NCBI RefSeq assembly: GCF_036250065.1
Contig: NZ_CP109199.1
Span: 1,488,001-1,552,000 of the forward strand
DNA length: 64,000 nucleotides
Direction: 5' to 3'
DNA from: Micromonospora sp. NBC_01699
GTDB lineage: Bacteria > Actinomycetota > Actinomycetes > Mycobacteriales > Micromonosporaceae
How positions within the stretch are numbered: the stretch's first letter is position 1; every line of letters starts with the position of its first letter. Shown one piece after another: positions 1 through 64,000 of the stretch. A program made the position numbers and the translations under genes. Below the pieces are notes generated by a model. That model ran no database searches. It was not told the DNA's origin and saw nothing but the letters and a program-made list of their open reading frames with translations.

Positions 1-206
1 ATCGTGAGCGTGTGGCTCTCGGCACTTGTGTCCGGAATGTCATAGTGGGTGAGCAGGTAGTGCAGGCCGACCGGCGTGACGTCGTACCGCAGTGCCTCCA
101 GCGGCAGCCCGTGGTTCCGGGCGGCCAGTTGAAGCTCCTCGGGGCTGATCCCCTCGCCCGGCTCCGCCAGCCGCGACGGGCCGCTCACCTCGTCCACCGT
201 CGTCAT
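1..206 (-). CDS. Sulfite oxidase / molybdopterin-dependent oxidoreductase, N-terminal fragment
   Basis: Partial gene: about 68 N-terminal codons run off the left edge. The translation contains ELQLAARNHGLPLEALRYD followed by VGLHYLLTHYDIP, the N-terminal signature I associate with actinobacterial sulfite-oxidase-type molybdoenzymes. These enzymes bind a Mo-pterin cofactor and oxidise sulfite or related substrates. The catalytic cysteine and the cofactor-binding domain lie outside the window. I chose the ATG at 204-206. An in-frame ATG 27 bases upstream (231-233) would add nine residues. The gene is divergent from the M23 gene. The family call rests on the N-terminus alone. Confidence 0.7.
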   Translation of the reverse strand, partial: MTTVDEVSGPSRLAEPGEGISPEELQLAARNHGLPLEALRYDVTPVGLHYLLTHYDIPDTSAESHTLT

Positions 207-429
207 CAGTCGGCCTCCCCGGCTCGGGCCCATGATCGGGCGCACCGCACCAGCCTAGGTTCTGCCCGGCGTACGCCTCCGGGGTGGTCCGGTGCTGGTC
301 AGCGCGGGTGGCGGAGGACGTACGGGGCGTGCGGGTCGGGCACGACGAGGAAGGCCGTGACGATGGCGACGACCGTCAGGGGCCGCAGGTCCCGAACTGC
401 CGGGCCGCCCGCACCGGCCACGCCGTACA

Positions 430-485
430 TAGCAGATCAACCGCCTCGGCGGGCGTTTTCCACAGCCGGTCCCGGCTGTCCACAG
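430..485 (+). promoter_or_regulatory. Looser copy of the twin CTGTGGAC-box element upstream of the M23 gene
   Basis: The 207-536 gap holds no convincing gene. Its one structured part reads, on the minus strand, CTGTGGAC, 12 bases, CTGTGGAA, then TGATC and CTGCTATG. This is the order seen in the elements at 9219-9274 and 17031-17086, with one-base spacing differences. A CAGCCG/CGGCTG stem lies between the boxes. It sits 52 bp before the M23 start, in the same orientation relative to its gene as the other two copies. The boxes resemble actinobacterial DnaA boxes (TTGTCCACA). Function unknown. Confidence 0.45.
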
Positions 486-536
486 ACCGCCTCGGATCGG
501 TTGCGTCGCCGGACGCCAGCGGCCACGCTCGCGGCC

Positions 537-1226
537 ATGAGGACGTACCGTGCCCCGACCTTCCCGGCCCCGGCCCTGCCGCTGATCCTGTTGACAGCGC
601 TGCTACCGGCGACGCCGGCGGCACCCGCACCCGCATCGGCCGTCGGGTCGCAGGTTGGGTCGATGGTCGGGTCGCAGCTCGGGTCGATGGTCTGGTCGGC
701 CGCGGTTCAGCGGGTGCCGCTCGGGTCGATGGTCTGGTCGGCGGCGGTCCAGCGGGTAGCGGTCGAAGTGGTAGCGGCCGAGGTGGTGCCGGTCGAGGCG
801 GGGTGGCGGTGGCCGTTGGCGGGCGTACCCCGGGTGGCCCGCCGGTTCGACCCGCCGCCGCTGCCGTGGCAGCCCGGCCATCGCGGCGTCGACCTCGAAG
901 GCGAGGCCGGTGCGTCGGTCCGCGCGGCCGGCCCCGGCGTGGTGCTCTACGCCGGCCGGGTCGCCGGCACGCCGGTGGTGAGTGTCTCCCACGTGGACGG
1001 CCTGCGGACCACCTACCAACCCGTCGAACCCGCCGTACGCGTCGGTGATCGGATCGCCGCCGGGGACCCGATCGGAACCCTGCTCCCCGGCCATCCCGGC
1101 TGTCTCGCCGGAGTCTGCCTGCACTGGGGCCTGCGCCGGGCCGAGCACTACCTCGACCCCCTGGCGCTGCTCAACCTGGCCCGGGTCCGGCTGCTACCAC
1201 TGACCGCCCGACACCAACCGCCCTGA
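537..1226 (+). CDS. Secreted M23-family (LytM-like) peptidase-fold protein with altered active site
   Basis: 229 residues. An N-terminal hydrophobic segment (about 8-36) looks like a signal peptide, so the protein probably acts on or near the cell-wall peptidoglycan. The M23 fold covers about 90-215. The first metal motif is intact (His115 and Asp119 in GHRGVDL). In the usual HxH motif the first histidine is replaced: the sequence is VCLHWGL, with Cys194 and His196. A reduced or absent hydrolase activity is therefore possible, as in scaffold or activator LytM proteins. A 14-residue repeat (GSMVWSAAVQRV twice) comes from a 42-bp-period duplication at 681-757. M. tuberculosis has an M23 gene (Rv2891) beside rpsB in the same neighbourhood. 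I chose the ATG at 537 because the signal peptide follows it directly; upstream in-frame sequence is not protein-like. Confidence 0.8.
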   Translation: MRTYRAPTFPAPALPLILLTALLPATPAAPAPASAVGSQVGSMVGSQLGSMVWSAAVQRVPLGSMVWSAAVQRVAVEVVAAEVVPVEAGWRWPLAGVPRVARRFDPPPLPWQPGHRGVDLEGEAGASVRAAGPGVVLYAGRVAGTPVVSVSHVDGLRTTYQPVEPAVRVGDRIAAGDPIGTLLPGHPGCLAGVCLHWGLRRAEHYLDPLALLNLARVRLLPLTARHQPP

Positions 1227-1254
1227 CGCCGACCGCCGCCGACCGGCAGCGCGC

Positions 1255-2445
1255 TCAGCGGGCGGCGGCGAGCAGGCCGGGCAGGGCCTCGGCGAGCCGG
1301 TCGTACTCCTCGGCCCGGTTGTAGACCTGCGCGCTGAGTCGCAGCCAGCCCCGGCCGCCCCACGGGCCGAGGAAGACGTCGGTGGCGAGCGTGTCGGCGA
1401 CCCGCTGCCGCAACGCGATCGCGTCGGGAAAGGTGGTGGCCACGCCGTCCGGCAGCGGGACGAGGCGCATGGCGATCGTCGGTCCGCCGGGGTCCGGCAG
1501 ATCGGCCGCTCCCAGACCGAGCGCCGCACCCACCACCCGCTGACCGTACGCGGCGAGCGCGGCGTTGTGCGCCCTGACCCGGTCGACGCCGAGGCTGCGC
1601 AGGGTGAACAGACCCACCGGCGCGGCCAGCCAACTGGAGTAGTCGAGGGTCGCCTGGAACTCGACGTTGAGCGGGAACCCGGTTTCCTGCTCCCAGGAGA
1701 CGACCAGCGGTTCGATCCGGGCCCGCCAGCGGGGCGCCACCACCAGCGCGGCGGTGCCCCGAGGGGCGTACGCCCACTTGTGGAAGTTGCCGGTCCAGAA
1801 GTCGGCGCCGATCCGGTCCACCTCGACCGGCAGCATGCCGGGGGCGTGCGCCGCATCGACCAGCACCGGCACGCCGAGCTCACGGGCCACGGCGACGATC
1901 GCGGCGACCGGGAAGAGGCGGGCGGTGGGCGAGGTGATCTGATCCACGATCAGCAGCTTGGTCCGTCCCGGCCGTAGACCGGATCGGATGATCTCCACTA
2001 TCTCGGCGTCGGTGGCGGCCAGCGGCACGTTCAGGGTTCGCGCCACCGCACCCGTACGCCGGCATTCCCGCTCGACGGACAGGGCGACCGCGCCGTACCC
2101 GTGATCGGTGCTGACCACCTCGTCACCCGGTTCCAGGCGCAGCGACTGCAACACCACGGCGGTGCCGGTGGTGGCGTTGCCGACCAGCGCCGTGCCCTCC
2201 GGATCGGCACCCAGAAAGGTTGCCAGGTGGCGACGGGCGTGGGCGACCCGTTCCGACAGCCCGCGGGTGTAGAACCGTTGCGGGTTGGACTCGGTCTCGT
2301 CCCGCAGCCGCTGCTGCGCGCGCTGGACGCTGATCGGCACGGTGCCGAACGATCCGTGGTTGAGATGGCTGACCGCCGGGTCGAGCGAGAAGAACAGCCG
2401 GGCCCCGCAAAACGGTTCGGGCGGTGGTGACGCTGCGTCGCTCAC
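1255..2445 (-). CDS. Class V aminotransferase-fold PLP enzyme (isopenicillin N epimerase-like)
   Basis: 396 residues, usual length for the family. It starts with the HGSFGT motif (about 30-35) typical of the CefD/isopenicillin-N-epimerase-like branch. Asp197 (VLVDAAHAPG) is placed to hold the PLP pyridine nitrogen. Lys223 in NFHKWAYAPRG is the expected Schiff-base lysine. Substrate cannot be told from sequence; members include cysteine desulfurase-like and epimerase-like enzymes. The start is GTG with no Shine-Dalgarno, but a TAGGAT hexamer (minus strand, 2452-2457) lies six bases upstream, consistent with a leaderless transcript. It ends 28 bp from the convergent M23 gene. It interrupts the usual xerC-to-M23 order. 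Confidence 0.85.
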   Translation of the reverse strand: MSDAASPPPEPFCGARLFFSLDPAVSHLNHGSFGTVPISVQRAQQRLRDETESNPQRFYTRGLSERVAHARRHLATFLGADPEGTALVGNATTGTAVVLQSLRLEPGDEVVSTDHGYGAVALSVERECRRTGAVARTLNVPLAATDAEIVEIIRSGLRPGRTKLLIVDQITSPTARLFPVAAIVAVARELGVPVLVDAAHAPGMLPVEVDRIGADFWTGNFHKWAYAPRGTAALVVAPRWRARIEPLVVSWEQETGFPLNVEFQATLDYSSWLAAPVGLFTLRSLGVDRVRAHNAALAAYGQRVVGAALGLGAADLPDPGGPTIAMRLVPLPDGVATTFPDAIALRQRVADTLATDVFLGPWGGRGWLRLSAQVYNRAEEYDRLAEALPGLLAAAR

Positions 2446-2526
2446 GTGATCATCCTAATCCCGCCCGTTTCCCACCACCCCAACCAATCCACAATCCCTG
2501 GCCCCCTTCCTCTCCCTCCCCCGGTG

Positions 2527-2592
2527 GGCCCTCCTACCGAGAATGAGTGGTAATTCGAGCGCTGATTACCACTCATTCTCTGTAGGAGGGCC
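2527..2592. terminator. 28-bp inverted repeat (one mismatch) between xerC and the PLP enzyme
   Basis: The arms are 2527-2554 and 2565-2592. They pair over 28 bases with a single mismatch (C2538 against T2581) around a 10-base loop. There is no T-tract on either strand. It sits just downstream of xerC, so it may be a U-less terminator or an mRNA-stabilising structure. The arms contain AT-richer sequence (ATTACCACTCATTCTC) unlike the GC-rich surroundings, so a small mobile palindrome is an alternative. Confidence 0.6.
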
Positions 2593-2615
2593 AGGAGATG
2601 GGTGGGGGTGGGGTG

Positions 2616-3557
2616 TTAGGCGCGGGGGTGGGCTTGGCGGTAGGCGGCGCGGAGGCGTTCGGCGGAGACGTGGGTGTAGATCTGGGTGCTCGACAGGGAG
2701 GCGTGGCCGAGCAATTCCTGTACGGCACGCAGGTCGGCGCCGCCTTCGAGCAGGTGGGTCGCGGCGGAGTGGCGAAGCCCGTGCGGGCTGGTCCGGGGCA
2801 GGCCGGCGGCCCGTGCGTAGGTGGCGACCACCCGACGGGCGATGGTCGGCAGGAGCCGCCCGCCGCGTTGCCCGAGCAGCAGCGCGTCCCCGCTGTCCGG
2901 CCCGGCGAGTGCGGGCCTCCCGAACCGGAGCCATTCGTCGAGCGCCCGCTGCGCCGGTACGCCGTACGGGACCGAGCGTTCCTTGTTGCCCTTGCCGAGC
3001 ACCCGGACCACCCGACGACCGTGGTCGACGTCGCCGGTGTCCAACCCGCACAGCTCGCTCACCCGTACCCCGGTGCCGTAGAGCAGTTCGAGCATTGCCC
3101 GGTCGCGCAGCAGCAGCGGAGACGCCTCGTCACCGGGGGCCAGCACGAGGGTGGTCGCCTGGTCGGCGCGGAGCACGCTCGGCAGTTCCCGGTGCGCCTT
3201 GGGGCTGGCCAGCGCGGCGCCGACATCGGTGGCGATCCGACCGGTGCGATGCGCCCAGCCGCTGAACGTACGCGCCGAGGCGGCTCGCCGGGCCAGCGTC
3301 GTACGGGCGGCGCCGAGCGTACGGACCTTCGCCAGCCAGCTTCGCAACGCGGCGAGGTCCAGCTCGGCGGGGGTGCCGCAGCCGAGCCGGACGGCGTGGT
3401 CGAGCAGGGAGACGATGTCACCGACGTAGGCCCGGACGGTGTGGCTGGACCGGTTGTCGACCCGGGACAGGTGCCGGGCGAAGTCGTCCACCGCGTCGCG
3501 CATCGATTGCGGCAGACGCTCGTGCATCGTCCGGGTACTGCGGCTGTCGCGGCTCAT
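2616..3557 (-). CDS. xerC: Tyrosine site-specific recombinase XerC
   Basis: 313 residues, the normal Xer length. A SAM-like N-terminal core-binding domain (about 20-105) precedes the catalytic domain (125-313). All catalytic residues are visible: Arg165 (GTGVRVSEL), Lys189 (LGKGNKERS), His259 and Arg262 (HGLRH), His285 (LLGHASLSS) and nucleophile Tyr294 (QIYTHV). Xer recombinases resolve chromosome dimers at dif near the terminus with a partner and FtsK. Synteny with dprA, comM and M23 identifies the housekeeping copy rather than a phage integrase. An alternative start at 3527 (MHERLP) would shorten it by ten residues; neither start has a strong Shine-Dalgarno. Confidence 0.95.
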   Translation of the reverse strand: MSRDSRSTRTMHERLPQSMRDAVDDFARHLSRVDNRSSHTVRAYVGDIVSLLDHAVRLGCGTPAELDLAALRSWLAKVRTLGAARTTLARRAASARTFSGWAHRTGRIATDVGAALASPKAHRELPSVLRADQATTLVLAPGDEASPLLLRDRAMLELLYGTGVRVSELCGLDTGDVDHGRRVVRVLGKGNKERSVPYGVPAQRALDEWLRFGRPALAGPDSGDALLLGQRGGRLLPTIARRVVATYARAAGLPRTSPHGLRHSAATHLLEGGADLRAVQELLGHASLSSTQIYTHVSAERLRAAYRQAHPRA

Positions 3558-3570
3558 CGCCTGTGACCGT

Positions 3571-3657
3571 CGGCCGTACGCCGACCGGAGTCAAGCCGGC
3601 TCGCCGAAAACCGTCGGCCGTCGGACGTACGTCGACCGGAGTCAGGCTGGCTCGCCG
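3571..3657. repeat. 36-bp direct repeat (period 51) upstream of xerC
   Basis: Two copies, 3571-3606 and 3622-3657, share most of CGGCCGTACGCCGACCGGAG, then TCAAGCCGGCTCGCCG, with a few substitutions. They lie immediately before the xerC start, in what should be its promoter and leader, so they could be regulatory or a simple tandem duplication. Confidence 0.6.
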
Positions 3658-3684
3658 GTAACTGTGCCCCGAGCCGGGATGGCT

Positions 3685-3731
3685 GTGGGTGTGGGCGGGG
3701 CGGAGGTGTGTCCGGCCCCGCCCACACCCAC
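3685..3731. terminator. 17-bp perfect hairpin terminator after the 3747-4532 gene
   Basis: Arms 3685-3701 and 3715-3731 (GTGGGTGTGGGCGGGGC and its complement) pair perfectly around 13 bases. The hairpin lies 16 bp beyond the stop codon of the minus-strand membrane-protein gene. No T-tract is present, as is common in high-GC actinobacteria. Confidence 0.65.
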
Positions 3732-3746
3732 GGCCGGGGCTGTTGG

Positions 3747-4532
3747 TCAGGCGGTCGGGTTCTGGGCCTGTTCCTTGGCGCCCTGGACACGGCTGATGAT
3801 GTCGTGCACCGGCTTGGTGCCGCTGCCGACCATCACACCGGTGACGATCGCGTCCACCCAGACCGGCAGCCCGTCCCACTCCGGACCGGCGATCGCGTGC
3901 AGCACGTAGAAACCGCCGGCGCTGGAGGCGACCGTGGCGACCGCGGTCGCGATGCCCCAGGCGACGATGGTCCGGTTGCCCCGAGCCCGCTCGACCTGCG
4001 CCTTCGCGTGCGCCACCGCGGCCAGATCGGCGTGGGTGGGGTTCCCGGTCCGGTTGGCCAGCGCCACGATCGACTGTTCGAGCGCGGCTTCGGTACGCCG
4101 GCCGGGGAACCAGCGGGAGAAGGGTTCCAGCACCCGCTCGACCGCGGCGGCGAAGACGAGCAACGTACCGAAGACGGCGGTGGTGTCCGGCGGCTGGATG
4201 ATTGTGGCGGCCCCGCCGCTCGACCAGATCTGCCACGCACCGTAACCACCGGCCGCGATGGTCGCGAACGCCGCGATCACGGCACCGAGACCGGCCTGCT
4301 GGGAGGTGACCGAGGCGGCCTCGGCGGGTGCCTCCGCGTCGGCACCGACCGGCTGACCCCGGTCCGGGTTGCCGGCGGCAGTCGATGCGTCGTTGCCGGC
4401 GGCAGTGGATGCGTCGCCGGTGACCGGTGTGGACGTGACGGTGTCGGCCTGGGCGGCGGCGACGCGACTCACCGCCGTCACCACCAGTTGTCCGGCATTG
4501 TCCAGAACGGACGCGCGTCGTACCAGAGCCAT
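3747..4532 (-). CDS. Hypothetical membrane protein with three predicted TM segments
   Basis: 261 residues, family not recognised. Residues 35-75 are Ala/Thr/Gly/Asp-rich and probably unstructured. Hydrophobic segments lie at about 80-100, 115-132 and 188-212. Between the second and third is a charged helix-like stretch (NPTHADLAAVAHAKAQVER). The C-terminus carries GVMVGSGTKPVHDIIS, a short motif seen in other small actinobacterial membrane proteins that sit beside envelope or phage-like genes; I cannot assign a role. It is monocistronic, with a strong hairpin after its stop. It lies between xerC and dprA, where M. tuberculosis has a different gene, so it looks like lineage-specific cargo. Confidence 0.6.
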   Translation of the reverse strand: MALVRRASVLDNAGQLVVTAVSRVAAAQADTVTSTPVTGDASTAAGNDASTAAGNPDRGQPVGADAEAPAEAASVTSQQAGLGAVIAAFATIAAGGYGAWQIWSSGGAATIIQPPDTTAVFGTLLVFAAAVERVLEPFSRWFPGRRTEAALEQSIVALANRTGNPTHADLAAVAHAKAQVERARGNRTIVAWGIATAVATVASSAGGFYVLHAIAGPEWDGLPVWVDAIVTGVMVGSGTKPVHDIISRVQGAKEQAQNPTA

Positions 4533-4675
4533 GACAAATCCTCCGTTTGGGCGCGACTTTGCGCTGAGCCGTGCGGAAGGCTACGCCCCGACGATGTCGC
4601 GGATGTCACGGGGAGCGGGGATGGTCGATGGCCTGCCGGTACGGGTCGATCGAGCCGGACGATGCCGATGTCGGG

Positions 4676-5644
4676 CTATCCGGCGCGGGGTTCTCCGGCG
4701 GCGGCGGAGTAGCGGGTGGCGAGCGTACGGAGGTGGTCGCGCAGTTCCGGCGGATCGAGCACGGTGAAGGCGACGCCGAGTTGCCCGAGGAAGCCGGCGA
4801 GGTCGTGCAGCAGGTCGGATCCGGTCTCCAGCAGGCAGTTTCGCTCGTCGACGACGGTCAGCAGGCCCGCCTCCGGCGGTATCCGTTCGGCGATGACCTC
4901 GGCGGGCGCGTGCAGGCGTACCCGGGCCTGGTATTTCCAGGCCAGCGAGCGTAGGCCGCGCATGACATGGCTGGCGGCGCCACCTTCCGGCGGCTCACGC
5001 GGGGCGAAGCGCGGCCCGTTCGGCAGCCGGAGTCGGATCCGGTCGGCCCGGTACGTACGCCAGTCCTCCCGGTCGGTGTCCCAGGCCACCAGGTACCAGC
5101 GGCGTCCGGTGTAGACGAGCCGGTGGGGTTCGGCCCGGCGGGTGCTGCTCCGGCCATCGCGGTCGAGGTAGTCGAAGCGCAGTAGTTCGTAGTCACGCGC
5201 GGCGGCCGCGACGATGGTGAGGGTTTCGACGTCCACGGTCGGTCCGCCGCCCGCCGCGGATTCGGTGGCCGACCGCAGCGCGTCGATCCGATGGCGCAGC
5301 CGGGTGGGCAGCGTCTGTTCGAGTTTGGTCAGGGCCCGCAGCGACGGGTCCTCGATCCCGGCGACCGTACCCCCGGCGGCGGCGCGCAGGCCGACGGCGA
5401 CCGCTACGGCTTCCTCGTCATCGAGCAGCAGCGGCGGCAGTTCCGCGCCGGCACCGAGGCGGTAGCCGCCGGTGGTTCCGGTGGCCGAGTGCACCTGGTA
5501 GCCGAGCTGGCGCAGCCGCTCGACGTCGTTGCGGACGGTTCGGGTGGTGACGTCGAGTCGGCCGGCCAGATCCGCGCCGGACCAGGTACGCCGGGTCTGT
5601 AGCAGGGTCAGCAGGCGCAGCAGCCGAACCGAGGTTTCCAACAT
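4676..5644 (-). CDS. WYL-domain transcriptional regulator (DeoR-type HTH, YafY-like)
   Basis: 322 residues. The N-terminal winged helix (about 1-65) has RLLRLLTLLQTRRTWSGADL followed by VTTRTVRNDVERLR, the usual HTH of this family. The central and C-terminal parts (about 145-315) fit a WYL ligand-sensing domain (ELLRFDYLDRDG, then RRWYLVAWD). Such regulators sense nucleic acids or small ligands and often act on a divergent neighbour. Here the divergent neighbour is a VOC-family protein starting 107 bp away. The ATG has no Shine-Dalgarno, but a CAGACT hexamer (minus strand, 5651-5656) is six bases upstream, consistent with leaderless transcription. Confidence 0.88.
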   Translation of the reverse strand: MLETSVRLLRLLTLLQTRRTWSGADLAGRLDVTTRTVRNDVERLRQLGYQVHSATGTTGGYRLGAGAELPPLLLDDEEAVAVAVGLRAAAGGTVAGIEDPSLRALTKLEQTLPTRLRHRIDALRSATESAAGGGPTVDVETLTIVAAAARDYELLRFDYLDRDGRSSTRRAEPHRLVYTGRRWYLVAWDTDREDWRTYRADRIRLRLPNGPRFAPREPPEGGAASHVMRGLRSLAWKYQARVRLHAPAEVIAERIPPEAGLLTVVDERNCLLETGSDLLHDLAGFLGQLGVAFTVLDPPELRDHLRTLATRYSAAAGEPRAG

Positions 5645-5667
5645 TGCCGAAGTCTGTCAGGCATTGA

Positions 5668-5682
5668 GGAACGGGAGGTTCC
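5668..5682. promoter_or_regulatory. Candidate operator (GGAAC-N5-GTTCC) between WYL regulator and VOC gene
   Basis: A small perfect inverted repeat with 5-bp arms lies in the 107-bp divergent intergenic region, 12 bp upstream of the regulator's presumed -10. Its position fits an autoregulatory and VOC-controlling site. Small palindromes arise by chance in GC-rich DNA, so this is weak. Confidence 0.3.
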
Positions 5683-5751
5683 GCAATGGTGGGTAGCGTC
5701 CACGACAGCACCAGGGAAACGCAACTGACCAGCAATTTTGGAGGGTTCACC

Positions 5752-6186
5752 ATGAGCGGCACCCCGATCCTGCGCGGCATGGCCACGGTCACCTACTTCG
5801 CCGACGACCTGGACGCGGCGACGCGGTGGTACGCCGAACTGCTCGGCATCGAGCCGTACTACGAGTTCCCCGGCCCGGACGGCCAGCCCGGATACCGCGA
5901 GTTCCGGCTCGGCGACTACCAGCACGAGTTGGGCCTGATCGACAGCCGCTACCGGCCCGGCGGGGCGGCGGCGTCCGGGCCCGGCGGCGCGGTCCTGTTC
6001 TGGCACGTGGACGATGTGACGGCGGCGCTGGAGAAGCTGACGTCGATGGGCGCGAAGGAGTACGAGCCCCGCGTCGACCGTCCGTCGGGCTTCGTCACCG
6101 CCTCCGTGGTCGACCCGTTCGGGAACGTGCTCGGCATCATGTACAACCCGCACTACCTGGAGACCCTGGCCGGCAGCCGGGCCTGA
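5752..6186 (+). CDS. VOC (glyoxalase/bleomycin-resistance fold) family protein
   Basis: 144 residues, one paired beta-alpha-beta-beta-beta unit repeated twice, the usual size for a single VOC protein. It shows TYFADDLDAATRWYAELLG at the first motif and the end motif VDPFGNVLGIMYNPHY, which holds the second-half metal-ligand region. VOC proteins include dioxygenases, isomerases and drug-binding proteins, so substrate is open. I chose ATG 5752 because a GGAGGG Shine-Dalgarno lies eight bases upstream; the in-frame ATG at 5686 has none. The gene is divergent from the WYL regulator and is a likely target of it. Confidence 0.85.
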   Translation: MSGTPILRGMATVTYFADDLDAATRWYAELLGIEPYYEFPGPDGQPGYREFRLGDYQHELGLIDSRYRPGGAAASGPGGAVLFWHVDDVTAALEKLTSMGAKEYEPRVDRPSGFVTASVVDPFGNVLGIMYNPHYLETLAGSRA

Positions 6187-6228
6187 CCGGCACCCGTACC
6201 CGGAGGCAGAGGTCACAGGCCGCCGGTA

Positions 6229-7509
6229 TCAATTGGCGGTGGTGGTCGGGCGCGGGGACGGGGCGGCGATGGCGTAGCCGCCGTCGCGGCGGACGATCAG
6301 GTCGAGGTCTTCGAGCAGGGCGAGCTTGCGCAGCGTGAGCCGGATGTCCAGGCCGGCGCGGGCGGCAAGCTCGTCCGGGCCGAGGGCGCCCCGCCGGGGG
6401 AGCGCTTCGAGGACCAGGGCCGATTCGTCGTCGAGCAGGTCGCGGGGCTGGCGGGGGGCGCGGGCGAGCGGGGCCAGGTCCGCGCCGATCCGGCCGACCT
6501 CTTCGAGTACGTGTGGCACGCCGGTCACCAGCCGGGTGCGCGGATGTTCGCGGAGCAGTTCGTGGGCGCCCACGGACATCGCGGAGGTCACCGGGCCGGG
6601 CACGACCATCGCCGGCCGGTTGATGGCCAGCGCACGGCGCAGCGTCTGGGTGGCACCACTGCGGGCCGCGGCCTCGACCAGCACGGTTCCGGCGGTGGCC
6701 GCCGCGATCAGCCGGTTGCGGATCAGGAACCGGTGGCGCAGCGGCTCGGCGCCCGGCATCCACTCGCTGATCAGCAGTCCGGTCTCCACGATTCGGTCGA
6801 ACAGCGAACTGTTGCCCGCCGGATAGGGCCGGTCCACCCCGCAGGCGAGTACGGCCACCGTCAGCCCGCCCGCGTTGAGTGCGCCCCGGTGGGCGGCGGC
6901 GTCGACGCCGTGTGCGCCACCGGACACCACGGTCCACCGCCGGTTGGCCAGTCCGTAGCCGAGTTCGGTGGCGACGTAACCGCCGTACGATGTGGCGGCT
7001 CGGGCACCCACGACGGCGACCGCCCGGTCGAGCGTCTCGGCCAGCGGCCATTGTCCGCGCACCCAGATGGCCAGCGGTGGCGCGGTGTCCTGGTCGATTC
7101 TGCGCTCGGCGGCGGCCAGCGACAGCAGTTCCAGGTCACGGACCTGCGGCGGCCACTCGTCGTCCTCCGGTACGACGATGCGGGCATCGAGCCGCCCGGT
7201 GTGCGCGATCGCGGCGGCGGCAACCTCGTGCGGGTCACCGGCCGCCCGCCGGGCCGCCACCGCGGCCAGCAACCGCCGGTCCGGTACGTCACCGGCGAGC
7301 ACCCGGTCCAGCGCGCCGACCGGCCCGAACTCCCGCACCAGCCGGTAGACCGACCAGGTGCCCGGTTCGGCGAGCCAGGTCAGGGCGACCCGGGCCAGCC
7401 TGACCCCGGCCAACTCGTCGGGCGGTGGCGGCGAATCCGTCGCCGGTTGGAGTGGGCCGGGAAGCGGGTGGATCGGCTCCGCCGGGGTGATCCGGCTCGG
7501 GATGCTCAT
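6229..7509 (-). CDS. dprA: DNA-processing protein DprA (Smf)
   Basis: 426 residues. The Rossmann-like DprA core is about 135-335: GARAATSYGGYVATELGYGL, VVSGGAHGVDAAAHRGAL, then PLRHRFLIRNRLIAA and VEAAARSGAT. A C-terminal winged-helix-like domain (about 365-420) follows. DprA loads RecA on incoming single-stranded DNA during transformation; in actinobacteria its role is unclear because natural competence is rarely seen. The ATG at 7509 overlaps the comM stop by four bases (ATGA), so the two are translationally coupled. The frame stays open upstream into comM, but that part is not DprA-like. Confidence 0.93.
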   Translation of the reverse strand: MSIPSRITPAEPIHPLPGPLQPATDSPPPPDELAGVRLARVALTWLAEPGTWSVYRLVREFGPVGALDRVLAGDVPDRRLLAAVAARRAAGDPHEVAAAAIAHTGRLDARIVVPEDDEWPPQVRDLELLSLAAAERRIDQDTAPPLAIWVRGQWPLAETLDRAVAVVGARAATSYGGYVATELGYGLANRRWTVVSGGAHGVDAAAHRGALNAGGLTVAVLACGVDRPYPAGNSSLFDRIVETGLLISEWMPGAEPLRHRFLIRNRLIAAATAGTVLVEAAARSGATQTLRRALAINRPAMVVPGPVTSAMSVGAHELLREHPRTRLVTGVPHVLEEVGRIGADLAPLARAPRQPRDLLDDESALVLEALPRRGALGPDELAARAGLDIRLTLRKLALLEDLDLIVRRDGGYAIAAPSPRPTTTAN

Positions 7510-9026
7510 GACGTCTCCATGGTTCGCAGGTTGGTTGCCTCGGCGACGTCGTCGGCGCCCGGCCGGTCCCGCCCGTCGAGGTCGGAGATGGTCCACGCCA
7601 TCCGGATGATCCGGTCGAAGCCCCGCGCGGAGAGGGATCCCCGGTCCAGTCGCCGGCGCAGCGTGTCGGTGCTGGCCGCCGGCAGCCGCCAGCGGGCCTG
7701 GCGTAGGTAGGGTCCGGGTACGTCGGCGTTGACCTTCCAGCCGAGCCCGGCCCAGCGGGCGGTCGCCGCGGCTCGGGCGGCCGCGACCCGAGCGCCGATC
7801 TCGGCCGAGGACTCGTTCGACTCGCCGCTGTCCATCAGCTCGGCCGCGCCCAACGGGCTGAGCGTCACCTGTACGTCGATCCGGTCCAGCAGCGGGCCGG
7901 AGATCCGGGACAGGTACCGCCGACGGGCCAACGGCGTGCACTCGCAGTGGGTGTCCCCGGCGGGCTTCGCGCACGGGCACGGATTCGACGCGAGTACGAG
8001 TTGCACCCTGGCCGGATATTCGGTGCCACCCCTGGCCCGGTTGATCACCACTCGACCGTGCTCCAGCGGTTGCCGCAGCGCGTCGAGTGCCCGCGACTGG
8101 AACTCGGCCGCCTCGTCCAGGAACAGGATGCCCCGATGGGCCAGTGAGACGGCTCCGGGACGGGCCAGCCCCGATCCGCCCCCGACGATCGCCGGTACGG
8201 TCGCGGTGTGGTGCGGGGCCTGGAACGGCGGCCGGCGTACGAGTTCCCCGCCCGGCGGCAGGAGGCCGGCGATGGAGTGCAGCGCGGTCACCTCCAGGGC
8301 GGTGTCGTCGTCCAGTTCGGGCAGGATCGACGGGAGCCGTTCGGCGAGCATCGTCTTGCCGGCACCGGGCGGGCCGAGCAGCGCCAGGTGGTGTCCACCG
8401 GCGGCGGCGACCTCGACCGCCCGCCGACCCAGCCCCTGACCGGCGACCTCGGACAGGTCCGGCCCCGACACGGGTGGAGCGGTCCGGCGCGGTGGCGGGT
8501 CGAGCAGCCCCACCCCGTCCCGGACGTACGCGACGAGCCGGTGCAGGCTGTCCACCGCCCGAACCCGCACTCCCGGTACGACCGCAGCCTCGGCGGCGTT
8601 CTCGACCGGTACGACCACCCGACTGATCCCCGCTCGTGCCGCGGCCACCACCATCGGCAGTACGCCCCGGATCGGTCGGACGGTCCCGTCGAGCCCCAGT
8701 TCACCGAGGATCACCACGTCCGCCAGCGGTGCCAGCGGCAGTTCGCCGGAGCCGCCGAGCATTGCCGCCGCGATGGCGAGATCGAATCCCGAACCGTGTT
8801 TGGGCAGGGTGGCGGGGAGCAGGTTGACCGTGATCCGACGGTTGGGCCAGTGTTGGCCGGAGTTGACGATCGCCGCGCGTACCCGGTCGCGGGCCTCGTT
8901 GAGGGCGGTGTCGGGCAGGCCGGACAGGACGACGGCGGGCAGTCCGGGGGCGAGGTCGGCCTCGACCTCCACCAGGTGCCCGGTCACCCCGACCAGGCCG
9001 ACGCAGAGCACCTTCGCGTAGCTCAC
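7506..9026 (-). CDS. comM: ComM/YifB family Mg-chelatase-like AAA+ ATPase
   Basis: 506 residues, the normal length. An N-terminal Lon-protease-like S5 fold domain (about 1-165; SYAKVLCVGLVGVTGHLVEV) is followed by an AAA+ module with Walker A GPPGAGKTMLAERL and Walker B GILFLDEAAEF, then a C-terminal Mg-chelatase-like domain. A cysteine cluster (NPCPCAKPAGDTHCECTP) is typical of the family. ComM of Vibrio promotes branch migration during integration of transforming DNA. I chose the GTG at 9026 (VSYAKVLCV) by family similarity; the open frame continues to 9197 with unrelated sequence. Coupled to dprA by ATGA. Confidence 0.93.
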   Translation of the reverse strand: MSYAKVLCVGLVGVTGHLVEVEADLAPGLPAVVLSGLPDTALNEARDRVRAAIVNSGQHWPNRRITVNLLPATLPKHGSGFDLAIAAAMLGGSGELPLAPLADVVILGELGLDGTVRPIRGVLPMVVAAARAGISRVVVPVENAAEAAVVPGVRVRAVDSLHRLVAYVRDGVGLLDPPPRRTAPPVSGPDLSEVAGQGLGRRAVEVAAAGGHHLALLGPPGAGKTMLAERLPSILPELDDDTALEVTALHSIAGLLPPGGELVRRPPFQAPHHTATVPAIVGGGSGLARPGAVSLAHRGILFLDEAAEFQSRALDALRQPLEHGRVVINRARGGTEYPARVQLVLASNPCPCAKPAGDTHCECTPLARRRYLSRISGPLLDRIDVQVTLSPLGAAELMDSGESNESSAEIGARVAAARAAATARWAGLGWKVNADVPGPYLRQARWRLPAASTDTLRRRLDRGSLSARGFDRIIRMAWTISDLDGRDRPGADDVAEATNLRTMETS

Positions 9027-9166
9027 CGCGACCCGCAGGGCTCGGCCTCGGGCGGGTGGGGATGCCGGCCGACGCGCTGGACTGGCATACCACGAACGCG
9101 GGGCGACGGTTGCGTGGCCGACGGGGATCCCAGGCGGGCGAGTGCGGCTGGTCGAGCGGTTGTCAT
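9023..9166 (-). CDS. Possible 47-residue ORF coupled to comM, perhaps a yraN remnant
   Basis: A minus-strand ATG at 9166 opens 47 codons ending in TGA that overlaps the comM GTG start (GTGA). The product, beginning MTTARPAALARLGSPSATQP, has no recognised domain. Its third-position G/C (about 72 %) is lower than in the neighbouring genes. The ATGAC start and the 53-bp distance to the upstream twin-box element resemble the yraN start (ATGAC, 51 bp). M. tuberculosis has yraN directly before comM, so this may be a degenerate yraN 5' end, or only a leader region. Confidence 0.25.
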   Translation of the reverse strand: MTTARPAALARLGSPSATQPSPRVRGMPVQRVGRHPHPPEAEPCGSR

Positions 9167-9218
9167 GGCAGGGACGGTGACCGATTCGCGCGGTCACCGG
9201 TAGCCCGCGCCAGCGCTC

Positions 9219-9274
9219 CTGTGGACAACCGGAGCGCCTGTGGACGGTCGGACGATCATGCCCTCGTTGTGCTA
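9219..9274 (-). promoter_or_regulatory. Twin CTGTGGAC-box element upstream of comM
   Basis: Read on the plus strand: CTGTGGAC, 11 bases, CTGTGGACGG, then CGGACGATCA and TGTGCTA at fixed offsets of 11 and 30 from the second box. By hand alignment it matches 43 of 56 bases of the element at 17031-17086 upstream of yraN, with identical spacing. The first box contains TGTGGACAA (9220-9228), the exact complement of the actinobacterial DnaA-box consensus TTGTCCACA. It lies 192 bp before the comM start and 75 bp before the divergent HxlR gene, so which gene it serves is not certain. Confidence 0.55.
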
Positions 9275-9349
9275 AGGATGTGCGCGTTTCTCGGTAAGGC
9301 TAGCCGCTTCGAAAAGCATAGCGCCAGCGGATCTGCTAGCTTTGGTGGC

Positions 9350-9703
9350 ATGACCAGGGCCGTCAACCACGCCGAGGCGGGAGCCTGCGACCGGGCCGAC
9401 GCGGCCCTGGCGCGTGCCTTCGGCGTACTCGGTAAGCGGTGGAGTGCGCTGGTGCTCGGCAGCCTGCGCAGTGGACCGGCCGGATTCCGTGAGTTGTCCC
9501 GAGCCGTCGAGGGTGTCAGCGATTCGGTGCTTTCCGACCGGCTGTCCGAGTTGACCGAGGTCGGTCTCGTCGCCCGTACGGTGGAAGCCGGGCCCCCGGT
9601 GTCGGTCTCCTACGAGCTGACCTCGGGCGGACTGGCCCTCATCCCGGTGCTCACCGAGATCTCCCGCTGGGCCACCGACCACCTCCCACACGACAAGCCC
9701 TGA
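9350..9703 (+). CDS. HxlR-family winged-helix transcriptional regulator
   Basis: 117 residues, standard for HxlR. Motifs: LGKRWSALVLGSLRSGPAGF at the start of the wHTH, then FRELSRAVEGVSDSVLSDRLSEL less its first part, and YELTSGGLALIPVLTEISRW. HxlR proteins commonly respond to quinones, aldehydes or other electrophiles through cysteines. Here the only clear cysteine is near the N-terminus (GACDRADAAL). The ATG has no good Shine-Dalgarno, but TAGCTT (9337-9342) lies seven bases upstream. AAGGCTAGC (9296-9304) and GCTAGCTTT (9335-9343) form an inverted repeat spanning the promoter, a candidate autoregulatory site. The next gene downstream, a pirin, is a plausible partner. Confidence 0.88.
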   Translation: MTRAVNHAEAGACDRADAALARAFGVLGKRWSALVLGSLRSGPAGFRELSRAVEGVSDSVLSDRLSELTEVGLVARTVEAGPPVSVSYELTSGGLALIPVLTEISRWATDHLPHDKP

Positions 9704-9819
9704 CCCACCGGGCCTGGTCGAGGTGCTGTACGGGACCGTGTCGGTGGTCCCCGACGCGGGCTAGGCTCGGCGGGTTGACGGCGGAGATCCGCGCGCCGCC
9801 CGGAGGCTGGAGGACGTAC

Positions 9820-10797
9820 GTGAGCACCACCGAGGCCGATCCGGAGTTCACCACCTGCGAGTCCGGGCCGGAGGGGCTCCAGATCCTGGAACCACGGCTG
9901 GTGCCGCTGGGCGGGCTGCGGGCGCTGAACGTACGCCGGACCCTGCCGCAACGGGCCAGGTCGCTGATTGGCGCCTGGTGCTTCGTGGACCACTACGGCC
10001 CGGACGACGTGACCGAGTCTGGCGGGATGGCGGTGCACGGCCACCCGCACACCGGGCTACAGACCGTGAGCTGGCTCTTTGACGGGGAGATCGAACACAG
10101 GGACACGGTCGGCTCGGTCCGTACGGTCCGGCCCGGCGAGGTGAACCTGATGACCGCCGGTCGGGGCATCGCGCACTCGGAGTTCTCGACCCCGGACACC
10201 ACCGTGCTGCGCGGGGCACAGCTCTGGATCGCCCTGCCCGAGCACGAGCGGCACAGCGAACCCCGGTTCGAGCACTACGCACCCGAGCCGGTCAGCATCG
10301 CCGGTGCCAGGGTGAGCGTCTTCGTCGGCTCCCTGCTCGGGTCGACCTCCCCGGTGCGTACGGCCACCCGCCTGCTCGGGGCGCAGTTGCGGCTCGACGC
10401 CGGGGCGACGGTGACCATCGAGGTGGACCCGGCCTTCGAACACGGCATCCTGGTCGACGACGGGCGGGTGACCGTCGCCGGTGCCGACGTCGGCCAGTCC
10501 GAGCTGCTCTTCGTCCAACTCGGACCGGCCAGCCTGACCATCACCGCCGAGTCCGGACCGGCCCGGATCCTGCTGCTCGGCGGCGAACCGCTGAACGAGC
10601 GGATCATCATGTGGTGGAACTTCATCGGGCGTACGCACGAGGAGGTTGTCGGATACCGCGACCGGTGGCAGGCGCAGGCGTTCGGCACCCACGACGAAGG
10701 CAGCGGTGAACGGCCGTACGGGCCGTTTCCCGCCGACTGGCAACAGCTCATCCCGGCGCCGCCCCTGCCCGGCGGCCGGCTGAAGCTCCGCCCCTGA
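9820..10797 (+). CDS. Pirin family protein (bicupin)
   Basis: 325 residues. The N-terminal cupin carries HYGPDDVTESGGMAVHGHPH and TGLQTVSWLFDGEIEHRDT, followed by VRPGEVNLMTAGRGIAHSE, holding the metal-binding His/Glu residues of pirins. The C-terminal cupin (about 180-300) is recognisable. Some bacterial pirins have quercetin-dioxygenase-like activity and others act as redox sensors, so the role here is unknown. I chose the GTG at 9820, seven bases after GGAGG-like sequence, over the TTG 45 bases upstream. It follows the HxlR gene by 116 bp on the same strand and begins the run pirin, GNAT, AhpD-like. Confidence 0.88.
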   Translation: MSTTEADPEFTTCESGPEGLQILEPRLVPLGGLRALNVRRTLPQRARSLIGAWCFVDHYGPDDVTESGGMAVHGHPHTGLQTVSWLFDGEIEHRDTVGSVRTVRPGEVNLMTAGRGIAHSEFSTPDTTVLRGAQLWIALPEHERHSEPRFEHYAPEPVSIAGARVSVFVGSLLGSTSPVRTATRLLGAQLRLDAGATVTIEVDPAFEHGILVDDGRVTVAGADVGQSELLFVQLGPASLTITAESGPARILLLGGEPLNERIIMWWNFIGRTHEEVVGYRDRWQAQAFGTHDEGSGERPYGPFPADWQQLIPAPPLPGGRLKLRP

Positions 10798-10832
10798 GCC
10801 CCCCGACCCTTCCCCGGAGACGAGGCACGTCC

Positions 10833-11162
10833 ATGACGAACACCAACCCCGAACCAACCGTCGAGCTGGACGAGGCCGGGCACCGGTACACCATCACCGT
10901 CGCCGGTGCGGTCGCCGGCTTCGCCCGGTATTTCGACAACGACGGCCAACGGGTCTTCTTCCACACCGAGATCGACAAGGAGTACGGCGGCCAGGGGCTG
11001 GGCGGCCGACTCGTCGGCGGAGCACTCGACCACGTACGCGCCGCCGGGCTGCGGATCGTGCCGATCTGCCCGTTCGTGAAGTCGTACCTCGGTCGGCACC
11101 ACCAGTTTGACGACCTGATCGACCCGGTCACCCCGAACCTGCTCGCCCGGATCGGTGCATAG
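10833..11162 (+). CDS. Small GNAT-fold protein (YjdJ / Acetyltransf_CG type)
   Basis: 109 residues, the size of the minimal YjdJ-like GNAT group. It shows GFARYFDNDGQRVFFHTEI, the acetyl-CoA pyrophosphate loop region KEYGGQGLGGRLVGGALDHV, and PICPFVKSYLGRH near the end. These proteins are predicted N-acetyltransferases; substrates are mostly unknown. The ATG is preceded by GGAGACGAGG. Its TAG stop abuts the GTG start of the next gene with no gap, so the two are translationally coupled. Confidence 0.85.
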   Translation: MTNTNPEPTVELDEAGHRYTITVAGAVAGFARYFDNDGQRVFFHTEIDKEYGGQGLGGRLVGGALDHVRAAGLRIVPICPFVKSYLGRHHQFDDLIDPVTPNLLARIGA

Positions 11163-11651
11163 GTGCCGCCGGCCCGCCGCCTCTATCTCGACAAGCAGTC
11201 ATCCGCGATCTTCAAATCGCTCACCGCGGTCGCCGTCCAGGTACGGGCCCAGGCCACCGAACTCGGCCTGAGCCGTCGCCTGCTCGAACTGGTCAACATC
11301 CGGGTCTCGCAGCTCAACGGGTGCGGGTACTGCCTGCAACTGCACACCGCGCGAGCGCTCGCCGAGGGCGAGACCACGCACCGGCTCTCCGTGCTGACCG
11401 TCTGGCGGGAGACCGAGCTGTTCGAGCCGAGGGAGCGGGCCGCGCTGATGCTCGCCGAGGGGGCGACCCTGGTGGCCGGCGAGCGGATCACCGACGCCGA
11501 GTACGCCTGGGTCACCTCGGTGCTGACCGCCGACGAGATCTCCGTACTGAGCTGGGCGGCGATCACGATCAACTCGTTCAACCGGGTGTCGATCCTGAGT
11601 CGGCACCCCGTACCGGTGCAGGGCCCGGCGGTGGCCGCGGACGCCGGCTAG
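11163..11651 (+). CDS. Carboxymuconolactone decarboxylase / AhpD-like protein
   Basis: 162 residues. The core motif is ELVNIRVSQLNGCGYCLQLH: a CxxC pair followed by histidine, the AhpD-type redox and proton-relay site (about residues 58-65). Members reduce peroxiredoxin partners or defend against peroxides. The GTG start follows the GNAT stop directly (TAG then GTG), so expression is coupled. Grouping with pirin and an HxlR regulator suggests an oxidative or electrophile stress set, which is inference from context. The gene is convergent with the threonine aldolase gene, 19 bp apart. Confidence 0.85.
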   Translation: MPPARRLYLDKQSSAIFKSLTAVAVQVRAQATELGLSRRLLELVNIRVSQLNGCGYCLQLHTARALAEGETTHRLSVLTVWRETELFEPRERAALMLAEGATLVAGERITDAEYAWVTSVLTADEISVLSWAAITINSFNRVSILSRHPVPVQGPAVAADAG

Positions 11652-11670
11652 GCTGCTTCGCCGGCGTGGG

Positions 11671-12771
11671 TCAGCGTTCGCGGACCGCGCGCAGCACCAG
11701 TTCGCGCAGCAGCTCGACCACCTCGGCCGGGGTGAAGTCCATCGCGTTCTCGTGCACCGTGACCTCAAAGCTCGACCTGGTCGGATCCGGCGCGGACCGG
11801 ATCCGACCGAAGAGCTGGACGCCGTGCTCGGCGAGCATCGCCGCTGCGGCCCGTTCGACCGCCGGACCGCCCGCCGGCAGGTGCACGTGGAACAGCGGGG
11901 TCTGCGGCGGGTCCGGCCAGGCCAGCGCCACCCCGTCGGCGTTGATCGCCGCCGCGATCGCGATCGCGTGATCCCGGTAGGCCGGCATCCGGGGCAGCAG
12001 CGTGTCGAGCCCGGCGAGCGCGGCCAGGGCCAGCGGCCAGGCGTCGGCGATCGCCCCACCGAGCCGGGTACGCCACACCGCCGCCTCCGCGATCGTCGCC
12101 GCGTCGGCCGCCAGGACCGCACCGCGTACGCCCTGGAGGGCCTTGTAGAGCGACACGTACACGGTGTCGAAGAGACCGGCGATCTCGTCGAACGGCAGCC
12201 GGTAGTAGGTCTGCGCCTCCCAGATCCGGGCGCCGTCCAGGTGCGTTGCCGCCCCGCCGGCCCGTACCGCCTCGACCTGCGCGCGCAGGTCGTCCCACTC
12301 GGGCAGCTGACCGCCGATGTCGCGCTGTGGCAGCTCCCACAGCACCGCCGCCAGGGGTTCACCGATCGCGTCGAGGTCCGCGCCGGTCATCAGCCGGTGG
12401 CGGTCACCGGCCGGGTGGAACCGCAACCCGTGTACGACCTGGTAGCCCTGTGCCTCCCAGGTATCCAGGTGGGTCTGCGGGTGGGCGGCGAAGGTGGGTA
12501 CGCCGCGACGCTGGGCGTGGATCCGGAGCGCGACCTGCTGGGCCATCGTCCCGGTCGGGAAGAACAGCGCGGATTCCTTGCCGAGCAGGGTGGCCAGCCG
12601 CCGTTCGAGCTGCGCCATCGGCCCGTCCGGACCGGCGGTCGGGGTGTCGGTGTCGACCCGGTCGAGGAGTTGTCGGAGCACCGCCTGCGGGCTCAGCCGG
12701 ATCGGCGCGTGCGCGAACAGGGATCGCCGGATCGGCGGGCGGGCATCGGGCGTCGACATGATCCAGAGCAT
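11671..12771 (-). CDS. Threonine aldolase-like PLP-dependent beta-eliminating lyase
   Basis: 366 residues from ATG 12771. The fold-type I PLP signature is present: ALFFPTGTMAQQVALRIHAQ near the N-terminus, HLDGARIWEAQTYYRLPFDE with the cofactor-binding Asp, and SLYKALQGVRG with the expected Schiff-base lysine. The family cleaves threonine or allo-threonine to glycine and acetaldehyde, or catalyses related eliminations. Start choice: ATG 12771 has AAGGTGG ten bases upstream; ATG 12759 (MSTPDARP) is the alternative. A TTG at 12795 is unlikely. Confidence 0.85.
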   Translation of the reverse strand: MLWIMSTPDARPPIRRSLFAHAPIRLSPQAVLRQLLDRVDTDTPTAGPDGPMAQLERRLATLLGKESALFFPTGTMAQQVALRIHAQRRGVPTFAAHPQTHLDTWEAQGYQVVHGLRFHPAGDRHRLMTGADLDAIGEPLAAVLWELPQRDIGGQLPEWDDLRAQVEAVRAGGAATHLDGARIWEAQTYYRLPFDEIAGLFDTVYVSLYKALQGVRGAVLAADAATIAEAAVWRTRLGGAIADAWPLALAALAGLDTLLPRMPAYRDHAIAIAAAINADGVALAWPDPPQTPLFHVHLPAGGPAVERAAAAMLAEHGVQLFGRIRSAPDPTRSSFEVTVHENAMDFTPAEVVELLRELVLRAVRER

Positions 12772-12897
12772 GCCGTTGTTGCCACCTTCTCGCAATAAAG
12801 CTCGGTCCTTGTCACGGACCGGGCGTCAGGGCCGCCGACGGGGTGTCCATCGTGGGGCGATCCGGGTTTACTTCTCCCAATGCCGGAGGGGGACACC

Positions 12898-13536
12898 ATG
12901 TCCGGAAGTCTGACCGTACGGCTGGCCGGGGCGGACGACGCGCCGACGGTCGCGAGCGCGCTCGCGGTGGCGAGCCTGGACGAGGCGGTCCTCGCCTGGG
13001 TGGTTCCCGACGAGCGGGCCCGCCGGGATCGGGTCACCTCCGGTGCGGAGCAGACCCTCGCCTGGGTGCACGGGGTGCTCGCCACCGGTGAGGTCCTGGT
13101 CGCGCAGGTCGACTCCGGCGTGATCGCCGGGCTGTCCCTGTGGGAGTTCGACAACGGCGATCCCGTCGGCACCGACCCCGCCGAGCTGAGCGCCTTCCTC
13201 GCCCGGGCGTACGGCGAGTACGCGCCCCGGATGGCCCTCGTGCACGAGCTGACCCGGCGGCGTCACCCGCGCGGCGAACCGCACTGGTACCTGCAACAGA
13301 TGGTGGTCGTACCCGATCATCGCGGGCGCGGCCTCGGCGGCGCGATGCTCAGCCACCAGTTGGCGCGGGCCGACGCCGCCGGAGTCGCCGCCTATCTGGA
13401 GGCCAGCTCGCCGCGCAACCGCAGGCTGTACGAGCGGCACGGGTTCCGGGCGCTCGGCGGCCCGATTACCCTGCCGGACGGCCCCGGCGTACAGCCCATG
13501 TGGCGGCCGGCCGCCACCCCCGCCGAACCGCGGTGA
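12898..13536 (+). CDS. GNAT-family N-acetyltransferase
   Basis: 212 residues. The acetyl-CoA-binding motif A is MVVVPDHRGRGLGGAMLSHQ (about 140-160), followed by LEASSPRNRRLYERHGFRAL, the usual C-terminal half of the fold. The N-terminal half (VRLAGADDAPTVASALAVAS) resembles GNATs that act on small amines or antibiotics, but the substrate cannot be read. I chose the ATG at 12898 because GGAGGGGG lies directly upstream; the ATG at 12880 is less well placed. Monocistronic, convergent with the acyltransferase gene. Confidence 0.87.
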   Translation: MSGSLTVRLAGADDAPTVASALAVASLDEAVLAWVVPDERARRDRVTSGAEQTLAWVHGVLATGEVLVAQVDSGVIAGLSLWEFDNGDPVGTDPAELSAFLARAYGEYAPRMALVHELTRRRHPRGEPHWYLQQMVVVPDHRGRGLGGAMLSHQLARADAAGVAAYLEASSPRNRRLYERHGFRALGGPITLPDGPGVQPMWRPAATPAEPR

Positions 13537-13560
13537 CCGGTCGCCCGCCCCGGACGGCCA

Positions 13561-14829
13561 CTACGTCCGGGCCGGCGCGTCGGCCGCCTCGGTCCCGGCC
13601 GGGCTGTCGGTCCCGGCTCGGCTGTCCGGCGTGGCTCGGCTGTCCGGCGTGGCTCGGCTGTCGGGCGTGGTCGGGCTGGCGGGCCGGTCGGCCGGGCCGG
13701 GCTGACGCGGTACACGGGCCGTCGTCGCTGGTGGTTGTGGCGCCGGCCGCCGCCGGGGTCCGAGCAGGCGCATCATCGGGGTTTCCACGAAGCGGTACAG
13801 CAGGCCGGCGAGGACGAGGTTGAGCAGCAGGAACCCGACCGCCGCGGCCGGTCCCCACCAGCCGGGGAAGCCGTTCAGGTGGTCGGTGGCCCGCAGCACG
13901 CTGGTGACCACGAACACGTGCACCAGGTAGTAGGCGAAGGAGACCTCGCCGAGCCAGCGCATCGGCCGGGACCGCCACGGCGACCAGGTGCCGCGTACGT
14001 CCGCCTCGGCCGCTGCGGCGATCACCAGGATGTACGCGGCGGCGAGCAGTGTCGTCCACAGCTCGGCGCGGATCCACTGGGTGGCGACCACCCAGGTCAG
14101 CACGAAGATCAGGGTGGCGATCTTCAGGTTCGGCCCGCGCCACCGGCCGCGCACCATCAGCTCGGCCGCCGCCACGCCCATCCAGAACTCCAGCGAACGT
14201 ACCAGCGGGAACACCTGGGTGAACCACCAGCGGTCCGGCTCCGGCACCAGCAGCTGCCCCGGCCAGAGGGAGAGGATCAGCAGCGGCATCGCGACGATGA
14301 TCGTGACCAGTACCCAGGGGCGCAGCCGGCGGATCAGCGGGAGCACCAGGGGCAGGCAGAGGTAGAAGAACAGCTCGCAGGAGAGCGACCAGCTCACCGT
14401 GTTGACGCTGTAGAACCAGCCCGGCGTCGGGTTCCACGCCTGCACCAGGAAGAGGTTGGTGAGCGCGACCTTCAGGTTGAACGGGTCCGCCCAGTAGAGC
14501 CCGAGCAGCAGCACGGCCGCCCACAGCACCACGTGGTTGGGGAAGATCTTCGCGGCCCGGCGACGCCAGAACCCGACCGGGCTGTCACCGGGTCGGGCCG
14601 ACCAGACCAGCACGAAACCGCTGAGGATAAAGAAGAACTGGACCCCGGACAGGCCGAGGGTGAACACCTTGCTGACCACGGCGTGGTAGTCGGGCTCGGC
14701 GATGACCCGCATCGTCCCGACGTGGAAGCCGAAGACCAGCATGGCGCCGACCCACCGCAGACCGGTCAGTGACGGCAGCCTGCTGAGTGGTCGGTCAGTG
14801 GCGGCGGTGGTGGTGGCGGTGGTCGTCAT
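13561..14829 (-). CDS. Acyltransferase-3 family integral membrane protein with repetitive tail
   Basis: 422 residues. It opens with RLPSLTGLRWVGAMLVFGFH, the family hallmark with the catalytic histidine, and has about ten hydrophobic segments to residue 365. Acyltransferase-3 proteins O-acylate cell-surface sugars, antibiotics or lipids in the membrane. The C-terminal 55 residues are a cytoplasmic or extracytoplasmic repeat tail built of TPDSRA units, encoded by an 18-bp tandem repeat at about 13610-13680. The start ATG 14829 is preferred because MTTTATTT precedes the first conserved block; no clear Shine-Dalgarno is seen. It ends 24 bp from the convergent GNAT gene. Confidence 0.85.
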   Translation of the reverse strand: MTTTATTTAATDRPLSRLPSLTGLRWVGAMLVFGFHVGTMRVIAEPDYHAVVSKVFTLGLSGVQFFFILSGFVLVWSARPGDSPVGFWRRRAAKIFPNHVVLWAAVLLLGLYWADPFNLKVALTNLFLVQAWNPTPGWFYSVNTVSWSLSCELFFYLCLPLVLPLIRRLRPWVLVTIIVAMPLLILSLWPGQLLVPEPDRWWFTQVFPLVRSLEFWMGVAAAELMVRGRWRGPNLKIATLIFVLTWVVATQWIRAELWTTLLAAAYILVIAAAAEADVRGTWSPWRSRPMRWLGEVSFAYYLVHVFVVTSVLRATDHLNGFPGWWGPAAAVGFLLLNLVLAGLLYRFVETPMMRLLGPRRRPAPQPPATTARVPRQPGPADRPASPTTPDSRATPDSRATPDSRAGTDSPAGTEAADAPART

Positions 14830-14993
14830 GACGCCCGGCACTCTAACCCGTACGCCGGTGTCGTCGAGCAGCCCGGGTCCGCTTCCGCTGGGGATCGGCC
14901 GCTTCGGGGGCGATGAGGCGTACATCCCTGATTTCCGTACTCGTCATTGACATCGGGTGGATTGTTCCCCCGTCCGCCCTACCGTGCCCAGTC

Positions 14994-16439
14994 ATGGTCC
15001 TCACTCGATCGGGCCCCGCGCCCGCCCGTGTCACCACCCCCGGCCGGGTCGTCGTCGGCCTGTTGACGCTGGCCGCCTCGGTCGGCACCCTCAGCGCCGT
15101 CGACACCGGCACGCCGGCCGCCGCGGCGCCCGGCAGCGTCGTCGTCTCCGCGAACTTCGACACCGGCGGTCTGCCCGCCGGCTGGCGGGCCGTCGACGGT
15201 GACTGGACGGTCAAGAACGGCCGACTGTACGGCGCCGCCGGCAGCGGTTCGAAGAAGATCACCTTCGGGCGGCACCTGAACGACTTCCGGCTGGAGGCGA
15301 CGGTCCGGTTCGAGTCCGTGGCCGAGGCGACCCGATGGACCGCGCTCGGGCTCGACGTACCGGCCGCGGGCACCCCGCCGTGGTGGATCGCGACCCTGCG
15401 CAGCGGCAGCACCGCCGCCAACGGGCTGGAGTTCGCCCAGCTCACCACGGCGAACACGTGGAACGTGACGAACACCGCCGCGGCACCCTCGGCGGCCGGC
15501 ACCGGCCGGGACATCAGCATCGCCGCCGAGGTGCACGGCATCAACGCACGCTGGTTCTTCGCCGGCCGGGAGGTGCTGCGGACCAGTGGTCTCCAGCGTT
15601 CGGCCGGCGGAGTGCAGGCGCTGATCGTGAACGGGGCCACCGTGTCGTTCGACAATGTCAGGGTCACCGAGCTGGCGCCGAACCCGTACATCCGGCCGGT
15701 CGGTGCGCCGCTGACCGTCATCGCCCACCGGGGCGCCTGCGCCGTCGCGCCGGAGAACACCCTGGTGGCGCAGGACGTCGCCCGGCGCAACGGGGCCGAG
15801 TGGATCGAGAACGACGTCCAGCCGAGCAAGGACGGCGTGCCGTTCGTGATGCACGACAGCACGGTCGACCGCACCACCAACGGCACCGGTGCGATTCGCA
15901 ACCTCACCGCCGCCCAACTCAAGCAACTCGACGCCGGTTCCTGGTTCGGCCCGCAGTTCGCCGGCGTACGGCTGCCGACGCTGGCCGAGCAACTGGTCGA
16001 CCTGCGCACGCGGGGCGGAAAGCTGCTGCTGGAGATCAAGGGCGCGCACAGCAAAGCCCAGGTCGCCAGGATCATCGACATCATCCGGGCCGAGCAGATG
16101 ACCGACCGGGTCTTCATCCAGAGCTTCGAGACCAGCGCCCTCACCTACAGCTACCAACTGGCCCCGGAGATCCCGCTCGGCCTGCTGCGCAGCACCCTCG
16201 ACGCGGACCCGGTGGCGATCGCCCGGCAGTACCACCTGACCGCGTACAACCCGGCGGTGGCGGCGCTGACCGCCCGTCCGGCCGTTATCGCCAACCTGCA
16301 CACCGCCGGGGTGGCGCTGATGGTCTGGACGGTCGACTCGGCCGGCCAGTGGCAGCAGCTCAAGGGCCTCGGGGTGGACGGGATCATCACCAACCGCTCG
16401 CCCGAACTCGTCGACTGGAACGCCGCCAACCCCGGCTGA
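14994..16439 (+). CDS. Secreted glycerophosphodiester phosphodiesterase with N-terminal jelly-roll domain
   Basis: 481 residues. A signal peptide (about 15-45) ends at AAAAPGS. Residues about 48-230 form a beta-rich domain like concanavalin/3-keto-disaccharide-hydrolase modules (LPAGWRAVDGDWTVKNGRLY). The GDPD TIM barrel spans about 238-478: IAHRGACAVAPENTLVA with the catalytic His-Arg, ENDVQPSKDGVPFVMHD with the metal Glu/Asp and second His, and GGKLLLEIKG. It probably hydrolyses glycerophosphodiesters or teichoic-acid-like polymers outside the cell. It is divergent from the acyltransferase-3 gene. A TACCGT hexamer (14981-14986) lies close to the ATG. Confidence 0.9.
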   Translation: MVLTRSGPAPARVTTPGRVVVGLLTLAASVGTLSAVDTGTPAAAAPGSVVVSANFDTGGLPAGWRAVDGDWTVKNGRLYGAAGSGSKKITFGRHLNDFRLEATVRFESVAEATRWTALGLDVPAAGTPPWWIATLRSGSTAANGLEFAQLTTANTWNVTNTAAAPSAAGTGRDISIAAEVHGINARWFFAGREVLRTSGLQRSAGGVQALIVNGATVSFDNVRVTELAPNPYIRPVGAPLTVIAHRGACAVAPENTLVAQDVARRNGAEWIENDVQPSKDGVPFVMHDSTVDRTTNGTGAIRNLTAAQLKQLDAGSWFGPQFAGVRLPTLAEQLVDLRTRGGKLLLEIKGAHSKAQVARIIDIIRAEQMTDRVFIQSFETSALTYSYQLAPEIPLGLLRSTLDADPVAIARQYHLTAYNPAVAALTARPAVIANLHTAGVALMVWTVDSAGQWQQLKGLGVDGIITNRSPELVDWNAANPG

Positions 16440-16470
16440 CCAACGCCCCGCCGGAAGGCTGTGCCGCCTC

Positions 16471-16554
16471 GGTGGGTCGTGCGGCGCGGCGGTGGGTCGT
16501 GGCGCGGCGGTGGGTCGTGGCGCGGCGGTGGGTCGTGCGGCGCCGGTGGGCCGT
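16471..16554. repeat. Five degenerate 18-20-bp tandem units after the GDPD gene
   Basis: GGTGGGTCGT or GGTGGGCCGT recurs at 16471, 16491, 16509, 16527 and 16545 with periods of 20, 18, 18 and 18, separated by GGCGCGGC-like spacers. The array fills the space between the convergent GDPD and yraN genes, where a terminator would be expected. No clear hairpin is present. Confidence 0.75.
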
Positions 16555-16602
16555 GCCGCTGGTCGGCGTGGCTCACCGGCCGGGGCTTGACCGGCCGGGG
16601 GC

Positions 16603-16980
16603 TCAGAACGCCCCCTTGAGGTGTTCCACCCGCGCCGCCCCGCGCGGTGGCGCGAACACCGAGACCACGTCGAAGCGGACCTCGGCCGGACGGGCCGACG
16701 ACTGTTCCAGCCACCGCGCGGCCAGCCGCCGCAACCGCCGCGCCTTCGCCGGGACCACCGCCTCGGCGGGTGGGCCGAAGGTGCCGCCGCGCCTGGTCTT
16801 CACCTCGCAGAACGCGAGTACGGCACCGTCCCAGGCGATGATGTCGATCTCCCCGGCCGGACCGTGCCCGCCGGCCGGCGTACGCCAGTTCCGGTCCACC
16901 ACCCGCAGACCGCTCGCCACCAGGTGCCGTACGGCACAGCGCTCGCCGTACGCGCCGACCGCTTTCCGTTCCAGCGTCAT
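16603..16980 (-). CDS. yraN: YraN/UPF0102 family predicted endonuclease-like protein
   Basis: 125 residues, full length. The restriction-endonuclease-like core is visible: GAYGERCAVRHLVASGLRVV, then GEIDIIAWDGAVLAFCEVK, giving the Glu/Asp...E-x-K metal site. The biochemical role of YraN proteins is unknown. M. tuberculosis has this gene (Rv2898c) immediately before comM (Rv2897c) and dprA. Here about 7 kb of other genes separate yraN from comM, so the ancestral operon is split. A twin CTGTGGAC-box element lies 51 bp upstream. Confidence 0.9.
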   Translation of the reverse strand: MTLERKAVGAYGERCAVRHLVASGLRVVDRNWRTPAGGHGPAGEIDIIAWDGAVLAFCEVKTRRGGTFGPPAEAVVPAKARRLRRLAARWLEQSSARPAEVRFDVVSVFAPPRGAARVEHLKGAF

Positions 16981-17030
16981 CCGTCGAGGGTGACCGGACC
17001 GGCCGTACGGCGCTGCCGTCGACCGGGAGG

Positions 17031-17086
17031 CTGTGGACGAGGCGACGCCCTGTGGACGGCCGGACGATCAAGCCACTGCTGTGCTA
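17031..17086 (-). promoter_or_regulatory. Twin CTGTGGAC-box element upstream of yraN
   Basis: CTGTGGAC at 17031 and CTGTGGACGG at 17050 (19-base period), CGGACGATCA from 17061 and TGTGCTA at 17080. All spacings are identical to the element at 9219-9274. The element starts 51 bp before the yraN ATG, and on its other side is only the 3' end of the DUF2332 gene, so a role for yraN is the natural reading. Confidence 0.55.
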
Positions 17087-17105
17087 TGCGCCCGACCGCC
17101 GCCGG

Positions 17106-18257
17106 TCAGGCCGAAGGCGGCGCGTACGCGTACGTCATGGGGTGCCATTCCAACCAGTCGCCGTGCCCGCCGGTGCGGCCCAGGACCTCGACGCCGGCCC
17201 GGCCGTCCCGCCAGGCGACCACGGTGAGCAGCGCGGCGGCGAGCACCCCGGGCGGCCCGGCCGCCGCCGGTCGCCGGTCGAGGAACAGTTCGGCACCGGC
17301 CGCCGACGCCTCGTTGAGCACCACCGTCAGGTCCCGCCGGGCACCGACCTCGGCCAGGATCGCGGCCAGCCGCAGCCGGTCGGCCCGGTCGAGATAGGTC
17401 AGCGCCATCGAGGCGAAGACCACCGGCACCGTGTCGTCCGGCACCTGCTCCAGCAGCGTGGGCAGGGTCGCCACGATGTCCCCGGCGACCAGTCGCGGCC
17501 GGACCAGGGCCACCTCGGCGAGCGCGGCTTCCAACCGGGCCAGCCGTTCGGTCTGCTCCGGCCAGACGCAGGCCCGCAACCAGTCGGTGGCCTGCGGGTC
17601 GGCGGCATCGATCGGGGCGAGGTCGATGCCCACCCGGTCGGCGATGGTCAGCTCGGCGGCGGCCGGTTCGGGCCAACCGGGGCCGTGCAGGCCGACGGTC
17701 ATGGTCAGCGCCTCCGGGACCCCGGTCGGTCCGTACGTCTCGGTGCGGCCGTCCGGTCCGACGTACCGGCAGGCGTACCGGTCGCTGATCAGCAGCAGGC
17801 CGGCGCTGGTGCCGAGCTCGACCAGGTGCAGTGGGCGGCCCTCGGCGTACCCGGTCGCCCGACCGAAACCGGCCCGCAGCACCGCACCCCGGCGGGCCTC
17901 GTTGGTCTGGGTGGTCCTGCTGCCACACAACCCGGTCAGTTCGTCCCGGTACGCACCGACCAGGTCGGCGAACGCGACGCCCAACCCGTCGTCGACTCCC
18001 CGGCCACCACCGAGGGTCGGCAGGTACGCCGCCAGCGGATGTCCCGCCGCGGTGGTCCGGAGCAGATACTGCACGGCGGCGAAGTAGAGGATCGCCCGCC
18101 GTTGGCCGGGGCCGGCGGCGCGCAGCGGCCCGGACAGGTCGGACCGATCGGCGAGCAGTTCGGACAGATACTCGTACCGGGGCGAGACACCGCGGAACTC
18201 GTGCCGGGCGAAGCGACGGAACATCTCCGCCAGGGCGAACTCCTCGGTAACCGTCAT
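17106..18257 (-). CDS. DUF2332 family protein
   Basis: 383 residues, typical for DUF2332. Recognisable parts are SPRYEYLSELLADRSDL near the N-terminus, LVELGTSAGLLLISDRYACR in the middle, which resembles an SAM-type Rossmann glycine loop, and VLAAALLTVVAWRDGRAGVE near the end. The family is common in actinobacteria and proteobacteria and has no settled function; a methyltransferase-like fold is my guess from the central motif. It lies in the same direction as yraN and ends 125 bp before it. Confidence 0.82.
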   Translation of the reverse strand: MTVTEEFALAEMFRRFARHEFRGVSPRYEYLSELLADRSDLSGPLRAAGPGQRRAILYFAAVQYLLRTTAAGHPLAAYLPTLGGGRGVDDGLGVAFADLVGAYRDELTGLCGSRTTQTNEARRGAVLRAGFGRATGYAEGRPLHLVELGTSAGLLLISDRYACRYVGPDGRTETYGPTGVPEALTMTVGLHGPGWPEPAAAELTIADRVGIDLAPIDAADPQATDWLRACVWPEQTERLARLEAALAEVALVRPRLVAGDIVATLPTLLEQVPDDTVPVVFASMALTYLDRADRLRLAAILAEVGARRDLTVVLNEASAAGAELFLDRRPAAAGPPGVLAAALLTVVAWRDGRAGVEVLGRTGGHGDWLEWHPMTYAYAPPSA

Positions 18258-18395
18258 ACCGGTGATGGTCCGCCCACGGAGCGGTACGCGCAGCGACCTC
18301 CGTCACGTGCGGAAGCGGCGGCTCGGCCCGCCCCGGCGGCCGGTCCGCCGCCACCCGCCCCGACGCGTTTCCGAGAACCGCCCCGGCACGGACAA

Positions 18396-18490
18396 GAGGA
18401 ATCGCCGTGGGCCGGATAGCGGGCCGGATAGGAGGAATCGTCGTGGGCCGGGTAGCGGGCCGGGTAGCCGGAATCACCGCAGGCCGGATA
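18396..18490. repeat. 36-bp repeat in the gap between DUF2332 and the 18.6-kb membrane gene
   Basis: The gap 18258-18591 has no gene that I can support. Within it, GAGGAATCGCCGTGGGCCGG plus ATAGCGGGCCGGATAG starts at 18396 and recurs with two T/G changes at 18432; a weaker third copy is near 18469. Just before the next gene is TACGGT (18578-18583), eight bases before the GTG start, a candidate leaderless -10. Confidence 0.65.
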
Positions 18491-18591
18491 AAAAGCGGCG
18501 CGTCGGCCGGAACGCAAAAGCCGGCGACAAGCCGGGCATCAAGGTCATCTAATTGGCGCCGGCTCGGGCGGGTCGTTTACGGTGCCCGTTC

Positions 18592-19959
18592 GTGGACGGA
18601 CAACGTAACTTCCCCGAGGACCAGGAGCAGCCGCGCTGGTACGCCGGCGAGCGCGGATATCCCGAGTCGGACTGGCGGACCGCCGCCGAGGCGCGCTACC
18701 CGGCGGACGGCTACCCGGCCGCCGAGTCGCGTGCGGGCTCGCCCGGGGAGGGCCGGTACGCCGCCGCCACCACCGACCCGCTGACCGACCGCTACCCGGC
18801 CGAGGCGGACCGTTATCCCGTCGGCTCCACCCGCCGCTCCGCCGACAACGACCGGTTCGGTGCCGGTCCGGACCGGCACGCTTCCAGCGTCGCTGCCGGC
18901 TCGGACCGGCACTCCGCCAACGTCGACTCCGACCGGTTCGGTGCCGGTTCGGACCGGCTCATTGTCGACGTCGACTCCGACCGGGACCGTTATCCGGGCG
19001 GCGCGGACCGGTTCACCGCCGACACCGACCGGTTCACCGGGGAGTCGGACCGGTTCCGTGCCGAGCCGGACCGGTTCCGCAACGAGCCGGACCGGTACGC
19101 CCCCGTCGACCGGTACGCCGACCCGCTCGACCTGGGCCGCGACCCGCTCGAAGCGGTCCGGGTACGGCCGGACACCGTGCCCGCCCCCACCGACCGGGCC
19201 GACCGGGAGGCGGGCGAGCCGGGCCGGAGCGGCCCGGATGCTCCGACCAGCCGGGGTGAGAGCGTCGGCCGGGGTGAGAGCGTCGGCCGGGGTGAGAGCG
19301 TCGGCCGGGGTGAGGGCACTGGCCGGGGTGAGAGTGTCGGCCGATCGGCCGACGCGTTGCTCGACGGTGGGCGGGGCGCGACCGAGCCGGCCCGAGCCAC
19401 GGCCGGAGTGGACCGATCGCCGCTGTCCGGCTATCCGATCGTCACCGCCGGCCGGACCGCCCAGCAGTCCCCGCCGGTGGAGCCGGCCGCCGGCGCACTG
19501 CACCTGCCGACCGGGCCGATGGTCATGATCCCGGTCCAGCCCGGTGACCTTCCGCCGGTGGCGGAGTTCCCGCCCGTCGTCGAGCCCAGCGGCCTGTACG
19601 GCGAGCCGGCCGACGGTCCGCGCCGGATCGGCGCCGGCGGCGGACTCTCCGGTGACGGGGTGTACCGGACCCGTCGCCCGGCCGTCGCGCTGCTCCTTGC
19701 CGTACTCGTGGTGATCTTCGAGGTGCCGGCGCTGCGGATCCTGGTGGACGGGGCACTGGGCGGGCCGGTATCGCCCGGCGGGGTCATCTCCGGCACATTC
19801 TTCGCGTTCGGTCTGCCGGCGTTCGCCACCGGCCTGTACGCGCTGCTGACCGGCGGGGCGGCGATCGGTGATCCGGCCAGGGTGTGGCTGCGCCCGCCCA
19901 CCGCCTACCTGACCATCGGCCTGGTCCTGTTCGTCGCCGCCGCGCTCGCCGCCGGCTGA
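18592..19959 (+). CDS. Membrane protein with long repetitive Asp/Arg-rich N-terminus
   Basis: 455 residues, family not recognised. Residues 1-215 are low-complexity, rich in DRF/DRY and ADRY motifs. Residues about 221-250 are a Gly-Arg-Gly-Glu-Ser-Val repeat (RGESVG five times) from an 18-bp tandem repeat at about 19253-19340. The last 110 residues hold three or four hydrophobic segments ([54 protein letters not shown]). The layout, a disordered charged region in front of a short membrane anchor, is common in actinobacterial envelope proteins. The GTG start has no Shine-Dalgarno but has TACGGT eight bases upstream. The stop codon lies in a tandem duplication. Confidence 0.7.
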
Positions 19960-20000
19960 CCGGTCGGTGCCGGCTGACCGGCTCGCCGCCGGCTGACCGG
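19951..20000. repeat. Stop-codon-spanning repeat GCCGGCTGACCGG (three copies)
   Basis: GCCGGCTGAC occurs at 19951, 19969 and 19988. The first copy includes the TGA stop of the membrane-protein gene, so the gene's last two codons and stop are echoed twice downstream. It is the first part of the 19960-20337 gap. Confidence 0.7.
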
Positions 20001-20053
20001 TAGGTGCCGGCCGCGAACCGGCCGGCCGCGAACCGAACATGACGTGCCGGCTC

Positions 20054-20107
20054 GTCACCGGCGCTCTCGCCGTCACCGGCGTCACCGGCGTCACCGGTGT
20101 CACCGCG
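20054..20107. repeat. 9-bp GTCACCGGC tandem repeat upstream of rpsB
   Basis: GTCACCGGC or a close variant occurs at 20054, 20072, 20081, 20090 and 20099. It lies about 50 bp before the presumed rpsB promoter. Confidence 0.7.
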
Positions 20108-20153
20108 ACCGTCCCGCTTGCCGGGCTTGTGCGGAGGCGGGGGGCGTGGGGCG

Positions 20154-20159
20154 TACACT
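20154..20159 (+). promoter_or_regulatory. Probable -10 hexamer (TACACT) of the rpsB-tsf transcript
   Basis: TACACT is the best -10 in the 19960-20337 gap. The only -35-like sequence, TTGTGC at 20127, is 21 bases away, which is long. Transcription from here would give an rpsB leader of about 170 bases. That leader can form small hairpins (GACCGC/GCGGTC near 20168-20183; CCACGG/CCGTGG near 20204-20219), which could serve feedback by S2; this last point is speculative. Confidence 0.4.
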
Positions 20160-20337
20160 TGGCAATTGGCGACCGCCCGTGCGGTCGACCTCGCGCGCCC
20201 TTTCCACGGTTGCCCGTGGGACGACGGCCCCCTGGTCCCGATCTTGATTGGGCCCACCATGGCCGCCGACCAGGTGCCAGGACGCCAGGCCGACCGGCCC
20301 GGCGTGACAACCAGGGACATTGAAGGAGCACCCCACC

Positions 20338-21186
20338 ATGGCTGTAGTGACCATGCGTCAGCTGCTGGAAAGTGGCGTCCACTTCGGGCACCAGACCCGC
20401 CGCTGGAACCCGAAGATGAAGCGCTTCATTTTCACCGAGCGCAACGGCATCTACATCATCGACCTGCGCCAGACGCTCGAATACATCGAGACGGCGTACG
20501 AGTACGTGCGCCGGACCGTCGCCGAGGGCGGCAGCATCCTGTTCGTCGGCACCAAGAAGCAGGCCCAGGAGGCGATCGCCGAGCAGGCGACCCGGGTCGG
20601 CCAGCCGTACGTCAACCACCGCTGGCTCGGTGGCATGCTGACCAACTTCCAGACGGTCTACAAGCGGTTGCAGCGGATGAAGGAGCTGGAGGCGCTGGGT
20701 GACCTGTCCGGCACCGCCGCGGGTTATACCAAGAAGGAGACCCTGCAACTCTCCCGGGAGAAGATCAAGCTCACCCGGACGCTGGGTGGTCTGCGGGACA
20801 TGACGAAGGTTCCCGCCGCGATCTGGGTCGTCGACACCAAGAAGGAACACATCGCCGTCGACGAGGCCCGCAAGCTGGGCATCCCGGTGATCGCGGTGCT
20901 CGACACCAACTGTGACCCGGACGAGGTCGACTTCCCGATCCCGGGCAACGACGACGCGATCCGTTCCGCCGAGCTGCTCACCCGCGTCATCGCGGCCGCG
21001 GTCGGCGACGGTCTGATCGCCCGTTCGGGCAAGCACCGTGGCAACGACGAGAAGCCGGAGCCGGGTGTGGTGGCCGCCGACGAGCCGCTCGCCGAGTGGG
21101 AGCGGGAACTGATCGAGGACACCGAGAAGAAGGCCGACGACTCGGAGCCGAAGGCCGCCGAGCCGGCTGCCGCTGCCGCTGAGTGA
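20338..21186 (+). CDS. rpsB: 30S ribosomal protein S2
   Basis: 282 residues. The sequence is a clear S2: [59 protein letters not shown] and [21 protein letters not shown]2 binds the 30S head near the mRNA exit and is needed for initiation. The last 40 residues are an acidic and alanine-rich tail ([20 protein letters not shown]), longer than in E. coli but usual in actinobacteria. GAAGGAG lies upstream of the ATG. It is followed by tsf after 153 bp. Confidence 0.98.
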
Positions 21187-21202
21187 CCTGCCGCCCGGGT
21201 CG

Positions 21203-21225
21203 GCCGGCCGCACACCGCGGCCGGC
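21203..21225 (+). terminator. 9-bp hairpin between rpsB and tsf (attenuator-like)
   Basis: GCCGGCCGC (21203-21211) and GCGGCCGGC (21217-21225) pair perfectly around a five-base loop, 16 bp after the rpsB stop, with no T-tract. It may partly terminate transcription or stabilise the rpsB 3' end, setting the rpsB to tsf ratio. Confidence 0.45.
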
Positions 21226-21339
21226 TGGCCCGAGCGCGCGCCGGCTGGCCCAGGCGCTGACGCGGACACCGCGCGCCCGGATCCGGGTTATCCCTCTAGT
21301 AGATCATCAATCGCTGTCCCAAACATCGAAGAGAGAGTC

Positions 21340-22167
21340 ATGTCAGACTTCACCGCTGCGGATGTCAAGCGGCTCCGCGACCTGACCGGCGCCGGCATGA
21401 TGGACTCCAAGAAGGCGCTCACCGAGGCTGAGGGCGACTTCGACAAGGCCATCGAGCTGCTGCGTATCAAGGGCGCCAAGGACGTCGGCAAGCGGGCCGG
21501 ACGTACCGCCGCGAACGGCCTGGTCGCGCACTCCGGCAAGGCGCTGCTCGAACTCAACTGCGAGACCGACTTCGTCGCCAAGACCGAGGACTTCATCGCC
21601 CTGGCGCAGCAGCTCGTCGAGCACGGCGTGCAGTCGGGCGTGACCGACGCCGAGGGTCTGCTCGCCTCGACGCTCGACGGCCGTAACGTCGCCGACCTGA
21701 TCCAGGAGCAGTCGGCGAAGATCGGCGAGAAGCTGGTGCTGAACCGCTTCGCCGTACTCGACGGCACGGTCGCGGTCTACCTGCACCGCAAGGCGCAGGA
21801 TCTGCCGCCGGCGGTGGGGGTGCTGGTCGAGTACACCGGCAAGTCGGACGAGGCGGCCGACGCGGACGCGCGCGGCGCGGCGATGCAGATCGCGGCGATG
21901 CGGCCGAATTTCGTCACCCGCGACGAGGTGCCGGCCGAGACGGTCGAGTCGGAGCGGCGGATCGCCGAGCAGACCGCCCGCGAGGAGGGCAAGCCGGAGG
22001 CCGCCCTGTCGAAGATCGTCGAGGGCCGGGTGAACGGCTTCTTCAAGGACTTCGTCCTGGTCGAGCAGCCGTCCGTGACCGACAACAAGAAGACGGTGAA
22101 GCAGGTGCTCGCTGAGGCCGGCATCACCGTCACCCGCTTCGTCCGGTTCGAGGTCGGCCAGGCCTGA
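21340..22167 (+). CDS. tsf: Translation elongation factor Ts
   Basis: 275 residues, the actinobacterial length. The N-terminal UBA-like domain ([20 protein letters not shown], then [18 protein letters not shown]) and the [10 protein letters not shown] motif that contacts EF-Tu are intact. EF-Ts exchanges GDP for GTP on EF-Tu. GAGAGAG lies upstream of the ATG. The gene follows rpsB and is closed by a hairpin at 22219-22256. Confidence 0.98.
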
Positions 22168-22218
22168 GCGGATCCCACCGCCGGTTCGGGCCGGTGACGG
22201 GACTGAGACAAACCACGG

Positions 22219-22256
22219 GGAGGCCGCCGGTGTACATGACAGGCACCGCGGCCTCC
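22219..22256 (+). terminator. Hairpin terminator after tsf
   Basis: GGAGGCCGC...GGTG (22219-22232) pairs with CACC..GCGGCCTCC (22244-22256), about 12 pairs with one bulge, loop about 11 bases. It ends the rpsB-tsf unit and separates it from pyrH. Confidence 0.6.
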
Positions 22257-22333
22257 TCGTCACATAGGGTCGGCAGCGGCAGGTGCGGCGACGGGGCAGC
22301 GGGCGGGATGTCCGCGGAAGAGAGGCGGGTCGG

Positions 22334-23101
22334 ATGACGCAGGTGGTTAGTGACCGGACCATGGCGGCGGACGACCCCACGGCGCCACCGCCCGGCCGGG
22401 CCCGTCGGGTGGTGCTCAAGCTTTCCGGCGAGGTCTTCGGCGGCGGGGCGATCGGGGTCGACCCCGACGTGGTCCAGGCCATCGCCCGGCAGATCGCGAC
22501 CGTCGTACGGCGTGGGGTGCAGGTCTCCGTGGTGGTCGGCGGTGGGAACTTCTTCCGCGGCGCCGAGTTGCAGAAGCGGGGGATGGACCGGGCACGGGCC
22601 GACTACATGGGCATGCTCGGTACGGTGATGAACTGCCTCGCGTTGCAGGACTTCCTGGAGAAGGAGGGCATCGAGACGCGGGTGCAGAGCGCGATCACGA
22701 TGGCCCAGGTGGCCGAGCCGTACATTCCGCTGCGGGCGATCCGGCACCTGGAAAAGGGCCGCGTGGTGATCTTCGGCGCGGGCGCCGGGATGCCGTACTT
22801 CTCGACCGACACCGTCGCCGCCCAGCGGGCGCTGGAGATTCGTGCCGACGTGGTGTTGATGAGCAAGAACGGGGTGGACGGGGTCTATTCCGCCGACCCG
22901 CGTACCGACCCGACGGCCAGCAAGTTCGACAAGATCACTTTCTCCGAGGTGTTACGGCGCGGGCTGCGGGTCGCCGACGCCGCCGCGTTCAGCCTCTGTG
23001 AGGAGAACGGCCTGCCGATGCTGGTCTTCGGCGCCGAGGGCGACGACACCATCATCCGCGCCGTCGGCGGCGACCGGATCGGGACCTTGATCACGGCGTG
23101 A
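22334..23101 (+). CDS. pyrH: Uridylate kinase (UMP kinase)
   Basis: 255 residues. The amino-acid-kinase fold is clear: [53 protein letters not shown] and [20 protein letters not shown]. It phosphorylates UMP with ATP and is essential. I chose the ATG at 22334 because GGAAGAGAGGCGG lies upstream; an internal ATG (MAADDP) 13 codons later is possible since the first 20 residues are not conserved. The last codons and stop are within a 30-bp tandem repeat. Confidence 0.96.
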
Positions 23102-23182
23102 GCCGGGACCATTGAGCAGAGCACGGCGTGAGTCGGGACCATCGAACAGGACACGGCGTGAGCCGGGACCGCGGGCAAGGGC
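23093..23182. repeat. Three 30-bp tandem copies starting in the last codons of pyrH
   Basis: ACGGCGTGAGCCGGGACC and its following 12 bases repeat with exact 30-bp period at 23093, 23123 and 23153. The first copy contains the last two codons and TGA stop of pyrH. The copies differ at a few positions. They occupy most of the pyrH-frr gap. Confidence 0.85.
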
Positions 23183-23240
23183 CCGGCCGATGCCGGGAAC
23201 GACACGACTAACGACTTAGTAGAGGGAGGCGAGGGAGCAG

Positions 23241-23798
23241 GTGATCGACGACACTCTCCTTGAGTCCGAGGAAAAGATGGAACGTGCGGTCGAGCACGCC
23301 AAGGAGGAGTTCGGTGCCATCCGCACCGGGCGCGCCACTCCGGCCATGTTCTCCAAGATCATCATCGACTACTACGGTACCCCGACGCCGTTGACCCAGA
23401 TGGCCTCGGTCGGCGTACCGGAGCCGCGGATGGCGATCATCAAGCCGTACGACGCGTCGCAGCTCCAGGCGATGGAGAAGGCGATCCGCGACTCCGACCT
23501 CGGCGTCAACCCCGGCAACGAGGGCAACCAGCTCCGCATCCTGCTGCCGCAGATGACCGAGGAGCGGCGCCGGGAAATGATCAAGGTGGTGCGGAACAAG
23601 GCCGAGGAGGCCAAGGTGGCGATCCGCAACATCCGCCGCCGTGGCAAGGAGGAGTTTGACCGGATCGTCAAGGACGGCGAGGCGGGTGAGGACGAGGGGC
23701 GCCGCGCCGAGAAGGAGCTGGACGACCTCACCCAGAAGTACTCGACCCACGTCGACGAACTGGTCAAGCACAAGGAAGCCGAGCTGCTAGAGGTCTGA
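23241..23798 (+). CDS. frr: Ribosome recycling factor
   Basis: 185 residues, the canonical length. Motifs: [40 protein letters not shown] and RRDxxK-type helices ending in [20 protein letters not shown]. With EF-G it splits post-termination ribosomes. The GTG start has GAGGGAGCAG upstream. The stop codon overlaps the cdsA start by one base (TGATG), so the two are coupled. Confidence 0.98.
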
Positions 23799-25231
23799 TG
23801 TCCTACCTCGACCCCAGCGGCAGCGCCGACCCCCAGGGCCGGCAGCGCCAGGACGGAACAGCCGGCCCGTACTGGCCGGATGCTCCCGAGGAGCCTCGAC
23901 TTCGGGCGCGGCACCCCGGTGTCGCGCCCGAGGCCGTTGCCGATCCGCCGGGCTATGCGCCCGTGTCCGGGTACCGGCACGGCGACGCGCCGGCCCGCCG
24001 GGACGGTTACGCCGGCCCGTACGCCGGTGCGGATCGGCCGGACGCGCACCCGTACCGGCCGGCGGATCCCGGTGGCGGCTTTCCGGGCGGCGACGACCGG
24101 GCCGACGCGGGCCCGAACGGGCTCACCGACCCGATCGGCTGGGCTCCGATCCGTGGCCTCGACCAGCAGGATCTGGTCGCCCCACCGGGCCACCCCAACC
24201 AGCCCGGCGACGAGTACCGCGATCCCCGGCAGTTCCGGCCGGAGCAGGTCGAGCACGGCTGGACCCGGCCCGAGCACGTCGAGCCCGGCCCGGTCGGTTC
24301 GGTCGGCCCGGCCGAGGATCCGCCGGGGCCCGAGCCGGAGGAGGAGCCGGACGGCCCGCGTCCCCGTACCGGGCGCCGTCGAGCCGGCCGGGGACGGCCC
24401 GCCACCCTGCCGGCGAACAGCCGGGCCGGGCGCAACCTGCCGGCGGCGATCGGCGTCGGACTCGGCCTGGGCGCGGCGGTGGTGGTACCGCTCGTCGTGT
24501 TCCCGCTCGCGTTCCTCGCGGTGGTCGCGGGCGCCGTCGGGGTCGGCATCTGGGAGATGACCCAGGCCGTACGCCGCAGCGGCGCGCAGCCGCCGTTGGT
24601 GCCGCTGCTGGTCGGTGGCGTGCTGATGGTGGGACTGGCCTGGTTCGCGGGCCCGGACGCGCTCAGCCTCGGGCTGCTGGTGACCGTGCTGGCGACCCTG
24701 GTGTGGCGGCTCGGTGACGGACCGGCGGGCTTCCAACGGGACCTTACCGCCGCCACGCTGATCGCCGTGTACGTGCCGTTCCTGGGCGGCTTCGCCGCGC
24801 TGCTCGCCGCCGAGCCCACCGACGGGCCACTGCGGGTGGTGGTGACGATCGTCGGGGTGGTGCTCTCCGACACCGGCGGGTACGCCGCCGGGGTGATGTT
24901 CGGCAAGCACCCGATGGCTCCCTCGGTCAGCCCGAAGAAGTCCTGGGAGGGCTTTGCCGGGTCGGTACTGGCGGCGGCCGGGGGCAGTGCCCTGCTGCTC
25001 GCGCTCCTGTTCGACGTGAACCCGCTCTGGGGGGCCGTCTTCGGGGTGGCGGTGTCGGGAGCGGCGGTTCTCGGGGACCTGGCCGAATCGATGATCAAGA
25101 GGGATCTCGGCGTCAAGGACATGAGCAATCTGCTGCCCGGACACGGTGGTCTGATGGATCGGCTGGACTCGGTGCTGTTCGCCGTACCGGTCGCCTATCT
25201 GCTGCTGGCGTTCCTGGTGCCGGTCGGCTGA
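23798..25231 (+). CDS. cdsA: Phosphatidate cytidylyltransferase with long disordered N-terminus
   Basis: 477 residues. The CDP-diglyceride synthase signature is intact near the C-terminus: SPKKSWEGFAGS, SMIKRDLGVKDMSNLLPGHG and GLMDRLDSVLFAVP, which together hold the metal-binding acidic residues. It makes CDP-diacylglycerol, the precursor of phosphatidylinositol, cardiolipin and phosphatidylethanolamine. About eight TM segments start at residue 214. Residues 1-213 are Pro/Gly/Asp/Arg-rich and unlike the E. coli enzyme, which has no such part. The ATG overlaps the frr stop. Confidence 0.95.
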   Translation: MSYLDPSGSADPQGRQRQDGTAGPYWPDAPEEPRLRARHPGVAPEAVADPPGYAPVSGYRHGDAPARRDGYAGPYAGADRPDAHPYRPADPGGGFPGGDDRADAGPNGLTDPIGWAPIRGLDQQDLVAPPGHPNQPGDEYRDPRQFRPEQVEHGWTRPEHVEPGPVGSVGPAEDPPGPEPEEEPDGPRPRTGRRRAGRGRPATLPANSRAGRNLPAAIGVGLGLGAAVVVPLVVFPLAFLAVVAGAVGVGIWEMTQAVRRSGAQPPLVPLLVGGVLMVGLAWFAGPDALSLGLLVTVLATLVWRLGDGPAGFQRDLTAATLIAVYVPFLGGFAALLAAEPTDGPLRVVVTIVGVVLSDTGGYAAGVMFGKHPMAPSVSPKKSWEGFAGSVLAAAGGSALLLALLFDVNPLWGAVFGVAVSGAAVLGDLAESMIKRDLGVKDMSNLLPGHGGLMDRLDSVLFAVPVAYLLLAFLVPVG

Positions 25232-25327
25232 GATGTCACCACGTCCGCGACCCGATCTGGATCACGTACCGGTTCGGACCCCTCGGCCAGGTGCGTGTTT
25301 CCGTCGGCGTGGGAGACTGGACAAGCC

Positions 25328-26464
25328 ATGACGAGCCTGCCCATGATCCCGATCAGTCCGGACGCGCCGACCGCGGCCGTGAAGTCCGCCCGCGCGGCGA
25401 TGCCTCCGCGCCATCTCGCCGACCTCGCCCTGCCCGATCGGCAGGCGCTGGTCGCGGAGTTGGGCGAGCCCGCGTTCCGCGCCAAGCAGGTCTCCACCCA
25501 CTACTTCGGCCGGCTGGTACGCGACCCGGCGCAGATGACGGATCTGCCGGCGGCCACCCGCGACCGGCTGGCCGAGGCGCTGCTGCCCACCCTGCTGACC
25601 CCGGTCCGCGAGCTGGCCTGCGACGACGGTGCGACCCGCAAGGCGCTCTGGCGGCTGCACGACGGCTCGATGGTCGAGAGCGTGCTGATGGGTTATCCCG
25701 ACCGGATCACCGTCTGCATCTCCAGCCAGGCCGGGTGTGGGATGGCCTGCCCGTTCTGCGCCACCGGTCAGGCCGGTCTGACCCGGAACCTGTCCACTGC
25801 CGAGATCGTCGACCAGGCGGTGTACCTCGCCGGTGTGGCCGCGTCCGGTGCGGTCGCCGGCTCGCCGCCACGGTTGTCGCACGTGGTGTTCATGGGCATG
25901 GGTGAGCCGCTGGCCAACTACTCCCGGGTCATTGCCGCCGTGCGTCGGCTGTGCGCCCCCGCGCCCGAGGGGCTCGGCCTGTCCCAGCGCCACATCACCG
26001 TTTCCACCGTCGGTCTGGTGCCGGCCATCCGCCGGCTGACCGGCGAGGACCTGGCGGTGACCCTTGCGCTGTCGCTGCACGCGCCCGATGATGATCTGCG
26101 CGACGAACTCGTACCGGTCAACCAGCGGTGGAAGGTCGCCGAGGTGCTGGATGCGGCATGGGACTACGTCGACCGCACGGGGCGTCGCGTTTCCATCGAG
26201 TACGCAATGATCAAAGATGTGAACGACCAGCCGTGGCGTGCCGACCTGCTTGGCCGGCTGTTGGCCGGACGGCTGGCACACGTGAATCTCATTCCGCTCA
26301 ACCCGACGCCGGGCAGCCGCTGGGACGCCAGCCCGAAGCCGGTGGAGCGGGAGTTCGTCCGACGGTTGCGTGAGGCCGGGGTGTCGACCACGGTCCGTGA
26401 CACCCGCGGACGGGAGATCGACGGGGCATGTGGGCAGCTGGCCGCGGCCGAGGTGGCCACGTGA
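25328..26464 (+). CDS. rlmN: 23S rRNA (adenine2503-C2)-methyltransferase RlmN
   Basis: 378 residues. The radical-SAM CxxxCxxC motif is [14 protein letters not shown] (Cys137, Cys141, Cys144), followed by [20 protein letters not shown] and the substrate-methylating cysteine Cys368 in EIDGACGQL. RlmN methylates A2503 of 23S rRNA and A37 of some tRNAs. I chose ATG 25328; the open frame 33 bases upstream has no good start. It is 96 bp after cdsA and 67 bp before the DivIVA-domain gene. Confidence 0.97.
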
Positions 26465-26531
26465 CTGGGCACCGCGGATGGGCCGGCCGGCGCAGTGGGC
26501 TGCGTGATGAGCGATCGAAGCAGGAGACATA

Positions 26532-27857
26532 GTGGCGAGTCAGGGTCAACGCTTCCGGCGTAAGGCGCTCCGGCGGGGCTACAAGGTCGACGAGGTGGAC
26601 ACGTTCCTGGACCGGGTCGAGGCCACGCTCGCCGGTTCGCAGTCGGGCGCGCCCGTCGCCTCCCAGGAGGTCCACGACGTCGTGTTCCGGGTCCGTTTCG
26701 GCGGCTACGACGAGTGGCAGGTCGACCTGCATCTCGACCGGGTCGAGCGCCAGCTCGCCGAGCTGGAGGAGCGCGGCGGCGGCAGCCGGGGAGCCGATTC
26801 CCGCCTGCCGGCCCGGATGGGCCCGCCCGACCGGATGGGTGCCCCTGACCGGATGGGTCCTCCCGGTGGTCCGATGGGCCAGCCCGACCGAATGGGCCCC
26901 GGCGGCCCGATGGGTCCGTCCGATCGCATGGGCCCGCCGGACCGGATGGGTCCTCCCGGTGGTCCGATGGGCCAGCCCGACCGAATGGGCCCCGGCGGCC
27001 CGATGGGTCCGCCCGACCGCATGGGCCCGCCCGATCGCATGGGCCCGCCGGACCGGATGGGTCCTCCCGGTGGTCCGATGGGCCAGCCCGACCGAATGGG
27101 GCCGGGTGGCCCGATGGGTCCGCCCGACCGCATGGGTCCGCCGATGCGGGACGACCGGGCGCTGCCTCCGGGCGCGCCGTCGCTGCCGCAGCGATCGATG
27201 CCGGCCCAGGCAGGTCCGCCGGACCCGTACGGGCGGTACGACGAGCCCACCGGCATGTTCGGCGGCGGCGGTCACGACGCCCCGCCCCGAGGCGGTTACG
27301 ACAATCCGCGTGGACCCGGCGGCCCGCCGCCCGGCGCTCGTGGCCCGGCCGGCCCGCCCGGCTTCGGCCCGTCGCCCGAGGACCGTTTCGACGGTTTCGA
27401 GTCGGGACGGCACGGTAAGACGGACATGACCGCCGAGATCCGGATGCCCGACCGCGACCTGCGCGGACGCGGCCCCGGCCCCGGCATGCCGCCTGCGGGC
27501 GGCCCCCCACCGATCCCCGGCCCCCCGATGGGTGGCCCTCCGATGGGCGGTCCGCCGGTCGGTGGCCCCCCGGTCGGTGGCCCGCCGCCGATGCCCGGCG
27601 GCCCCGGCGGCGACATGCAGCGGGTCGACAACATCCGTCGCGGTTTCCAGGTCCGCCGCTTCGGCAGCGGCTACGACCCGGAGCAGGTGGACCGGCTGTT
27701 CGACGGGATCCTGAGCGGCATGTCCGGGCGGGGACCGATGCCGGTCAACCCGGCCGAACTCGACCTGATGAAGTTCGGTCTGGTACCCGGCGGCTACTTC
27801 GAGGCCGAGGTCGACGCCGCGCTCAAGGAGGTGCAGGACATCCTGCGCCGGCGCTGA
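26532..27857 (+). CDS. DivIVA-module protein with Gly/Pro/Met repeat linker
   Basis: 441 residues. I see four DivIVA-type modules of about 33 residues, in two pairs: 7-35 (RRGYKVDEVDTFLDRVEATL), 43-78 (FGGYDEWQVDLHLDRVERQL), about 362-395 (FGSGYDPEQVDRLFDGILSG) and about 403-437 (LVPGGYFEAEVDAALKEVQD). A 280-residue linker separates the pairs; much of it is PDRMGPPGGPMGQ repeats from a nucleotide repeat with periods 93 and 111 (copies at 26847, 26940, 27051). DivIVA proteins organise polar growth in actinobacteria; this short-module type is distinct from the true polar DivIVA, and its role is unknown. The GTG start follows CAGGAGA. Confidence 0.85.
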   Translation: MASQGQRFRRKALRRGYKVDEVDTFLDRVEATLAGSQSGAPVASQEVHDVVFRVRFGGYDEWQVDLHLDRVERQLAELEERGGGSRGADSRLPARMGPPDRMGAPDRMGPPGGPMGQPDRMGPGGPMGPSDRMGPPDRMGPPGGPMGQPDRMGPGGPMGPPDRMGPPDRMGPPDRMGPPGGPMGQPDRMGPGGPMGPPDRMGPPMRDDRALPPGAPSLPQRSMPAQAGPPDPYGRYDEPTGMFGGGGHDAPPRGGYDNPRGPGGPPPGARGPAGPPGFGPSPEDRFDGFESGRHGKTDMTAEIRMPDRDLRGRGPGPGMPPAGGPPPIPGPPMGGPPMGGPPVGGPPVGGPPPMPGGPGGDMQRVDNIRRGFQVRRFGSGYDPEQVDRLFDGILSGMSGRGPMPVNPAELDLMKFGLVPGGYFEAEVDAALKEVQDILRRR

Positions 27858-27893
27858 GCCGCCATGATCGTCCGGGAAACCGGGCAGAACGTG

Positions 27894-27930
27894 AAATCAG
27901 GCCCGTCCCCGTCCGGGGCGGGCCTGATTT
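27894..27930. terminator. Bidirectional hairpin terminator between DivIVA-module gene and DUF2631
   Basis: AAATCAGGCCCG (27894-27905) pairs with CGGGCCTGATTT (27919-27930), with an inner CCCC/GGGG extension. The AAA/TTT flanks supply a short T-tract on both strands, suiting the two convergent genes. Confidence 0.8.
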
Positions 27931-27976
27931 CGTACGTTGCCGGCGCGCTGTGCCCGACCCCGGCCGTAGCCGAGGA

Positions 27977-28198
27977 TCAGGAGCGCAGGCCGTTGCGGCG
28001 CAGTACGGTGTCGCCGATGACGATCAGCAGCAGCCCGGCCGCGATGCCGATCAGCCAGATGTCCTCGGTCGCGCCCTCGTGGTTACCGACCAGCATGGCC
28101 AGCAGAGCCGCCGCGGAGACGACAGCGCCGATCCGGCCTGCCCTGCGGTGCCCCGGCTTGTGCTGGTCGGGCGACGTTACCGGCTCGCTTCCTGCCAC
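27977..28198 (-). CDS. DUF2631 family small membrane protein
   Basis: 73 residues. A polar N-terminus (MAGSEPVTSPDQHKPGHRRA) is followed by two TM segments (about 23-38 and 46-65) and the RRNGL end. This matches DUF2631, an actinobacterial family found near dxr (Rv2876 in M. tuberculosis). Function is unknown. It is monocistronic and convergent with the DivIVA-module gene across a bidirectional terminator. Confidence 0.85.
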   Translation of the reverse strand: MAGSEPVTSPDQHKPGHRRAGRIGAVVSAAALLAMLVGNHEGATEDIWLIGIAAGLLLIVIGDTVLRRNGLRS

Positions 28199-28339
28199 GT
28201 TCGGTCCTTCCCCTCACGATCGAATCTCCGGTTCAGTCTGGCACGCCGGTCACCGGCGACGCCGGAGGGTCTCCACGCTGCTGTGCGGCAGCCAACCTGG
28301 CGTCGCGGGTTGGCCCCCGTACTCGCTCCGGTAGCGTTT

Positions 28340-28391
28340 GGGCGTACGACATGTTTCTCGGTAGTTGGGCGTACGGGATGTTTCTCGGTAG
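28340..28391 (+). repeat. 25-bp direct repeat (period 27) just upstream of the MBL-Rieske gene
   Basis: GGGCGTACGACATGTTTCTC plus GGTAG (28340-28364) recurs with two changes at 28367-28391. The second copy runs into the GGAGGA Shine-Dalgarno of the next gene. Two phased copies directly in front of a gene suggest a paired binding site or a promoter-region duplication. Confidence 0.75.
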
Positions 28392-28403
28392 GAGGAGTGC
28401 GCG

Positions 28404-29984
28404 GTGCGAGTGACCGGTACGGGACACGCCAGTATGCGGATCGACACGGGTGCGGGCAGCATCCTGTGCGACCCGTGGGTCAACCCGGCCTACTTCGCCT
28501 CGTGGTTCCCATTCCCGGACAATTCACAGTTGGACTGGGAATCCCTCGGACAGGTCGACTATCTCTACGTCTCGCACCTGCACCGGGACCACTTCGACGC
28601 GACGCACCTGAAGCGCTTCGTCTCGAAGAAGGCGACCGTGCTGCTGCCCGCGTACCCGACCTCGGAGCTGGAGGACGAGCTGCGCGAGCTGGGCTTCACC
28701 AGCTTCCTGCGTACCACCAGCAACGAGGTGGTGGAGCTCGACGGCGGGCTCAAGGTGATGATCCAGGCGTTGACCAGCCCGACCGACGGCCCGATCGGTG
28801 ACTCGTCACTCTGGGTCGAGTACGACGGCATCCGGCTGCTCAACCAGAACGACGCCCGCCCGAGCGACCTGGACATCTTCCGCGAGCTGGGTCACGTACA
28901 CGCGCAGATGATCCAGTTCTCCGGCGCTATCTGGTACCCGATGGTCTACGAGCTGCCGACCGCGGCGAAGACGGCGTTCGGCAAGCAGAAGCGCGACCGT
29001 CAGATGGACCGTACGATCCGCTACATCGACGACCTGAAGGCGTCCTGGGTCTTCCCGATCGCCGGGCCGCCGTGCTTCCTCGACGACGACCTGTGGCAGT
29101 TCAACGACATCCACGGCGACGAGGGCAACATCTTCCCCGACCAGCAGGTCTTCCTCGACCACTACAGCGGCCTCGGTTACGACAACGGGGTCATCCTGCT
29201 GCCCGGCAGCGTCTCCGAGGTGACCGCCGAGACCTGCGAAACCAGCCACCCGGTTGCCGACGTCCGGGAGTTCTTCGACAACAAGGAAGAACACCTGCGC
29301 GAGTACCAGGCCCGGCAGCGGCCGGTGATCGAGGCGGCCAAGGCGAGCTGGCGACACCCGGAGGTCGACGTCCTCGGCGAGATGAAGCGCCGGATCGAGC
29401 CGCTGCTGGACGAGTCCGTCTACCTGGCCAAGGGCGTCGGTGGGCCGATCCGGTTCGACCTGGTCGGCTACGACGGCGAGTCGGTCGAGTCGATCGTGGT
29501 GGACTTCCCGGGCAAGGAGGTGCGGGCCGCCGCCGACGAGAAGGTCCGCTACCGGTTCCGTACCGAGCGGGCGCTGATCGAGCAGCTGCTGCACTCCGGC
29601 GAGGTCGACTGGGTGAACTCGCTCTTCCTGTCCTGCCGGTTCTCGGCCGCCAGGATCGGCCAGTACAACGAATTCGTGTACGCCTTCTTCAAGTGCCTCT
29701 CCGAGGAGCGCCTCCAGTACGCCGAAGGCTGGTACGCCGAGCAGCGCCCGGACGCCGAGGACATCCAGCTCGGCGACTGGGTGGTGCAGCGGCGCTGCCC
29801 GCACCTGAAGGCCGACCTGACCCGGTTCGGCATCATCGACGGCGACCAGCTCACCTGCCAACTCCACGGCTGGCGCTTCGACCTGCCGAGCGGCCGCTGC
29901 CTGACCAGTGTCGGCCATGAGATCCGCGCCCACCGCGCCGGCACCGAGGCCCCCGTCCCCGCCGAAGCAACCACCGTCGACTGA
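28404..29984 (+). CDS. Metallo-beta-lactamase-fold / Rieske [2Fe-2S] fusion protein (CMAH-like parts)
   Basis: 526 residues. The N-terminal MBL domain (about 1-250) has the metal motif HLHRDH (His58, His60, Asp62, His63) and NDARPSD later, in the UlaG-like manner. A middle part (about 285-440) has no named domain. The C-terminus has a Rieske site: CPH (Cys465, His467), 17 residues, then CQLH (Cys485, His488). The combination recalls vertebrate CMP-Neu5Ac hydroxylase, which has the same two domain types in the reverse order (Rieske first). A mononuclear or dinuclear iron monooxygenase is plausible; substrate unknown. The GTG start follows GGAGGA. Confidence 0.8.
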   Translation: MRVTGTGHASMRIDTGAGSILCDPWVNPAYFASWFPFPDNSQLDWESLGQVDYLYVSHLHRDHFDATHLKRFVSKKATVLLPAYPTSELEDELRELGFTSFLRTTSNEVVELDGGLKVMIQALTSPTDGPIGDSSLWVEYDGIRLLNQNDARPSDLDIFRELGHVHAQMIQFSGAIWYPMVYELPTAAKTAFGKQKRDRQMDRTIRYIDDLKASWVFPIAGPPCFLDDDLWQFNDIHGDEGNIFPDQQVFLDHYSGLGYDNGVILLPGSVSEVTAETCETSHPVADVREFFDNKEEHLREYQARQRPVIEAAKASWRHPEVDVLGEMKRRIEPLLDESVYLAKGVGGPIRFDLVGYDGESVESIVVDFPGKEVRAAADEKVRYRFRTERALIEQLLHSGEVDWVNSLFLSCRFSAARIGQYNEFVYAFFKCLSEERLQYAEGWYAEQRPDAEDIQLGDWVVQRRCPHLKADLTRFGIIDGDQLTCQLHGWRFDLPSGRCLTSVGHEIRAHRAGTEAPVPAEATTVD

Positions 29985-30008
29985 CTCGCGCCACCGGTAA
30001 CGCCTGTT

Positions 30009-30057
30009 GCAGAGCAAAAGTGGTTGTCCGCCGGGCGGATAGCCACTCTTGCTCTGC
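30009..30057. terminator. Long imperfect hairpin between convergent genes
   Basis: GCAGAGCAAAAGTGG...TCCGCC (30009-30032) pairs with its near complement (30034-30057), 24 positions with three or four G-T or mismatched pairs. It serves the convergent MBL-Rieske and FAD oxidoreductase genes. Confidence 0.7.
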
Positions 30058-30097
30058 GTGAGTGCCCCCAGATGAAGCGGGGGTGGGCGGAGCGGGG

Positions 30098-31696
30098 TCA
30101 GCGGTTGAGGTCGGTGAGGATTCGGCGGGCGGCGTTGTGGCCGGCGGCGCCGATGACGCTGCCGGCCGGGTGGCAGCCGGCGCTGCCGGCGTACAGGCCG
30201 TCGATGCCGGTGGCGTACGGCATCCGGTCGGCGAACGCGACGGTGTTGTCGACGTGGTGGATGTGCCCGCCGGTGATGCCGAAGTGCGCCTCGATGCCGG
30301 GCGGGGGCAGCGGTACCGCGTCGGCGACCAGGTCGGCGGCACCGGGGGCGTACCGCTCGCAGATCGCCAGCAGCTTGTCCACATAGGACGGAAGGGCTTC
30401 GGCCCAGGTGGTGCCGGTCAGCTCGTACGGGACCGACTGGACGAACAGCGCCGACGAGTGGTGCCCCGCCTCGTCGCGCAGGGACGGGTCGACGGTGGTG
30501 TGCAGGTACCACTCGATGGTCGGCTCCTCCGGCAGCCGTCCGGCCCGCACGTCGGCCCACATCGCGCGCAGCGCCGTCATCGGCGACTCGCCGGCCGCCC
30601 CGTCGAGCAGGGAGGCCGAGCCCGGCAGCAGGTGGATGGTCGAGCCGAACGGGCTCGGCGCGTCCGCCGGCAGGCAGGAGAACCGTGGCAGCCCGGACAG
30701 CGCCAGGTTCAGCTTCAGCGTGGTGCCGGTACGGCGTACCGCCGCCATCCGCTCGCCGAGCGGGGCCGGCAACGCTCCGTCGGGCAGCAGGTCGATCAGG
30801 CGGTACGGGTCGCAGGCGCCGAGCACCACCTCGGCGTCGACCTCGCGTCCGTCGGCGAGCACCACGCCGCTGGCCGTACCGCCGGTGAGGGTGACCGCGC
30901 TGACCGGCGTACCGGTGAAGATCTTGGCCCCGGCGGCGCGGGCGGCTTCGGCGAACGTCCGTGAGACGGTGCCCATGCCGCCCTCGGCGATCATCCAGGT
31001 GCCGTCGGCGCCGGGCAGCCGGCACATGTTGTGCGCCAGGAAGTTGTGCCCGGTGCCGGGGTCGTCCGGACCGGCGTTCAGCCCGGAGAGCCCGTCGGTG
31101 ACCGCGTACATGGAGACCAGCAGCTCGGAGCGGAACTCGAACCGGGCCAGATAGTCGGCGACCGAGCCGGTGACCAGGTCGATGAAGGCGTCGCGCAGCG
31201 CCGGCCGGATGTAACGCTCGGCGGTCTGCGCGACCGGCAGCGGCTCGGCCAGCCAGGCCGGCGCGAGATCGTCGCGCAGCGCGGCCAGTTCGGCCTGCAT
31301 GGCGTCGTCGGCGGCCACGTCGGCCGGGGAGAACACCGACGCCATCTGCGCCCTGGTCGCCGCCCGGTCGCCGCCGAAGAGCAGGTACGGCGAGCCGAGG
31401 CCGCCCGGCGTCGGCAGGAAGTAGTGCGGATCGCGGCGCAGCACCGGGATCTTCACGTCCAGCAGCGCGATCAGCTCCGGTGGCATCAGCCCGAGCAGGT
31501 ACGACCCGGTCGAGTGACGCAGTCCCGGCACCTTCGGGAACGGCTGCTCGGTGCGGGTGGCGCCGCCGAGCGTCGCGGACGCCTCCAGCACCACCACGTC
31601 GAGACCGGCGCGGGCCAGCAGCACGGCGGAGACCAGCCCGTTGTGACCCGATCCGATGATCACCACGTCGGCCCGCCGGGGCAGCTCTGCGCTCAT
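30098..31696 (-). CDS. FAD-dependent oxidoreductase, phytoene-desaturase-like family
   Basis: 532 residues. It begins with the dinucleotide-binding motif VVIIGSGHNGLVSAVLLARA and LEASATLGGATRTEQPFP, and ends with ATGIDGLYAGSAGCHPAGSV near the FAD-contacting C-terminus. The group includes carotenoid desaturases, retinol saturases and pyridine-nucleotide-disulfide-type proteins; carotenoid genes are absent here, so substrate is open. No Shine-Dalgarno; TAGGCT (minus strand, 31705-31710) lies eight bases before the ATG, fitting a leaderless start. Divergent from the MMPL transporter gene. Confidence 0.85.
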   Translation of the reverse strand: MSAELPRRADVVIIGSGHNGLVSAVLLARAGLDVVVLEASATLGGATRTEQPFPKVPGLRHSTGSYLLGLMPPELIALLDVKIPVLRRDPHYFLPTPGGLGSPYLLFGGDRAATRAQMASVFSPADVAADDAMQAELAALRDDLAPAWLAEPLPVAQTAERYIRPALRDAFIDLVTGSVADYLARFEFRSELLVSMYAVTDGLSGLNAGPDDPGTGHNFLAHNMCRLPGADGTWMIAEGGMGTVSRTFAEAARAAGAKIFTGTPVSAVTLTGGTASGVVLADGREVDAEVVLGACDPYRLIDLLPDGALPAPLGERMAAVRRTGTTLKLNLALSGLPRFSCLPADAPSPFGSTIHLLPGSASLLDGAAGESPMTALRAMWADVRAGRLPEEPTIEWYLHTTVDPSLRDEAGHHSSALFVQSVPYELTGTTWAEALPSYVDKLLAICERYAPGAADLVADAVPLPPPGIEAHFGITGGHIHHVDNTVAFADRMPYATGIDGLYAGSAGCHPAGSVIGAAGHNAARRILTDLNR

Positions 31697-31777
31697 GCCA
31701 GGGGAGCCTAGTGCGGATCGGGCCCCGTCGGGAGGGTCCTAGGCTGAACCCCGGATCTTGGTATGGAGGGATGTCTG

Positions 31778-33988
31778 ATGTTCGGCTGGTGGGGTGCGGC
31801 GGTTGTCCGGTTCCGGTGGGCGGTGCTCGGCGCCGGGCTGGCCCTGGTCGTGCTCGGCGCGACCTGGGGGACCGGTCTGCTCGGCTCGCTGACCGGCGGC
31901 GGCTTCGACGATCCCGCCAGCGAGTCCAGCCGGACCCAGCAGCGGATAGTCGCCGAGCTGGGCGAGCAGGGCGCCGACGTGCTGGTGCTCTATTCCACCG
32001 ACACCACGACAGTGGACCGGCCGGCGGTCCGGGAGCCGGTCACCGCGACCCTGGAGCGGCTGCGGCAGCGGCCCGAGGTGGTCAGCGTGACCGACTGGTA
32101 CTCGACCGGGGCCCCGGCCCTGCTCTCCACCGACCGGCGGGCCACCTACGCCCTGGTGAAACTGCGGGCCGACGGCGAGGACGGCAAGACCGCGGCCTTC
32201 GAACGGCTGCGACCGGGCCTGGCCGCGCCCGGCGTACGGACGGAGATCGGCGGAACCGTTCCGTTCCTGGTCACCGCGAATCGGCAGACCACCGAGGACA
32301 TCACCCGCGCCGAGACGCTCTCGCTGCCGGTCCTGCTGGTGCTGCTCATCCTGATCTTCGGTGGGCTGGTCGCGGCGGCCACCCCGCTGCTGATCGGCGG
32401 GCTGGCGATCCTCGGCGCCTTCGTCGCGGTACGGCTGCTGCACCTGGTGACCGAGGTGTCGGTCTTCGCCGTCAACATCATCACGCTGATCGGGCTCGGC
32501 ATGGCGATCGACTACGCGCTGTTCCTGGTCAGCCGGTTCCGCGAGGAACTGGCCGCCGGGCACGACACCCCGGTCGCGGTCGCGCGGGTGATGGACACCG
32601 CCGGCCGTACGGTGCTGGTGTCGGGGTTGACCATCGCGTTGGCGCTGGCCAGCCTGCTGATCTTCCCGCAGGTGTTCCTCCGCTCGATGGGGCTGGGCGG
32701 GGTGGCGGCGGTCCTGGTCGCCATGCTCGCCGCGCTGACCGTACTGCCGGCGCTGCTCGCCGTACTCGGGCACCGGATCAACGCGCTGCGGGTGCCACTG
32801 CCCGGCGCCCGCCGCCGCGCCGCCCGAGCGGCGGCTGCTGCTGCCGGCGGGGCGGTTCGGGGTGGCGGGGCGGCGCGCGGCAGGGGGACGGCCGGGGGTG
32901 GTTGGGAGCGGTTGGCGCGGAGTGTGATGCGGCGGCCGCTGCCGTACCTGGTCGGGGTGCTGGTGGTGCTCGCGGTGCTGGCCACCCCGTTCACCCGGAT
33001 CGAGTTCGGCGGGTTCGACGAGCGGGTGCTGCCGGCCGACGCGCAGCCACGGGTGGTGATCGAGCGGATCGGGGCCGAGTTCCCCGGCGGCAACCCGAAC
33101 CCGATCGACGTGCTGGTGTCGGGTGCGCCCGTCGAGGTGGCCGGGCGGTTCGCCGACCAGGTCGGGCGGGTGCCCGGCGTCACCGGCGTACGGGTGGCGG
33201 CCAGTCGGGGCGAACACACCCTGCTCTCGGTCACCTACCGGGGCGAACCGACCGGGGAAACCGCCCAGGCGGCCGTACGCGAACTGCGCCGGCTGCCTGC
33301 GCCGGCGCCCGGCGCCGAGGTACTCGTCGGTGGGCGCCCGGCGGCCGACGCCGACCTGCTGCACAGCCTCGGCACCAGACTGCCCTGGATGGCGCTGATC
33401 ATGGCGACGGCAACCCTGGTGCTGCTCTTCCTCGCCTTCGGCTCGGTGGTGCTGCCGATCAAGGCGGTGCTGATGAACCTGGTATCGATCGGCGCCTCGT
33501 TCGGCGTGGTCGTCTGGATTTTTCAGGAGGGGCATCTCGCGAATCTGCTCGACTTCACCCCGACCGGCTTCATCGAGCCGAGCAATCCGATCCTGATGCT
33601 CGCCGTACTGTTCGGGCTCGCCACCGACTACGAGGTCTTCCTGCTCTCCCGCGTACGGGAGGAGTGGGGCCGGACCGGGGACAACACCGCCGCCGTCGCC
33701 ACCGGACTGCAACACACCGGGCGGATCATCACCGCGGCGGCGCTGCTGCTGGTCGTGGTGGTGGCCGGCTTCGCCACCGGCGGCACCACCTTCATCAAGC
33801 TGATCGGGGTCGGCATGATCGTCGCGATAGTGGTGGACGCGACCCTGGTCCGGGCGCTGCTGGTGCCGGCGACGATGCGCCTGCTCGGCCGCTGGAACTG
33901 GTGGGCCCCCGCCCCGCTGGCCCGCTTCCACCGCCGCTTCGGCCTGCGCGAGTCCGGCCCCGCCCAACCGGGGCGGATCCCTTCATGA
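31778..33988 (+). CDS. MMPL-family RND-type membrane transporter
   Basis: 736 residues. It has the twin MMPL layout: TM1 (about 8-28), a large extracytoplasmic loop, a six-segment block (about 185-345) with GLGMAIDYALFLVSRFREEL, then a second half with TM and loop and a second block ending near 715, including LFGLATDYEVFLLSRVREEW. The paired DY residues match the proton-relay motif of this family. Relatives export lipids, pigments or drugs. I chose ATG 31778 with GGAGGG seven bases upstream over ATG 31763. The stop codon is inside a direct repeat. Confidence 0.9.
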   Translation: MFGWWGAAVVRFRWAVLGAGLALVVLGATWGTGLLGSLTGGGFDDPASESSRTQQRIVAELGEQGADVLVLYSTDTTTVDRPAVREPVTATLERLRQRPEVVSVTDWYSTGAPALLSTDRRATYALVKLRADGEDGKTAAFERLRPGLAAPGVRTEIGGTVPFLVTANRQTTEDITRAETLSLPVLLVLLILIFGGLVAAATPLLIGGLAILGAFVAVRLLHLVTEVSVFAVNIITLIGLGMAIDYALFLVSRFREELAAGHDTPVAVARVMDTAGRTVLVSGLTIALALASLLIFPQVFLRSMGLGGVAAVLVAMLAALTVLPALLAVLGHRINALRVPLPGARRRAARAAAAAAGGAVRGGGAARGRGTAGGGWERLARSVMRRPLPYLVGVLVVLAVLATPFTRIEFGGFDERVLPADAQPRVVIERIGAEFPGGNPNPIDVLVSGAPVEVAGRFADQVGRVPGVTGVRVAASRGEHTLLSVTYRGEPTGETAQAAVRELRRLPAPAPGAEVLVGGRPAADADLLHSLGTRLPWMALIMATATLVLLFLAFGSVVLPIKAVLMNLVSIGASFGVVVWIFQEGHLANLLDFTPTGFIEPSNPILMLAVLFGLATDYEVFLLSRVREEWGRTGDNTAAVATGLQHTGRIITAAALLLVVVVAGFATGGTTFIKLIGVGMIVAIVVDATLVRALLVPATMRLLGRWNWWAPAPLARFHRRFGLRESGPAQPGRIPS

Positions 33989-34052
33989 TCCTGGAGAGTC
34001 CGGCTCCGCCCGACCACGGTGGATCCCCTCGTGATCCTGGAGAGTTCGGCTC
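33975..34052. repeat. 32-bp direct repeat spanning the MMPL stop codon
   Basis: Copies at 33975-34006 and 34021-34052 (period 46) share GGATCC, TGATCCTGGAGAGT and CGGCTC with three substitutions. The TGA stop of the MMPL gene lies in copy 1. A partial third echo, TTCGTGATC, is near 34073. Confidence 0.8.
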
Positions 34053-34115
34053 GCTCCGGCCGGCCGGACTCTTCGTGATCACGAGAGGCGCCGGGTTGGT
34101 TTAGGCTCACGGGCC

Positions 34116-34661
34116 ATGACGGTGTTCGAGACTGAGCGGTTGGTCGTGCGGGACTGGACCGAGGAGCCGGGCGACCTGGCCCGGATCTTCGAGATCTACT
34201 CCCTGGTGGAGGTCACCCGCTGGCTCGGAGCATCGCCGTTGCTCCCGCTCACCGATCCGGCCGGGGCACCGGCCGTGGTGCGACGCTGGCACGCCCGGCA
34301 CGCCGAGCACGGCGGTCGCTACGGCATCTGGGCGATCCAGCGCCGAGACACCGCCCAGGTCGTCGGTACGGTGCTGCTCAAGCCGCTACCCGGGCTCGAC
34401 GGGTCGACCGCCACCTCGGACATCGAGGTCGGCTGGCACCTGCACCCGGACTCGCACGGACACGGCTTCGCCACCGAGGCGGGGCGGGCCGCGGTCGAAC
34501 ACGGGTTCGCCGTTGGGGCATCCGAGATCTACGCGGTGGTGTCGCCGGGAAACACCGCCTCGATGGCGGTCGCCCGCCGGCTGGGCATGACGCCGATCGG
34601 CCGGCGGACCGACTGGTACGGCGGCGAGGAACTGGAAGCCTTCGTCCTGCCCCGCCCCTGA
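34116..34661 (+). CDS. GNAT-family acetyltransferase (RimJ/RimL-like)
   Basis: 181 residues. It opens with FETERLVVRDWTEEPGDLAR, has TSDIEVGWHLHPDSHGHGFA and ATEAGRAAVEHGF, and ends with VSPGNTASMAVARRLGMTPI. This fits the RimJ/RimL branch, which acetylates ribosomal protein N-termini, polyamines or small molecules. The ATG lacks a Shine-Dalgarno, but TAGGCT (34102-34107) lies eight bases upstream. Its TGA stop is within a 25-bp tandem duplication. Confidence 0.85.
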   Translation: MTVFETERLVVRDWTEEPGDLARIFEIYSLVEVTRWLGASPLLPLTDPAGAPAVVRRWHARHAEHGGRYGIWAIQRRDTAQVVGTVLLKPLPGLDGSTATSDIEVGWHLHPDSHGHGFATEAGRAAVEHGFAVGASEIYAVVSPGNTASMAVARRLGMTPIGRRTDWYGGEELEAFVLPRP

Positions 34662-34704
34662 ACCCGACTCGTCCATCCGCCCCTGAACGCGACTCGTCCA
34701 TCCA
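34655..34704. repeat. 25-bp tandem repeat spanning the GNAT stop codon
   Basis: CCCCTGAACCCGACTCGTCC plus ATCCG (34655-34679) recurs with two changes at 34680-34704, then begins again at 34705 (CCCCTGGACGAGG). The first copy includes the TGA stop of the GNAT gene. Confidence 0.8.
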
Positions 34705-34813
34705 CCCCTGGACGAGGTCGTCCCGCGCCCTCGGATCTTGGTGGTTGGGCAGGTCATCGGCGGGGGTGAGGCTCGGTGTCCGGTAGTTGGCGTGGTTCAG
34801 GGAGAATGTCCGG

Positions 34814-36025
34814 GTGAGCGTTCCCCGTGACATCGTGCTGCTCGGCTCGACCGGGTCGATCGGCACCCAGGCCATCGACATCGTTCGCCGCAATCCGGAC
34901 CGCTTCCGGGTGGTCGCCCTCGGTGCCGGCGGCGGCAACGTGGCGGAACTCGCCGCCCAGGCGCTGGAGTTCGGGGTCGAGGCGGTCGGGGTGGCCAAGG
35001 CGTCGGCCGCCCAGGACCTGCAACTCGCCTTCTACGCCGAGGCCGCCAAGCGCGGCTATCCGAGCGGTGGTTTCCGCATCCCCAAGATCCTCGCCGGCCC
35101 GTCGGCGATGACCGAGCTGGCGCAGTGGCCGGCCGACGCCGTACTCAACGGGGTGGTCGGCTCGCTCGGCCTGGCACCCACCCTGGCCGCGCTGCGCGCC
35201 GGCCGTACGCTGCTGCTGGCCAACAAGGAGTCGCTGGTGGCGGGCGGCTCGATCGTACGGAGTGCGGTGCAGCGGCCGGGCCAGATCGTGCCGGTCGACT
35301 CGGAGCACTCGGCGCTGGCCCAGTGCCTGCGCGCAGGTTCCCGGTCCGAGGTGCGCCGGCTGGTGCTCACCGCCAGCGGTGGCCCGTTCCGGGGCCGGCG
35401 GCGGGCCGAGCTGACCGGGGTCACGCCCGAGCAGGCGCTGGCCCACCCGACCTGGAACATGGGGCCGGTCGTCACGATCAACAGCGCCACGCTGGTGAAC
35501 AAGGCGCTTGAGGTGATCGAGGCGCACGAGCTGTTCGACGTGCCGTACGCCGACATCGAGGTGATGGTGCACCCGCAGTCGGTGATCCACTCGATGGTCG
35601 AGTTCGTCGACGGCTCGACCATCGCCCAGGCCAGCCCGCCGGACATGCGGCTGCCGATCGCGCTCGCCCTCGGCTGGCCGGACCGGGTGCCCGACGCCGC
35701 CGCCGCGGTGGACTGGACCGCCGCGCACCGCTGGGACTTCGAGCCGCTGGACGACGCCGCGTTCCCGGCGGTCCGGCTGGCGAAGCAGGCCGGAGAGACC
35801 GGCCGGGGCAGACCGGCCATCTACAACGCCGCCAACGAGGAGTGTGTCGCCGCGTTCGTGGCGGGTCGGTTACCGTTCCTCGGCATCGTCGACACGTTGG
35901 AGCGGGTCCTGGAGGCGGCTCCGGAACTGGCCGAACCGGGTAACGTCGAGGAGGTGCTCGCGGCGGAGAGCTGGGCCCGCGAGCACGCTCAGAAGATCAT
36001 CGAGATGTCGGTGAAGGGAGCTTGA
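34814..36025 (+). CDS. dxr: 1-deoxy-D-xylulose 5-phosphate reductoisomerase
   Basis: 403 residues. NADPH-binding [20 protein letters not shown] at the N-terminus, [12 protein letters not shown], the substrate loop [18 protein letters not shown]-equivalent [10 protein letters not shown], and [19 protein letters not shown] are all present. It converts DXP to MEP, the first committed step of isoprenoid synthesis, and is the fosmidomycin target. I chose the GTG at 34814, about 10 bases after GGGAGA; an upstream in-frame TTG at 34787 is less likely. Its TGA overlaps the rseP ATG by one base (TGATG). Confidence 0.97.
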
Positions 36026-37275
36026 TGCTGTACCTGCTCGGGGTTGTGGTGGTTGCCCTGGGGATTCTCATCTCGGTGAGCTTGCACGAGGCCGGACACA
36101 TGATCACGGCCAAGGGCTTCGGGATGAAGGTCACCCGCTACTTCGTGGGCTTCGGCCCGACCGTCTGGTCCTTCCGCCGGGGCGAGACCGAGTACGGACT
36201 CAAGGCGATCCCGCTCGGCGGTTTCTGCAAGATCGTCGGAATGACCCCGCAGGACGACGACGTCGACCCGGCCGACGAGCCACGGGCGATGTGGCGGTTC
36301 CCGGTGTGGAAGCGCACGATCGTGATGTCGGCGGGTTCGATCACCCACTTCCTGCTCGCGATCGTGGCGCTCTGGTTCGCGGCGGTCTTCATGGGCCTGC
36401 CCAACCCCGACTTCCCGACCACCGAGGAACAGGCCCGGCAGCAGCCGGCCGTGATCGCCCTGGCCGACTGCGTAGTGGTGGAGAACGTGCAGCGTGCCTG
36501 CACCCCGACCGACCCGCCGAGCCCGGCCGCGCAGGCGCAGCTCCGTACCGGCGACCGGATCACCGCGGTCAACGGCACCGCCGTCTCCACCTGGGGCGAC
36601 GTGCTCGACGTGGTCCGGCGTACGCCCGTCGACGCGCCAGCGAAGGTCGACTTCCTGCGGGACGGCGCCAGCCAGCAGGCCGAGGTGAAGCTCGCCTCGG
36701 TGCAGCGCCCACCGCTCGGTGACGCCGCCGGACCGGTCTCCCCGGTCTCCGCGCTCGGCGTCGGACTCAGCATCCAGACCCCCGGCATGATCACCTACAG
36801 CCCGATCGACGCCTTTGGCGCGACCGCCGACTACACCGGTGAGATGGCGGTCGGCACGGTGCAGGCGTTGCAGCGGATTCCGGAGAAGGTCCCGGCGCTG
36901 TGGAACGCGATCACCGGTGGCGAGCGGGACGCGGACACGCCGATCAGCGTGGTCGGGGCGAGCCGACTCGGTGGCGAGGCGGTCGCCAACGACGCCTGGG
37001 AGGTGCTCGTCCTGGTGTTCATCTCGCTGAACTTCTTCGTCGGCATCTTCAACCTGCTGCCGCTGCTGCCGCTGGACGGCGGCCACATCGCCATCGCCTG
37101 GTTTGAGCGGGTCCGTACCTGGATCTTCGCCCGGTTGGGGCGTCCCGATCCGGGGCGCGTCGACTACCTTAAGTTGATGCCCGTAACGTACGTGGTGATT
37201 CTGATCGGTGGCGCGTTCACGCTCCTCACCGTCACCGCGGACGTGGTAAATCCGATCACGCTCTTTTCAAGGTGA
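36025..37275 (+). CDS. rseP: Site-2 intramembrane metalloprotease RseP/Rip1
   Basis: 416 residues. The zinc motif HEAGH (His21, Glu22, His25) lies in the first TM segment; a PDZ domain follows at about 170-240 ([20 protein letters not shown]); the second metal motif [11 protein letters not shown] is in the third TM segment. The orthologue Rip1 (Rv2869c) cleaves anti-sigma factors and controls envelope responses in M. tuberculosis. It sits in the conserved dxr-rseP-ispG operon, between two isoprenoid genes. The start is coupled to dxr. Confidence 0.97.
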
Positions 37276-37282
37276 GGGTCCT

Positions 37283-38455
37283 GTGACCGCTGTCAGTCTC
37301 GGTATGCCGGCCGTACCGCCGCCGCCGCTCGCACCCCGGCGGACCAGTCGCCAGATCATGGTCGGTTCCGTGCCGGTCGGTGGCGGCGCCCCGGTCTCGG
37401 TGCAGTCGATGACCACCACCCTGACCTCCGACGTGAACGCCACGCTCCAGCAGATCGCCGAGCTGACCGCGTCCGGCTGCCAGATCGTTCGGGTCGCCGT
37501 GCCGTCCCAGGACGACGTGGAGGCGCTGCCGGCGATCGCCAAGAAGTCCCAGATCCCGGTGATCGCGGACATCCACTTCCAGCCGAAGTACGTCTTCGCC
37601 GCGATCGACGCGGGCTGCGCGGCGGTCCGGGTGAATCCGGGCAACATCCGGCAGTTCGACGACAAGGTGGCCGAGATCGCCCGCGCCGCCCAGGCGGCCA
37701 GGGTGCCGATCCGGATCGGTGTGAACGCCGGCTCGCTGGACAAGCGGCTGCTCGCCAAGTACGGCAAGGCCACCGCCGAGGCGCTGGTCGAGTCGGCGCT
37801 GTGGGAGTGCTCGCTGTTCGAGGAGCACGGCTTCCGGGACATCAAGATCTCGGTCAAGCACAACGACCCGGTGGTGATGATCCGCGCGTACCGGCAGCTC
37901 GCCGAGCAGTGTGACTACCCGCTGCACCTGGGCGTGACCGAGGCGGGCCCGGCGTTCCAGGGCACCATCAAGTCGGCGGTCGCGTTCGGTGCGCTGCTGG
38001 CCGAGGGGATCGGCGACACGATCCGGGTGTCGCTGTCGGCGCCGCCGGTCGAGGAGATCAAGGTCGGCAACCAGATCCTGGAGTCACTGGGTCTGCGCGA
38101 GCGGGGCCTGGAGATCGTGTCGTGTCCGTCCTGTGGCCGGGCCCAGGTCGACGTCTACAAGCTGGCCGAGGAGGTCACCGCCGGTCTCGAAGGGCTGCCG
38201 GTGCCGCTGCGGGTGGCCGTGATGGGCTGCGTGGTCAACGGACCGGGCGAGGCGCGGGAGGCCGACCTCGGCGTCGCGTCGGGCAACGGCAAGGGCCAGA
38301 TCTTCGTACGCGGTCAGATCATCAAGACGGTGCCCGAGGGGCAGATCGTCGAGACGCTGATCGAAGAGGCGCTGCGGTTGGCGGACGAGATGGGTGCGGA
38401 GTTGCCCGAAGAGCTGCGGGACATGATCACCGGTCCTACCGTCACGGTGCATTAG
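37283..38455 (+). CDS. ispG: 4-hydroxy-3-methylbut-2-enyl-diphosphate synthase (flavodoxin)
   Basis: 390 residues. It has IRVNPGNI-like [16 protein letters not shown], the [4Fe-4S] ligands in [14 protein letters not shown] and [17 protein letters not shown], including the conserved glutamate. It makes HMBPP from MEcPP in the MEP pathway. The GTG start lies eight bases after the rseP stop and follows AAGGTGAGG. Two hairpins follow the gene. Confidence 0.97.
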
Positions 38456-38461
38456 TCGGGG

Positions 38462-38534
38462 GGTTTTCGCGGCGGCGTCCCCACTCAGGGGCGTCAGGCT
38501 TGATCCCCGTCGTGGGGACGCCGCCGCGAAAACC
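38462..38534. terminator. 23-bp perfect inverted repeat after ispG
   Basis: GGTTTTCGCGGCGGCGTCCC plus CAC (38462-38484) is perfectly complementary to 38512-38534. The 27-base loop contains a nested GGGG/CCCC pair. It starts seven bases after the ispG stop. Such length and perfection exceed the need for termination. Confidence 0.75.
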
Positions 38535-38547
38535 TTTGTACGTATGC

Positions 38548-38582
38548 GAAAGGGCATCCCCTCGGGTGGGGGATGCCCTTTC
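38548..38582. terminator. 14-bp hairpin terminator between ispG and the PadR gene
   Basis: GAAAGGGCATCCCC (38548-38561) pairs with 38569-38582 around a seven-base loop, with AAA/TTT flanks. It is a second, more classical terminator right after the 23-bp repeat and serves both convergent genes. Confidence 0.8.
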
Positions 38583-38606
38583 TGCTGCGTGGGTGTGGGG
38601 TGGTCC

Positions 38607-39179
38607 TCACTCGGATTCGGCGAGGATGGCGTAGAGCTTGCGGCGGGTCTCTTCGAGCACCTGGGCGGCGCGTTCGCGCTGGTCGTCGGTGCCGTTGAGC
38701 ATGACCTGGCGGAGGGCGTTCATCGCCTGGAAGCCGGCGTCGCGGATCTCGTGCCAGCTGTTGATCGTGTCGGGGGCGAACTCCTCCCAGGGCGGCGTCT
38801 GTGCCGCCTCGGTCGCCTCGGGCTGACCGGCCTCGGTGAGGCTGAAGCGTTTGCGCCCGCCGCCCGCCTCGGCCGCGGCGGCGACGATCAGGCCCTCGTC
38901 CTCCAGTAGTTGCAGGGTGGGGTAGATCGAACCGGGGCTCGGCCGCCAGGCACCGCCGGTGCGCTGGTCGAGCTCCTGGATCATCTCGTAGCCGTGCATC
39001 GGGCGCTCGGTGAGCAGGGCCAGTACGGCGCCGCGCACGTTCGGCCGGCGTCCCCGGCCGCGACCCCGTCCCCGGCCGTGACCCGGGTGGCCGCCGCCGG
39101 GGGAGAACGGCGGGAAGCCGAAGCCGCCGCGCATCCGGGACTCCTCGTGCATCGCCTGGAACCTTCGGTGGAAACTCAT
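38607..39179 (-). CDS. PadR-family transcriptional regulator with Gly/Arg/His-rich N-terminus
   Basis: 190 residues. After a GGGHPGHGRGRGRGRGRR stretch (about 25-45) comes the PadR winged helix: GAVLALLTERPMHGYEMIQE and GSIYPTLQLLEDEGLI. The C-terminal helix region (about 120-188) should form the dimer. The His/Gly/Arg stretch could bind metal or nucleic acid; this is a guess. AGGAGG lies before ATG 39179. A CGATATATCG palindrome sits 35 bp upstream. No divergent efflux gene is adjacent; the neighbour is the DUF4081-GNAT gene. Confidence 0.87.
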   Translation of the reverse strand: MSFHRRFQAMHEESRMRGGFGFPPFSPGGGHPGHGRGRGRGRGRRPNVRGAVLALLTERPMHGYEMIQELDQRTGGAWRPSPGSIYPTLQLLEDEGLIVAAAAEAGGGRKRFSLTEAGQPEATEAAQTPPWEEFAPDTINSWHEIRDAGFQAMNALRQVMLNGTDDQRERAAQVLEETRRKLYAILAESE

Positions 39180-39213
39180 GTAACTCCTCCTGTGACTATC
39201 GCTGATGTGTCGA

Positions 39214-39223
39214 CGATATATCG
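39214..39223. promoter_or_regulatory. CGATATATCG palindrome, candidate PadR operator
   Basis: A perfect 10-bp palindrome, AT-rich in a very GC-rich context, located 35 bp upstream of the PadR start. PadR regulators usually repress their own promoter at such sites. Confidence 0.4.
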
Positions 39224-39308
39224 CCAACGCATCGGCTGCAACCCTCGGTGCGACTCGGCGTGGACGTCGTGACGTCCCGTCGGCCACTCATCTGGCACGC
39301 TGGTAGGC

Positions 39309-40148
39309 GTGCTGATGGTTCCGGTGCGGCAACTCGGCGAGGCCGAGCGGGGCGCGGTCGAACGGCTACTCGATCTCGACCCGTACGCGGCTGCCCAGGT
39401 GGCCGAGCGGATAGCCGCGCACGGGCTGTCCTGGTGGCGGGCGGACGGGCGGGTCTACGGCTACGGCGCCGGGCGCGAGGTCGAGTCGCTCTGCTGGGTC
39501 GGCGGCCAGCTCACGCCGGTACGCGCCACCCCGTCCGCGATCACCGCGTTCGCCGAACTGCTCGCCGCCGAGGACCGGTTCTGTTCCTCGATCGTCGGGC
39601 GGGCCGACGAGGTGCTCGGCCTCTGGGAGCAGCTCTCCGCGCACTGGGGCCCGGCCCGGGACGTACGGCCGAACCAGCCGTTGCTGGCGACCGGGGCGGC
39701 ACCGGCGATCGCGGCCGACCCCGACGTGCGTCCGGTCCGCCCGGCCGAGGTCGACCTGCTCTTCCCGGCCGCGGTGGCGATGTACACCGAGGAGGTGGGC
39801 GTGTCGCCGCTGGTCGAGGACGGTGGGCGCAGCTACCGCCGCCGGGTGGCCGACCTGGTCCGGGCGCGCCGCGCGTACGCCCGGTTTGTCGACGGCCAGG
39901 TGGTCTTCAAGGCCGAACTCGCGGTCGTCACCCGGCGCACCGCGCAGATCCAGGGGGTCTGGGTCGCGCCGGGCTGGCGCGGCCGGGGGATCGCCGCGGC
40001 CGCCATGGCGGCGGTGGTCGCCGACGCGCTGACCCGGGTCGCGCCAACGGTCTCGCTCTACGTCAACGACTACAACGTGCCGGCCCGGCGGGTCTACGAC
40101 CGCTGCGGCTTCCGGCCGGTCGGTACGTTCGCCACCATCCTGTTCTGA
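39309..40148 (+). CDS. DUF4081-domain GNAT-family protein
   Basis: 279 residues. The N-terminal half (about 8-125) fits DUF4081 (RLLDLDPYAAAQVAERIAAH, less one base of the motif order), and the C-terminal half is a GNAT: QIQGVWVAPGWRGRGIAAAA, then LYVNDYNVPARRVYDRCGFR. The M. tuberculosis counterpart Rv2867c also follows ispG, so this is the conserved neighbour. Substrate is unknown. The GTG at 39309 or the ATG at 39315 could be the start; TAGGC lies directly upstream, hinting at a leaderless transcript. Confidence 0.88.
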   Translation: MLMVPVRQLGEAERGAVERLLDLDPYAAAQVAERIAAHGLSWWRADGRVYGYGAGREVESLCWVGGQLTPVRATPSAITAFAELLAAEDRFCSSIVGRADEVLGLWEQLSAHWGPARDVRPNQPLLATGAAPAIAADPDVRPVRPAEVDLLFPAAVAMYTEEVGVSPLVEDGGRSYRRRVADLVRARRAYARFVDGQVVFKAELAVVTRRTAQIQGVWVAPGWRGRGIAAAAMAAVVADALTRVAPTVSLYVNDYNVPARRVYDRCGFRPVGTFATILF

Positions 40149-40331
40149 GCGTTCGATCCGGGTCCCGCCGGACCGGGTCGGGCATAGCCGGATCCTTGCC
40201 GTCACCGCGCACCGATGCTGGCAAAGCAGCTCCAAAGACCGCTTACTTCCGCCAAGCTGACAACCAGGGCAAATGTGAATCCGCTGCGGCGATGTCCACG
40301 GTAGCGGGGTCGGCTAAGCCAGGAGGTAGAC

Positions 40332-41465
40332 GTGTCAACGAGATCTCGCGCCGCCGTGCGCGTCACCAGCGCGCTGCTCGTGGCCGGGCTCGCCGCCGCG
40401 GCTGCCGGCTGCGGGGGGAACGACGACAACGGCGGCGGCAGCGGCACGACCTCCAGCAACGTCAAGGTCGCCGACGGCTTCAAGATCGGACTGCTGCTGC
40501 CCGAGTCCAAGACCACCCGGTACGAGACCTTCGACCGCCCGCTGATCCAGGCCAAACTCGCTGAGCTGTGTCCGAAGTGTGAGGTCCTTTACCAGAACGC
40601 CGACCAGGATCCGGCCAAGCAGCAGTCGCAGGCCGAGGCGATGCTCACCCAGGGGATCAAGGTGATGATCCTCGACGCGGTCGACGCCAAGGCCGCCGGC
40701 GCGATCGTCAACAATGCCCAGTCACAGAAGGTGCCGGTGGTCGCGTACGACCGGCTCGCCTCCGGCCCGGTCAGCTTCTACGTCTCGTACGACAACCGTC
40801 GGGTGGGCATGGTGCAGGGGCAGGCGCTGCTGGACCAGTTGAGCGCGAACGGGCAGAACCCGAAACGCGGCGACATCGTGATGATCAACGGCTCGCCGAC
40901 CGACCCGAACGCGGCCGACTTCAAGGCCGGCGCCCACTCCGTACTGGACGGGAAGGTCAACATCGGCAACGAGTTCGACACCCCGGACTGGTCCCCGGAC
41001 CGGGCCCAGCAGGAGATGGACCAGGCGATCACCGCCATCGGACGGGACCGGGTGATCGGGGTCTACGCCGCGAACGACGGGATGGCCGGTGGCGCGATCG
41101 CCTCGATGAAGGGCGCCGGCTTCGGTACGCCGCTGCCCCCGGTCACCGGGCAGGACGCCGAACTCGCCGGGGTCCAGCGGATCGTCTCCGGCGACCAGTT
41201 CATGACGGTCTTCAAGTCCATCAAGCCCGAGGCGGACATCGCCGCGCAGATGGCCGTCGACGCGGCGACCGGGCAGGACTTCACCGCACAGTCGACCATC
41301 ATGCGCAACAACGGGACCAAGGACGTCGCTTCGGTGCTGCTGGAGCCGGTGGCCGTGACCAAGGGAAACATCAAGGACACGGTGATCAAGGACGGCTTCT
41401 ACACCGCCGCGCAGATCTGTGCCGGCGCGTTCGCCGCACCGTGTACCTCCGCGGGCATCTCCTGA
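40332..41465 (+). CDS. Sugar ABC transporter substrate-binding lipoprotein (XylF/RbsB-like)
   Basis: 377 residues. The signal peptide ends in a lipobox (AAAAGC, Cys about 27), so it is anchored outside the membrane. The periplasmic-binding-protein type I fold follows: IGLLLPESKTTRYETFDRPL, VMILDAVDAKAAGAIVNNAQ, VPVVAYDRLASG and GVYAANDGMAGGAIASMKGA. The similarity to D-xylose-binding XylF suggests a pentose or related sugar. GGAGGTAGAC precedes the GTG. It is the first of three transport genes in a row (SBP, ATPase, permease). Confidence 0.92.
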   Translation: MSTRSRAAVRVTSALLVAGLAAAAAGCGGNDDNGGGSGTTSSNVKVADGFKIGLLLPESKTTRYETFDRPLIQAKLAELCPKCEVLYQNADQDPAKQQSQAEAMLTQGIKVMILDAVDAKAAGAIVNNAQSQKVPVVAYDRLASGPVSFYVSYDNRRVGMVQGQALLDQLSANGQNPKRGDIVMINGSPTDPNAADFKAGAHSVLDGKVNIGNEFDTPDWSPDRAQQEMDQAITAIGRDRVIGVYAANDGMAGGAIASMKGAGFGTPLPPVTGQDAELAGVQRIVSGDQFMTVFKSIKPEADIAAQMAVDAATGQDFTAQSTIMRNNGTKDVASVLLEPVAVTKGNIKDTVIKDGFYTAAQICAGAFAAPCTSAGIS

Positions 41466-41530
41466 CCCGGCACCGGCATTTCCTGATCCTTCTGCCGGGC
41501 GGGTCGTGATCTGAAACGGGGGTGGGCGCG

Positions 41531-42535
41531 GTGGCCGACACACCGGTGCTCGCATTGTCGGGCATCTCCAAACGGTTCGGCGCGGTCGAGGCGCTCGCCG
41601 ACGTCTCGCTGGAGGTCTACCCCGGCGAGGTGGTCGCGCTGGTCGGCGACAACGGCGCGGGCAAGTCAACCCTGATCAAGGTGATCGCCGGGGTGAACCC
41701 GGCCGACAGCGGCGAGATCCGCTGGCAGGGGCGACCGGCCCAGATCGGCAAACCGAGCGACGCCACCGGGCTGGGCATCGCCACCGTCTATCAGGACCTC
41801 GCCCTCTGCGACAACCTCGACGTGGTGGCCAACCTCTTCCTCGGCCGGGAACTGACCCGCAGCTTCGTGATCGACGAGATCGGGATGGAGCGCCGGGCGC
41901 GGGAACTGCTGATCAGCCTCTCGGTGAAGATCCCGTCCGTACGGTTGCCGGCCGCCGGTCTCTCCGGCGGACAGCGGCAGTCGGTGGCCATCGCCCGGTC
42001 GCTGCTCGGCGAGCCGAAACTGGTACTGCTCGACGAGCCCACCGCCGCCCTCGGCGTCGCGCAGACCGCCGAGGTGCTGGACCTGATCGAACGACTCCGG
42101 CAGCGGGGTCTCGGCGTCCTGCTGATCAGCCACAACCTCGCCGACGTCAAGGCGGTCGCCGACCGGGTCGCGGTGCTGCGGCTCGGCCGCAACGCCGGCG
42201 TGTTCGACCAGCGGCGGACCAGCCAGGAGGAGATCGTCCAGGCGATCACCGGGGCGCTGGACAACGCGGTGACCCGGCGCCGGGCCCGTTCGGCCGAGAG
42301 CGGCGGCGGTGGCCTGGCCGGTCCGGCCACCTCCGGCGACCCGGCCGGCCCCGCCGCCGGTCCGGCCGCCGGTCCCGGCGGCCCGTCGGGCGGCCCGGTC
42401 GTCGGCGGCCCCGCCGGTGGCCCGGTGCCCGACTCCCCGCCGGGCCGTTCGGCCGGCGGCGACCCGGCCGGTGGTCCGGCTTCCGGCGGTACGGCCGGTG
42501 GTGCCCACTCCCCGGACCCGGAGGAGCGGACGTGA
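41531..42535 (+). CDS. Sugar ABC transporter ATP-binding protein with Gly/Pro-rich tail
   Basis: 334 residues from the GTG at 41531; GTG 41522 is possible. It has one nucleotide-binding domain: Walker A GDNGAGKST, Q-loop region VYQDLALCDN, signature LSGGQRQSV, Walker B LVLLDEPTAA and the switch histidine in LLISHNLAD. Single-NBD proteins of this type (FrcA-like) act as homodimers, unlike the double RbsA/XylG. The last 85 residues are a Gly/Pro/Ala tail (SGGPVVGGPAGGPVPDSP) with no domain. It lies 65 bp after the SBP gene and 19 bp before the permease gene. Confidence 0.92.
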   Translation: MADTPVLALSGISKRFGAVEALADVSLEVYPGEVVALVGDNGAGKSTLIKVIAGVNPADSGEIRWQGRPAQIGKPSDATGLGIATVYQDLALCDNLDVVANLFLGRELTRSFVIDEIGMERRARELLISLSVKIPSVRLPAAGLSGGQRQSVAIARSLLGEPKLVLLDEPTAALGVAQTAEVLDLIERLRQRGLGVLLISHNLADVKAVADRVAVLRLGRNAGVFDQRRTSQEEIVQAITGALDNAVTRRRARSAESGGGGLAGPATSGDPAGPAAGPAAGPGGPSGGPVVGGPAGGPVPDSPPGRSAGGDPAGGPASGGTAGGAHSPDPEERT

Positions 42536-42554
42536 CACGGCGGGAGGTCTCGGC

Positions 42555-43799
42555 ATGAGTACGGCGACCACGAGCCCGGAGCCGCCCGCCGGTGACGGCC
42601 TGCAACACCCGGCCGACCGGGGCGCCAGCGGCCCGGTGGACGCGCTCCGGCGGCGGTTACGCGGCGGCGAACTGGGCGCCTGGCCGGTTGTCATCGGCCT
42701 GATCATCATCTGGGCGGTCTTCCAGTCGCTCAACGACGCCTTCCTCAGCCCGCAGAACCTGACCAACCTCGCCCTTCAGATCGCCGCCACCGGCACTATC
42801 AGCGTCGGCATCGTGCTGGTCCTGCTGCTCGGCGAGATCGACCTGTCGGTCGGCTCGGTGGCCGGGGTGGCCGCCGCGCTGCTGGCCGTACTGAGTGTGC
42901 GCAACGGGTGGGGCGGCGTGGCCGCGATGGTCGTCGCGATCATCTTCGGCATCGCGATCGGCATCTTCCAGGGCAGCATCTTCGCCCGGCTCGGGGTGCC
43001 CGCGTTCATCGTCACCCTGTCCGGGAACATCGGCTGGCAGGGACTCCAGCTCTACCTGCTCAGCCCGGAGGGGACGATCAACCTCCCGTACACCGGGTTC
43101 ATCGGCGGGCTGACCCACACCAACCTGGACAGCGTCTCCGGGTGGGTGATCGGTGCCGTCGCGCTGGTCGTGTACGCCCTGGCGGTGCTGGTGGACAGCC
43201 GCCGCCGGGCCGCGGCCGGGTTGCCGAGCCGGAGCCTGCTCGGCTCGCTGCTGCGGGTGCTGGGGCTGGGCGTACTGATCTTCGCCGCGGTGGGGGTGCT
43301 GAACGCCTGGCAGGGCGTACCGGTGGCGTTGTTGATTTTTGTCGGGTTGGTGATCATCGTTGACCTGGTGTTGCGCCGGACCCGCTACGGCCGGAACATC
43401 TTCGCCGTCGGCGGCAACGTCGAGGCCGCCCGCCGGGCCGGCATCAACGTCTCGCTGATCCGGATCTCGGTGTTCGCGCTCGCCTCCGCCTTCGCCGCCT
43501 TCGGCGGGGTGCTGACCGCGTCGCGCGGATTCGCCGCCGGCCAGTCCACCGGCGCTGCCGACACCCTGCTGATCGCCATCGCCGCCGCCGTCATCGGCGG
43601 GGTGAGCCTCTTCGGCGGCCGGGGATCGACCTACGGCGCGCTGCTCGGCAGCCTGGTGCTCGGGTCGATCACCTCGGGCATGTTCCTGCTCCAGCTCAAC
43701 TCGTCGGTACGCTTCATGATCACCGCCGGGGTGCTGCTCGCCGCGGTCATCCTCGACTCGCTGTCCCGGCGCGGTCGGCGCACCACCGGCCGGGGCTGA
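42555..43799 (+). CDS. Sugar ABC transporter permease (BPD_transp_2 / XylH-like)
   Basis: 414 residues with about ten TM segments. Hallmarks are LLLGEIDLSVGSVAGVAAAL, SIFARLGVPAFIVTLSGNIG, GGNVEAARRAGINV with the ATPase-contacting EAA-type loop, and GGVSLFGGRGSTYGALLGSL. It pairs with itself and the ATPase to import sugar delivered by the 40332 lipoprotein. The ATG at 42555 has GGGAGG upstream; the open frame before it overlaps the ATPase tail and is not permease-like. Confidence 0.92.
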   Translation: MSTATTSPEPPAGDGLQHPADRGASGPVDALRRRLRGGELGAWPVVIGLIIIWAVFQSLNDAFLSPQNLTNLALQIAATGTISVGIVLVLLLGEIDLSVGSVAGVAAALLAVLSVRNGWGGVAAMVVAIIFGIAIGIFQGSIFARLGVPAFIVTLSGNIGWQGLQLYLLSPEGTINLPYTGFIGGLTHTNLDSVSGWVIGAVALVVYALAVLVDSRRRAAAGLPSRSLLGSLLRVLGLGVLIFAAVGVLNAWQGVPVALLIFVGLVIIVDLVLRRTRYGRNIFAVGGNVEAARRAGINVSLIRISVFALASAFAAFGGVLTASRGFAAGQSTGAADTLLIAIAAAVIGGVSLFGGRGSTYGALLGSLVLGSITSGMFLLQLNSSVRFMITAGVLLAAVILDSLSRRGRRTTGRG

Positions 43800-43832
43800 A
43801 CCGCCCGACCCGCTGTCGGCACAACCTGCTGC

Positions 43833-45023
<1,191 letters not shown>

Positions 45024-45680
45024 TCAGGACCCGCCCCGGTCCCGGGCGGCGGAACCGACCGGACGCCTGGTTGACATATCACCCCGATCGAAGCCCGCTG
45101 TCAACGCGCTGCCGATCGCCCAGAGCGCGATGACGAGCAGCAACGCCCGTTCGACCGAGCCGACCAGCGCGCCCCGGCCGACGGTGAGCATGGCCAGCCC
45201 GATCGTCGCCGACAGCGGCAGCGCCAACGAGGCGCCGACCAGACCGAGCCGGCGCAGCACCGGCTCGCCAATGTCCGACCAGGCGACAACCAGCATGGCG
45301 AAGACGACGCAGGCGACCGCGAGGATGCTGCCGCTGCCGTGCACCAGGTCCGGGGTGGTGGTCGGCTCGAACGGCGGCAGCGGACAACCGGCGGTGCAGG
45401 AGACCGAGGCGGACAACCCGGTGCCGGCCGCGCCGACGGCCAGCAGCAGGGCCGCCGGCCGCAGCGTCGGGGGCACGGCCGCGGCGAGCAGGAACAGGCC
45501 GATCGCCACCGAGAAAATCCCGATCCGGTACGCGGTCGCGTACCCGCTGGAGCCGACACCGGCCTCGCTGACGTACCCGGTCAGCGGGGAGGTCGGACCG
45601 GCCACCACGGCGAGGGTCACGACGACCACTCCGGTCAGCAGGCAGGCGGCGGCGCCGCGAGCGACCAGGGTCCGGCGCAT
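45024..45680 (-). CDS. DUF998 family membrane protein
   Basis: 218 residues with six hydrophobic segments. The pattern of GPTSPLTGYVSEAGVGSSGY, VSCTAGCPLPPFEPTTTPDL and HGSGSILAVACVVFAMLVVA matches DUF998. Function is unknown. The conserved Cys pair (SCTAGC) faces the same side as the DLVHGSG segment. The ATG has no Shine-Dalgarno; TAGTTT (minus strand, 45687-45692) is six bases upstream. Divergent from the thiolase gene, only 66 bp apart. Confidence 0.85.
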   Translation of the reverse strand: MRRTLVARGAAACLLTGVVVVTLAVVAGPTSPLTGYVSEAGVGSSGYATAYRIGIFSVAIGLFLLAAAVPPTLRPAALLLAVGAAGTGLSASVSCTAGCPLPPFEPTTTPDLVHGSGSILAVACVVFAMLVVAWSDIGEPVLRRLGLVGASLALPLSATIGLAMLTVGRGALVGSVERALLLVIALWAIGSALTAGFDRGDMSTRRPVGSAARDRGGS

Positions 45681-45746
45681 GGGGACAAACTATCTTGCCC
45701 GCTCCGGCGGGGTCGGACCTGACCCGTACTGGCTATGCTGCCGAGC

Positions 45747-46952
<1,206 letters not shown>

Positions 46953-47120
46953 TTCCGCACCGCCGTCGACGGGTCCGCGATGCGGGCGGGTGCCGACGGG
47001 TCCCCCCGATCGGTGCCGGCGGGACGACTCGCGGCGGAGTCGCCGGCCGGCGGACCACGCGTATGCTCGATGGCTCACCGAGCCGGTCGACTGCCGGCGC
47101 GCCACGAGCTGAGGCGGACG

Positions 47121-47234
47121 ATGCAACTGCCTGACGAAGATCGCCCGGAGGTCACGCCCTCCACCGTGGACAGCGAGCCGGCGGGCGACGGTGCCGGACG
47201 GCGGGCGGCTCCGTCCGGACCCCTCGGCGGCTAG
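47121..47234 (+). CDS. Possible 37-residue ORF just upstream of the GGDEF-EAL gene
   Basis: ATG 47121 opens 37 codons (MQLPDEDRPEVTPSTVDSEP...) ending TAG two bases before the GGDEF-EAL GTG. A GAGG lies seven bases before the ATG. No domain is visible and codon use is ordinary. It could be a leader peptide coupling translation, or chance. The rest of the 46953-47236 gap shows nothing else. Confidence 0.3.
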   Translation: MQLPDEDRPEVTPSTVDSEPAGDGAGRRAAPSGPLGG

Positions 47235-47236
47235 CC

Positions 47237-49405
47237 GTGCCGGCACCCGTACCACCGGCCGGCGGCGAGGAGTTCAGCCGGGCCGGTGTGCACCGGTACG
47301 CCCAACAGTGGGCCGGTGCCGTCACCCGGCTCGGCTTCGTACCGATGAGCGCGGCGGAGACCGAACGCCTGCTGACGGTGCACGCCGTACGTCTCGCGCA
47401 GGCACTGCTCGCCGAACCGTTCAGCCCCGACCCGGCGGACGACATCGGCCGTGCCCTGGTCGGGGCACACCTCACCGACCCGGCCATGCTCGACTGGTCG
47501 GTCCGCGCGCTCGGCACCGGGTTCGCCGCCGCGGTGCTGCCCGAACGACCCGACTCACCGGCCGTACGGCAGCGGATCATCCAGTTGCAGGGCGGCCTGG
47601 CGGCCGGCTTCGCGCGGGCGCTGCGCGAGCTGACGTTCAGCCAGCAGGAGCGGATCAGCCGCTCGGCCTGGCAGGCGCGGGACGAGACCGAACAGGCGCT
47701 GCGGGACAGCGAGGCGCGGTTCCGGGCCGTCTTCACCGGAGCGGCGCTGGGCATCGGCATCGCCGACACCGGCGGCCGGATCATGGACGCCAACCAGGCG
47801 TTCGCCGAGATGCTCGGCTACTCCGTCACCGAACTGCGCGACACCGACGTCACCGCGCTCTGCCACCCGGAGGACGCGGGGCCGCTCGGCGAGCTCTACC
47901 GGGAACTCATCGAGGGCAAGCGGGAAACCGCCCGGGTGGAGAAGCGCTATCGGCGCAAGGACGGCGACGTCGTCTGGACCGACCTCGCGCTCTCGCTGAT
48001 CCGGCACGACGACGGCCGGCCGAGGTTCATCGTGGCCATGGCCGAGGACATCACCGAACGGTACGCGCTCCAGCAGCGGCTCCGCTTCCAGGCGCTGCAC
48101 GACCCGCTGACCGGGCTGCCGAACCGTACCCTGTTCTTCGACCGGCTGGCGGCGGTCTTCGCCGACGGCGACCCGACCGACCGGGTCGGCCTCTGCTTCC
48201 TCGACCTCGACGGCTTCAAGGCGATCAACGACAGCCTCGGGCACGACCTCGGCGACCGCCTGCTGGTGGTGGTCGCCCGGCGGCTCGCCGAATCCGTCTC
48301 CGCCCGCGGCCACCTGGTGGCCCGGATGGGCGGCGACGAGTTCGTCATCCTGGTCGAGGACAGCAGCGGGTCGCCGGAGGTGATCGAGGTGGCGGAGGTC
48401 GCCCTGGCCACCGTCGCCCGCCCGGTGCAGGTCGGCGACCAGCAGCTTGAGGTCTCGGCCAGCATCGGCCTGGTCGAGGGCCCGCTCGCCGGGACCCACC
48501 CGACCGACCTGATGAAGGCCGCGGACGCCACCCTCTACTGGGCCAAGGCGGACGGCCGGGGGCGGTGGGCCGTCTACGACCCCGAGCGCGGTGCCCGGGA
48601 CAACGCCCGCGCGGGCCTCGCCGCGAAACTGCCGGCGGCGCTGGAGCGGGGCGAGTTCACCGTTGACTACCAGCCGATCGTGGCACTGGCCGACGGGTCG
48701 ACCCGGGCGGTCGAGGCGCTGGTCCGGTGGCGGCATCCGGAGCTGGGACTGCTCGGCCCGGACCAGTTCATCGGGCTGGCCGAGGAGACCGGGCTGATCA
48801 TCCGGCTCGGCCGCTGGGTACTGCACCAGGCGTGCGCGTACGGCAGCCGCTGGCGGCGGGAGTTCCCCGACGCCCACCTCGTGGTCAGCGTCAACCTGGC
48901 CGTACGCCAGGCAAACGACCCGGGGGTGGTCGACATGGTGGCCGACGTGCTGGCCGAGACCGGCCTCCCGCCCGAACTGCTGCAACTGGAGATCACCGAG
49001 AGTGCGCTGATGGCCACCGGCGGCGAGCCGGTACGTTCGCTGCGGCGACTCGCCGCGCTCGGCGTACGGCTGGCCATCGACGACTTCGGCACCGGCTACT
49101 CGAACCTGGCGTACCTGCGGCGGCTGCCGTTCCACACGCTCAAGCTCGCCGCCCCGTTCGTCGAGGGGATCCGGACCGGTGATCCGCTCGCCCCGGTCGA
49201 CGAGCGGATCGTGGACGCGCTGGTCCGGCTGGCGCACGCGCTGGGCCTGTCGGTGACCGCCGAGGCGGTGGAGACCGCCGGGCAGGCGGACAGGTTGCGG
49301 GCGCTGACCTGCGACACCGGGCAGGGCCGGTACTTCGGGGCACCGGTCGCGGCGGACGAGATCACCGCACGACTACGCGGATCCGGCTCGGGTAGGGCAG
49401 GCTGA
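47237..49405 (+). CDS. PAS-GGDEF-EAL cyclic-di-GMP signalling protein
   Basis: 722 residues. Order: N-terminal helical region (about 10-130) typical of actinobacterial members, PAS/PAC (about 155-275; AVFTGAALGIGIADTGGRIM), GGDEF (about 285-450; MGGDEFVILVEDSSG with an intact GGDEF loop), EAL (about 460-715; YQPIVALADGSTRAVEALVR, NLAVRQANDPG, IDDFGTGYSNLAYLRRLPFH). Both catalytic motifs look intact, so it could make or degrade c-di-GMP; the EAL domain keeps the DDFGTG loop. It is cytoplasmic, with no TM segments, unlike many relatives. The GTG start is weakly supported. Confidence 0.92.
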   Translation: MPAPVPPAGGEEFSRAGVHRYAQQWAGAVTRLGFVPMSAAETERLLTVHAVRLAQALLAEPFSPDPADDIGRALVGAHLTDPAMLDWSVRALGTGFAAAVLPERPDSPAVRQRIIQLQGGLAAGFARALRELTFSQQERISRSAWQARDETEQALRDSEARFRAVFTGAALGIGIADTGGRIMDANQAFAEMLGYSVTELRDTDVTALCHPEDAGPLGELYRELIEGKRETARVEKRYRRKDGDVVWTDLALSLIRHDDGRPRFIVAMAEDITERYALQQRLRFQALHDPLTGLPNRTLFFDRLAAVFADGDPTDRVGLCFLDLDGFKAINDSLGHDLGDRLLVVVARRLAESVSARGHLVARMGGDEFVILVEDSSGSPEVIEVAEVALATVARPVQVGDQQLEVSASIGLVEGPLAGTHPTDLMKAADATLYWAKADGRGRWAVYDPERGARDNARAGLAAKLPAALERGEFTVDYQPIVALADGSTRAVEALVRWRHPELGLLGPDQFIGLAEETGLIIRLGRWVLHQACAYGSRWRREFPDAHLVVSVNLAVRQANDPGVVDMVADVLAETGLPPELLQLEITESALMATGGEPVRSLRRLAALGVRLAIDDFGTGYSNLAYLRRLPFHTLKLAAPFVEGIRTGDPLAPVDERIVDALVRLAHALGLSVTAEAVETAGQADRLRALTCDTGQGRYFGAPVAADEITARLRGSGSGRAG

Positions 49406-49409
49406 CCGG

Positions 49410-49910
49410 GTGGATCTGACGGACACCGACTCCCTGGTCACTCTCCTGAGTGGACTGGTCATCCTGGCCGGCATCATCGGCGTGCTCATGCCCGTGCTGC
49501 CGGCCCTGCCGCTGTGCTGGGGCGGCGTACTGATCTGGGCGATCTTCGACGACGGCGGTGGGGGCCGGTGGGTGGTCCTCGCCATCGTCACCGTGCTCAC
49601 CCTGGTCGGAACCATCATCAAGTACGCCTGGCCGGGGCGGAACCTGAAGCGGACCGGGGTGCCGAACAGCACGCTGCTGGCCGGCGGCGTACTCGGGCTG
49701 GTGGGCTTCTTCGTCGTACCGGTGGTCGGCCTGGTCCTCGGGTTCGTGCTCGGGGTGTGGCTGGCCGAGCGACTCCGCCTGGGCGACAACCGCCTCGCCT
49801 GGCCGTCCACCAAGGACGCCCTCAAGGCATTCGGCCTAGCCATGCTGGTCGAACTGAGCGTAGCCCTAGCCATAGCCCTAACCTGGGTAATAGGCCTAGC
49901 CACGGCCTAA
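49410..49910 (+). CDS. DUF456 family membrane protein
   Basis: 166 residues with four or five TM segments. MPVLPALPLCWGGVLIWAIF and KYAWPGRNLKRTGVPNSTLL plus LGLVGFFVVPVVGLVLGFVL match DUF456. Function is unknown. The GTG follows the GGDEF-EAL stop by five bases, so they may be one transcript. Codon use at the 3' end turns AT-richer (GTAGCCCTAGCCATAGCC), unlike the rest. The 18-bp hairpin at 49937-50006 follows. Confidence 0.85.
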   Translation: MDLTDTDSLVTLLSGLVILAGIIGVLMPVLPALPLCWGGVLIWAIFDDGGGGRWVVLAIVTVLTLVGTIIKYAWPGRNLKRTGVPNSTLLAGGVLGLVGFFVVPVVGLVLGFVLGVWLAERLRLGDNRLAWPSTKDALKAFGLAMLVELSVALAIALTWVIGLATA

Positions 49911-49936
49911 CCCCCCGCGCCCCCCGCGCCCCCTCT

Positions 49937-50006
49937 CGCTCGCGATCTAGGGCAAATACGTGTGAGTTGATCTTCAATCACCACCATATGCCCTAGATCG
50001 CGAGCG
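49937..50006. terminator. 18-bp perfect inverted repeat after DUF456
   Basis: CGCTCGCGATCTAGGGCA (49937-49954) is perfectly complementary to 49989-50006. The 34-base loop holds a further weak stem (GTG..TGAT/ATCA..CAC). It ends the GGDEF-DUF456 unit. The loop is unusually AT-rich. Confidence 0.7.
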
Positions 50007-50008
50007 CC

Positions 50009-50049
50009 GGGGGAGGGGGAGGGGGGGAGGGGGAGGGGGGATTTTGGGG
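50009..50049 (+). other. G-run tract with G-quadruplex potential
   Basis: Six or seven runs of four to seven guanines separated by single adenines, followed by ATTTT and GGGG. Any four runs can form an intramolecular quadruplex. It lies directly after the hairpin and 186 bp before the SpoIIE-like gene. The rest of the 49911-50234 gap shows no gene. Confidence 0.6.
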
Positions 50050-50234
50050 CTGGTCGCCGGGTTCGGTGTGCGGCTCTGCTGGGTTGCTCCGGTCGTGGTC
50101 ACCGTCGGTATGGGGTCCGCCACGCCACTCAACTGGCCTCGATCAAAGCGTTACGGTGCTGCTCCGATCGGGTACTGGGCGGACACGGTGAGAGGGCTGA
50201 ACGGCACTCCCCACCGGCGGGAGCAGGAGGCGAA

Positions 50235-51506
50235 ATGAGCTCGGGCCCGGCAGGAGACGGCCGCCGGCACCAGGCCGATCCGGTGCACGGGACGCGCCAA
50301 CCACCCGTCGACACCGGCACCACCACGGTCGGCGGCGCCACCGCCACAACTGTCGACGCCACCGACACCGCCGCCGGCACGGTCGGCGACAGCGGTACGG
50401 TCGGCGGCACCGACAGCGGTACGGTCGGCGGCACCGACAGCGGTACGGTCGGCGGCACCGACAGCGGTACGGTCGGCGGCACCGGCACCGCCAGTGGTGG
50501 CGAGGAATGGTACGACGCCATCACCGGAGCCGACGGCCAGCTCGTGCTGGTGGTCGGGGATGTGCTCGGGACCGGTGTGCCGGCCGTCGCGGCGATGGGG
50601 CAACTGCGTACGGCGCTGCTGGCGGACCTGCTCGCCGGAGTCGCCCCCGGAATCGCCCTCACCCGGCTCAACCGGCGGTTCGGCAACGCGCTGCGCGGGT
50701 CGTACGCGATAGTGGTCTGCCTCCGGTTCGAAACCCGCACGGGCCGGCTCTGTTACGCCAGCGCCGGACACCCGTCGCCGCTCTGCCTGGGCCCCGACGG
50801 CCGGATCGACCTGCTGCACCGGCGTCCGCTCGGCCCGCCGGTCGGGGCCCGATCCGACACCCGGTACGAAACAGTCGACAGCCGGCTGGCGCCGGGCGCC
50901 CGGTTGCTGTTCCACAGCGCCGTCCCCGCGCGGGCACCCACCCCGGTCGAGCCGCCGTCCGACGTGATCTTCCCGTTCCGCCCGGCGTGGGAGTCGTCCC
51001 GGCCGGTGGCGGCCATCCCGGTCGGACCGGGCGAGGAGGAGATAGAGGAGCTGGTCCAGGTGCGATTCGTCCAGGCGCCGCGCCGACCGAGGGCCGAGCA
51101 GGTCGCCGTTCTGGCACTCGCGGAGGCCGCCCCCAACCGGTTCGCCCTGCGCCTGCCGGCGGACCCGACCAAGCTGAGCGCACTGCGTCAGCGGTTGCTC
51201 GACTTCCTCACCGAACACCAGGTGGGTGAGGAGGATCTTTTCGACCTCGTCGTCGCGGTCTCCGAGGCGGCGGCGAACGCGATCGAGCATCCGGTGGCGC
51301 CGGCCGATCGGATGATCACCGTCGAGGTGGCCGTCGTGGACGGCACGGTGGTGGCGACCGTACGGGACAGCGGCCAGTGGCGGGAGGCGCACGACCCCGG
51401 TTTCCGGGGCCGGGGCCTGGAGCTGATCCGGGCACTCGGCGAGCTGAGCGTGAGCCGTACCGCCGAGGGCACCGAGGTGACCTTCTGGCGACGGTTGTCC
51501 TCCTGA
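50235..51506 (+). CDS. SpoIIE-like phosphatase / RsbW-type HATPase fusion with altered metal site
   Basis: 423 residues. Residues 1-88 are low-complexity, with GTVGGTDS repeated four times (24-bp repeat at 50388-50483). A PP2C/SpoIIE-like domain follows (about 90-240): GEEWYDAITGADGQLVLVVG, DVLGTGVPAVAAMGQLR. In active SpoIIE proteins the first motif is usually GGDWYD and the second GDVxGHG; here the Asp is Glu and the His is Thr. The C-terminal HATPase_c (about 300-420) has VAVSEAAANAIEHPV and RGRGLELIRALGE, fitting an anti-sigma-factor kinase. It may be a degenerate or signalling-only partner-switching protein. AGGAGG precedes the ATG. Confidence 0.82.
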   Translation: MSSGPAGDGRRHQADPVHGTRQPPVDTGTTTVGGATATTVDATDTAAGTVGDSGTVGGTDSGTVGGTDSGTVGGTDSGTVGGTGTASGGEEWYDAITGADGQLVLVVGDVLGTGVPAVAAMGQLRTALLADLLAGVAPGIALTRLNRRFGNALRGSYAIVVCLRFETRTGRLCYASAGHPSPLCLGPDGRIDLLHRRPLGPPVGARSDTRYETVDSRLAPGARLLFHSAVPARAPTPVEPPSDVIFPFRPAWESSRPVAAIPVGPGEEEIEELVQVRFVQAPRRPRAEQVAVLALAEAAPNRFALRLPADPTKLSALRQRLLDFLTEHQVGEEDLFDLVVAVSEAAANAIEHPVAPADRMITVEVAVVDGTVVATVRDSGQWREAHDPGFRGRGLELIRALGELSVSRTAEGTEVTFWRRLSS

Positions 51507-51521
51507 CCCCGGTCCGGCCGT

Positions 51522-51700
51522 CCGGCTCGACCACCCGGTCCGACCGTCCGGCTCGACCACCCGGTCCGACCAGCCGGCTCGACCACCCGGTCCGACCAGC
51601 CGGCTCGACCACCCGGTCCGACCACCCGGTCCGACCACCCGGTCCGACCACCCGGTCCGACCAGCCGGATTTGATCAGCCCGATTTGATCAGCCGGATCG
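51522..51700. repeat. Array of 13-bp and 26-bp tandem units after the SpoIIE-like gene
   Basis: 26-bp units (CCGGCTCGACCAC + CCGGTCCGACCGT or -AG) at 51522, 51548, 51574 and 51600, then 13-bp units (CCGGTCCGACCAC) at 51613, 51626, 51639 and 51652, then TTGATCAGCC-type units near 51670. The array starts 16 bases after the stop codon. The rest of the 51507-51813 gap holds only the map promoter. Confidence 0.85.
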
Positions 51701-51801
51701 ACCCGGTCCGGAATCCGAGCGGTCGCCGCGTCGGGGGTTGCCAGCGGCGGATCGCGTCGTGGCGGGAGTCACGGCGCGGCGAGTGCCACCGGCCCCGGCG
51801 A

Positions 51802-51807
51802 TAGGCT
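51802..51807 (+). promoter_or_regulatory. Leaderless -10 (TAGGCT) of map
   Basis: TAGGCT lies six bases before the ATG at 51814 and there is no Shine-Dalgarno. The spacing fits transcription starting at the A of the ATG, as is common in actinobacteria. The same arrangement recurs in front of several genes in this window. Confidence 0.6.
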
Positions 51808-51813
51808 GGATGC

Positions 51814-52671
51814 ATGAACGTCCGTGCACCACTCACCCCAGGCACGCTGTCCCCGTGGCGGCCGGTGCCACCCCGGATCGCCCGACCGGAGTACGTCGGC
51901 AAGAAGCGGCCCGCCCAGTGGCGCGGGTCGCACGTGCAGACCGCCGAGACGATCGAGAAGATGCGGGTCGCCGGGCGGATCGCCGCGCAGGCCACGCAGC
52001 TCGCGGGTGAGCACTGCAAGCCGGGGGTTACCACGGACGAGATCGACCGGGTGGTGCACGAGTTCCTGATCGACCAGGGCGCGTACCCGTCGACGCTGGG
52101 CTACCGGGGCTTCCCCAAGTCGTGCTGCACCAGCCTGAACGAGGTCATCTGCCACGGCATCCCGGATACCACGGTGCTGGAGGACGGCGACATCATCAAC
52201 GTCGACGTCACCGCCTTCGTCGACGGCGTACACGGCGACACCGACGCCACCTTCTGCGTGGGCGAGGTGACGGAATCCAACCGGCTGCTGGTGGAGCGGA
52301 CCCACGAGGCCATGATGCGGGGCATCCGGGCGGTCGCCCCCGGCCGACAGATCAACGTCATCGGCCGGGTGATCGAGTCGTACGCCCGCCGGTTCGACTA
52401 CGGCGTCGTACGCGACTTCACCGGCCACGGCATCGGCGAGGCTTTCCACAGTGGGCTCTACGTCCCCCACTACGACAGCCCCCGGCCGACCGACGTGATG
52501 GAACCGGGAATGACCTTCACCATCGAACCGATGATCACCCTCGGTACGCACGAGTACGACATGTGGGCCGACGGCTGGACCGTGGTGACCAAGGACCGGC
52601 GGTGGACCGCCCAGTTCGAGCACACGATCCTGGTCACCGAGGACGGTCACGAGATTCTCACCCTGCCGTGA
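51814..52671 (+). CDS. map: Methionine aminopeptidase, type Ic
   Basis: 285 residues. The five metal ligands are placed in [20 protein letters not shown] (two Asp), GHGIGEAFH (His) and TFTIEPM / [14 protein letters not shown] (two Glu). The N-terminal 40 residues ([20 protein letters not shown]) are the Pro-rich extension typical of the actinobacterial Ic type, thought to contact the ribosome. It removes N-terminal Met. The stop overlaps the next gene's GTG by four bases. Confidence 0.96.
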
Positions 52672-53387
52672 CCGACTCCCCGGCGGCAGCACTGCGGGAG
52701 GACCACCACGCCGACGTCTCCGGTGGCTGGCTGCGACCCGCCGTCTTCGGCGCGATGGACGGCCTGGTCACCAACATCGCGCTGATCGCGGGGGTCGGCG
52801 GGGGCGGCATAGCGCCCCGCACCATCGTGCTGACCGGTATCGCCGGCCTGGTCGCCGGGGCGATCTCGATGGGCCTCGGCGAGTACACCAGCGTCCGCTC
52901 GCAGAACGAGCAACTGGCCGCCGAGGTGGCCAAGGAGCGCCGGGAGCTGGAACGGCACCCGGAGGCGGAGGCGCAGGAGCTGGCCGACGCCTGGGTGCAG
53001 CGCGGACTGCCCCGGCATCTCGCCGAACAGGTGGCCACGGCGTTGCGGAGCAATCCGGAAGAGGCGCTGCGGGTGCACGTACGCGAGGAACTCGGGGTCG
53101 ATCCGGACGAGCAGCCCAGCCCGTGGACCGCGGCCGTCCTGTCGACGGTCTGCTTCTCGATCGGTGCCCTGGTGCCGCTGTTGACCTACCTGCTCGGCTT
53201 CACCAACCTCTGGCTGGCCCTCGGGGTCGGCGCGGTGGGCCTGTTCGTGGCCGGTGCGCTGGTCGCCCGGTTCACCAGCCGGCCCTGGTGGATCAGTGGC
53301 AGCCGGCAACTGCTGCTGGGCGTGGCGGCGGCCGTGGTGACGTACCTGGTCGGCCGGTTGATCGGGCTGGACGGCCCGCTCGGCTGA
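52668..53387 (+). CDS. VIT1/CCC1-family (vacuolar iron transporter-like) membrane protein
   Basis: 239 residues. [20 protein letters not shown] is the first TM motif, [20 protein letters not shown] and [20 protein letters not shown] the cytosolic metal-binding helices, with five TM segments in all. Bacterial members move Fe2+ or Mn2+. GTG 52668 overlaps the map TGA (GTGA), so it is translated with map; the functional link to methionine aminopeptidase, itself a metal enzyme, is only suggestive. Confidence 0.88.
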
Positions 53388-53411
53388 ACCGGCCTCGGGT
53401 GCCTGCCCGGC

Positions 53412-53918
53412 TCAGGGCCGAGGTTCGCGGGGTTCCGGGACGGCGGCGGCGGGGCCGTCCGGGACCAGCCGGAAGATCCGCAGGTCCCGTCCGCCGGCCC
53501 GTTCCACGTAGGTCCGGTACGCCGGCCACTCGGCCAGCAGCACCTGCCACAGCCGCTCCCGTTGCGCGCCCTGCGCCAGGGTGGCCCGCACCGGGAGCCG
53601 GTGGCCGTCGAGGGTGACCGTGGCGGTGGGCTCGGCCAGCAGATTGAGCGACCAGGCGGGGTGCTGGGTCTGGCCCCAGTTCGAGCCGATCACCACGTAC
53701 GCGTCGCCGTCGCGGACGTAGAGCAGCGGGTTGCTGCGGGGCTGCCCCGACCGGCGACCGGTGGTCGTGATGATCAGCGACGGAGCGATGCCGAGGGCCA
53801 CCACCCGTCCCCGGGTCAGGCGGCCGATCAGCCGGTCGACCGGGACGACGAACCGGATCGTCCGGGCGAACCAGCGCCGGTGGCTGAACCGGCGGGCGAG
53901 CGTACCGAGTGCGGACAT
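53412..53918 (-). CDS. Deazaflavin (F420)-dependent nitroreductase family protein (Ddn-like)
   Basis: 168 residues. ALGIAPSLIITTTGRRSGQP, PRSNPLLYVRDGDAYVVIGS and NWGQTQHPAWSLNLLAEPTA match the DUF385/Ddn split-barrel family, which uses coenzyme F420 to reduce quinones or nitro compounds. I chose ATG 53918, where CACACT lies six bases upstream on the minus strand (53925-53930), a leaderless-type -10. An ORF start 34 codons earlier gives non-family sequence. Convergent with the VIT gene and transcribed with the same sense as the PadR gene. Confidence 0.85.
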   Translation of the reverse strand: MSALGTLARRFSHRRWFARTIRFVVPVDRLIGRLTRGRVVALGIAPSLIITTTGRRSGQPRSNPLLYVRDGDAYVVIGSNWGQTQHPAWSLNLLAEPTATVTLDGHRLPVRATLAQGAQRERLWQVLLAEWPAYRTYVERAGGRDLRIFRLVPDGPAAAVPEPREPRP

Positions 53919-54089
53919 CGCCACAGTGTGTCGGTTTCCACGGAAAAGGAAACCCCCCGCCCGGTACGGAATCGGGCGCTGTCCGGAACCGGGCCGTCGG
54001 GGTCGGACGCTGTACGGCAAGAGGTGCTGTCCGGGGACGGGGTGCTGTCCGGGTGCCGGCGGGAGCCCGGCGGCGGCTCGACAGCGGCG

Positions 54090-54629
54090 CTACGGCTGCT
54101 CGGCGCCGGGGCGCGGGTCGGACCCGCCGATGCTCTCCGCGCAGTGGTCCAGCCAGCGGATCTCCGCCTCGGTCTGGAAGATCATCGCGTCCAGCACCAG
54201 CCGCCCGGACACGTTGTCGGCGCGGGTGTCGCGGATCTTGCGCCGGACGAACTCCTGTAGCGCCCGCTTGCTCGCCGCCCGCTGGGTGTGCACCACCCGG
54301 TCGACGTCGATGCCCGGGGTGGCCAGGGCCAGCGCCAGTTTGATCGTCAGTTCGTCCCGGGGCCGGTCGATCCGGCCGATCGCCGTCTCGAACCAGCCCA
54401 CCAGCTCGGTCCGACCGGCCTCGGTGATCCGGTACGGCCGCTGCCCGGCCTCGTGCTCCGGCAACGATTCGACCAACTCGTCCCGGACCAGGCGGCCGAG
54501 GGTGGTGTAGACCTGCCCGATGTTGAGCGGCCAGGTGGCGCCGATCGACTCCTCGAAGGCGGACCGGAGCTGGTAGCCGTACATCGGCCCGCGTTCGAGC
54601 AGGGCCAGCAGGCCGTAGCGGATGGACAC
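54090..54629 (-). CDS. PadR-family transcriptional regulator
   Basis: 179 residues. N-terminal winged helix: IRYGLLALLERGPMYGYQLR, then YTTLGRLVRDELVESLP. C-terminal Vir-like helices (about 85-175) end in AEIRWLDHCAESIGGSD. It is a PadR of the short-N-terminus class. The GTG 54629 start lacks a Shine-Dalgarno; CATACT (minus strand, 54638-54643) lies eight bases upstream and overlaps a palindrome. Usual targets are efflux pumps; no pump is adjacent. Confidence 0.88.
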   Translation of the reverse strand: MSIRYGLLALLERGPMYGYQLRSAFEESIGATWPLNIGQVYTTLGRLVRDELVESLPEHEAGQRPYRITEAGRTELVGWFETAIGRIDRPRDELTIKLALALATPGIDVDRVVHTQRAASKRALQEFVRRKIRDTRADNVSGRLVLDAMIFQTEAEIRWLDHCAESIGGSDPRPGAEQP

Positions 54630-54644
54630 GGCTACCGAGTATGT

Positions 54645-54655
54645 ATACCGGGTAT
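54645..54655. promoter_or_regulatory. ATACC-N1-GGTAT palindrome, candidate PadR operator
   Basis: A palindrome with five-base arms around one base overlaps the -10 region of the PadR gene. Its AT-rich arms stand out in a GC-rich region. Autoregulation is the simplest reading. Confidence 0.4.
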
Positions 54656-54723
54656 CCCGCTGGCAAGCCGGTGTCCGATCGGTGCACTCCACGGCTCGGC
54701 GGCTCGGTGACCCGCGACAGCGG

Positions 54724-55167
54724 TCAGGCCGGCCGGCCGGGAAAGGCCACCGTGGCGGGGGTGACCCCGGCGCTGCGCCGCCACCGGGTGGCCCGTACGG
54801 CGCAGTCGGTCAGCGCGTCCAGCGCCCGGCCGCGTTCCGCCCCGGTGGTGGTGGCCAACGCCGCCCGCCACACCGCGCCGGTACGTTCCTCGATCTCCAC
54901 CGCCAACCGCAGCGCCGCCGCCGGATCGGTGACCGGGAACGGCAGCTCGTAACTGGCCGACGCCGGGGGCGCGGTGCCACCGCCGGCGGTCAGCAGCAGC
55001 ACGAGCGCATCCCGCCGGGTTCGGTGGGCGGCCTCGGCGGCCCGCGCGTCGGCGGCCTGGGGGCCGGTGAGCCGCACCCCGATCGGCCCGTACGCGAAGA
55101 TCGCCGCGTGTTCCGCGGCGAGCGCCGTGCCCAGTCCGTTCGTCCGTCCGTCCCCGCTCGGGTTCAC
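54724..55167 (-). CDS. DUF4439 ferritin-like domain protein
   Basis: 147 residues. A helical bundle with LAAEHAAIFAYGPIGVRLTG, ARAAEAAHRTRRDALVLLL and ALTDCAVRATRWRR holds spaced Glu/His residues (AAEHAA) of a ferritin-like fold. The family is named DUF4439; metal binding is unproved. GTG 55167 overlaps the TGA of the upstream lipoprotein gene (GTGA), so the two are translated together. A DUF4439 gene lies near rimP in M. tuberculosis too, so the pair is conserved. Confidence 0.85.
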   Translation of the reverse strand: MNPSGDGRTNGLGTALAAEHAAIFAYGPIGVRLTGPQAADARAAEAAHRTRRDALVLLLTAGGGTAPPASASYELPFPVTDPAAALRLAVEIEERTGAVWRAALATTTGAERGRALDALTDCAVRATRWRRSAGVTPATVAFPGRPA

Positions 55168-55700
55168 CGCAGCACCTCCAGATGGGTGGCTCGGGCCGCG
55201 GCGATGGTGCCGAGCAGGACCGCCCGGCTCGCCGGTGCCTCGGCGCAGGCCCTGGCCATGGTCTCCCGGCCCTCGACCTCGGCCGCCCGCAAAGCCGCCA
55301 GGGCACTCTTCGCGTCCCCGGCCGGCGTCGACGTGCCCGCCGACGCGCCGACCGTCGGGCTGCCGCTCGGCAGCGCGGTGCCGGTCACCCGGGCGAGTTC
55401 GGCGGCGTGTGCCCGGTGCGCCTGCGCCACCGGACCGAGCCGGTCGGCGAGCTCGGGAAAACCCGCCACGGCGACGTCGTACCGGTCGGCCAGGTCGAAC
55501 GCTTCGGTGACCAGGGGAGCGAGCGGATCGGGCGGTGGCGGTGGCGGTTCGTCCCCGAACAGCCCGCAGCCGCTCAGTGAGCCCGCCCCGGTGGCCAGCG
55601 CCACCAGGCCGGCCGCCCGGATCAGGTCGCGTCGGGACCGCCCCCGTACGCGATGGTTCTGGTTGGTCTCCGCGGTCCGCACCGGGCAAGTCAACACCAT
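55164..55700 (-). CDS. Tat-exported lipoprotein with helical domain, partner of DUF4439 protein
   Basis: 178 residues. The signal has SRRDLIRAAGLVALATG, a twin-arginine motif, and ends in a lipobox, LSGCGLFG (Cys about 46). The mature protein starts with a proline run (EPPPPPPDPL), then a helical region (about 65-175) resembling its DUF4439 neighbour (DLADRYDVAVAGFPELADRL). It probably sits on the outer face of the membrane. It is divergent from rimP and is the first gene of the pair. Confidence 0.8.
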   Translation of the reverse strand: MVLTCPVRTAETNQNHRVRGRSRRDLIRAAGLVALATGAGSLSGCGLFGDEPPPPPPDPLAPLVTEAFDLADRYDVAVAGFPELADRLGPVAQAHRAHAAELARVTGTALPSGSPTVGASAGTSTPAGDAKSALAALRAAEVEGRETMARACAEAPASRAVLLGTIAAARATHLEVLR

Positions 55701-55881
55701 GCGACGCGGACACCGGGCGCAAGGCTCGCACCGGGCGTACCGTTCGCCCCGGTGCGCCGCCCGGCTCGCCGGTCGGCCCGCGCGTTACGCTCTGCGCAGC
55801 CGCCGGGCGCATCTGGGCCCGGTGGCGAACTGGCATGGCTGCCCGCAAGGGGCCGCCGACGATTCGGAAAGGAGTGCGGAT

Positions 55882-56688
55882 ATGACGCAGCGTGGCCGCG
55901 CTACCAGCCGGTCGACGGCTGGGCCGCGGGCTGGTGAGCGGCGCCCGGTGGAGCGCCCTCGCGGTGATCTTACGGCTCGTCGGGCCCGACTACGGGCCGT
56001 GATCGAGCCGGTGGTGGTCGCCGCGGGCTACGACCTGGAGGACGTCTCGGTCGCCCGAGCCGGCCGCCGGCACGTGGTGCGGATCATCGTGGACGGCGAC
56101 AGCGGGATCAACCTCGACGCGGTGGCCGACGTGTCCCGGGCCGTCTCGGCCGCCCTGGACCTGGCCGAGGAATCCGGCGGCGACCTGGTCGCCGGGGAAT
56201 ACCAGCTTGAGGTCAGCTCGCCCGGCGTGGACCGGCCGCTGACCCTGCCCCGGCACTGGCGGCGTAACGTCGGCCGACTGGTCAAGGTCACCACGAGGGG
56301 CGGTGGCCAGCCCGCGCCGGAGCAGCGGGCGGCGGAACCGGCCCCCGGCGACCGGCCGACCGGCGAGCGGCAGATCACCGGACGGGTGGTCGCCGCCGAC
56401 GACGAGCGGGTGCGGTTCGACCTGGACGGTACGTCCGGGGAGTGGGCCTACGCGGATCTCGGTCCCGGTCGGGTGCAGGTGGAATTCAACCGGCTCGACG
56501 AGGTGGCGGACTCCGATCTGGTGGAGTTCGACGACGACTCCGACGGGGACGACGACTCCGACCCGGATGACGACTCCGACGACGACGAGTCCGAGCCGCA
56601 CGATGACGGCCAGCCTGACATGCACGACGACGACCTGCTCGATATCGACGACACCGACGACGAAGATGTGGAGGGCGAGAAGAGGTGA
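55882..56688 (+). CDS. rimP: Ribosome maturation factor RimP with extended acidic tail
   Basis: 268 residues, versus about 150-160 in E. coli. The N-terminal domain and the [16 protein letters not shown]-like motif ([20 protein letters not shown]) are clear; the protein helps assemble the 30S subunit. The extra length is a 25-residue insert (about 150-175) and a C-terminal Asp-rich tail of about 60 residues ([20 protein letters not shown]). AAAGGAG precedes the ATG. The stop overlaps the nusA start (GTGA), a conserved coupling. Confidence 0.95.
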
Positions 56689-57740
56689 ACATCGACCTCG
56701 CGGCGCTGCGCGCCCTGGAGCGCGAGCGGGAGATTCCGTTCGACACGATCCTCGCGGCGATCGAGACCGCGTTGCTGACCGCCTACCGGCACACCGAGGG
56801 CTCGGAGTCGCACTCCCGGGTGGAGATCGACCGTAAGACCGGGGCCGCCCTGGTCTACGCCCAGGAGGTCGACGACGCGGGCGTGGTCAGCCGGGAGTGG
56901 GACGACACCCCGCACGACTTCGGCCGGATCGCGGCGATGACCGCCAAGCAGGTGATCCTCCAGCGGCTGCGGGAGGCCACCGACGAGGTGCACTTCGGCG
57001 AGTACGTCGGCCGCGAGGGTGACCTGGTCACCGGCGTGGTGCAGGCGCACGAGGGGCGGGCCGAGAAGGGCATCGTCAGCGTCGACCTGGGCAAGTTGGA
57101 GGCGGTGCTGCCTTCGCCCGAGCAGGTGCCGGGCGAGATCTACGGGCACGGCCAGCGGATCCGGTGCGTGGTGGTGCACGTGGCCAAGGGCTTCCGGGGT
57201 CCGCAGATCACCCTGTCCCGCTCCCACCCGAACCTGGTGAAGAAGCTCTTCGCGCTGGAGGTGCCGGAGATCGCGGACGGCACGGTGGAGATCGCGGCGA
57301 TCGCACGTGAGGCAGGTCACCGTACGAAGATCGCGGTGCGGTCTGCCGTACCGGGCGTGAACGCCAAGGGCGCCTGCATCGGCCCGATGGGTCAGCGGGT
57401 CCGCGCGGTCATGAGCGAGCTGCACGGCGAGAAGATCGACATCATCGACTGGTCGGACGACCCGGCGAACTTCGTCGGCAACGCGTTGTCGCCGGCCAAG
57501 GCGTTGCGGGTCGAGGTGGTCGACCTGGCCGCCCGTGCCGCCAGGGTGACGGTGCCGGACTTCCAGCTTTCGCTGGCGATCGGCCGGGAAGGCCAGAACG
57601 CCCGGTTGGCGGCCCGATTGACCGGTTGGCGGATCGACATCCGGCCGGACAACGAGCAGGCGACGAGCGCGGCGCCGACCGGCGCGCGGGCCGGTGCTGA
57701 TCACGTGACGGAGCCGGGCGGAGCGATCTCGGCCGGGTAG
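56685..57740 (+). CDS. nusA: Transcription termination/antitermination factor NusA
   Basis: 351 residues. N-terminal domain ([20 protein letters not shown]), S1 domain (about 105-175), KH1 and KH2 ([40 protein letters not shown]). The E. coli C-terminal repeats are missing, as in other actinobacteria. NusA binds RNA polymerase and nascent RNA. The GTG start is coupled to rimP. Next is ylxR after 15 bp. Confidence 0.97.
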
Positions 57741-57743
57741 GGG

Positions 57744-57749
57744 TAGACT
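57744..57749 (+). promoter_or_regulatory. Internal leaderless -10 (TAGACT) for ylxR-infB
   Basis: TAGACT begins four bases after the nusA TAG stop and ends six bases before the GTG of ylxR. No Shine-Dalgarno precedes ylxR. This would let ylxR-infB be transcribed independently of rimP-nusA. Confidence 0.5.
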
Positions 57750-57755
57750 TTGCCA

Positions 57756-58073
57756 GTGGTACGACGCGTGTGGCCGGAGCGCACCTGTGTGGGCTGTCGG
57801 AAACGCGCTTCGGCTGTCGATCTGCTGCGGATTGTCGCGGTCGGCGACGGGGTTGGCTACAATCTCCGACCTGATCCGGCCCGCACGTTGCCGGGTCGGG
57901 GGGCGCATCTGCACTTTGACTCGGCTTGCTTCGCGCTGGCACAGCGGCGCCGCGCCTTCGGGCGGGCGCTGCGTGTTCCCGGTGTTCCTGACACCGGGGC
58001 GCTGGCCGAGCACATTGATGCGTCAACCACTACGTCCGGCCATCCGGCCGGGCGAGGGTCGCAAGCAAGGTAG
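57756..58073 (+). CDS. ylxR: YlxR (RnpM) family RNA-binding protein
   Basis: 105 residues. The PERTCVGCRKRA motif near the N-terminus and GRGAHLHFDSACFALAQRRR are the family hallmarks. The fold binds RNA; in Bacillus it modulates RNase P. I chose GTG 57756, six bases after TAGACT. The 58074-58181 gap holds a small hairpin (GCGGG/CCCGC at about 58144-58158) before infB. Confidence 0.9.
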   Translation: MVRRVWPERTCVGCRKRASAVDLLRIVAVGDGVGYNLRPDPARTLPGRGAHLHFDSACFALAQRRRAFGRALRVPGVPDTGALAEHIDASTTTSGHPAGRGSQAR

Positions 58074-58181
58074 GACGACCGACATGAGCACACGATGAAG
58101 TCCCAGAAATGACCAGGCTTCAAGTGCACGAGTGAGGTTGTTGCGGGTACTTGCCCGCACGACCTCGGAGTGAGGAGTGCA

Positions 58182-61208
<3,027 letters not shown>

Positions 61209-61222
61209 CGGATAGCTGCAAC

Positions 61223-61266
61223 TGATCAAGGGGTTTACGCCCGTCGTGGCGTAAACCCCTTGATCA
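61223..61266. terminator. 19-bp perfect hairpin after infB
   Basis: TGATCAAGGGGTTTACGCC (61223-61241) pairs perfectly with 61248-61266 around a six-base loop. No T-tract. It ends the rimP-infB unit. Confidence 0.75.
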
Positions 61267-61297
61267 TGCGGCGGCTCCGGGCGGTATTGTCCACTCG

Positions 61298-61591
61298 ATG
61301 TTTACTGGAACCGCGGTTTTCGACGTATTGCTGCCGGGGGATTCCCGGTCGCTGAAAGAAAAGCGCTCCTATGTCCGCCCGGTCGTGGCGGCACTGCGCC
61401 GGTTCGAGGTCTCGGTCGCCGAGGTGGGCGGTCTGGACCTGCACGGGCGGGCCCAGATCGCGGTCGCCGTGGTGGCCGCGGAGGCCGGTCATGTCGGTGA
61501 GGTGCTCGACAACTGCGAGCGCCTGGTCGCCGGTCGGCCCGAGCTCGAACTGCTGTCGGTCCGGCGGAGGCTGTACGGCGAGGACGACTGA
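61298..61591 (+). CDS. DUF503 family protein (YlxP-like)
   Basis: 97 residues, full length. FDVLLPGDSRSLKEKRSYVR is the signature, with the C-terminal helix ERLVAGRPELELLSVRRRLY. YlxP-type proteins bind near the 30S or assist ribosome assembly, but the role is unproved. TATTGT (61285-61290) is seven bases before the ATG. It is in the conserved slot between infB and rbfA. Confidence 0.9.
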   Translation: MFTGTAVFDVLLPGDSRSLKEKRSYVRPVVAALRRFEVSVAEVGGLDLHGRAQIAVAVVAAEAGHVGEVLDNCERLVAGRPELELLSVRRRLYGEDD

Positions 61592-61764
61592 GGGGGCCGG
61601 TCGGGCCGTACCCGAGGGCACCACCCGGAGGGTGCTGCCGGGCCGGCGCCCCCGGTCGCCCCGCAGAGGCTCGCAGGTAGTGTTCAAAAGTCGGCCGGTG
61701 GCCGTCGGCGGTGCACCGTACCGTCGGCGCGCGCCGGAAGTAGGGATGCCGTGGAGGTGCGGAG

Positions 61765-62256
61765 ATGACGGACCCGGCCAAGGTACGCCGGCACGCCGAG
61801 CGTGTCCGGGAGCTGGTGGCTTCCGTGGTGCGTACGCAGATCAAGGATCCCCGGCTCGGCATGATCACGATCACCGATGCCCGGATCACCGCCGATCTGC
61901 GGGAAGCCACGGTCTTCTACACCGTGCTCGGTGACGCCACCGAACAGGCATCCACCGCCGCCGCGTTGGAAAGTGCCAAGGGACTGCTGCGCAGCACCGT
62001 CGGCAAGGCCCTCGGGCTGCGCCACTCACCGTCCCTGGCCTTCGTCCTGGACAACGTGCAGGACCAGGTCAAGCACATCGACGACCTGATCGCCGTGGCC
62101 CGCAGCGCGGACGAGGAGGTGCAGCGGCGGGCGGCCAATGCGGCGTACGCCGGTGACGCCCAGCCGTACAAGCTGGACGAGGACGAGGACGAGGACTCCG
62201 ACGACGACGAGTCCGACTCCGACGTCCCGGCGGTCGACCCCGGTGACCGGCGGTGA
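61765..62256 (+). CDS. rbfA: Ribosome-binding factor A with acidic tail
   Basis: 163 residues. RVRELVASVVRTQIKDPRLG and LREATVFYTVLGDATEQAST are RbfA motifs, with the KH-like fold that docks at the 16S 5' helix during 30S maturation. The last 25 residues are Asp/Glu-rich (DEDEDEDSDDDESDSD), similar in style to the RimP tail. A GGAGGTGCGGAG precedes the ATG. The stop overlaps the DHH gene start (GTGA). Confidence 0.95.
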   Translation: MTDPAKVRRHAERVRELVASVVRTQIKDPRLGMITITDARITADLREATVFYTVLGDATEQASTAAALESAKGLLRSTVGKALGLRHSPSLAFVLDNVQDQVKHIDDLIAVARSADEEVQRRAANAAYAGDAQPYKLDEDEDEDSDDDESDSDVPAVDPGDRR

Positions 62257-63317
62257 CCGGCTCCGGCTCGGCACTCGCCCAGTCACCGGCCGACGCCGGC
62301 CCCGACGCGGCTGACTGGGCGGCGGCGGTCGCCGCGGTACGAGCCCTGTCGCCGGACGCGCGGGTGCTGCTGATCTGCCACGTGAACCCGGACGGGGACG
62401 CGCTCGGCAGCATGCTCGGCTGCGCCCTCGGCCTGCGTACGCTGGGCTTCCGCCAGCTCCAGGCGACCTTCCCCGGCCCGCCCGGGGTGGCCGAGCCGTT
62501 CGCTGCGCTGCCCGGTCTCGACCTGCTCGTGCCGGCCGCCGACGCCTGGACCGACCCGGACCTGGTGCTCTGTTTCGACGCCGCCAGCGTCTCCCGGATC
62601 GGCGACCTGGCCGACCGGCTGGATCGGGCCGGCGAGGTGGTGGTGCTGGACCACCACGCCTCGAACACCCGGTTCGGCCGGATCCACCTGGTCGACCCGC
62701 TCGCCGCGGCCACCTCGGTGGTGGTGGAGGGTCTGCTCGACCGGTTGGACGTACCGCTGGACCGCGAGATCGCCGAGTGCCTCTACGTGGCGCTGACCAC
62801 GGACACCGGTTCGTTCCGCTTCGCGATGACCACTCCGGCGGTGCACGAGATGGCCGCCCGGATGCTGGCCACCGGGATCCGGCCGGAGGAGATCTCCCGC
62901 CGGGTCTTCGACACCCGGCCGTTCGGGGCCGTCCGGCTCTACGGCGACGTGCTCGGTCGGGCCGTGCTCGAACCGGCCGCCGCCGCCGGCCACGGGCTGG
63001 TCTGGACCTATGCCACCCTGGACGACCTGGCCCGGCACCAGCAGCCGGCGTACGTGCTGGAGGCCCTGATCGACTCGGTGCGCTGCACCGCGGAGGCGGA
63101 CGTGAGCTGCGTGCTGAAGCAGGTGGCGGCGGCCGAGTGGGCGGTCTCGATGCGGAGCAAGGGCGCGCTGGACGTCAGCCGGGTCGCGGTGGCGCTCGGC
63201 GGCGGCGGGCACCGGCTGGCGGCCGGCTTCACCGGTCGCGGCGGCCCGGCCGAGGTGATCGGGGCGATCCGGGCCGAGTTGGAGCGGGCCCTGACCGGGT
63301 CGGAAGATCGGGGATAG
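62253..63317 (+). CDS. DHH-family phosphoesterase (NrnA-like nanoRNase / pAp phosphatase)
   Basis: 354 residues. DHH motifs: LICHVNPDGDALGSMLGCAL with the Asp cluster, DHHASNTRFGRIHLV with the DHH signature, and the DHHA1 motif GGGGHRLAAGFTGRG near the end. NrnA degrades 2-5-mer RNA and dephosphorylates pAp; the M. tuberculosis counterpart (Rv2837c) acts on c-di-AMP and pAp. GTG overlaps the rbfA stop, a conserved coupling. The link to the GGDEF-EAL protein in this window is only by theme. Confidence 0.93.
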   Translation: MTGSGSALAQSPADAGPDAADWAAAVAAVRALSPDARVLLICHVNPDGDALGSMLGCALGLRTLGFRQLQATFPGPPGVAEPFAALPGLDLLVPAADAWTDPDLVLCFDAASVSRIGDLADRLDRAGEVVVLDHHASNTRFGRIHLVDPLAAATSVVVEGLLDRLDVPLDREIAECLYVALTTDTGSFRFAMTTPAVHEMAARMLATGIRPEEISRRVFDTRPFGAVRLYGDVLGRAVLEPAAAAGHGLVWTYATLDDLARHQQPAYVLEALIDSVRCTAEADVSCVLKQVAAAEWAVSMRSKGALDVSRVAVALGGGGHRLAAGFTGRGGPAEVIGAIRAELERALTGSEDRG

Positions 63318-63369
63318 TCCGGGGGAATATGCACTTTCGGCACTCCGGCACCGCGGGCACAATCGGAAG

Positions 63370-63777
63370 ATGGAGCAGCCCTCGGAAATAGCCGTCGATG
63401 TGCCGCGTCCCTGGGACAAACCAATTGTTTCGGTCCCCGTACTCGCCTTTCTGTCGCTGGTGGGCGGCCAGCTTCCCTCCTTCTCCCTGTCGGCGAACCT
63501 CTACACCCTGGGCACCGGGGGAACGCTGATCTGGCTCGGACTCGCCAACCGGGTGCCCCGGCGGCCACCGCCCACCCGCTCGGGGCCGGGCACTGTCTGG
63601 TGGGTGCTGCCGGTCGCCGTCTTCGGCGTGTTCGAGGGGGCCACCTTCGTGCTCGGTTCCGGTGACGACTTTCCGACCCTCTCCCGCCTGGCCGATCCGC
63701 TGCTGACCGACGAGCTGACCCGGTCGGCCGCGTACTTTGGCTGGCTGGCCGCGTTCTGGGCGCTGGTACGCCGATGA
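63370..63777 (+). CDS. Small membrane protein, function unknown
   Basis: 135 residues with three hydrophobic segments (about 20-38, 44-60 and 75-94), and a fourth in the end (YFGWLAAFWALV). Family not recognised. CACAAT (63358-63363) lies six bases before the ATG, suggesting a leaderless promoter. Its TGA overlaps the next ATG (ATGA). Confidence 0.65.
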   Translation: MEQPSEIAVDVPRPWDKPIVSVPVLAFLSLVGGQLPSFSLSANLYTLGTGGTLIWLGLANRVPRRPPPTRSGPGTVWWVLPVAVFGVFEGATFVLGSGDDFPTLSRLADPLLTDELTRSAAYFGWLAAFWALVRR

Positions 63778-63992
63778 ACGCGACCCGGCTGCTGGCGATC
63801 GGCGGGTTCCTGCTGGCCTTCGTCCTGCTCGCGGTGATCGAGTGGGCGGCCCGGCGGGAGGGCTCGCGGATCCCTACTCTCGGTGACGTCTGTGCCCTGG
63901 TGATGCGGTACGAGGTGGGCCCGGTGCCGGTGGGCCGGATCGGCCTGTTCGGGTTCTGGTGGTGGCTGGGCTGGCACTTCTTTGCCCGCTGA
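63774..63992 (+). CDS. Small membrane protein (DUF6186-like)
   Basis: 72 residues. One clear TM segment (about 5-24), a short polar loop (RIPTLGDVCALVMRYEVG), and a second hydrophobic end (GLFGFWWWLGWHFF). This pattern is like DUF6186 proteins of actinobacteria, but I am unsure. Coupled to the preceding gene by ATGA; the two likely form one membrane unit. Confidence 0.65.
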   Translation: MNATRLLAIGGFLLAFVLLAVIEWAARREGSRIPTLGDVCALVMRYEVGPVPVGRIGLFGFWWWLGWHFFAR

Positions 63993-64000
63993 TTCCGCCT

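What the first reader, a model, noticed from the sequence alone, without database searches (positions are those of the whole stretch)
9219..9274. A 56-bp twin CTGTGGAC-box element is shared upstream of comM (9219) and yraN (17031)
Both copies have CTGTGGAC, 11 bases, CTGTGGACGG, then CGGACGATCA and TGTGCTA at identical offsets (11 and 30 from the second box). I count 43 of 56 identical bases by hand, clearly above what unrelated GC-rich intergenic DNA should give. They face the same way relative to yraN and comM. The boxes resemble actinobacterial DnaA boxes (TTGTCCACA), and copy A has the exact complement. M. tuberculosis has yraN, comM and dprA adjacent, so a duplicated ancestral promoter is one explanation. 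A shared, still unnamed regulator, or DnaA control of DNA-processing genes, is another.
Basis: partly seen in the sequence, partly recalled or inferred. Interest (0 to 1): 0.7.

Follow-up and report, generated by a model that had tools for sequence, protein, structure and literature searches.

The report
Shared DNA-uptake gene promoters in actinomycetes
The repeated 56-base element is the control part of a promoter that many actinomycete bacteria appear to use for their DNA-uptake (natural transformation) genes, which gives the unidentified master switch of that process in these bacteria a concrete address.

Summary
In detail: two 56-bp elements, 43/56 identical. Each is the upstream half of a fixed promoter: TAnCAG(ATC), about 26 bp, box1 (YYNTCCACAG), box2 19 bp on (TTGTCCACAG), then a -10-like hexamer (NANNNT) 48-49 bp after the start of box2. 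The window holds a third copy, before an M23 peptidase gene (430-539). In 17 genomes of the family, 82 twin-box sites were found (3 in the reversed-pattern control); 51 precede transformation or Tad-pilus genes (yraN, comM, comEA, ssd/tadA, cpaB-like, ssb) and 17 more precede M23 or AbiEi-nuclease-like genes. The -10 lies at the predicted place (+-1) in 60 of these 68 and in 6 of the 14 other sites (recA among them). Boxes of this kind precede yraN and comEA in most genera sampled across the class; spacing varies by lineage but agrees within 1 bp between the two promoters in 21 of 28 genomes. Best reading: operator and promoter of a competence regulon, read by an activator at about -57 and -76. 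The reading protein is unknown: DnaA (the box fits) or a dedicated factor (rigid spacing and a third motif argue for it). The comM copy is most simply a duplicate of the yraN promoter after the operon was split.

The parts
9268..9274 (-). TAGCACA, distal motif (TAnCA[G/C]) of the comM copy
   Evidence: TAnCA[GC] at -27/-26 of box1 in 58 of 68 com-type sites
9249..9258 (-). TGATCGTCCG, sub-motif whose GATCGTCC core was seen only in yraN and comM copies
9239..9247 (-). box1 CCGTCCACA of the comM copy
9220..9228 (-). box2 TTGTCCACA of the comM copy (DnaA-box-like 9-mer)
9174..9179 (-). predicted -10 hexamer CACCGT at +68 from box1 start
9023..9166 (-). 47-codon leader ORF, ATG 1 bp from the predicted start point, its TGA overlapping the GTG of comM
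   Evidence: 51-, 46- and 13-codon leaders in G002, G001 and Plantactinospora mayteni
7506..9026 (-). comM (YifB-type AAA ATPase)
6229..7510 (-). dprA, downstream of comM (start approximate)
   Evidence: ORF; homologues follow comM in 78 of 80 named loci
17080..17086 (-). TAGCACA, distal motif of the yraN copy
17061..17070 (-). TGATCGTCCG of the yraN copy
17051..17059 (-). box1 CCGTCCACA of the yraN copy
17032..17040 (-). box2 TCGTCCACA of the yraN copy
16987..16992 (-). predicted -10 hexamer CACCCT (offset 67)
16603..16980 (-). yraN, ATG at the predicted start point
430..438 (+). TAGCAGATC, distal motif of a third copy
456..464 (+). box1 TTTTCCACA of the third copy
476..484 (+). box2 CTGTCCACA of the third copy (spacing 20)
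524..529 (+). predicted -10 hexamer CACGCT
537..1226 (+). M23 peptidase gene; N-terminus looks like a secretion signal (my reading)
   Evidence: 62 of 70 named loci with M23 have a sense box upstream

Best explanation
The element is the activator-binding half of a promoter shared by the natural-transformation (competence) genes of actinomycetes. An activator binds two direct TTGTCCACAG-like half-sites centred near -57 and -76, helped (in the family of the window) by a TAGCAGATC-like motif near -103, and recruits RNA polymerase to a -10 hexamer at a fixed distance; no conserved -35 column was seen. The regulon covers DNA uptake (comEA-comEC), Tad-pilus genes (ssd/cpaE, tadA, cpaB-like), single-strand DNA processing (yraN-comM-dprA, an ssb, recA in some genomes), an M23 peptidase and AbiEi/DUF559 nuclease-like proteins. 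In the window genome the yraN-comM-dprA operon was split and comM kept control through its own copy of the yraN promoter. Shown by sequence: the element, its gene set, the fixed -10, the spacing agreement. Inferred: activation, co-expression, competence function, and that one protein reads all sites.
For: Own genome: TGTGGA-N13-TGTGGA occurs 7 times (control 0), all 7 in sense before a gene: yraN, comM, comEA, Ssd/CpaE, a CpaB/SAF-like gene, 2 AbiEi-nuclease-like genes. recA (spacing 18, no TAnCA motif) and M23 (spacing 20) also have boxes and the -10. 16 relatives: 75 sites, control 3. Of all 82: yraN 10, comM 6, comEA 8, Ssd 12, TadA 3, CpaB-like 4, SSB 8, M23 5, AbiEi-type 12, other or unknown 14. 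-10 NANNNT at 68+-1 from box1 in 60 of 68 com-type sites (46 of the 51 uptake/pilus sites), median over offsets 2; 6 of 14 other sites. TAnCA[GC] at -27/-26 in 58 of 68. Class level: TCCACA 78 sense, 11 antisense, 3.2 shuffled upstream of yraN in 65 genera; 60 sense, 5 antisense before comEA in 50 loci; -10 at 47-49 from box2 in 34 of 44 yraN and 29 of 39 comEA promoters with a pair, median of other offsets 2. Spacing at yraN and comEA of one genome agrees within 1 bp in 21 of 28 (25% by permutation). M23: 62 of 70 loci with a sense box upstream, 1 with antisense.
Against: No expression or binding data. The 16 relatives were picked by hand and 8 of them already had a hit. Related genomes are not independent, so permutation values overstate certainty. 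In 19 of 47 genomes compared no pair was found at one or both genes; 10 of 65 yraN regions hold no TCCAC and 12 of 50 comEA regions no sense TCCACA. 14 of 82 sites precede other or unknown genes. The TAnCA motif is absent at recA and was tested only in one family. Activation rather than repression is inferred from position alone. Many of these species are not known to be transformable (recalled).
Confidence: 0.8

Rival explanations
1. A dedicated, still unidentified dimeric activator whose half-site looks like a DnaA box reads the element.
For: Spacing that is shared by two promoters of a genome and changes between lineages, fixed phase to the -10, third motif, oriC-side spacing mostly different.
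Against: Identity of its half-site with the DnaA box would be a strong coincidence; no candidate gene was found. An XRE-type gene carries a twin box in only 2 of 17 genomes.
Confidence: 0.55
2. The boxes are true DnaA boxes and DnaA itself, the replication initiator, is the transcription factor that couples transformation genes to replication status.
For: Box2 consensus TTGTCCACA and variants such as TTATCCACA are DnaA-box forms (recalled); boxes of the same sequence lie in the dnaA region of the same genome; the DnaA DNA-binding domain (PF08299) matches once per genome in 31 of 31 genomes, so no stand-alone paralogue is available as reader. oriC-side spacings of 32-34 bp (10 of 78) and 20-21 bp (9 of 78) overlap or border the com range.
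Against: Neighbouring oriC-side boxes in 30 genomes are spaced mostly 9 and 12 bp (31 of 78 pairs up to 40 bp); 4 of 78 at 17-20 and 4 at 26-31, where most com pairs lie. E. coli DnaA prefers boxes 2-3 bp apart (PMC11317965, abstract). Spacing agreement between promoters, the extra TAGCAGATC motif, and TCCCCAG variants at matching spacing in some clades.
Confidence: 0.35
3. The two window copies are part of a mobile repeat or a chance similarity of GC-rich intergenic DNA.
For: None found.
Against: Only 2 such places in 8.28 Mb; conserved before orthologous genes across genera with diverged flanks.
Confidence: 0.01
4. The element is a structured leader RNA.
For: A 7-bp inverted repeat lies around one box of copy A (seen by eye).
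Against: No Rfam match in the window; folding energies like shuffled sequence, z from -1.07 to 0.17; predicted transcription starts lie downstream of it.
Confidence: 0.01

Closest known systems
Competence regulons of other phyla (ComK boxes in Bacillus, ComX/SigX in streptococci, CRP-S sites in gamma-proteobacteria; recalled)
   Same: One cis-element in front of DNA-uptake, pilus, ssb, dprA and recA genes, and a cell-wall hydrolase as in pneumococcal fratricide.
   Different: Sequence, spacing and phylum differ; M. luteus is reported to lack ComK and ComX (PMC12849477 passage; ComK also PMC4322843 passage).
Actinobacterial DnaA boxes (TTGTCCACA type)
   Same: Same 9-mer half-site, direct orientation.
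   Different: Pair spacing mostly 17-20 or 26-31 against 9 and 12 on the oriC side; fixed phase to a -10; extra TAGCAGATC motif.
Micrococcus luteus com genes and the Mlut_14650/14660 locus (PMC8467076)
   Same: comEA/EC, Tad pili and a CpaB/SAF protein are transformation genes there; knock-out of the SAF gene cuts transformation 10^4-fold (section 24 part 1 read). Homologues or look-alikes of these are the targets here.
   Different: The sections and passages read describe no common promoter motif; the HTH-17 protein proposed there is not known to bind this element.
PafBC-type promoters (TTGTCRGTG-N8-TANNNT, recalled)
   Same: TTGTC core; recA as a target in some genomes.
   Different: Here about 39 bp, not 8, separate the box from the -10, and there are two boxes.

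Membership tests
DnaA-regulated promoters | 9-mer fitting the DnaA box | tested here: met
   68 com-type sites: YYNTCCACA, box2 mostly TTG/TCG before TCCACA; TCCACA itself was the search core
DnaA-regulated promoters | box spacing like known DnaA sites (oriC, or 2-3 bp gap) | tested here: inconclusive
   com pairs mostly 17-20 or 26-31; oriC-side pairs 4 of 78 at 17-20, 4 at 26-31, but 10 at 32-34; E. coli pairs 2-3 bp apart (PMC11317965 abstract)
DnaA-regulated promoters | DnaA binds in vivo or in vitro | not testable with these tools
   no binding data
Competence regulon (general kind) | one element before uptake, pilus and ssDNA-processing genes at separate loci | tested here: met
   51 of 82 sites before such genes; class-level yraN and comEA
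Competence regulon (general kind) | co-induction in competent cells | not testable with these tools
   no expression data held
ComK or CRP-S regulon | AAAA-N5-TTTT boxes or CRP-S palindromes (recalled) | not tested
   no scan was run; the conserved columns listed show no such motif
PafBC / RecA-NDp promoter | motif 8 bp before the -10 (recalled) | tested here: not met
   -10 starts 47-49 bp after box2 start, gap about 39 bp
Activator-dependent promoter with upstream sites | constant distance between operator and -10 | tested here: met
   60 of 68; class-wide 34 of 44 and 29 of 39
Mobile repeat | many copies at unrelated places, sharp ends | tested here: not met
   conserved orthologous positions

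The most novel reading that the evidence does not exclude
This is the operator of the unidentified master regulator of natural transformation in Actinomycetota, conserved across the class, and it defines new competence members: an M23 murein hydrolase (wall opening, or fratricide as with pneumococcal CbpD) and AbiEi-fused restriction-like nucleases acting on incoming DNA.
Probability: 0.55. Interest if true: 0.9.

Novelty: new variant of a known kind. Interest (0 to 1): 0.85.

Why it matters
How actinomycetes (antibiotic producers, soil bacteria, relatives of major pathogens) switch on DNA uptake is open: a 2026 study says that the upstream signal or cascade controlling competence in M. luteus remains to be identified (PMC12849477, abstract and passages). 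A sequence-defined operator with fixed promoter geometry lets one fish for the regulator, predict the regulon in a new genome, and test whether species thought non-transformable keep an intact programme. It also links replication-type DnaA boxes, or a look-alike, to horizontal gene transfer.

Tried and rejected
Structured RNA: no Rfam match, folding like shuffles. Mobile repeat: rejected. A stand-alone DnaA-domain paralogue as reader: one PF08299 match per genome in 31 of 31. An HTH-17 gene beside cpaB as in M. luteus: none recognised by eye among the ORFs of the 12 kb around the cpaB-like gene (these ORFs were not scanned with Pfam). The XRE gene with a twin box: only weak matches to HTH models, 2 of 17 genomes, not pursued. 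Sequence of oriC-side boxes did not separate DnaA from another reader. Own-genome twin boxes at spacing 16-22 gave 15 hits against 6 in the control, so much of the excess outside 19 bp is noise apart from M23 and recA.

Choices, drops and corrections: the class sample used the first-listed genome of each genus: 67 yraN regions (141 of 148 genomes had a match). In the first count (n 66) one region, L173, was a slicing error of mine and one, L188, was too short; the recount on 65 regions is and replaces it. For comEC 52 regions, one per genus, were fetched (56 genera had a match; own genome, G005 and the fragmentary G217 and G222 not among them); 2 of 52 had no comEA by tblastn. Offsets at other sites were first compared at one exact position (3 of 14); at +-1, as for the com sites, it is 6 of 14. 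Of the 35 sites without a reference match 30 were scanned with Pfam; L225 and L250 were assigned by identity of their starts to L246 and L244; L222, L232 and L236 counted as unknown. L211 is called AbiEi-type on a weak match (39 bits). Three sites (18, 47, 52) that BLAST labelled ComM were counted as yraN because yraN starts first. The script found 85 sites, 3 of them duplicates. Odds of the two readers were moved slightly (0.6/0.3 to 0.55/0.35) after the oriC spacings of 32-34 bp were counted in.

Full report
What was checked. The two copies exist as described: exact 40-bp pattern at 9219 and 17031, no other in the window with up to 3 mismatches, none in 100 shuffles; 43 of 56 identical, background outside the element. 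In the 8.28-Mb genome CTGTGGAC-N11-CTGTGGAC occurs only there. The best named matches of ComM are Micromonosporaceae (best segments 83% Micromonospora sp. U21, 80% Plantactinospora mayteni), so I take the window's family to be that one.

Ancestry. In 80 named loci fetched with ComM, yraN lies before comM in 80 and dprA was found in 78. In the 100 bp before the yraN start TCCACA occurs 111 times in sense and once in antisense over about 79 loci (334 sense and 272 antisense in all 1,592 kb; next highest sense bin about 17); 72 of 80 loci have at least one sense box within 200 bp and 45 have two. In the window genome, its congeners G001 and G002, Plantactinospora mayteni (L057) and G037, yraN and comM are separated and both carry the element. 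GATCGTCC upstream of box1 is found in 6 of 10 yraN and 4 of 6 comM copies and in 0 of 66 other sites, and the window copies resemble yraN and comM copies more than copies at other genes. A duplicate of the yraN promoter is the simplest origin of the comM copy. Against a single event: in G035 and G060 a second element lies directly before comM with yraN still adjacent and without that sub-motif, and elsewhere other promoter pairs are as alike (yraN and ssd copies, up to 46 of 55). At comM the predicted start point is followed by a leader ORF (47 codons; 51 in G002, 46 in G001, 13 in Plantactinospora) whose stop overlaps the comM start, perhaps a relic of translational coupling to yraN (inference).

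The regulon. TGTGGA-N13-TGTGGA occurs 7 times in the genome, reversed-pattern control 0. All 7 face a downstream gene: yraN, comM-dprA, comEA-comEC, Ssd/CpaE, a CpaB/SAF-like gene, and two genes with AbiEi-type and MTES_1575/DUF559-type matches, partly below the curated cut-offs. The CpaB/SAF label rests on my reading of its sequence; neither Pfam nor NCBIfam gave a match. Sixteen relatives chosen by hand, 8 of which had a hit, gave 75 sites, control 3. Over all 82: yraN 10, comM 6, comEA 8, Ssd 12, TadA 3, CpaB-like 4, SSB 8, M23 5, AbiEi-type 12, XRE 2, integrase 2, RecA 1, RecQ 1, GyrA 1, UPRT 1, unknown 6. The window holds a further copy at spacing 20 before an M23 gene, and a gene whose start matches the RecA of G037 has one at spacing 18 with the -10 in place but without the TAnCA motif. 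Among the 80 named loci M23 was found in 70; 62 have a sense box within 800 bp upstream, 43 a twin, 1 an antisense box.

The architecture. In the 68 com-type sites (yraN, comM, comEA, ssd, tadA, cpaB, ssb, M23, abiEi) TAnCA[GC] lies 27 or 26 bp before box1 in 58, and NANNNT lies 68+-1 bp after box1 start in 60; the median over offsets is 2. Of the 51 uptake and pilus sites 46 show it, and of the 14 other sites 6: recA, two XRE genes, three unknown, so some of these may be members too. No conserved -35 column appeared. With the -10 at -12 to -7, box2 is centred near -57, box1 near -76 and the distal motif near -103 (inference from offsets).

Class level. One genome per genus. Upstream of yraN (65 regions of 230 bp) TCCACA occurs 78 times in sense, 11 in antisense, 3.2 in shuffles; it is the commonest 6-mer, in 52 of 65. 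Upstream of comEA (50 loci, -900 to -200 of the domain) 60 sense, 5 antisense; 38 of 50 loci have a sense box and 8 an antisense one within 1.1 kb. With a relaxed box score, 28 of 47 genomes have a pair at both genes; spacings are mostly 17-20 and 26-31, some 21-24 and 32-34, and 21 of 28 agree within 1 bp against 25% by permutation, none of 10,000 reaching it (related genomes are not independent). The -10 keeps its distance from box2: 47-49 bp in 34 of 44 yraN and 29 of 39 comEA promoters, median of other offsets 2; anchored at box1 there is no sharp peak. So box2 is the fixed site and box1 moves, by about one helical turn between lineages.

Who reads it. The half-site is the actinobacterial DnaA box (recalled consensus), and PF08299 matches once per genome in 31 of 31. 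On the oriC side of dnaA in 30 genomes neighbouring boxes are spaced mostly 9 and 12 bp (31 of 78 pairs up to 40 bp); 4 lie at 17-20, 4 at 26-31 and 10 at 32-34. E. coli DnaA prefers 2-3 bp gaps (PMC11317965 abstract). Spacing that changes in concert at two promoters is what a fixed dimer would give. I put a dedicated factor at 0.55 and DnaA at 0.35.

Print. Ten searches of the held library listed no paper whose title or start of abstract describes this element or names a competence regulator binding it in actinomycetes; lists were capped (20 rows), only open-licence papers are held, and most were seen as listings. M. luteus work shows comEA/EC, Tad pili and the CpaB/SAF gene to be transformation genes (PMC4322843 passages, PMC8467076 sections and passages, PMC12849477 passages).

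Noticed in passing
window 430-1226: M23 peptidase gene with the same promoter; a competence-linked murein hydrolase (wall opening or fratricide) is a testable idea.
   Followed up: partly
L116, L118, L207, L213, L226, L262, L264 and others: Genes with AbiEi-type HTH and/or MTES_1575/DUF559 nuclease-like matches recur behind the element (12 of 82 sites, up to 3 in one genome); possibly nucleases acting on incoming DNA.
   Followed up: partly
window 9023-9166: 47-codon leader ORF overlapping the comM start; similar leaders of 13-51 codons in relatives with a split operon.
   Followed up: partly
window 9275-16600: About 7.4 kb of other genes between yraN and comM; Plantactinospora mayteni (L057) has, at the same place, a stretch that by eye resembles the aldolase-like gene at window 11671-12795.
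   Followed up: no
L306 (G247) upstream of comEA: Four boxes with the same core at exact 31-bp intervals.
   Followed up: no
G151:C26:16106-16259 and G090:C1:2213115-2213196: Arrays of an 18-bp CTGTGGACGG-type unit; nature not examined.
   Followed up: no
L206, L237 (G041): Twin boxes before phage-integrase-family genes, without the -10 phase of com promoters.
   Followed up: no
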